A stretch of 22,317 bases of DNA from IMG/VR virus record IMGVR_UViG_3300003852_000071, positions 1-22,317 of that record, one strand, 5' to 3'. The stretch comes from a virus. A model generated the notes under the pieces. That model was not told the origin of the DNA. It saw only the letters and a list, made by a program, of their open reading frames with translations, and searched no databases. This document shows, one piece after another, positions 1 to 22,317 of the stretch. Position numbers and translations under genes: made by a program. Within the stretch, counting starts at the first letter, position 1; each line of letters begins with the position of its first letter.

Positions 1-668
1 GGCACTTTTTTGCTAATAAGAATATCAGCTGTCCAAATGTGTCCAAAAAGACCAGTTTGCAATACTTCATGTTGAGTGACTGGATCGAATTCATTTTGCC
101 CCCATGATCTAATGCTAGCAAATGCTTGAGCATTCATAACAATTTTAGTAACAACTAAATCATGTTTTTCTACTTCTTGGAAAGCTTGAGTTAGAGCTAC
201 TCTTGATAATTCTCCACCCATTGAAAATGTAACATTATTAACTGCTACTGAAGCTGCATCAATTAATTTGAAAATTTCTTCATCTTCAACTGCCATAATG
301 TCTGATTTTGCTCTCTGTTGTGCTCTATCAATAACATTGAATCTTCTTTCTTTAACTTGAGAGAATCTAACCTGTGGGTAAGATACTACTTCAAATGTAG
401 GAACCTGAACTCTGTCCCCTTCAATAATCTGATCTGGAGCTTGTCCTCTTTTAGAAATAACATATGCTTTCGCGTCTACGTCTTTATCATATACAGGAAG
501 AGCACCTTGTGGCAATGGATCTACTACTAAAAGTTTACGTCCTACGCCTTGATAATCCAAGGAAGTTCTAATAGGATTAGCCATAGCTTGCGCTAACGCC
601 ATTCTGCCTTCTTCAGTTTCTAATGCTTTTGAAATTAAATACTCTTTTTGCTCATTTGACATACTCAT
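1..668 (-). CDS. Putative major capsid protein, N-terminal part (3' end beyond window)
   Basis: The frame is open from an ATG at 668 (ATG AGT ATG) to the window edge, about 222 residues. A strong AAGGAGGTG lies about 9 bases upstream. The N-terminus begins MSMSNEQKEYLISKALETEE; later segments include IRTSLDYQGVGRKLL, RVQVPTFEVVSYPQVRFSQV and MNAQAFASIRSWGQNEFDP. The acidic helical N-terminus, the beta-rich segment with QVPTFEVVSYPQV and the alternating helix/strand core fit an HK97-fold shell protein. The gene follows a probable decoration protein and lies downstream of terminase, portal and maturation protease, the canonical head-gene order. The assignment rests on context and general look, not on a diagnostic motif. 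A less likely alternative is another abundant virion protein. Codon use is a little less AT-extreme than its neighbours, as expected for a highly expressed gene. Confidence 0.7.
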   Translation of the reverse strand, partial: MSMSNEQKEYLISKALETEEGRMALAQAMANPIRTSLDYQGVGRKLLVVDPLPQGALPVYDKDVDAKAYVISKRGQAPDQIIEGDRVQVPTFEVVSYPQVRFSQVKERRFNVIDRAQQRAKSDIMAVEDEEIFKLIDAASVAVNNVTFSMGGELSRVALTQAFQEVEKHDLVVTKIVMNAQAFASIRSWGQNEFDPVTQHEVLQTGLFGHIWTADILISKKV

Positions 669-688
669 ATTATTCGCACCTCCTTAAA

Positions 689-1186
689 TTATATGTGTAG
701 AATGAAGCCTAAGAACAATCCGCCATTAGCAGCTGCTCCAGCCCATTGATACATATTACCATTAGTCCATACACCAGTAAATGTTACAGTTGCAACAACT
801 TTATCACCAGGAACTGCTGGTACTAATTTTCCAGCTACGTCTGTTGATAAATCCATACCGGGTAAGAAGTTCCCAATTACATCGCCTAATCTTGAATCAG
901 AAACGAAGTATTCTCCACCTCTGAAATAGAAAGTAGCTTTGCCTGAAGCATTAATCATATCATTTAAATCTTCTCTAAATAATCCAATTGCTCCTGCACC
1001 TGCTAAACCTGCTAATGTAACACCATTAGCTCCCATAGCTGCTATTTTACCACATAATTCGCCATTAACTGCTTGTGCAGCAACAACATCAACGTCGTGA
1101 AGACCATTAAGGGTTCCTTCATATCCGAGTCTTAAGAATGGAGTAGAGTTATAAGTTGGACCAAACATTTTGTATCCACCAGCCAT
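689..1186 (-). CDS. Probable capsid decoration / head-stabilising protein
   Basis: This 165-residue protein starts with MAGGYKMFGP behind CGGAGGTG at a spacing of about 9. It is rich in Gly, Ala and Val, poor in Lys and Glu, and carries no enzymatic motif; blocks such as GANGVTLAGLAGAGAIG and KVVATVTFTGVWTNGNMYQWAG suggest a compact beta-rich fold. Its composition differs sharply from the Lys/Asn/Glu-rich hypothetical proteins nearby and resembles the capsid protein, which follows after a 20-base gap in the same transcription unit. Small glycine-rich proteins just before the major capsid gene are usually capsid decoration proteins, hence the call. The residue stretch SDSRLGD carries an SRL triplet, but it does not resemble the SRLKK-type motif of other proteins here. 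Function is inferred from position and composition only. Confidence 0.55.
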   Translation of the reverse strand: MAGGYKMFGPTYNSTPFLRLGYEGTLNGLHDVDVVAAQAVNGELCGKIAAMGANGVTLAGLAGAGAIGLFREDLNDMINASGKATFYFRGGEYFVSDSRLGDVIGNFLPGMDLSTDVAGKLVPAVPGDKVVATVTFTGVWTNGNMYQWAGAAANGGLFLGFILHI

Positions 1187-1422
1187 TTAAATACACCTCC
1201 GAGATTATTTTAAAAATTTTTTTTTAATATTTTTGTAATTAAATGTGTTTATAAATTTCTCTATTTATTATATATTAATAAATTGATAAAATATAACCTT
1301 TTTATTTTGTGTTATTGTCTTAAATCCTATTCTATTAATAATATATATTATTTTTATAAAAAAATAACATGCCATTATTAAATAGTTTTTTAAATATTGT
1401 TTTTAAATATTATTTTTAAATA
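1187..1422. promoter_or_regulatory. AT-rich intergenic region, probable promoter of the decoration/capsid unit
   Basis: This 236-base gap is the longest non-coding stretch outside the intron and lies directly before the decoration and capsid genes, which should need strong late expression. On the minus strand it holds a TATAAT (plus coordinates 1267-1272), but no good TTGACA at 16-18 bases; the sequence is so AT-rich that a -10 match alone means little. It also contains a 9-base T run and a left-hand cluster of 13-bp repeats (listed separately). I see no ORF and no convincing intrinsic terminator. Confidence 0.3.
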
Positions 1423-1425
1423 TTA
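1387..1425. repeat. Three tandem 13-bp AT repeats
   Basis: Units TTTTTAAATATTG (1387-1399), TTTTTAAATATTA (1400-1412) and TTTTTAAATATTA (1413-1425) follow one another without gap, and a partial fourth unit starts after them. The last unit overlaps the TAA stop codon of the upstream gene. They may be slippage products or a flexible AT spacer before the capsid promoter region. Confidence 0.6.
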
Positions 1426-2187
1426 TTTTTTACCAGTAGTCCAATCGAGTTCACTGAATAAATCCTTGTAAGTATTTGTTGTTTGTTTAGATGGTATTTG
1501 AATTGGCTTTTTTAATCCTTGAATATTATCAAAAGTATTTGTTTTATTTTCAAATTGGTTTTTTGGTTTATTATTTTCTTCTTGTGATAATTTTTGAGAT
1601 AATATTTCACTAAAATCATTTTCAAAATTTGGAGCTTTTTCACTATATACGTTTTCTATGGTAATTTTTTTATCTCCAATTGAAGCTAAATCGCGTGAAT
1701 CGTTATAATCAACATTACTCATTGAGCTGTCTTTGCTATTACCTTTAATTCTTTTTAAAGCTTTTTCAGCTTCAGTTAAAGTATTATCTTCTTCAACATT
1801 AGAAGTCACTTCATGGCTACTATCATATTCTAATATTTCATTTTGATAAATTTTAAATGATTCATCATCTAAAGCTAATATTTTTTGAAGTTCAAGATCC
1901 TTATCTTCTGGCTCTATTATGTTTTTATTAAGAGACATATTAATTAATTTCATCGCATTTTTCATTTTAATGTCTTTAATAGTATTATCAATATTAAATC
2001 CTGAAAAAGTTTCTATAGTATTTTCAGAATTATTTTTCACTTCTTCAGTTTTTGTTATTTGTGGAGTAGTTGGAGCAATTACGGTTTGAATATCATCTAT
2101 ATATTTTTTACTCTTTAAATTTAATTTAAAATTATTAATTTTAGGTTCACTCTTAATAAATTTAATCTTCAACCTCTTCACCCTCAT
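1423..2187 (-). CDS. Hypothetical Lys/Asn/Glu-rich protein, possible scaffold component
   Basis: The product is about 254 residues and highly polar, with long stretches of Lys, Asn, Glu, Ser and Asp, no membrane segment and no recognised domain. A short predicted helical block (KNAMKLINMSLNKNIIEPED) lies near residues 75-95, and the C-terminus is a compact motif ending ELDWTTGKK. The gene overlaps the end of its upstream neighbour by 26 bases in another frame. The start is uncertain. The ATG at 2187 has only a weak AAAGGA close to it, while a TTG at 2172 sits about 8 bases after GAGGG and would give MKIKFIKSEP. The N-terminal VKRLKIKFIKSE resembles the RLIKSE element of the 545-residue modular protein. 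A polar coiled-coil-like protein between protease and capsid genes is where a scaffold is expected, but no sequence feature proves it. Confidence 0.55.
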   Translation of the reverse strand: MRVKRLKIKFIKSEPKINNFKLNLKSKKYIDDIQTVIAPTTPQITKTEEVKNNSENTIETFSGFNIDNTIKDIKMKNAMKLINMSLNKNIIEPEDKDLELQKILALDDESFKIYQNEILEYDSSHEVTSNVEEDNTLTEAEKALKRIKGNSKDSSMSNVDYNDSRDLASIGDKKITIENVYSEKAPNFENDFSEILSQKLSQEENNKPKNQFENKTNTFDNIQGLKKPIQIPSKQTTNTYKDLFSELDWTTGKK

Positions 2188-2662
2188 TTCCTTTAGATTT
2201 ATCTTTTACATTTTTTTCTGGATTTTTTTCTCTTTTATCAACTGGTTTTTCTTCGGATTCTTCCTCTTCAGGTTTTTCTTCAGTAGGTTTTTCTTCAATA
2301 TTTTCATCTGGAGTTTTTTCTGTTTGATTTTCAGGAATAGATTCTTCACTATTTTGAGGTAAATTTTCTGGACCATTTTCAACTTCCTGAGCTTGATCAT
2401 TATATTCTTGAGTTATATCAATATTTTCTATATCGAAAACTACTGAATATATTAACCCAGCTGCTTGGTCTAATATTTTTTTCTTTTGAATAATTTTTTG
2501 TGCTAAATGTTGATCATTTGCTAATAAGCGAGTAGTTTGTTCTACTGTAAATTTATAATCTTCAATAGATTTTAACACTTCTCTTCCCTTAGAACTTAAT
2601 TGACTTAAAGTATTTTCAAATGTGTTTATATTCATAATAGATTTTTTAACTAGTCTTTTCAT
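2162..2662 (-). CDS. Hypothetical protein with Glu/Pro/Lys low-complexity tail
   Basis: This 166-residue protein starts MKRLVKKSIMN behind TGAGGTG (spacing about 6). Residues 11-85 look helical (LSQLSSKGREVLKSIEDYKF and following), with leucine spacing suitable for a coiled coil. From about residue 90 to the end it becomes a low-complexity tail built on EKP/EEKP/ENP units ending GEEVED. The N-terminal KRLVK is nearly identical to that of the ParB-like protein starting at 19554 (MKRLVKISS), although the rest is unrelated. That makes it an example of the shared basic N-terminal motif discussed in the findings. The gene opens a new segment after a hairpin at 2689-2719 and overlaps the next gene by 26 bases. 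Function is unknown; together with its neighbour it could be part of the scaffold or an internal head protein. Confidence 0.65.
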   Translation of the reverse strand: MKRLVKKSIMNINTFENTLSQLSSKGREVLKSIEDYKFTVEQTTRLLANDQHLAQKIIQKKKILDQAAGLIYSVVFDIENIDITQEYNDQAQEVENGPENLPQNSEESIPENQTEKTPDENIEEKPTEEKPEEEESEEKPVDKREKNPEKNVKDKSKGNEGEEVED

Positions 2663-2688
2663 TTTTTACACCTCATATAAAAAGTTAT

Positions 2689-2719
2689 AGGCTATATTTT
2701 AATATATAAAACATAACCT
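2689..2719. terminator. 12-bp hairpin, possible weak terminator or leader structure
   Basis: Arms AGGCTATATTTT and AAAACATAACCT pair over 12 bases (two G-T wobbles) around a 7-base AT loop. On the minus strand the hairpin is followed after five bases by TTTTT. It lies between the stop at 2763 and the start at 2662, so it could end the upstream transcript or shape the leader of the 2662 gene. The T tract is poor, so the role is uncertain. Confidence 0.35.
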
Positions 2720-2762
2720 AATAAATATTTTAATTTTTAAAATTTTATAACTTTACTTAATT

Positions 2763-3134
2763 TTATACCTCTACCCAGTCATATTCTTCAACCCAATAAT
2801 TATCTTTATTTTTATTCCCTGCTCCATATATTCCGCTACTATTTCTTTTAACTTTTACTCCAAAATAAATTAAGGCACTTTCAATATCATCTAAACACTC
2901 TTGATCTCCATCACCAATTATAGTGGCTTCCTGTAATTCCTTAAATATAGCTTCCATATCTTTAGGAATTTCAAAATATTCATGTATATTACCGCGAACA
3001 ATATAATTATCAGAAAATTTATATACTTCTTCTTCATTTATCATTTCTATTTCACCGTTCTCTATATATTCATCTATCATACATTGTTCCCATCCACCAT
3101 ATTGTTTAGTAATTATTTCGTTAGAGGCTTTCAT
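2763..3134 (-). CDS. C-terminal part of a split isochorismatase-like protein
   Basis: The frame is open from 3176 to 2763. The ATG at 3134 (MKASNEIITKQYGG) and the ATG at 3164 both lack a ribosome binding site. The upstream gene (3330-3121) is in the neighbouring frame and ends inside this one. Read across the junction, the two make a single plausible small alpha/beta protein: VIVDIQKNF near the N-terminus resembles the conserved Asp segment of isochorismatase-type cysteine hydrolases, and GDGDQECLDDIESALIYFGV near the C-terminus resembles the strand-Cys-helix segment of that family. The step from the upstream frame to this one is +1, close to CTC TAA C. It could be a disabled gene, a programmed +1 shift or a base error. 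The family assignment is tentative. Confidence 0.5.
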   Translation of the reverse strand: MKASNEIITKQYGGWEQCMIDEYIENGEIEMINEEEVYKFSDNYIVRGNIHEYFEIPKDMEAIFKELQEATIIGDGDQECLDDIESALIYFGVKVKRNSSGIYGAGNKNKDNYWVEEYDWVEV

Positions 3135-3330
3135 ATATAAATCTTGGAATTTCTGCACTACCATCAATATTATCAACTACAACATTTATATTATTCCATC
3201 CCTCAGCAATAATATTTTCCACTTTATTTAAATATTCCTCATTAAAAAAATTAGAAAAGTTTTTCTGTATATCAACTATAACTAATGTTTTATAATTTGC
3301 CTTAATTAATCTCTTAAAATTCTTATCCAC
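3121..3330 (-). CDS. N-terminal part of a split isochorismatase-like protein
   Basis: The GTG start at 3330 follows GAGGTGGGATA; the 69-residue product is MDKNFKRLIKANYKTLVIVDIQKNFSNFF... (first segments only). TLVIVDIQKNF matches the beta-strand and Asp segment that opens isochorismatase-like hydrolases (LVIVDxQNDF). NINVVVDNIDGSAEIPRFIYE then continues naturally into the downstream frame (NEIITKQYGGWEQ), so this is probably the front half of a protein finished by the 2763-3134 frame. The N-terminal FKRLIKA carries the same RLxK element found in many proteins here. The whole is preceded by a strong terminator at 3345-3397, so it begins its own unit or depends on read-through. Its role in the phage is unknown. 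Confidence 0.5.
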   Translation of the reverse strand: MDKNFKRLIKANYKTLVIVDIQKNFSNFFNEEYLNKVENIIAEGWNNINVVVDNIDGSAEIPRFIYESL

Positions 3331-3344
3331 TATCCCACCTCTAA

Positions 3345-3397
3345 CTTAATTAAAATAAAAATAGGTCCTTATTTAAATATATAAATTAGAACCTATT
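3345..3397 (-). terminator. Intrinsic terminator after the small membrane protein gene
   Basis: On the minus strand AATAGGTTCT pairs with AGGACCTATT (one G-T wobble), continues after one mismatch into five more A-T pairs, and is followed by TTTTATTTTA. The plus-strand arms are 3360-3369 and 3388-3397. It lies 20 bases past the stop at 3417. Confidence 0.8.
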
Positions 3398-3416
3398 TAA
3401 TATAATTTTTATCCAA

Positions 3417-3719
3417 TTATTTCTTAATATTCAATTCTTTTAATATTTCCTTTAATATTTTAAGCTCCTCAGTTAAAAGTTTACGCGTCTTATCTCCTTC
3501 AATTTTACTAACAAAACTTAATATTATTAAACTGACTCCTTGAAACCAAGTAGATATAAAAAATGATATCCAAGCTATTAAGCTAGTCGGATGACTTAAG
3601 AATAATGGCAATAAAATTATTAAGTTTAAAATCCAAAAAAAGGTCATTGATGTTAATATTTGTGCTGATTTACTAGCTACCCATAAATTAAAATTTTTAA
3701 TTGTATTTTTTAACTTCAT
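3417..3719 (-). CDS. Small two-helix membrane protein
   Basis: The ATG at 3719 follows AGGAGGTG by six bases. A GTG nine bases upstream lies in the ribosome binding site itself and was rejected as the start. The 100-residue product has a basic, weakly amphipathic N-terminus (MKLKNTIKNFNLWVASKS), two hydrophobic segments at about residues 20-42 and 46-68 (MTFFWILNLIILLPLFL and IAWISFFISTWFQGVSLIIL), and a charged C-terminal helix (KTRKLLTEELKILKEILKEL) that looks like a coiled coil. The topology and length recall the low-affinity iron permease-like small membrane proteins seen in bacteria and phages, but no metal ligand is visible. It could be a membrane effector or a structural/injection accessory. 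It is flanked by terminators on both sides, so it may be a single-gene unit. Confidence 0.65.
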   Translation of the reverse strand: MKLKNTIKNFNLWVASKSAQILTSMTFFWILNLIILLPLFLSHPTSLIAWISFFISTWFQGVSLIILSFVSKIEGDKTRKLLTEELKILKEILKELNIKK

Positions 3720-3783
3720 TTTAAACACCTCCTGTATATTAAATATATGAAAGTGTTATAGATATTAACTTATATGAATATGT

Positions 3784-3807
3784 AAAAAAAGAGAGAATAA
3801 ATCTCTC
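3784..3807 (-). terminator. Intrinsic terminator after the maturation protease gene
   Basis: On the minus strand GAGAGA-TTTAT-TCTCTC is followed directly by seven T. It lies 15 bases past the protease stop codon at 3822. Confidence 0.8.
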
Positions 3808-3821
3808 CTTAATAATTATTT

Positions 3822-4727
3822 TTAATTCCAAGGCAAATCTTTAAGATTATTTTTAATATTTTCTACTTTACCTTTAAAAGTTCTACAATTTATTTCATTA
3901 ATAACTTTTTCATTATCAATATTTTTTTTATTTTCTATAAATATTTTTTCACTTTGTAATCTTTTATTAGCTACTTTTTCTAATACTTTAGCACTTCTAT
4001 CAGCTGGAGTTCCTACAAATGAGTCTTCGAAAAAATCTATCTCTCGATTATCTTCAAATACTGGTAATCCATTAAATATACTACCTTTGTGTTTTGAAAT
4101 ATGATCACAAAAATCATCTTCAGTGACTGCTTTATTTTGACAAATAGAACAAATAGAATATCCACATCTACAACCCATTGATGTACTATCAATATAACCT
4201 AATTGAATTGCCCTAGCTAATTCTGGATAAGCCTTTTTATCAATTGCTTTTAATAATTCTACAAATTTTCCACGTTCATTATAAACAGCATCTAATATAA
4301 TTCCACGCGCATTTTCCACGTTTTCATTATTGTGATCTACAAAAACAGCTTTTCCAATAAAAGTTTTATATTTGTCAACTAACTCTTCATGAGTAAAAAA
4401 ATCTCCATTGTCGTTAGCTCCTCTGCAAACTTTAGCCCATTTTTCGAAATTTTTATAAAATTCTTCCATTGGAATTAATTCAGCATTTCCACTTTCATCA
4501 TCAATAACATTACCAGCTGAAACAGCTCTATTACGAATATAAAGAAAATCATCTTCTTTCGGAGCAATTTTAACTACTTTTGCTGTCTTAATTCTTGGAG
4601 ATATTTCTAATGTCTTAGACTCTTTTAAAATATTAAAATCAGGAGCTATATTAGAAAATAATATAATTTCTCCATTATTTTCACTAAAATCTTCTATTTT
4701 AAAAGTAGTATTAGTTTTAATTAACAT
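3822..4727 (-). CDS. Putative capsid maturation (prohead) serine protease
   Basis: Start: the ATG at 4727 lies about 7 bases after TTGGAGGTAG; the TTG at 4742 overlaps that site and is not the start. Length is about 301 residues. The core runs from about residue 120 to 245. FIGKAVFVDHNN (His at about 132) and YIDSTSMGCRCGYS (Ser at about 183) match the His and Ser segments of the head maturation proteases of tailed phages (herpes protease-like fold). VGTPADRSAKV near residue 240 fits the end of that domain. Between Ser and the C-terminus lies a Cys/His cluster (CRC, CSIC, FCDHIS) that could hold a zinc ion. It follows the portal and one other gene, the usual protease position. The C-terminal 55 residues are polar and include NKRLQSE, so the protein may process itself. 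Expected role: cutting scaffold and capsid precursors during head expansion. Confidence 0.65.
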   Translation of the reverse strand: MLIKTNTTFKIEDFSENNGEIILFSNIAPDFNILKESKTLEISPRIKTAKVVKIAPKEDDFLYIRNRAVSAGNVIDDESGNAELIPMEEFYKNFEKWAKVCRGANDNGDFFTHEELVDKYKTFIGKAVFVDHNNENVENARGIILDAVYNERGKFVELLKAIDKKAYPELARAIQLGYIDSTSMGCRCGYSICSICQNKAVTEDDFCDHISKHKGSIFNGLPVFEDNREIDFFEDSFVGTPADRSAKVLEKVANKRLQSEKIFIENKKNIDNEKVINEINCRTFKGKVENIKNNLKDLPWN

Positions 4728-4742
4728 TTTAACTACCTCCAA

Positions 4743-5843
4743 TTATTTATTCTTTAATCTAGATGTTTTAACTAATAAACCTTTAGCTATTAACAATTCT
4801 TTAGTTCTTTCTTTCCAAGCTTCCCAATTTTCTTGAGATTCTTCAAGAGAAGATATATCATCATAGCTTCCATTCTCAATATCTTGAACTAAATTATATA
4901 AAACTTCATTTGCTGGAACTAATGGTAAAGCGGCCATTAATTCTTTAGCTGTGACAAAAGCCATACTTGATTGTTGAGCTTTTGTTCTTGATCCAGAAGG
5001 TTCTGATGTTATATGTTGGTTAACTTCTTCATGCATCATAGGAGAAACATGATTAGCAACTTTTTTTAATCTACTTATTTTTTTACTCTCAACTTCTTTA
5101 TCTTCTTCTTTATCTTCCTTTTTATTTTCCTTTATACTTTTTTCTAAATATTTTATTGCTTGATCAAATTCTTTTAAAATTTTTGCTTCTCCATCAATTT
5201 TTACTTCATAATCAGGTCCTTCATCTGTAAAAACTTTTGAAAATTGATAAGATATATCATTATATTTAAATTTAAATCCACCCCATATTTTTTTAAATTC
5301 ATCCATATCTACTTTATCTATTTTTCCTAAATCTTTAACTTTAGCTAATTTTAGTCTACTTTTTTTAAAAACATTATTACTTTCTTTATTTTTAATTTTT
5401 TCTAAAAATGTAGTAATTTTATCTATATCATTTTCACCTAATTTATCAATTACATTATTTACAACGGTTTCACTTACTTCAAATTCTTCAGCTAATATCT
5501 TAACACAGTCTTCTCTGCCTTCAAACCCGTTTAATTCATACATATCACCTTTACTCACTTTAATACCACCCTCTATTTGTTTTTCTGTTATTTTTTCTTT
5601 TAAATAATTTAATGCTTCTTCATAATTTAAAAATTCTTTTTTCATATTATTGATTTTTACTATATATTTAATTTTATTTTTTGAATCCTCAGAATAATGT
5701 AATAAAAATAAATATATGTTATTTTTATACTCAAATTTAAATGAAGTAAAAATTTTTCTAAGATCATTTATAAATTCCTCAATATCATTAATTTCTTCTA
5801 TTTTATTTAAATCATAAATTGAAGCTATTTTTAATTTGCTCAT
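4743..5843 (-). CDS. Hypothetical protein with internal duplication, bounded by S(R/K)LK motifs
   Basis: The ATG at 5843 lies 9 bases after AGAGGTG; a GTG at 5855 is part of that site. The 366-residue product begins MSKLKIASIYDLNKIEE. A second copy of this domain starts near residue 160 (KSRLKLAKVKDLGKID). The pairs FKFEYKNNIYLF / FKFKYNDISYQF and YEEALNYLKEKI / FDQAIKYLEKSI align through both copies, about 85 residues each. Between them, residues 96-155 form a small helical UBA-like segment (CVKILAEEFEVSETVVNNVI). A third part starts at SRLKKVANHVS (about 257) and ends with TSRLKNK. Thus four S(R/K)LK elements sit at the N-terminus, both internal boundaries and the C-terminus. It lies between portal and protease, so a head or scaffold-associated role is likely, but no function can be named. 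Confidence 0.7.
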   Translation of the reverse strand: MSKLKIASIYDLNKIEEINDIEEFINDLRKIFTSFKFEYKNNIYLFLLHYSEDSKNKIKYIVKINNMKKEFLNYEEALNYLKEKITEKQIEGGIKVSKGDMYELNGFEGREDCVKILAEEFEVSETVVNNVIDKLGENDIDKITTFLEKIKNKESNNVFKKSRLKLAKVKDLGKIDKVDMDEFKKIWGGFKFKYNDISYQFSKVFTDEGPDYEVKIDGEAKILKEFDQAIKYLEKSIKENKKEDKEEDKEVESKKISRLKKVANHVSPMMHEEVNQHITSEPSGSRTKAQQSSMAFVTAKELMAALPLVPANEVLYNLVQDIENGSYDDISSLEESQENWEAWKERTKELLIAKGLLVKTSRLKNK

Positions 5844-5876
5844 ATTAATTTTCACCTCTAAATTAAAATATTTTTA

Positions 5877-7685
5877 TTAATCTAAATTATTTCTTTTGAG
5901 ATTTAATCTAAAATCTGCTCTTTTTTTAAGATTAAATCTTAAACTAGTTTCTTTTTTAGGTGCAGGAGTTTCTGGTATAGGAACTTTTTGCGGAATTGGA
6001 CCACCCGGAAATCCAAAATCTTGAGGACTATTTTTTTCAGGACCAGGTTTATTTTCTGGTCTCTTTATTGGTACTCCAGGCTTATTTGGAGTTGGTAGAG
6101 TAGTTGGTTTTACAGGACCTTCCATAGGACCTTCTGAAGGACCTTCACTTTCATCTCCATCTCCAGTTGGTAATGTATTAGGTAGTGGACCAACTTTAGG
6201 CGCGTTTAAATCAAATACACTTCCACGCTCTTTTTCTAGATTTTTCTTTTCAGTATCAGGATCTAAATTTAACAATGGTAATACTGTTGCCATTGAAATT
6301 AATCCTTTTTGTTGTAATTGTTGTATAAAATTCATAACAGTTTGATTACCAGTTAAATCCTGTTGTTGCCATGATATTTCTGGAACCACTAATTGCATGT
6401 CTTTTCTAGCAATTGATATTCTTTTTTGTTTATTGCTCATATATTTGGATGCTATTTCACCATTTACAGGTTTATAAAATCCTTGAATTTCAGCAATCGG
6501 TTTATATACTTTATGTCTAATCCAGGATTCTAAACGTAATCTATAAGACATATATCTGCGTGCTAAAGTATCAAATCCAACTTGTGCCGTTGCGTATGTA
6601 GGGCCTTCACCATTTAACATTGCTTGATTCATACCAAGTCCATTCATAAGTTCTTTTTGAATAAAATCAAATTCCTGATTTAATGGCAATATTTTTCCTG
6701 ATGATCCAACATAATCAAATTGTAATCCATAATGATACACCATAAAGAAATTTGGGTCTGTATCAGCTTCCATTAAAGTGTCTCTTAAACTATCTAGATC
6801 ATCCTGAGTTGGCATTGGTTCATTAGGCATACCGACTTTAGCTACCCTAAGAGGCATAATATGTCTATTAGCTATGGCATCTTGTGCTTGTCTTAATTTA
6901 TCTTTATAAATTAATGTTTTAAAACATCTCATCATAATGGGAGTTCCCCATGTTTCATATTGAGAAGCTTTATGTGCTATATGTGAAACTAATCTATTAT
7001 CTAATCCTATATTTTTTCCAGTTTGAACGCTTTTAACAATTTCAGATGGTAGTTGATTATATACTTCTGCCCACTGTCCTCTAGGTCCACCTTGTATAAT
7101 TGCATTTAAATTAGCGTCAGGAATTAATTCTATTTTTGGATCATCTGCAAATATTGAACTTTGAATATCCATATAATCCGGATTTAATAAGGTAAATTTT
7201 TCCCACATTCCTTCTGTCTCATTCAATTGTCCAAATGGAAATACATCACCTATTTTCCAATATTCTAATCCTATGTTTAATAAAAGATTAATTATATCTA
7301 ATTTTTCAAATGCCATATAATCGAAAAATTGTTTAATAGATGCATCACTACATACATGACTAAAATCAGATATAGGAAATTCAGTATGCAAATCTAAAGA
7401 AGTAGCTACTATTGGTTCCGTTCTATAAAAATGACGGCACCATTCATTTCTTTCACGTCTATCACGTGGAAGCATCATGTTCGTGGTTTGGAAAAGTGGA
7501 TGATAAAAAGTAGGATTACCAATTTTTACATTTGTTCCAACAGCGTTAGCCATTTTTCGCTGAACGTTTTTTGGTAATGTATTTTTTTCTATTATTGCTG
7601 CTTTCATTAATCCTGCAGTACTTTGTTTTCCTCTATTATTCCATTCGTCGTTAATATTATTAGTTATAATTTTTTTATCTTCCAA
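5877..7685 (-). CDS. Portal protein
   Basis: The TTG start at 7685 follows GGGGAGTG by 8 bases; the product is 602 residues. The portal forms the ring at the capsid vertex through which DNA enters and the tail attaches. The central region is typical: an N-terminal clip/wing portion with FYRTEPIVATSLDLHTEFP, VSHIAHKASQYETWGTPIMMRCFK near residue 235-258, then the long stem/crown helices with NQEFDFIQKELMNGLGMNQA, NGEGPTYATAQVGFDTL and RRYMSYRLRLESWIRHKVY. Residues 510-580 form a Pro/Gly-rich, probably disordered tail (GPSEGPMEGPVKPTTLPTPN). The last 25 residues hold two similar basic elements (LRFNLKKR, FRLNLKR) unrelated to known portals and similar to the RLxK signal elsewhere in the window. 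The gene begins a transcription unit after the terminator at 7762-7792. Confidence 0.9.
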   Translation of the reverse strand: MEDKKIITNNINDEWNNRGKQSTAGLMKAAIIEKNTLPKNVQRKMANAVGTNVKIGNPTFYHPLFQTTNMMLPRDRRERNEWCRHFYRTEPIVATSLDLHTEFPISDFSHVCSDASIKQFFDYMAFEKLDIINLLLNIGLEYWKIGDVFPFGQLNETEGMWEKFTLLNPDYMDIQSSIFADDPKIELIPDANLNAIIQGGPRGQWAEVYNQLPSEIVKSVQTGKNIGLDNRLVSHIAHKASQYETWGTPIMMRCFKTLIYKDKLRQAQDAIANRHIMPLRVAKVGMPNEPMPTQDDLDSLRDTLMEADTDPNFFMVYHYGLQFDYVGSSGKILPLNQEFDFIQKELMNGLGMNQAMLNGEGPTYATAQVGFDTLARRYMSYRLRLESWIRHKVYKPIAEIQGFYKPVNGEIASKYMSNKQKRISIARKDMQLVVPEISWQQQDLTGNQTVMNFIQQLQQKGLISMATVLPLLNLDPDTEKKNLEKERGSVFDLNAPKVGPLPNTLPTGDGDESEGPSEGPMEGPVKPTTLPTPNKPGVPIKRPENKPGPEKNSPQDFGFPGGPIPQKVPIPETPAPKKETSLRFNLKKRADFRLNLKRNNLD

Positions 7686-7761
7686 TATTTACACTCCCCA
7701 TTCCAAAGAGTTTTAATCTTTATCATTTAATAAAAAATACATTATATTTTATAACTTTAAA

Positions 7762-7792
7762 TAAAAAAAGAGTTCTTTATAAAGAGCTCTTT
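7762..7792 (-). terminator. Intrinsic terminator before the portal gene
   Basis: The plus-strand arms 7767-7779 and 7780-7792 are 13 bases each with one internal mismatch (AAAGAGCTCTTTA against TAAAGAACTCTTT on the minus strand), followed on the minus strand by a run of T. The 5' arm overlaps the stop codon of the gene ending at 7791. Confidence 0.8.
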
Positions 7793-8177
7793 ATTTAATA
7801 TTATTAATATCTTCTGATATAATATTTCCATTTTCTAATTCTATTTCACACATAAATTTATTTCCAACTTCATATGGACCAAATATAATTTTACCAAAAT
7901 TATTATTAATTTTAACTTTTTGACCTATTGTAAAATCTTGCTTTCTACTTTTTTTAAAATTATTATTGTTAAGTTTTTTTCTATTAATAATCTTAGCATC
8001 TCCAAAATATTTTACTAAATCACTATCAAGAGTTTTAATAATTGCTTCTTCTTTTTCTAAACTAATTTCTTCCTCTTCATCTTCATCAATAATTTTTGCG
8101 CAATTAAAATTATCAAATTTATCATTTGATTCATAATTGCTATCATCATAGTTATAAAATTTAGGTTTTTTTCCCAA
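7791..8177 (-). CDS. Hypothetical acidic protein with C-terminal KOW/SH3-like barrel
   Basis: The TTG start at 8177 follows GGGGTG by about 7 bases; the product is 128 residues. Residues 1-50 are polar and very acidic (DEDEEEEISLEKEE), residues 50-80 are basic (KKLNNNNFKKSRKQD), and residues 82-128 form a small beta domain. FTIGQKVKINNNFGKIIF, then GPYEVGNKFMCEIELENG, then ISEDINNIK is the usual pattern of KOW/SH3-like barrels (entry strand 'GQKVKI', turn 'GKI', closing strand). Such barrels bind nucleic acid or proteins. It is the last gene of its unit, ending in the terminator at 7762-7792. Function is otherwise unknown. Confidence 0.6.
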   Translation of the reverse strand: MGKKPKFYNYDDSNYESNDKFDNFNCAKIIDEDEEEEISLEKEEAIIKTLDSDLVKYFGDAKIINRKKLNNNNFKKSRKQDFTIGQKVKINNNFGKIIFGPYEVGNKFMCEIELENGNIISEDINNIK

Positions 8178-8192
8178 AATTCACACCCCAAA

Positions 8193-8438
8193 TTACAAAC
8201 TTTTTTTAATGTCATCTTTAACTGTTTGTAAAATTTCTTCTGGAATACTAGTTATTTCATTGTTTTTATAAGCTGTAATTGTCTCAACTTTGGAATCTCT
8301 TATGGTTATATTTACAGTAATATCTCCGAAAGCTTTATTTAAAAAACTTTTGGAGATATCGTCATAACCATTGTTTACCATTTTTTTATTAAAAATTTCA
8401 ATATCATCAATATCTAAATTTAAATTATAAATTAGCAT
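8193..8438 (-). CDS. Small hypothetical protein, probably made as a -1 frameshift extension
   Basis: The ATG at 8438 gives 81 residues (MLIYNLNLDIDDIEIFNKKM...), with alternating beta/alpha character (GDITVNITIRDSKVETITAY looks like a beta hairpin). No Shine-Dalgarno is present: the bases before the ATG are A10 followed by TAACATCG. The frame is open upstream through the A10 run (codons Lys-Ile-Thr-Ser before the Met) and is exactly -1 relative to the gene ending at 8444. Translation by -1 slippage on the A run would give one fused protein of about 173 residues. Independent initiation cannot be excluded. No family was recognised. Confidence 0.55.
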   Translation of the reverse strand: MLIYNLNLDIDDIEIFNKKMVNNGYDDISKSFLNKAFGDITVNITIRDSKVETITAYKNNEITSIPEEILQTVKDDIKKSL

Positions 8439-8443
8439 CGATG

Positions 8444-8713
8444 TTATTTTTTTTTTGCTCTTAAATCTCTAATAGATACTGAACTTAATATTTTTTTACT
8501 TTTTAAGAAATCGCCTAAATTACTCATAGTTATTTCCATTCCGTTAGAACTCATATAGCCCATTGCTTCTGAAATCATATCAGCTGTTGGATCTACACCC
8601 ATCATAGTCAACATCATTTTAACATTATCTTCATTTAGTTGTATACCAGCAGTTATAACATGACCCTTAATTGTTGATTTTGTTTCTCTTAGATCATTTA
8701 AATTCATATTCAT
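8444..8713 (-). CDS. Small hypothetical protein ending in an A10 slippery run
   Basis: The ATG at 8713 follows GGAGGTTG by 7 bases; an ATG at 8728 overlaps that site and lacks its own. The 89-residue product is helical. The Met-rich core VKMMLTMMGVDPTADMISEAMGYMSSNG resembles a small helical bundle without a known family. It ends SVSIRDLRAKKK, encoded GCA AAA AAA AAA TAA. The A10 run lets a ribosome slip -1 into the downstream 81-codon frame, which has no ribosome binding site of its own. The gene lies in the unrecognised virion-gene run upstream of the portal. Confidence 0.6.
   Translation of the reverse strand: MNMNLNDLRETKSTIKGHVITAGIQLNEDNVKMMLTMMGVDPTADMISEAMGYMSSNGMEITMSNLGDFLKSKKILSSVSIRDLRAKKK
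8447..8456 (-). promoter_or_regulatory. Candidate -1 ribosomal frameshift site (A10)
   Basis: Ten A in a row on the coding (minus) strand contain the classic A-AAA-AAA slippery heptamer, one codon before the TAA of the 0 frame. The -1 frame continues into the next gene without a stop. The same arrangement recurs at 13313-13322. Confidence 0.5.
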
Positions 8714-8727
8714 ATTAACAACCTCCA

Positions 8728-9603
8728 TTATATTTTTTTATAAATATCTTCATTATTTAAATTAATAGCATATTCAGTACTACAATTATCACAATAAATA
8801 CCCATTATATTTTTTACACTTTTTAACTTAATTAAATTTCCTTTACAACTTGGACAAGTTGCTGTTTTAAATAAATCACTTTCAGTGGAATTTAATTTAA
8901 CAATATTTTCATCTTTATTATAACTCATCCTATCAACTTCATCACTTGGAGTTTCATAAGACTCTGCTATAGATTTTTGAGTTTCAGGTAAAGTGACTCT
9001 ACCCTCCATTGTTGTTAAATCAACCGAATTATCTTTATTTATTTTTTCTTCAGTTTGTTTTGCCGTTTCATTAAAATGTTCAACTTCGTCTTTTTGAGCA
9101 TCCATACTATGGATATTTTCAGGGTCTGTTCTAGCATATTCTTGTGCTTTTATTTCAGATACTATTTCTGATAATTCAGATAATTTATTTTCCAAAATTG
9201 CTATCTTTTCATCTAATTCCATTGCTGAACTAACTTTTTCTATTTTTTCTTCTAAAGATTCTTCTATACTTTCTTCATCGCTAGTTTTTTCTAATTCATT
9301 TTCTTCTTCAGCTTTAACTACTTCTTTTTCATTGAGAAAATTATTAACTTCTTCAATGGTGCTAACTCCATCAATTGTCGTAACGATATTTTGAAATTCA
9401 TTATATACCGTTGCAACTTTTTTATCAGCATCTATAGCAACATAAAAAGTTTCATCTTGCCATACAACTTTTGGTAAATCATTTAAATTAATGATTGCTA
9501 TTTTTTCTTGTTCGTTATCTTCAATATTAATTTCTGCTTCTTTTTTAGAAAATCCATCTGCAAAATCGGACATCCATTTTGGTAGCATTCCATGTACACT
9601 CAT
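8728..9603 (-). CDS. Acidic coiled-coil protein with C-terminal zinc ribbon
   Basis: The ATG at 9603 lies after GGGGGA; the product is 291 residues (MSVHGMLPKWMSDFADGFSK...). Residues 30-90 look like a small beta domain (VVWQDETFYVAIDADKKVAT). Residues 95-155 form an acidic coiled coil (LEEKIEKVSSAMELDEKIAI, then NKLSELSEIVSEIKAQ), and residues 155-240 are polar and disordered. The C-terminus holds two CxxC pairs, CPSC and YCDNC, about 20 residues apart: a zinc ribbon, which could bind nucleic acid or protein. No SRLxK motif is present, unlike many neighbours. Its stop codon is joined to the ATG/ribosome binding site of the next gene (TAATGGAGG), so the two are translationally coupled. A head-internal or scaffold-like role is possible. 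Confidence 0.65.
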   Translation of the reverse strand: MSVHGMLPKWMSDFADGFSKKEAEINIEDNEQEKIAIINLNDLPKVVWQDETFYVAIDADKKVATVYNEFQNIVTTIDGVSTIEEVNNFLNEKEVVKAEEENELEKTSDEESIEESLEEKIEKVSSAMELDEKIAILENKLSELSEIVSEIKAQEYARTDPENIHSMDAQKDEVEHFNETAKQTEEKINKDNSVDLTTMEGRVTLPETQKSIAESYETPSDEVDRMSYNKDENIVKLNSTESDLFKTATCPSCKGNLIKLKSVKNIMGIYCDNCSTEYAINLNNEDIYKKI

Positions 9604-9666
9604 TTAAAAATCCCCCAATATTTACATTTTCAAATTATTAATAAAGATTCATAAAAATAATATAAC

Positions 9667-9942
9667 TTATTTTTTCTTTAATCTTTTTAATTTACCTGAT
9701 CTTAAAGACCACTCATTATTATCAACTGGTTTTTCAAATTCCCATTCCCTTGATATATTTTCATTATAGGTTTCGTTTTTAAATTTATTCTTATTAACTA
9801 TTTTTTCGTCAAAATCAGGAAATATTATACTCATTTGAATTCCATTAGGAGAAGTTATGCCTTGATTTTCATTCCCATTAGCATTCTCATTATAGTCTGA
9901 TGTCTCAAAATTAGCTACGTGATTCTTTTTTAACCTAGACAT
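9667..9942 (-). CDS. Small polar protein flanked by SRLKK / KRLKKK motifs
   Basis: The ATG at 9942 follows TAGGAGGATAACT, which also contains the stop of the upstream gene, so the two are coupled. The 91-residue product starts MSRLKKNHVANFE and ends GKLKRLKKK; between them lies an Asn/Glu-rich, probably disordered stretch with a short hydrophobic patch (IQMSIIFPDFDE). No domain is visible. It is the plainest example of the shared motif: the same basic RLKK element stands at both ends of an otherwise unrelated polypeptide. This would suit a peptide liberated by processing, or a linker carrying two docking signals. Function is unknown. Confidence 0.6.
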   Translation of the reverse strand: MSRLKKNHVANFETSDYNENANGNENQGITSPNGIQMSIIFPDFDEKIVNKNKFKNETYNENISREWEFEKPVDNNEWSLRSGKLKRLKKK

Positions 9943-9954
9943 ATAGTTATCCTC

Positions 9955-10359
9955 CTAAAAATTATTAACTCCTAAAAATGACGGAGCACGCTTTAGGGTG
10001 AAATAATTACTATCGTCTTTTCTTTTTATTTTAAATAAATTATCTATATTTTCTTGAAATAAATTTTTACTTTTTCTTAAATTTTCAGCTTCTGGTATTC
10101 TTTTAAAAGCAAGAAGTAATTCTTCGTACATTTCATAAGCTCTTTCAAAATTATCTCCATCATAGTAATTACTACTATAAAATTCATGTTCATGAACAAT
10201 TTGATACCAAGGCTTATTATTAACAATTTTTACATCAAATCCAATAATATCTCCAGATCCTAGAATCATGGAAGTAAGTGTAGTGACATACGAAGATGCT
10301 AATCTACTCATTTTATAGTTTGCTCTTAATCTACTCATAGTTAATAAACTCCGTTCCAT
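9955..10359 (-). CDS. Hypothetical protein with tandem N-terminal MSRL elements
   Basis: Two starts are possible. The ATG at 10359 (MERSLLTMSRL) has GGAGG six bases upstream. The ATG at 10338 (MSRLRANYKMSRLASSY) has GGAG about 11 bases upstream and would match the MSRLKK start of the next gene; I keep the longer form. The first 25 residues hold two copies of MSRL nine residues apart. The rest (about 110 residues) has a beta hairpin (GFDVKIVNNKPWYQIVHEHE) followed by a helix (YEMYEELLLAFKRI) and ends SFLGVNNF. The start overlaps the upstream gene by 19 bases and the stop overlaps the next gene's ribosome binding site, showing tight coupling. No family was recognised. Confidence 0.6.
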   Translation of the reverse strand: MERSLLTMSRLRANYKMSRLASSYVTTLTSMILGSGDIIGFDVKIVNNKPWYQIVHEHEFYSSNYYDGDNFERAYEMYEELLLAFKRIPEAENLRKSKNLFQENIDNLFKIKRKDDSNYFTLKRAPSFLGVNNF

Positions 10360-10631
10360 TGAGTTCCTCCATCCATAACGAATGCTCCCTCAAATGGATA
10401 AGCGCCCCAATCATGTTGACCATTTTCATATTGAACAACTTCTCCTGGAGCTACTGTAGTATTTTCGTTTTTAGGTCTTTTTAAAGTATTTTTTCGTAAA
10501 TCAATTAATATAATATTTTCTAATTCACTCTTTTCTTTATTATCTTGCAACTCTTTATAATTTAGATCAGGTATAGAATTATTTAATTCATCAACTGTTA
10601 ATCTTATACTTTTTTTTATAATAAGCCGCAA
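10341..10631 (-). CDS. Small hypothetical protein with Trp/Gly-rich C-terminus
   Basis: The TTG at 10631 lies 9 bases after TAGGAG; the TTG at 10640 is in frame but directly touches that site, so I prefer 10631. The product is then about 96 residues, starting MRLIIKKSIRLTVDEL, again an RL-x-x-K-K element at the very N-terminus. Residues 15-60 are polar and helical. The end, VAPGEVVQYENGQHDWGAYP then MDGGTQWNGVY, looks like a small beta structure with conserved-type Trp and Gly. It is coupled on both sides: its ribosome binding site contains the TAG of the 750-residue gene, and its end overlaps the next start. No function was recognised. Confidence 0.55.
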   Translation of the reverse strand: MRLIIKKSIRLTVDELNNSIPDLNYKELQDNKEKSELENIILIDLRKNTLKRPKNENTTVAPGEVVQYENGQHDWGAYPFEGAFVMDGGTQWNGVY

Positions 10632-10643
10632 GATAATCAACTC

Positions 10644-12896
10644 CTAATTTATATATTTAGAAAAATCTTTCCAAACATTATCTAAATCTCTTTCACTTTT
10701 TGCTTCAGATAATAAGATATTTAAATTAGAATGTTTATTACTTGTAATAATTTTATTATTTAAAGCTTTATCAATAGTATTCTTAATTTTATCTTTCAAT
10801 TCAATCATTTTTGGAGATAAATCTTGTGTTTTAGCTTCTAAGATTCTATTATCTTGATCAGCAATATTATATTGACCAGTTTGAATTGTTGCAATTTTAT
10901 TTCTTTGTTGTTTTTTAAATTCTATTTTCATTTCTTCTTCGGTTAAAGATTTAATATTACTCATATTCAATAATTCTTCGAACGTATGTTTACTAGTAAA
11001 TTCTCTTGAATTAATTTTAGTAATTTTATTGTTTTTCTCCCAATTATTTATTAATTGTTCTATTTCTTCATCTTTAACAGAAGATATTTTTAATAATTTT
11101 TGTTTTAGTTTATCTTTTGAAATGATAATCCCTGAATCGTTTTTCTTATTAAAATTATAATTTAAATGATTTTTTAATAATTCACTTGTTGCAAATACAT
11201 TTCCTATTTTTTCTATGCTAATTTTTTCACCATTATAATCTGCATAACAACCAGTTATTTTTTTATCATTATAATCTAAAACTAAATTTACAATATTATT
11301 TAACCCTAAATTTTCATTAAATATTTTAATTGTATAATTTGCTTTATTGTCATTATTTTTAAAATCAATAGAAGAATATTTTTTAATATGAGTTGAAATA
11401 TATTTATCACATTTAAATAATAAATTTTCAGAGTTAATAGTATCTTCTACTTCTCTACTTCCTGTATTTTCCATTTCTACTCTATTAAAATTTAAATTTT
11501 CTCCAAATTTCTTAGAATAATTCTTAATTTCTTCTGCATCTAGATTATATTCTTTTATAGTTCCAATTCTATCAACATTTAATTTTTCACCAAATTTCTT
11601 AGAATATTGAGCTATATTAGAAATTTCATCATCATTTAATTTTTCAACATTAATATTATCTAGTAATTCTGAAAAAGATTTTTTTGAAGCAAACAATTCA
11701 CTATTTATTGGATTAAGTAATTTTAAATCAACCCAACTATCAATTACATCATTAATTGATGAACTAGAAATTAAATGAGCTAATTTTTCACTCATATTTT
11801 TCTTAGTATATATTTTTTGATCATTTATTTTTTTCAAATTTGAATTTGAATTTTTAACTAATTCATTAACATTGTTAATATTTGTAGAAAATTCATCTAA
11901 AGTAAAATCTTTATTTTTATAATGCACGCTATTAATATCACTTATTTTTTCATTATTAATATTAAATTTAAATCCAGCTTCGTGAGTAATCCCATTAACA
12001 TCTAATACTTGAGCATTAACATTCAAAGTATTATTCAATCTATTTAAATTAATTAATTTATGATCAACAAAAATGCTTTTTAATATTTTATTAGTATCAA
12101 TAATAAAGCTTTCTTCATTTTTATGTTGTTTAGTTGATACATGTTCTATATTTGGAGCAAAATCAAAAGCACTCATTGGAGCTTCTAAAGCTTCCTTTTC
12201 CATTGATGGAAATAAATAATCCATATCATAATATGATGCAAAAGTATTACTACCTACACCAATAATTTCTCCACTTTTAACTAATTCATTAATTTTATCT
12301 GTTGCTTGACGTAATCCACCGTTAAATCTCCTAATTATTTCTTCTTTATTAATAAGAGAAGCTTTTCCTATAGATTCTACTTTTTTAGAAGTTACAGTTT
12401 TATTATTTTTTATATCTTTAATACATTCTTCTAATCCTGATTTATTAAATGGATATTCTAAAATATCATCATTTAGATTAATTAAAAAAGTATTATTACT
12501 AGCTACTTTATTTCCATTTTTGTTAAATCTAAATATAAAATCAGCCGCAACTCCATCTAATTTAGTTAACAATTGTACTTCATTTTCATTTATTGAAGCT
12601 TCTGTTTTATAATATTTTCCAAGTAAAAATTTTGCTAATTGAATTTTAGAATCAATTACCATTCTATTAGAAGATATTTTCATTCCTTGAGCATATCTAA
12701 GTTCACCAGAAGATTCATCTCTATTAACTGTATTTTTCTCAGCGAAAATACCTTTAGGAGATGATATATCTAAATCAATTTTATTAATAGGCTTAATCTC
12801 TACCTCTGATACACTTTCTAACCATTTTGGGATATCTTCTCTAACATTATTATTTGTATATAATGAAGAGCTAGTTGTTTTAAATTTTCCACTCAT
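10644..12896 (-). CDS. Large hypothetical protein with three copies of a two-domain module
   Basis: The ATG at 12896 lies after GAGGTGATAAC; length is 750 residues. After a leader of about 80 residues, three diverged copies of a module follow at about 83-230, 265-425 and 492-660. Each has a beta-rich part (LDGVAADFIFRFNKNGNKV; LDVNGITHEAGFKFNINNEK; NNIVNLVLDYNDKKITGCYA) and then a helical, winged-helix-like part. The best match is between copies 2 and 3: SELFASKKSFSELLDNI against SREFTSKHTFEELLNMS. Between them lie two copies of YSKKFGE(K/N)LN 29 residues apart. The C-terminal 90 residues are helical. No enzymatic motif, signal or membrane segment is visible. Size, repeats and location suggest a structural or injected virion protein with DNA- or protein-binding wings, but this is inference. 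Confidence 0.7.
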   Translation of the reverse strand: MSGKFKTTSSSLYTNNNVREDIPKWLESVSEVEIKPINKIDLDISSPKGIFAEKNTVNRDESSGELRYAQGMKISSNRMVIDSKIQLAKFLLGKYYKTEASINENEVQLLTKLDGVAADFIFRFNKNGNKVASNNTFLINLNDDILEYPFNKSGLEECIKDIKNNKTVTSKKVESIGKASLINKEEIIRRFNGGLRQATDKINELVKSGEIIGVGSNTFASYYDMDYLFPSMEKEALEAPMSAFDFAPNIEHVSTKQHKNEESFIIDTNKILKSIFVDHKLINLNRLNNTLNVNAQVLDVNGITHEAGFKFNINNEKISDINSVHYKNKDFTLDEFSTNINNVNELVKNSNSNLKKINDQKIYTKKNMSEKLAHLISSSSINDVIDSWVDLKLLNPINSELFASKKSFSELLDNINVEKLNDDEISNIAQYSKKFGEKLNVDRIGTIKEYNLDAEEIKNYSKKFGENLNFNRVEMENTGSREVEDTINSENLLFKCDKYISTHIKKYSSIDFKNNDNKANYTIKIFNENLGLNNIVNLVLDYNDKKITGCYADYNGEKISIEKIGNVFATSELLKNHLNYNFNKKNDSGIIISKDKLKQKLLKISSVKDEEIEQLINNWEKNNKITKINSREFTSKHTFEELLNMSNIKSLTEEEMKIEFKKQQRNKIATIQTGQYNIADQDNRILEAKTQDLSPKMIELKDKIKNTIDKALNNKIITSNKHSNLNILLSEAKSERDLDNVWKDFSKYIN

Positions 12897-12917
12897 GTTA
12901 TCACCTCAGAATAAATT

Positions 12918-13268
12918 CTATCTTAAATAACCTGTTATTTCGTTTAAAGACTCTTCAAGCGTTGTATAAAATCCTCGATATTTTATATTTGACCATATAC
13001 CACTTTTATATCCTTGTAGTGTATTATCAGCTGATAATACTACAAAAACAAAATCTAAATCAGAATCATTATTTTCTAAAAATATTTTCCATACTTCATA
13101 TACTTTTATAATATTAGTTGGAACTAAATTTTTATAAACGCCAAAATCTGTATCTGTAGCACTTGTATCACCTTGTTTTTTAACTGACTTAATTGGTATT
13201 GGAACTGTTTGTAATTTCCTATTTAATAATATAGAAACATTTTGAGCTGCCAATGAAATAGCATCCAT
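12918..13268 (-). CDS. Hypothetical protein, probable -1 frameshift extension of the upstream gene
   Basis: The ATG at 13268 opens a 116-residue product (MDAISLAAQNVSILLNRKLQ...) with a mixed alpha/beta pattern (KVYEVWKIFLENND then DLDFVFVVLSADNTLQGYKS). No Shine-Dalgarno precedes it. The frame is open for 15 more codons (through ADEVENIPLHLV) back to an A10 run in the end of the upstream gene. It is in the -1 frame there, so a fused product of about 419 residues could be made by slippage. The ending TLEESLNEITGYLR is helical. No family was recognised. The initiator Met may not be used at all. Confidence 0.55.
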   Translation of the reverse strand: MDAISLAAQNVSILLNRKLQTVPIPIKSVKKQGDTSATDTDFGVYKNLVPTNIIKVYEVWKIFLENNDSDLDFVFVVLSADNTLQGYKSGIWSNIKYRGFYTTLEESLNEITGYLR

Positions 13269-13306
13269 AACTAAATGTAATGGTATATTTTCAACTTCAT
13301 CAGCTA

Positions 13307-14176
13307 TTATAGTTTTTTTTTTAAGCGACTTCCTCTATACCAACCATTACCATCTAGACGTGTCTCATAATTATTTGGTGAAACGCTTACATCACTATTA
13401 AGATAATCTGTCGCATTATAACCAAATGGCCCATCAGAGCCCTTATTAACACCAATAGGATCTTTATTTCCACTCATAGTTTCTTCTGTTTTGTCTAACA
13501 CTATATCCGACATTTGCATATCATAATAAGGTTTAATATTTCCAGCTAATCTTGAAGCATATAGCGGTTTTTCTTGTATTAAAACAGGATAAACTTTATG
13601 ACCAGCTAAATCTAGAAATTTTGCTAATTCTATTTTCATTTTATTTGAATATCTTAATGTGAAGGCTTCAAAAAAGCTTTGAAGTTGTCCATCGGCTCCA
13701 TTCCATAAAGTTAAAATTTTATCAGCTAAATACCATGGTAGCATTTGCATATTATCTGTTTCTTTTGCTGATTCCTTTGTTATTCCTTTTTTATTTGAAG
13801 CCCATTGCTTAAAATCATATGGGTCAATTTGATAACCTTTTAAATAATCATTCATAGAAGGATCTGTCAATTCATCACCATCATCTTCCCAATTTAAATC
13901 ACTTTTAAATTTATAATTATCTGGATCTCTTATTTCATTATTTAAACCTAGATTTTTAGCTAATTTACTTTTTTTAGTTTCCATTTTATCAATTTTTAAT
14001 CCATCAATTTGCTGTTTGGCTTCTTCTAAAGTTTCACAGCCATCATATTCTATTTCATTATCTTTTGTATATACATAAAATTCTCCCAATTTATAATCAG
14101 GAATATCTTTCTTTTTAACATCCATATCAATAACTTGCTTTATAATATATCCTTGATAACTCATGATTGTTTTCAT
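13307..14176 (-). CDS. Hypothetical virion-associated protein with SKLAK / SRLAG / SRLKKK motifs
   Basis: The ATG at 14176 lies 8 bases after GGAGG; the product is 289 residues. Residues 1-65 form a small alpha/beta domain (YQGYIIKQVID, then GEFYVYTKDNEIEYDGCETL) that ends in KKSKLAKNLGL (70-76). Residues 80-205 are mainly helical (PWYLADKILTLWNGADGQLQ, then MKIELAKFLDLAGHKVYPVL). YASRLAGNIKPYY follows at 206-218, and the protein ends GSRLKKKL. The three S(R/K)L elements therefore separate domain-like blocks and close the protein. The last codons are TTA AAA AAA AAA CTA TAA, a slippery A10 that puts -1 ribosomes into the 13268 frame. It is preceded by a strong ribosome binding site. Function is unknown; placement suggests a virion component. 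Confidence 0.65.
   Translation of the reverse strand: MKTIMSYQGYIIKQVIDMDVKKKDIPDYKLGEFYVYTKDNEIEYDGCETLEEAKQQIDGLKIDKMETKKSKLAKNLGLNNEIRDPDNYKFKSDLNWEDDGDELTDPSMNDYLKGYQIDPYDFKQWASNKKGITKESAKETDNMQMLPWYLADKILTLWNGADGQLQSFFEAFTLRYSNKMKIELAKFLDLAGHKVYPVLIQEKPLYASRLAGNIKPYYDMQMSDIVLDKTEETMSGNKDPIGVNKGSDGPFGYNATDYLNSDVSVSPNNYETRLDGNGWYRGSRLKKKL
13313..13322 (-). promoter_or_regulatory. Candidate -1 ribosomal frameshift site (A10)
   Basis: Ten A on the coding (minus) strand, inside the SRLKKK end of the upstream gene, lie two codons before its TAA. The -1 frame runs open into the next gene, which has no ribosome binding site. The geometry matches the site at 8447-8456. Confidence 0.5.
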
Positions 14177-14236
14177 GCAATTTCCTCCATTTAAAAAATT
14201 TACTTATATTCGTTATAAAATTAAAATTGAGTAATA

Positions 14237-14656
14237 TTACTTTTTATTTCTAACTACAGCTTCTGTAGTATCATCAATTTCTTTAACTAAAAATTCTTTA
14301 CCAGATTCATCAGTTATTATTTTCCAAATTGAACCATCATCGAAATTATATTTATTATTACAATCACTCTGTTTAACAAAGGCATAATGTCCCCAAGCTA
14401 ATTTTTGGAATACTCCACTTTGAATAGCTTCTTTATAATCAACAATTTCTCCAGGAATAACAAAAATCTTAAATCCATTTTCAAAAGGTTCTATTTCTAC
14501 TACAAAACCCTTCATATTAAGTTCTGACTTCATTAAATCTGCCTCTTCTTGAGTTTGGGCCATATCAAATAATTTTTTATCTTTTTTAACAATATCGGCT
14601 AATTTATCAAAATCTATAAGAGGATTGAAATCTTCATATCTTTTTATACTCATCAT
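14237..14656 (-). CDS. Hypothetical alpha/beta protein
   Basis: The ATG at 14656 follows GAGGAGGT by 5-6 bases; a second ATG is the next codon, and a TTG at 14671 within the ribosome binding site was rejected. The product is about 139 residues. Residues 1-50 are helical (FDKLADIVKKDKKLFDMAQT), followed by an alternating strand pattern (KGFVVEIEPFENGFKIFVIP) and a second beta part (YNFDDGSIWKIITDESGKEF then LVKEIDD). The segment FDDGSIWKI...GKEFLVKEID reads like a small beta domain common among phage hypothetical proteins, but I cannot name it. It is the first gene after the terminator at 14729-14758, so it may start a transcription unit that runs to the A10-joined genes. Confidence 0.6.
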   Translation of the reverse strand: MMSIKRYEDFNPLIDFDKLADIVKKDKKLFDMAQTQEEADLMKSELNMKGFVVEIEPFENGFKIFVIPGEIVDYKEAIQSGVFQKLAWGHYAFVKQSDCNNKYNFDDGSIWKIITDESGKEFLVKEIDDTTEAVVRNKK

Positions 14657-14728
14657 CTTATACCTCCTCAAAAATACAGTTCAATAATTATATATATTTA
14701 GTTTAATAAAATATTATTGTTATAAAAT

Positions 14729-14758
14729 AAAAAAGAGTAATTTTAAATACTCTTTTTT
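14729..14758 (-). terminator. Intrinsic terminator after the sigma-like gene
   Basis: An 11-bp perfect inverted repeat (AAAAAAGAGTA / TACTCTTTTTT) with an 8-base AT loop ends in T6 on the minus strand. As it is symmetric, it would also work on the plus strand. It lies 11 bases past the stop at 14769. Confidence 0.85.
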
Positions 14759-14768
14759 ATAATAAATT

Positions 14769-15374
14769 TTATTTTTTTTGTTTTTTTCTTTCTTTTAAAT
14801 CTTTTGCATTTAAAACTTCGCTTAGATGGGCGAGGCACTTTTTTCGTATGACCGAGACGCGAGATTGACTAACCCCGAGTATCTCACCTATCTCTTGTTG
14901 TTTATAACCCTGAATAGATAAATCTAATATTTCTCTTTGTCTTTTTGTAATAAGAGAATATATATATTCAGAGTGCATTTTATCATCTGTTTCATTAATA
15001 TTATTTTTTGAAACATATTCTAAGAATTCAGATGGTTGTTCTCTTCTAGATTTAAAATAATAACGTTGAATATATGCTCTTAATTTCATAATTAAATTTT
15101 TAAATAAAAATTTATCAAATGGAATAAATCCATCATTATAGTAAGGGTCATAAATTTGACAAAAATCAACGAAGTAAATATAAGATTGTTGTAATAGTTC
15201 ATCTTTACTAAAATTTTTCCAATATGATAACCCATTGATAATTTTTTTAATTTTATCTTCATAAATTTCCCATACTTCGTTTGGATTATATTTTACAATT
15301 TCATATAATTCTTCAAAAAATACTACACTTTCATCATGTTCATACCCGTTATTAGCTACTCCTAGATTACTCAT
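14769..15374 (-). CDS. Sigma-70 family-like transcription factor
   Basis: The ATG at 15374 follows AAGGGAGA by about 7 bases; the product is 201 residues. Residues 55-115 look like region 2: DELLQQSYIYFVDFCQIYDP, then FIPFDKFLFKNLIMKLRAYI matches the helix pair that binds core polymerase and the -10 element. Residues 140-185 are a typical region 4 helix-turn-helix: SLITKRQREILDLSIQGYKQ, then EIGEILGVSQSRVSVIRKK. Region 1 and most of region 3 are absent, as in short ECF-like and phage late sigma factors. A short basic tail follows. It probably directs host polymerase to late phage promoters, fitting a position among head genes. A small terminase subunit is the main alternative, but the double-domain pattern favours sigma. 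The codons of the recognition-helix region are unusually G+C rich (see findings). Confidence 0.7.
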   Translation of the reverse strand: MSNLGVANNGYEHDESVVFFEELYEIVKYNPNEVWEIYEDKIKKIINGLSYWKNFSKDELLQQSYIYFVDFCQIYDPYYNDGFIPFDKFLFKNLIMKLRAYIQRYYFKSRREQPSEFLEYVSKNNINETDDKMHSEYIYSLITKRQREILDLSIQGYKQQEIGEILGVSQSRVSVIRKKCLAHLSEVLNAKDLKERKKQKK

Positions 15375-15394
15375 AATTTAATCTCCCTTAAAAA

Positions 15395-16618
15395 TTATTT
15401 AGGTAATATTTGTACAAATTGAATTTTATCTTTCGAGAAATATTTTTTAGCAAATTCTTTTATATCTTCTATTTTTATATTATTTATTCCTTCTATGTAG
15501 TTTTCATAATCCAAATCATTAATTATACATTCACATATTATTGTATTTTTACCGGAAGTTCTCTCCTGACATAAAGCATAAGTTCCCTTAATGTATCTTT
15601 TAATAAAGTCTAATTTTTCTTCATCTACTAATTCATTTTGTAATTTTAATAATTCATCAATAATTATTTTTTTAACTTTTTTAATATTTTTCTGGTCTAA
15701 TCCTGCATAACCATATAATGTGCTTGTGTCTCCTAAGTTCATTACATTTGTATAAACAGTATATACTAATCCCATTTGTTCTCTAATTATTTGATATAAT
15801 ATTGAACTAGAATTACCACCTAATAATGTTGATATAATATCTAAAATATATATTTCATCCGTATTTGGTTTTGGACCAAATAATCCCCAACATAAATGAG
15901 ATTGTGCAATTTCTCTTTTTTCAATAATTTCCTTATAATCTGTATCAATTTTAAATTCTAAGTCAATTTTTTGTATAGGAGATTTTTTAAAATCTATATC
16001 TTTACAAAAATCTTCTATAAATTCAACTATTTCATCATGATTAATATTACCCGTAGCTACTATTACAATATTATTAGGATTATAATTTTGGTCAATAAAA
16101 TCAATTATTTGTTCATGTTTTATTTTAGATACAGTTTTATTTGTTCCGCCTACTAACTGTCTATTAATATAATTTTTATTTAATTGAGTCATTAATAAGT
16201 CAAATACTTTACCTGATGGGTCATCTTCACACATCTTTAATTCTTCTAATATTACTTGTTTTTCTTTAGAAAATTCATCTTCAGGAATAGTGTTGAACCA
16301 TACAATATCTGATAAAACATCTAAACCTATTTTCCAATATTCATAAGGAACAGTACAATAATATTTAGTATAATTAAAAAAAGTTTCAGCGTTTAAAAGT
16401 CCACCAAAATTTTCTATATCCCAATTTATTTTATCAGAAGTACGATTTAACGTTCCCTTAAATAACATATGCTCTGTAAAGTGTGCAATCCCTAAATTGT
16501 CTTTATCTTCATTAAAAGAACCACATTTTACTAAATATGCTAAAGTAGCTGTAGGAGCATTACTATCTAATAAAGTTATTATTTTTATTCCATTATCTAA
16601 AATACTTTCTTTATACAT
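15395..16618 (-). CDS. M16 family zinc peptidase (processing peptidase-like)
   Basis: The preferred start is the ATG at 16618 (MYKESILDNGIK), 6 bases after ATGAGG; the ATG at 16630 lacks a spaced site. Length is 408 residues, the size of a single-chain M16B enzyme such as bacterial YmxG or the mitochondrial processing peptidase subunits. The inverted zinc motif HFTEH is at residues 46-50 and the third ligand Glu about 75 residues later (EKQVILEEL, about 126), so it looks active. NAETFFNYTKYYCTVP and the C-terminal half with ILYQIIREQMGLVYTVYTNV are standard for the family. No signal peptide is present, so it should act in the cytoplasm or inside particles. M16 enzymes cut short basic signals, often with Arg at -2 or -3. 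Position between a subtilase and a sigma factor in a head cluster is unusual for a phage. Confidence 0.9.
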   Translation of the reverse strand: MYKESILDNGIKIITLLDSNAPTATLAYLVKCGSFNEDKDNLGIAHFTEHMLFKGTLNRTSDKINWDIENFGGLLNAETFFNYTKYYCTVPYEYWKIGLDVLSDIVWFNTIPEDEFSKEKQVILEELKMCEDDPSGKVFDLLMTQLNKNYINRQLVGGTNKTVSKIKHEQIIDFIDQNYNPNNIVIVATGNINHDEIVEFIEDFCKDIDFKKSPIQKIDLEFKIDTDYKEIIEKREIAQSHLCWGLFGPKPNTDEIYILDIISTLLGGNSSSILYQIIREQMGLVYTVYTNVMNLGDTSTLYGYAGLDQKNIKKVKKIIIDELLKLQNELVDEEKLDFIKRYIKGTYALCQERTSGKNTIICECIINDLDYENYIEGINNIKIEDIKEFAKKYFSKDKIQFVQILPK

Positions 16619-16688
16619 CATAATCCTCATTTCAAGTTATTATTTTTATATATTATAGTTAAAAATAAAAAAATTATTAAATATTTTG

Positions 16689-16717
16689 TTTACATTTTTT
16701 ATAAAATGTGTTATAAT
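16689..16717 (+). promoter_or_regulatory. Sigma-A-type promoter on the plus strand, antisense to the subtilase gene
   Basis: TTTACA (16689-16694), a 17-base spacer and TATAAT (16712-16717) with an extended -10 (TGT before TATAAT) form a near-consensus promoter. It fires into the terminator hairpin at 16736 and then antisense into the subtilase gene. AT-rich sequence makes chance matches common, but the full combination is good. Confidence 0.4.
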
Positions 16718-16731
16718 ATTGAAATTTTTAT

Positions 16732-16757
16732 AAAAAAATTCCCAAAAATGGGAATTT
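16732..16757 (-). terminator. Intrinsic terminator after the subtilase gene
   Basis: AAATTCCC and GGGAATTT (plus coordinates 16736-16743 and 16750-16757) form a perfect 8-bp stem with a 6-base loop, followed by seven T on the minus strand. It separates the subtilase from the M16 peptidase, so the latter should have its own promoter in 16631-16731. Confidence 0.85.
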
Positions 16758-16773
16758 AAAAATATCTCTTATT

Positions 16774-17487
16774 TTAAACGCTATATTGTTCTTTCAAAAT
16801 TTTGTAAATATCGTCTTTTTTTAATAATTTTCTATTAATAAGTAAATTTTTAGATTGTAATAAAGCTACTATTCCAGTGACATAAGCACAAGAGAATGAT
16901 GAACCAGAGTTTTTATTAAAAGAGTTATAAAGATAAGTGCTCAAAATATTGTTTCCAGGGACTATAATATCTCTTATATTTCTATATATATTTGAGCAAC
17001 TGATTACTTCAGGGTGAACTGCAGGATAATCTGGTATATCCCCATTATTATTGGCAGCTATTACTATTATTCCATATTTATTCATTTTCTTTATTATTGC
17101 ATAAATTGATTCATTATACTGTTGATAAGCTAAACTCATTGAAACAATATTAATTCCATTTTGTAAACACCACATTAATCCTTGTTTAATCCATTCTTCT
17201 GAACCTATTCCGGCATCATTAACAACTTTAACTGAATAAATTTCAGAATTAGGAGCTACTCCATCCGTGCTTTTACTTCCTATTATTCCAGCACAAAATG
17301 TTCCATGACCATATCTATCTATATAATTATTACTATTTTTATTTGTAAAATTAATTCCACCTTTAACACAATCCCTAAGATTGTCATGAGTATAATCAAT
17401 TCCGGTGTCTAATATGGCAATTTTAATTCCTTCTCCTTTTGTATATTTCCATAATTGAGAAATATTTAATAATTTAAAATTACTCAT
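16774..17487 (-). CDS. Compact intracellular-type subtilase (S8 peptidase)
   Basis: The ATG at 17487 (MSNFKLLNISQLWKY) lies 9 bases after GAGG; an ATG at 17496 is too close to it. The 237-residue protein is a bare catalytic domain. Asp is in AILDTGIDYTHDN (about 27), His in DRYGHGTFCAGII (about 61), the oxyanion Asn in VIAANNNGD (about 147) and Ser in SGSSFSCAYVTGI (about 197). All four are intact. No signal peptide or long propeptide is present, only about 15 residues before the first strand, as in intracellular subtilisins, so it should work inside the cell or virion. It overlaps the modular ParB-like protein gene by 8 bases (ATGAGTAA), so the two are made together. It may process that protein or head proteins; subtilases often favour basic sites. 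Confidence 0.9.
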   Translation of the reverse strand: MSNFKLLNISQLWKYTKGEGIKIAILDTGIDYTHDNLRDCVKGGINFTNKNSNNYIDRYGHGTFCAGIIGSKSTDGVAPNSEIYSVKVVNDAGIGSEEWIKQGLMWCLQNGINIVSMSLAYQQYNESIYAIIKKMNKYGIIVIAANNNGDIPDYPAVHPEVISCSNIYRNIRDIIVPGNNILSTYLYNSFNKNSGSSFSCAYVTGIVALLQSKNLLINRKLLKKDDIYKILKEQYSV

Positions 17488-19117
17488 TTTCCTCATCCTC
17501 TTTAAAATTATCTTCTTCTAATTCTTCTGGATAATAACCAGGATATAAAAATGATATTGGATTTACATGTACTCCGAAGGGATCATATTCTTTATTTTTT
17601 GCTAATCTACTTGTTTGCAACAATTCTTGTTTTTTTAAATCATCTATAGAATAAAAAGTTTTTCCTTCATGTCCAACACTATCCGTTGTGTAATAAATTT
17701 CTATAGGTGTGTCATTTAAATTTCTAATTTGAGATAATTTGCTTTCATATTTAATTATTAAATTTATAATTTCATTAAAAGAATAGTTATAATGAGCATC
17801 AAAAAACCAGCGTCTGTAATCTACGGAAAATCTAAAAGCATTTCTATTAATTTTTGGATTTTCATCATGAAGTAAACTTCCTCCCCATACATACATGGTT
17901 CCATCATCTTCTATAATTCCTCTAATAGATTTAAAAGTTTCTTTTTTTCTTGCAGATTCTATTTCACTAGATGTTGGATTTTTGAAAATTTCATAATAAC
18001 TATCATATTTATCTTTATATCCATCATAAAATTCTGATTTAATTAATCTACTATTAACTAATAATTTTTCATTTTTAAATTTTTTCTCTTCATCTTGTAA
18101 TTCTCTATCTAAATCTCCTATTTTGTTTCCTAATTCATCCATTTTTCTTTTAAATTCTTTATATTCTTTTTTAAATTTAACATCATCAAATGATTTATCT
18201 AATAATTCATTAAATTTTGGAAACATAGATTGGTATTCTTGTGACATTTTATTTAATTTTTCTATTTTTTCTTTCGCATATTCTTCCCAAGAAGAATTAA
18301 CATTTTTATCTTTATGCACCATTTTTGTAATTTTTGCTGGAACATTAGATAAATTTAAAGTTTTAACTACTGAAACCCGATGATTTCCATCTGAACTAGG
18401 AAAAAATTTCCCATCTGGAGTCTCGGTTAATGGGATAGGGTCTATTTTATCTCCATTTTTATAACCCTCATATAATCTTAACCAACGTGCATCATTAGGA
18501 TTTTTTGGAGACCAATCATCATTATATTCATCTACTCTCCCATCTCCTAACCCAATAATATCTGATACATTTATATTTTTAATGCCAATATCAATTAAAT
18601 CATAATCAGAAATATCATAATAATTTTGCAAAATTGGTAAATTAGCTTTTTTGAGTCTACCCGCTTCTACTAATTCTTTATTTAAAAAATCATTTAGAGT
18701 AATATATAAAATGCCTCTCTCTCCATTTGAAAATCCAAAAGCTGACATTTCAGCATTTATATCTCCAATTTTATCTAAAAAATTTAAATTATTTTCTAAT
18801 ATTTTTTTAAATTCTTCTCTAGAAATATCTGCTCCTAAATATGCTAAATCAAACATCCATTTCCCATCATAGACAAATCTAAAATAATTAGTTGGAACTT
18901 TATTTTCTAAAAAACTATTAACATGGAAATGGTCTATAACATATCCATCCCAAATATATTTATCTCCATTTTTGTCTATTACTCCTCGAATACAATTGTC
19001 TTGCTTCCAAATTAAATCTATTTCACTTTGACTTGGATTTTTAAATACCTCATAATAATTATTAGATTTTTTAAATGCATCATAAATTTCGCTCTTAATT
19101 AACCTATTTATCTTCAA
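17480..19117 (-). CDS. Modular protein: duplicated domain around a ParB-like domain, separated by RLxK motifs
   Basis: The TTG start at 19117 lies 8 bases after AGGTG; the product is 545 residues. Order: NRLIKSE (4-10), domain A (about 10-150), GRLKKAN (153-159), ParB-like domain (about 160-265) with SSDGNHRVSVVKTLN, a charged coiled coil (about 275-352), SRLIKSE (356-362), second copy of domain A (about 362-500), SRLAKNK (503-509), then a Pro/acidic tail. The A copies align: EIYDAFKKSNNYYEVFKNPS with EFYDGYKDKYDSYYEIFKNP, then IRGVID..GDKYIWDG with IRGIIE..GTMYVWGG. The ParB-like fold with GNHR usually binds a nucleotide or DNA. The layout recalls the 'polyvalent' multidomain proteins of phages that enter the host with DNA. 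It is followed with overlap by the subtilase, a natural partner for cutting it. No exact function can be named. Confidence 0.75.
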   Translation of the reverse strand: MKINRLIKSEIYDAFKKSNNYYEVFKNPSQSEIDLIWKQDNCIRGVIDKNGDKYIWDGYVIDHFHVNSFLENKVPTNYFRFVYDGKWMFDLAYLGADISREEFKKILENNLNFLDKIGDINAEMSAFGFSNGERGILYITLNDFLNKELVEAGRLKKANLPILQNYYDISDYDLIDIGIKNINVSDIIGLGDGRVDEYNDDWSPKNPNDARWLRLYEGYKNGDKIDPIPLTETPDGKFFPSSDGNHRVSVVKTLNLSNVPAKITKMVHKDKNVNSSWEEYAKEKIEKLNKMSQEYQSMFPKFNELLDKSFDDVKFKKEYKEFKRKMDELGNKIGDLDRELQDEEKKFKNEKLLVNSRLIKSEFYDGYKDKYDSYYEIFKNPTSSEIESARKKETFKSIRGIIEDDGTMYVWGGSLLHDENPKINRNAFRFSVDYRRWFFDAHYNYSFNEIINLIIKYESKLSQIRNLNDTPIEIYYTTDSVGHEGKTFYSIDDLKKQELLQTSRLAKNKEYDPFGVHVNPISFLYPGYYPEELEEDNFKEDEENE

Positions 19118-19128
19118 TTAACATTCAC

Positions 19129-19554
19129 CTACTCATCAAAATATTTTTGTATTCTTTGAGAATTTCCAAAATATCTAATTTCAACAGGTATTTCTTTAAT
19201 TCCTAATTGAATACAAGCTTGTATTCTGTGATTTCCTTCTGCTATTTTTATATCTCCATTTTTATGTACAAAAATTAAAATTTTATATTTTATTCCATTT
19301 TGTTTAATATCATTTAAAAATTCGTTCCATTCTTTTTCAGGATAATGACCAAAATATTTATTTCCATTATTAGTATTCCATACACGCGTTTCCCCATTTT
19401 CTCCAGGAAAATCTTTTATATAATCTATATTAATAGTTCCAGTTAACCATCTTGTCACATGTCTTTCTTCAGCTTGCCAATTTGGTGATCCTTCATCTCT
19501 ATAATCTTCTATTACAGAATTTAATTTTGAAGATATTTTAACTAATCTTTTCAT
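19129..19554 (-). CDS. Small ParB/sulfiredoxin-like protein
   Basis: The ATG at 19554 follows TGAGGTGATTCA; the product is 141 residues. After the N-terminal MKRLVKISSKLNS come YRDEGSPNWQAEERHVTRWL, a central segment with a beta pattern (IKYKILIFVHKNGDIKIAEG) and NHRIQACIQLGIKEIPVEIR. IAEGNHRIQACIQLG is the glycine/His/Arg turn of ParB/sulfiredoxin-like domains that hold a nucleotide phosphate (compare DGNHRVSVVKTLN in the next gene). It is a single-domain version of the ParB-like part of the neighbour. The KRLVK start is shared with the unrelated protein at 2662. The stop TAG and the next TTG start are 12 bases apart, so the pair is one unit. Role unknown: DNA binding, CTP binding or a kinase-like activity are possible. 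Confidence 0.65.
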   Translation of the reverse strand: MKRLVKISSKLNSVIEDYRDEGSPNWQAEERHVTRWLTGTINIDYIKDFPGENGETRVWNTNNGNKYFGHYPEKEWNEFLNDIKQNGIKYKILIFVHKNGDIKIAEGNHRIQACIQLGIKEIPVEIRYFGNSQRIQKYFDE

Positions 19555-19577
19555 TGAATCACCTCACATAATTTAAT

Positions 19578-19610
19578 AAAAAAAAAGATAAATATTATTT
19601 ATCTTTTTTT
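19578..19610 (-). terminator. Intrinsic terminator after the terminase gene
   Basis: A perfect 14-bp inverted repeat (AAAAAAAGATAAAT / ATTTATCTTTTTTT on the plus strand) with a 3-base loop, followed by T on the minus strand, starts 8 bases past the terminase stop codon at 19618. Confidence 0.8.
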
Positions 19611-19617
19611 ATAATTT

Positions 19618-22101
19618 TTATGCTCCTCTATTAAACATTTTGCCCGAAGAAGCTCTAGGCATTTGCCTACTAGATCCATAAATAGCTGCAAAATTAGCAA
19701 GAACATCAGCACATGTAATATCGTCGTGTCCGCCTTGCGGAGCCATAATTATTTTATTTATTCCCATTCTTGTTTCAGATTCTAAATCTTTCCATTCTCC
19801 TACCATTTTATGGTAAAATCCATTCATATCACTACCAGCTGATTTTAAAAATAAATCTTTTGAAGGATATTTAAATCTGTCATAACTTAATTCATGTTTA
19901 AATTGTGAAAACATAATGTTTTTCATATTCATTCCAGAATTTGTATATGTATCTGAAGCATTAAATATTATCCCATGTAATTGAGTTAATCCATATTCCA
20001 TTTTAAGAGTTTGAACAACCGGGGCTCCACATCCAGTATAATCAGCAAAAATACTTGAAACATTAAATATTGGAGTTGGTCCTCCAAATAATTTTGCGAT
20101 ATATCTCATTTGATCTGGATAACTAGTTCCATGCAATTCTGTTCCCCATACTTTTTGTTTTTGTCCATTAGGAGCTATTCTTAGAACAGATATATGAGTA
20201 AAGTCGGCCCCTTCTGATTCTGAACCAGCAAAGTCAATTCCAGCAACGTATTTTTCTCCAATCATGCCGTGTGTAATCCATTCAAAATTACCATCAACTA
20301 ATTTATCCCATTCAGCCGATAATAAAAATTGTCCAGCTCCATCAATAAATTGCAACATATACTGTGTTTTAAAATCTTCTACGCTCATTTCTCCTTCAGA
20401 CCATAATTCGGGTCTTGTAGGAAACAATTCTTGTTTTAAAGATTTTGGCATTAAATTAAAAACGTATCTCGAATAAGGCCTTATTATTTCATGTGTAGGA
20501 TCATTATGGTCCGGTAAATATATTGGATCTAAAACCCATAATTGTGGACATTCAGTCCAATCTTTTCTAATACTATACCACTCAGAAGAAGCTTGTCCCT
20601 CTACAGAATCATAAAAATGATTTCTTGTTTTAGGTGTTCCTATTTTAATCATTTTGGCATTAGTATTATGTGTATAAATTCCATTTGCAATAAAATTATG
20701 AACTCCGGTAATAGTTAAATCATAAACTGATTGCTCTCCAGCATTCTCAATTAATTTTATTTTTTCAAATCTTAAATCCGAATCTAATAAATCTTTTTGA
20801 ATCTTATATTTATGATTTTTAAGTAATTCTACTCCTCTTTCTAATTCTAATTGCTTTTTTTTTGTAATAAATTTAATATTTTTTGCAAAGTTTTCAATAT
20901 TTTCTTTTCCTCTAATATTTAATACATAATATTTTTCAACTGCAGATTTAAATTTTATTTTTTTAATTTTTCTTGTTTGAATTTTTGAATGTATACCAAA
21001 TTTTAATAAAGCCAATTGAAGATCTTTTATAATTTCATAACTATTTTGAGTAAATGAAAGCATAATCTTTCTATTATCTTCAATATAAACTCCACCATCA
21101 GTATCAAATAATCCTCCAATTAATTCTGCTAATGATTCTTTTGTATAAGAGCTAAGATTATCTGGTAGTCTTTTATTACATTTAACTTGACCATAAATTC
21201 CAGCTTCTCTTAATATTGTGCTCATTCCACATATAGTTCCACCTTCAAATAATCTTCCATCTTCAGTTATATAAGATTCATATATATTAATTTTTAAATC
21301 TGGATAATTATCTTTAATATAATCCCATAATTCTTCATCAGCACTACTATATCCTACATTTTGTCTATCACCATATGTACCATCTCCTATTAGCATACCA
21401 GTAATTCTTGCATGAGGATTTAAGTATTTACCAAAAAAAGGTAATTCTCTTGGAACAGCAACTTGCATACCAATTTTTAAATTCTCTAATCTTTCCCACT
21501 TAGGAGTTCTTGTATCTCTAGGTTTAATTATTATAGGGTGATCAAATGTACCTTGCAATGTTCTTCCAGAATCCAATGTAATTTTCAATGTTGGATGAAT
21601 TCCAGTATTATGATAATCTTCAATAGGAGCTTCTATTAATTTAAAAGTAGTAGTATCAAGCGCCATAATAGTTTTTTGCTCTTGTTTTTCTACTAATTCT
21701 TGAATAGAAATCATTTCTCCAGAAGGTAGCGTTATTAAAGAAGAACCAATAATACATCCGCCGCCCATAGGAACAATACGCTCTGACCATGTGTAGTTAG
21801 TAATTTTTTGTGCTTCGTCAAGAATAATAACATCAAATGTTAAACCTTCTATGTTTGATTGGTCTGAACCAGACACAGCTTGGACAGAAGATTTATTAGA
21901 AGTTTCAATTTTTTGTTTATTACATCTTACTAATTTATTATTTAGTCTTTCTTCATTCATTTGGAAAAATATTGCTGTTCTTCCAACATTCATTTCAGCT
22001 TGCTGAATTTTTGGTGTAAATATTCCAATTCTCATGTTTGGATAATTATCTAATAAATATCCGACAATTGAAGCTATTGACTCAGTTTTACCGGCCTGAC
22101 G
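19618..22101 (-). CDS. terL: Terminase large subunit, 3' exon, containing an intein
   Basis: The packaging ATPase and nuclease. The frame begins at 22101, just after the group I intron, with RQAGKTES, the core of the Walker A motif (compare the RQLGKT type in T4-like terminases). It has no start codon here, because the first exon lies beyond the window; an in-frame ATG at 22035 is internal. Walker B is VIILDEAQ near residue 90-98. The intein follows at 20665-21756. Extein sequence resumes with TNAKMIKIGTP, the coupling motif. The nuclease domain has three acidic sites: YVAGIDFAGSESEGADFTH, IFADYTGCGAPVVQTL and PQGGHDDITCADVLA. Without the intein the visible part is about 463 residues, so only the adenine-binding start is missing. 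The stop TAA lies next to a strong terminator. Two self-splicing elements must both act to give an active enzyme. Confidence 0.95.
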   Translation of the reverse strand, partial: RQAGKTESIASIVGYLLDNYPNMRIGIFTPKIQQAEMNVGRTAIFFQMNEERLNNKLVRCNKQKIETSNKSSVQAVSGSDQSNIEGLTFDVIILDEAQKITNYTWSERIVPMGGGCIIGSSLITLPSGEMISIQELVEKQEQKTIMALDTTTFKLIEAPIEDYHNTGIHPTLKITLDSGRTLQGTFDHPIIIKPRDTRTPKWERLENLKIGMQVAVPRELPFFGKYLNPHARITGMLIGDGTYGDRQNVGYSSADEELWDYIKDNYPDLKINIYESYITEDGRLFEGGTICGMSTILREAGIYGQVKCNKRLPDNLSSYTKESLAELIGGLFDTDGGVYIEDNRKIMLSFTQNSYEIIKDLQLALLKFGIHSKIQTRKIKKIKFKSAVEKYYVLNIRGKENIENFAKNIKFITKKKQLELERGVELLKNHKYKIQKDLLDSDLRFEKIKLIENAGEQSVYDLTITGVHNFIANGIYTHNTNAKMIKIGTPKTRNHFYDSVEGQASSEWYSIRKDWTECPQLWVLDPIYLPDHNDPTHEIIRPYSRYVFNLMPKSLKQELFPTRPELWSEGEMSVEDFKTQYMLQFIDGAGQFLLSAEWDKLVDGNFEWITHGMIGEKYVAGIDFAGSESEGADFTHISVLRIAPNGQKQKVWGTELHGTSYPDQMRYIAKLFGGPTPIFNVSSIFADYTGCGAPVVQTLKMEYGLTQLHGIIFNASDTYTNSGMNMKNIMFSQFKHELSYDRFKYPSKDLFLKSAGSDMNGFYHKMVGEWKDLESETRMGINKIIMAPQGGHDDITCADVLANFAAIYGSSRQMPRASSGKMFNRGA
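20665..21756 (-). mobile_element. Intein with LAGLIDADG homing endonuclease inside the terminase
   Basis: It is 364 residues, inserted between GGG and TNAKM. It starts with Cys (CIIGSSLITLPSG, block A); block B is GTFDHPII with the usual Thr-x-x-His; the end is GVHNFIANGIYTHN (block F/G) followed by Thr as the +1 residue. All splice residues look intact. Two LAGLIDADG-type helices are visible: TGMLIGDGTYGD and LAELIGGLFDTDGGVY. The endonuclease part spans roughly 21430-20880. The insertion lies between Walker B and the GTP coupling motif. Extein joins give PMGGGTNAKMIKIGTP, a normal terminase sequence. Confidence 0.95.
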
Positions 22102-22317
22102 CTTTTTGGACTATATCTTTGATATATTACCTTATGAAATAGTAATATATAGTGCCCCGCGCTCGTGGAGGATTTTATTGTCATATAAGATTTAACATCT
22201 TACTTAGACTCACCTCTAGTCTCTGAACCTTTCCCTAATATTTCTACTATGGCTTGGCTGCGTGGTTATTCCATCTCAATTTATTTTTAAAACATTCGCA
22301 TCTACCTTTTCAAGTTG
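22102..22317 (-). mobile_element. Group I intron, 3' half (subgroup IA-like), in the terminase gene
   Basis: Read on the minus strand, CACGCAGCCAAGCC is the conserved Q-type segment, AAGGTTCAGAGACTAGAG the R segment and AAGATATAGTCC the S segment. P7 pairs GACTA (plus 22217-22221) with TAGTC (plus 22109-22113). A 9-bp hairpin ATATATTAC / GTAATATAT (plus 22122-22130 and 22142-22150) just before S fits P8, and TAAGAT / ATCTTA between R and it fits P7.1. The predicted last base is the G at 22102, after which the terminase frame starts at 22101. An in-frame TAG at 22111-22113 shows that splicing is required. The 5' half, the guide sequence and any intron gene lie outside the window. Confidence 0.9.

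Follow-up and report, generated by a model that had tools for sequence, protein, structure and literature searches.

The end of a gene for a 545-aa protein, in which the motif RLxK stands at four places, is overlapped by the start of a subtilase gene. This arrangement raises the question of whether the neighbouring enzyme cleaves the 545-aa protein, as a polyprotein, at RLxK or whether the motif has another meaning. The stretch analysed here, referred to as the window, is a whole virus record of 22.3 kb in which all predicted genes sit on the minus strand. Their order is TerL, ParB-like protein, 545-aa protein, subtilase, M16 peptidase, sigma factor and, after further genes, portal. The portal is followed by a 370-aa protein, a prohead-protease-like protein, a 166-aa acidic protein and the decoration and capsid proteins.

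The window was compared with Bacillus (Lysinibacillus) phage G. Identities were 87% for the capsid protein, 73% for the portal, 61-82% for TerL, 44% for M16 and 61% for the sigma factor, and the order TerL-M16-sigma...portal...protease...capsid was common to both. The identities and the shared gene order indicate that the window, to judge by its sequence, is part of the genome of a giant phage like phage G, that is, of a relative of phage G of Donellivirus type. The comparison set consisted of complete phage G and of G2 (IMGVR 3300039191_000589), G3 (3300010163_000005), G4 (3300042923_001459) and G19 (3300043105_000311). The contigs G16 and G18, which are without the head module and have dozens of genes in common with phage G, were added, and G5, a 218-kb phage bearing M16, was used as a control. 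ORFs were called mechanically, and a few starts are possibly wrong. Exact-peptide scans for close relatives of the 545-aa protein or of the portal gave none.

The TerL gene of the window (19618-22035, minus strand) is interrupted by a LAGLIDADG intein. With 550-560 aa, the TerL homologues of phage G, G2 and G4 have an ordinary length, and the G3 ORF is far longer (1245 aa). The first residue of the window ORF corresponds to residue 112 in phage G, and the N-terminal part is accordingly either absent or encoded in a different frame close to the end of the contig.

A fusion of tag-bearing modules next to a subtilase gene

The features of the locus are as follows.

19129..19554 (-): ParB-like 141-aa protein with the N-terminal tag MKRLVK, from a profile and motif scan
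17483..19117 (-): 545-aa four-tag modular protein with a TTG start (ORF 17480-19117), consisting of A1, ParB/Srx module with long helix, A2 and acidic tail
19094..19105 (-): RLxK tag 1, NRLIKSE, residue 5, N-terminal, from the motif scan
18647..19105 (-): domain A1 including leading and trailing tag, residues 5-157, from the duplication
18647..18658 (-): RLxK tag 2, GRLKKA, residue 154, equal to the tag MKKRLLKK at the N-terminus of phage G gp57
18050..18658 (-): gp57-like ParB/sulfiredoxin-fold module and helical segment, residues 154-356, 34% identical to gp57
18038..18049 (-): RLxK tag 3, SRLIKSE, residue 357, from the motif scan
17597..18049 (-): domain A2 including leading and trailing tag, residues 357-507, from the duplication
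17597..17608 (-): RLxK tag 4, SRLAKN, residue 504, from the motif scan
16774..17487 (-): subtilase (S8) without propeptide (ORF 16774-17496), from a triad alignment; its start overlaps the 545-aa gene
15395..16630 (-): M16 zinc peptidase with HFTEH, syntenic with phage G gp2 and found in all head-module relatives examined

The original prediction had given the coordinates and strand of both ORFs correctly, and the RLxK elements, which it had placed at about residues 5, 154, 357 and 504, were found at exactly these positions. Only 0.17 such motifs were expected in a protein of this kind, and four were never reached in 20,000 shuffles. The duplicated domain that had been proposed was recovered as an alignment of 35% identity across 162 residues (E = 1e-22). 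This alignment spans the leading RLIKSE as well as the trailing RL[KA]K, so the trailing motif does form part of the duplicated unit. The middle domain, described as ParB-like, is homologous to phage G gp57 and has the ParB/sulfiredoxin fold. Foldseek matched it to sulfiredoxin, Noc and ParB with a probability of 1.00, yet with a best E of 7.6e-3, and the GNHR motif is conserved. A long predicted helix (313-364) comes after this fold.

As modelled by AlphaFold from a shallow alignment, the 545-aa protein had a mean pLDDT of 58, and all four RLxK were located in segments below pLDDT 50 between better-predicted modules. Domain A modelled alone (pLDDT 50) was uninterpretable. No convincing relatives of domain A beyond the 545-aa protein were found in viral contigs, bacterial and archaeal genomes, phage records, PHROGs or the PDB; weak matches in MT835730 and PMBT37 were rejected on inspection. 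The beads-on-a-string anatomy proposed for the protein was confirmed: RLxK marks the module borders, and the border at residue 154 falls where gp57, a protein of its own in phage G, begins. A repeated border motif between folded modules, as looked for in a viral polyprotein, is present. The 545-aa protein is a fusion of tag-bearing modules, namely A1, the gp57-like ParB/Srx module and A2.

The subtilase matched the profile PF00082 (E = 1e-29), and its Asp/His/Ser triad is intact in the alignment with the Bacillus intracellular serine protease 7y6m (E = 7e-29). It is thus predicted to be a catalytically intact intracellular-type S8 protease. The overlap of 8 bases between its start and the end of the 545-aa gene, claimed earlier, is given by the second ATG (17487), ATGAGTAA; from the first ATG of the ORF the overlap would be 17 bases. 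The second ATG is the better start because the ribosome-binding site AAAGAGG lies nine bases upstream of it. The subtilase and the 545-aa protein may be made together, as proposed earlier from this overlap, although gene overlaps are common in the window (4 of 25 junctions). A reading of the subtilase as part of a defence system was rejected, as only generic subtilase/IetS models matched and the context is a head module.

A peptide tag of phage G-like giant phages

Among the 26 window proteins, the motifs SRL and RLxK were counted 11 and 10 times, where 1.0 and 1.65 occurrences were expected, respectively; they stood mostly at protein ends. The sites include starts (MKRLVKKS, MSRLKKN, MKRLVKIS), ends (GSRLKKKL, TSRLKNK, KRLKKK) and internal borders. 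In phage G, RLxK was present within the first 12 residues of 32 of the 724 ORFs, compared with expectations of 2.7 when whole proteins were shuffled and 3.4 when only the first 30 residues were. This enrichment at phage G N-termini is about 10-fold, and the look-alikes KLxK and RIxK were enriched weakly or not at all. Eight N-terminal RLxK were counted in each of G2, G3, G4 and G19 (0.5-0.9 expected), nine in G16 and six in G18; the control G5 had three, with 1.3-1.5 expected. At distant M16 loci no enrichment was detected (RLxK 2.8 per 10^4 at N-termini and 2.7 inside).

The 77 N-terminal tags gave a sharp consensus, M-[KS]-R-L-[IVKL]-K-[KA]-[SA]. The codons of the tag vary (AGA/AGG/CGC/CGT; TTA/CTA/CTC), with R, L and S all variable, which indicates selection on the protein and not on the DNA; a DNA-level motif was rejected for this reason. 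Most tags are located 2-10 residues from the start or end of their own protein, where cutting would separate no domains. A short conserved N-terminal peptide is common to non-homologous proteins, as in capsid targeting of the T4 type. In phage G-like giant phages, RLxK forms a short peptide tag that is transferable and stands at the N-terminus or sometimes at the C-terminus. A description of the tag was not found in the literature searched, a set outside which the main phage G virion paper lay, and its newness is provisional. The phage G proteome was reportedly published by Gonzalez in 2020.

Further tagged proteins, and the untagged prohead protease, are listed below.

13316..13327 (-): C-terminal tag GSRLKKKL of a 289-aa protein, kept in phage G gp5 (NTRLKKK) and in G4 (NRLKKK)
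9667..9942 (-): 91-aa protein with tags at both ends (MSRLKK... and KRLKKK), like its G4 homologue
4743..5855 (-): 370-aa protein, the second multi-tag protein, with a duplicated domain (E = 9e-11) and a gp17-like module
3822..4742 (-): untagged protein resembling prohead (head maturation) proteases, with homologues of 54-64% identity in all relatives
2162..2662 (-): 166-aa acidic-tailed core or scaffold candidate with the tag MKRLVKKS, adjoining the prohead protease and the capsid protein
L053:988-3543 (-) and L053:4044-6206 (-): tandem-GNAT proteins of G4 with RLxK linkers between GNAT acetyltransferase modules

The 166-aa core candidate and its five homologues were all tagged (six phages), and no terminal tag was found on the capsid, decoration, portal, sigma, M16 or prohead protease proteins of the six head modules. 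The tag was frequent in the ART-like proteins of phage G, which were assigned by the HGT motif and weak PARP-type Pfam matches: six of the seven were tagged, compared with 53 of 724 ORFs overall in this looser test (p = 8e-7). A GNAT, a SLOG-family, a nucleoside deoxyribosyltransferase-like and a ParB-like protein of phage G were tagged as well, and so were several proteins without predicted function. Among the tagged phage G proteins are gp9, gp10, gp17, gp20, gp38, gp53, gp56, gp57, gp123, gp126, gp141 and gp675. Adjacent paralogous ART-like ORFs at phage G 401788-402885 comprise one that is tagged (FLKRLLKTSS...YHGTS) and one that is untagged (MVLLEKVYHGTS). The window head-module genes of 289 aa and 116 aa, which are neighbours, are fused in G3 (G3_98991_100190) and G19 (G19_101891_103339), in ORFs that come from phages in L061 and L202; the G3 fusion begins with MNRLIKR and has KRLKRKKK just before the junction.

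Internal positions equivalent to the N-terminus of a homologue were examined by a scripted count. Junctions retained RLx[KR] in 6 of 10 cases with an N-terminally tagged homologue and in 3 of 148 with an untagged one (p = 8e-7, with related proteins not fully independent). SRLKK at residue 262 of the 370-aa protein corresponds to the gp17 N-terminus MKRLIKK, SRLTKK at residue 62 of a 284-aa G2 protein to the N-terminus MKRLIKK of its paralogue, and TRLKK at residue 76 of a 273-aa G4 protein to SRLKK of gp20. The 370-aa protein also has tags at residue 167 and at its C-terminus (SRLKNK), and its duplicated domain starts with S[KR]LK[IL]A. The two G4 proteins, 851 aa and 720 aa long, are built from tandem GNAT modules with all five RLxK in the linkers, and their single-module homologue in phage G begins with MKRLIKAS. 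The tags persist between modules that are only about 30-35% identical. When tagged proteins fuse, the tag is kept at each module border.

Processing site or address label

In the window, G2 and G4 the subtilase is encoded between TerL and M16, and in G4 it directly follows TerL without an adjoining modular protein. It is absent from complete phage G, which has about 30 tagged proteins. In G3, where tags and an intact TerL-M16 region are present, a Pfam search detected no subtilase, and in G19, also with tags, the window subtilase used as query gave no match. The fact that tags occur without the subtilase makes processing by this enzyme unlikely, and the proposal that it is the cognate protease of a 545-aa polyprotein was not supported. 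The subtilase is optional at the locus and not required for the tag; its absence from phage G led us to reject it as a necessary partner. The 61-aa ORF upstream of the G2 subtilase (L046:5658-5843(+); G2 44458-44643) contains two MKRLIKK-type motifs and overlaps the subtilase gene as well as the tagged gene for the 284-aa protein. All six head modules have kept the M16 peptidase at the position that separates the sigma factor from the TerL region.

The gene overlap and the intact triad fit a 545-aa polyprotein cut at RLxK by the coupled subtilase, and the tags of the two genes immediately preceding the subtilase in G2 (284 aa and 61 aa) leave a small chance of a functional link. Against these stand the subtilase-free tagged genomes, the G4 arrangement and the terminal position of most tags, and we consider this explanation improbable. 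Cleavage at RLxK by a conserved phage protease, either the prohead protease or M16, would make the multi-tag proteins polyproteins and the terminal tags propeptides. Both enzymes are encoded in all six head modules, and internal tags match the N-termini of separate homologues. Relatives of M16 such as the mitochondrial processing peptidase remove basic N-terminal peptides with an Arg near the cut. However, M16 phages beyond the lineage were without tag enrichment, for which M16 was rejected as a sufficient partner, and C-terminal tags such as SRLKKK would release nothing. The phage G capsid protein has 282 aa, and 255 aa when mature as determined by N-terminal sequencing (PMC5646251), which would place the cut after residue 27, GRVALA/QAMANP. 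This site does not resemble RLxK, and hence recognition of the tag by the prohead protease is not obvious. T4 signals both target proteins and are cleaved (PMC9026906), and processing by a conserved protease is an unlikely but appreciable possibility.

A localisation or binding signal apart from the capsid, for the nucleoid, membrane, a chaperone or the replication site, would suit a tag that is short and basic with one conserved Leu. It is doubtful, however, since the head-core candidate between the protease and capsid genes was tagged in six of six phages, effector-type enzymes were tagged, and no tagged annotated replication enzyme was seen among the phage G tables compared. It is very improbable that RLxK arose as a by-product of N-termini that are AT-rich and basic, or that it is a neutral leftover from duplication. 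The window genome has about 25% GC and duplication carried tags along, but the shuffles of the first 30 residues, which keep composition, fell far short of the observed count, KLxK and RIxK were not comparably enriched, and the tags were kept between strongly diverged modules.

Capsid targeting is favoured over these explanations: on balance, and by little more than an even chance, the tag most likely serves to address proteins for packing into the virus head. The core candidate and effector-type proteins carry it and shell proteins do not, a split that resembles the pattern of the T4 capsid-targeting sequence, and it is from this pattern that we infer packaging of the tagged proteins into the head. 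The tag would bind the assembling prohead core, as the T4 sequence does; proteins so bound would be enclosed in the head and would subsequently enter the host by ejection. A C-terminal position, as some of the tags have, is not usual for a signal of the T4 type. A more far-reaching reading is speculative and, in our view, rather unlikely. It holds that phage G and its relatives may possess about 30 address-labelled, head-packaged and injected proteins (ADP-ribosyltransferases, GNATs, SLOG/NAD enzymes and ParB-like proteins), some of them multi-tag polyproteins cut at the tags in the head by a lineage-specific protease, be it M16, the prohead protease or the optional subtilase.

Phage G is the largest laboratory-grown phage, and for most of its genes no function has been assigned. 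Should the tag serve as a packaging signal, sequence alone would reveal proteins that travel in the head and are likely injected, including an ADP-ribosyltransferase-like family, and proteins of choice could be loaded into a very large capsid with the tag as a ready-made address label. For the multi-tag fusions, the question arises of whether each is packaged intact with its several labels or is divided into its units.

Relation to known systems

The window subtilase resembles the Bacillus intracellular subtilisin in its alignment and intact triad but is shorter. The head propeptides of SPN3US and phiKZ are N-terminal peptides on internal head proteins and are cut after Glu (A-x-E in SPN3US; PMC10052503). 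They likewise belong to giant phages, but they are mostly 111-254 residues long, whereas the phage G-type tag has about 8 residues and is basic. In phage P1, an N-terminal signal of DarB is enough for packaging (PMC9024508). The phage G-type tag would similarly address proteins to the capsid, but it is found on about 30 proteins, whereas the P1 signal was described for DarB.

The closest resemblance in pattern is to the capsid-targeting sequence of T4, which is carried by Alt, an ADP-ribosyltransferase, and by internal proteins, and which is read by the core and then cut (PMC9026906; PMC5694885); the first 10 residues of IPIII suffice as a targeting signal (PMC9026906). In both cases a short N-terminal peptide is found on otherwise unrelated proteins, those of T4 (IPI-III, Alt) including an ADP-ribosyltransferase and core proteins. 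The phage G-type tag differs from the T4 signal in sequence, is found also at C-termini and internal module borders, and shows no cut of the gp21 type (L-x-E in T4).
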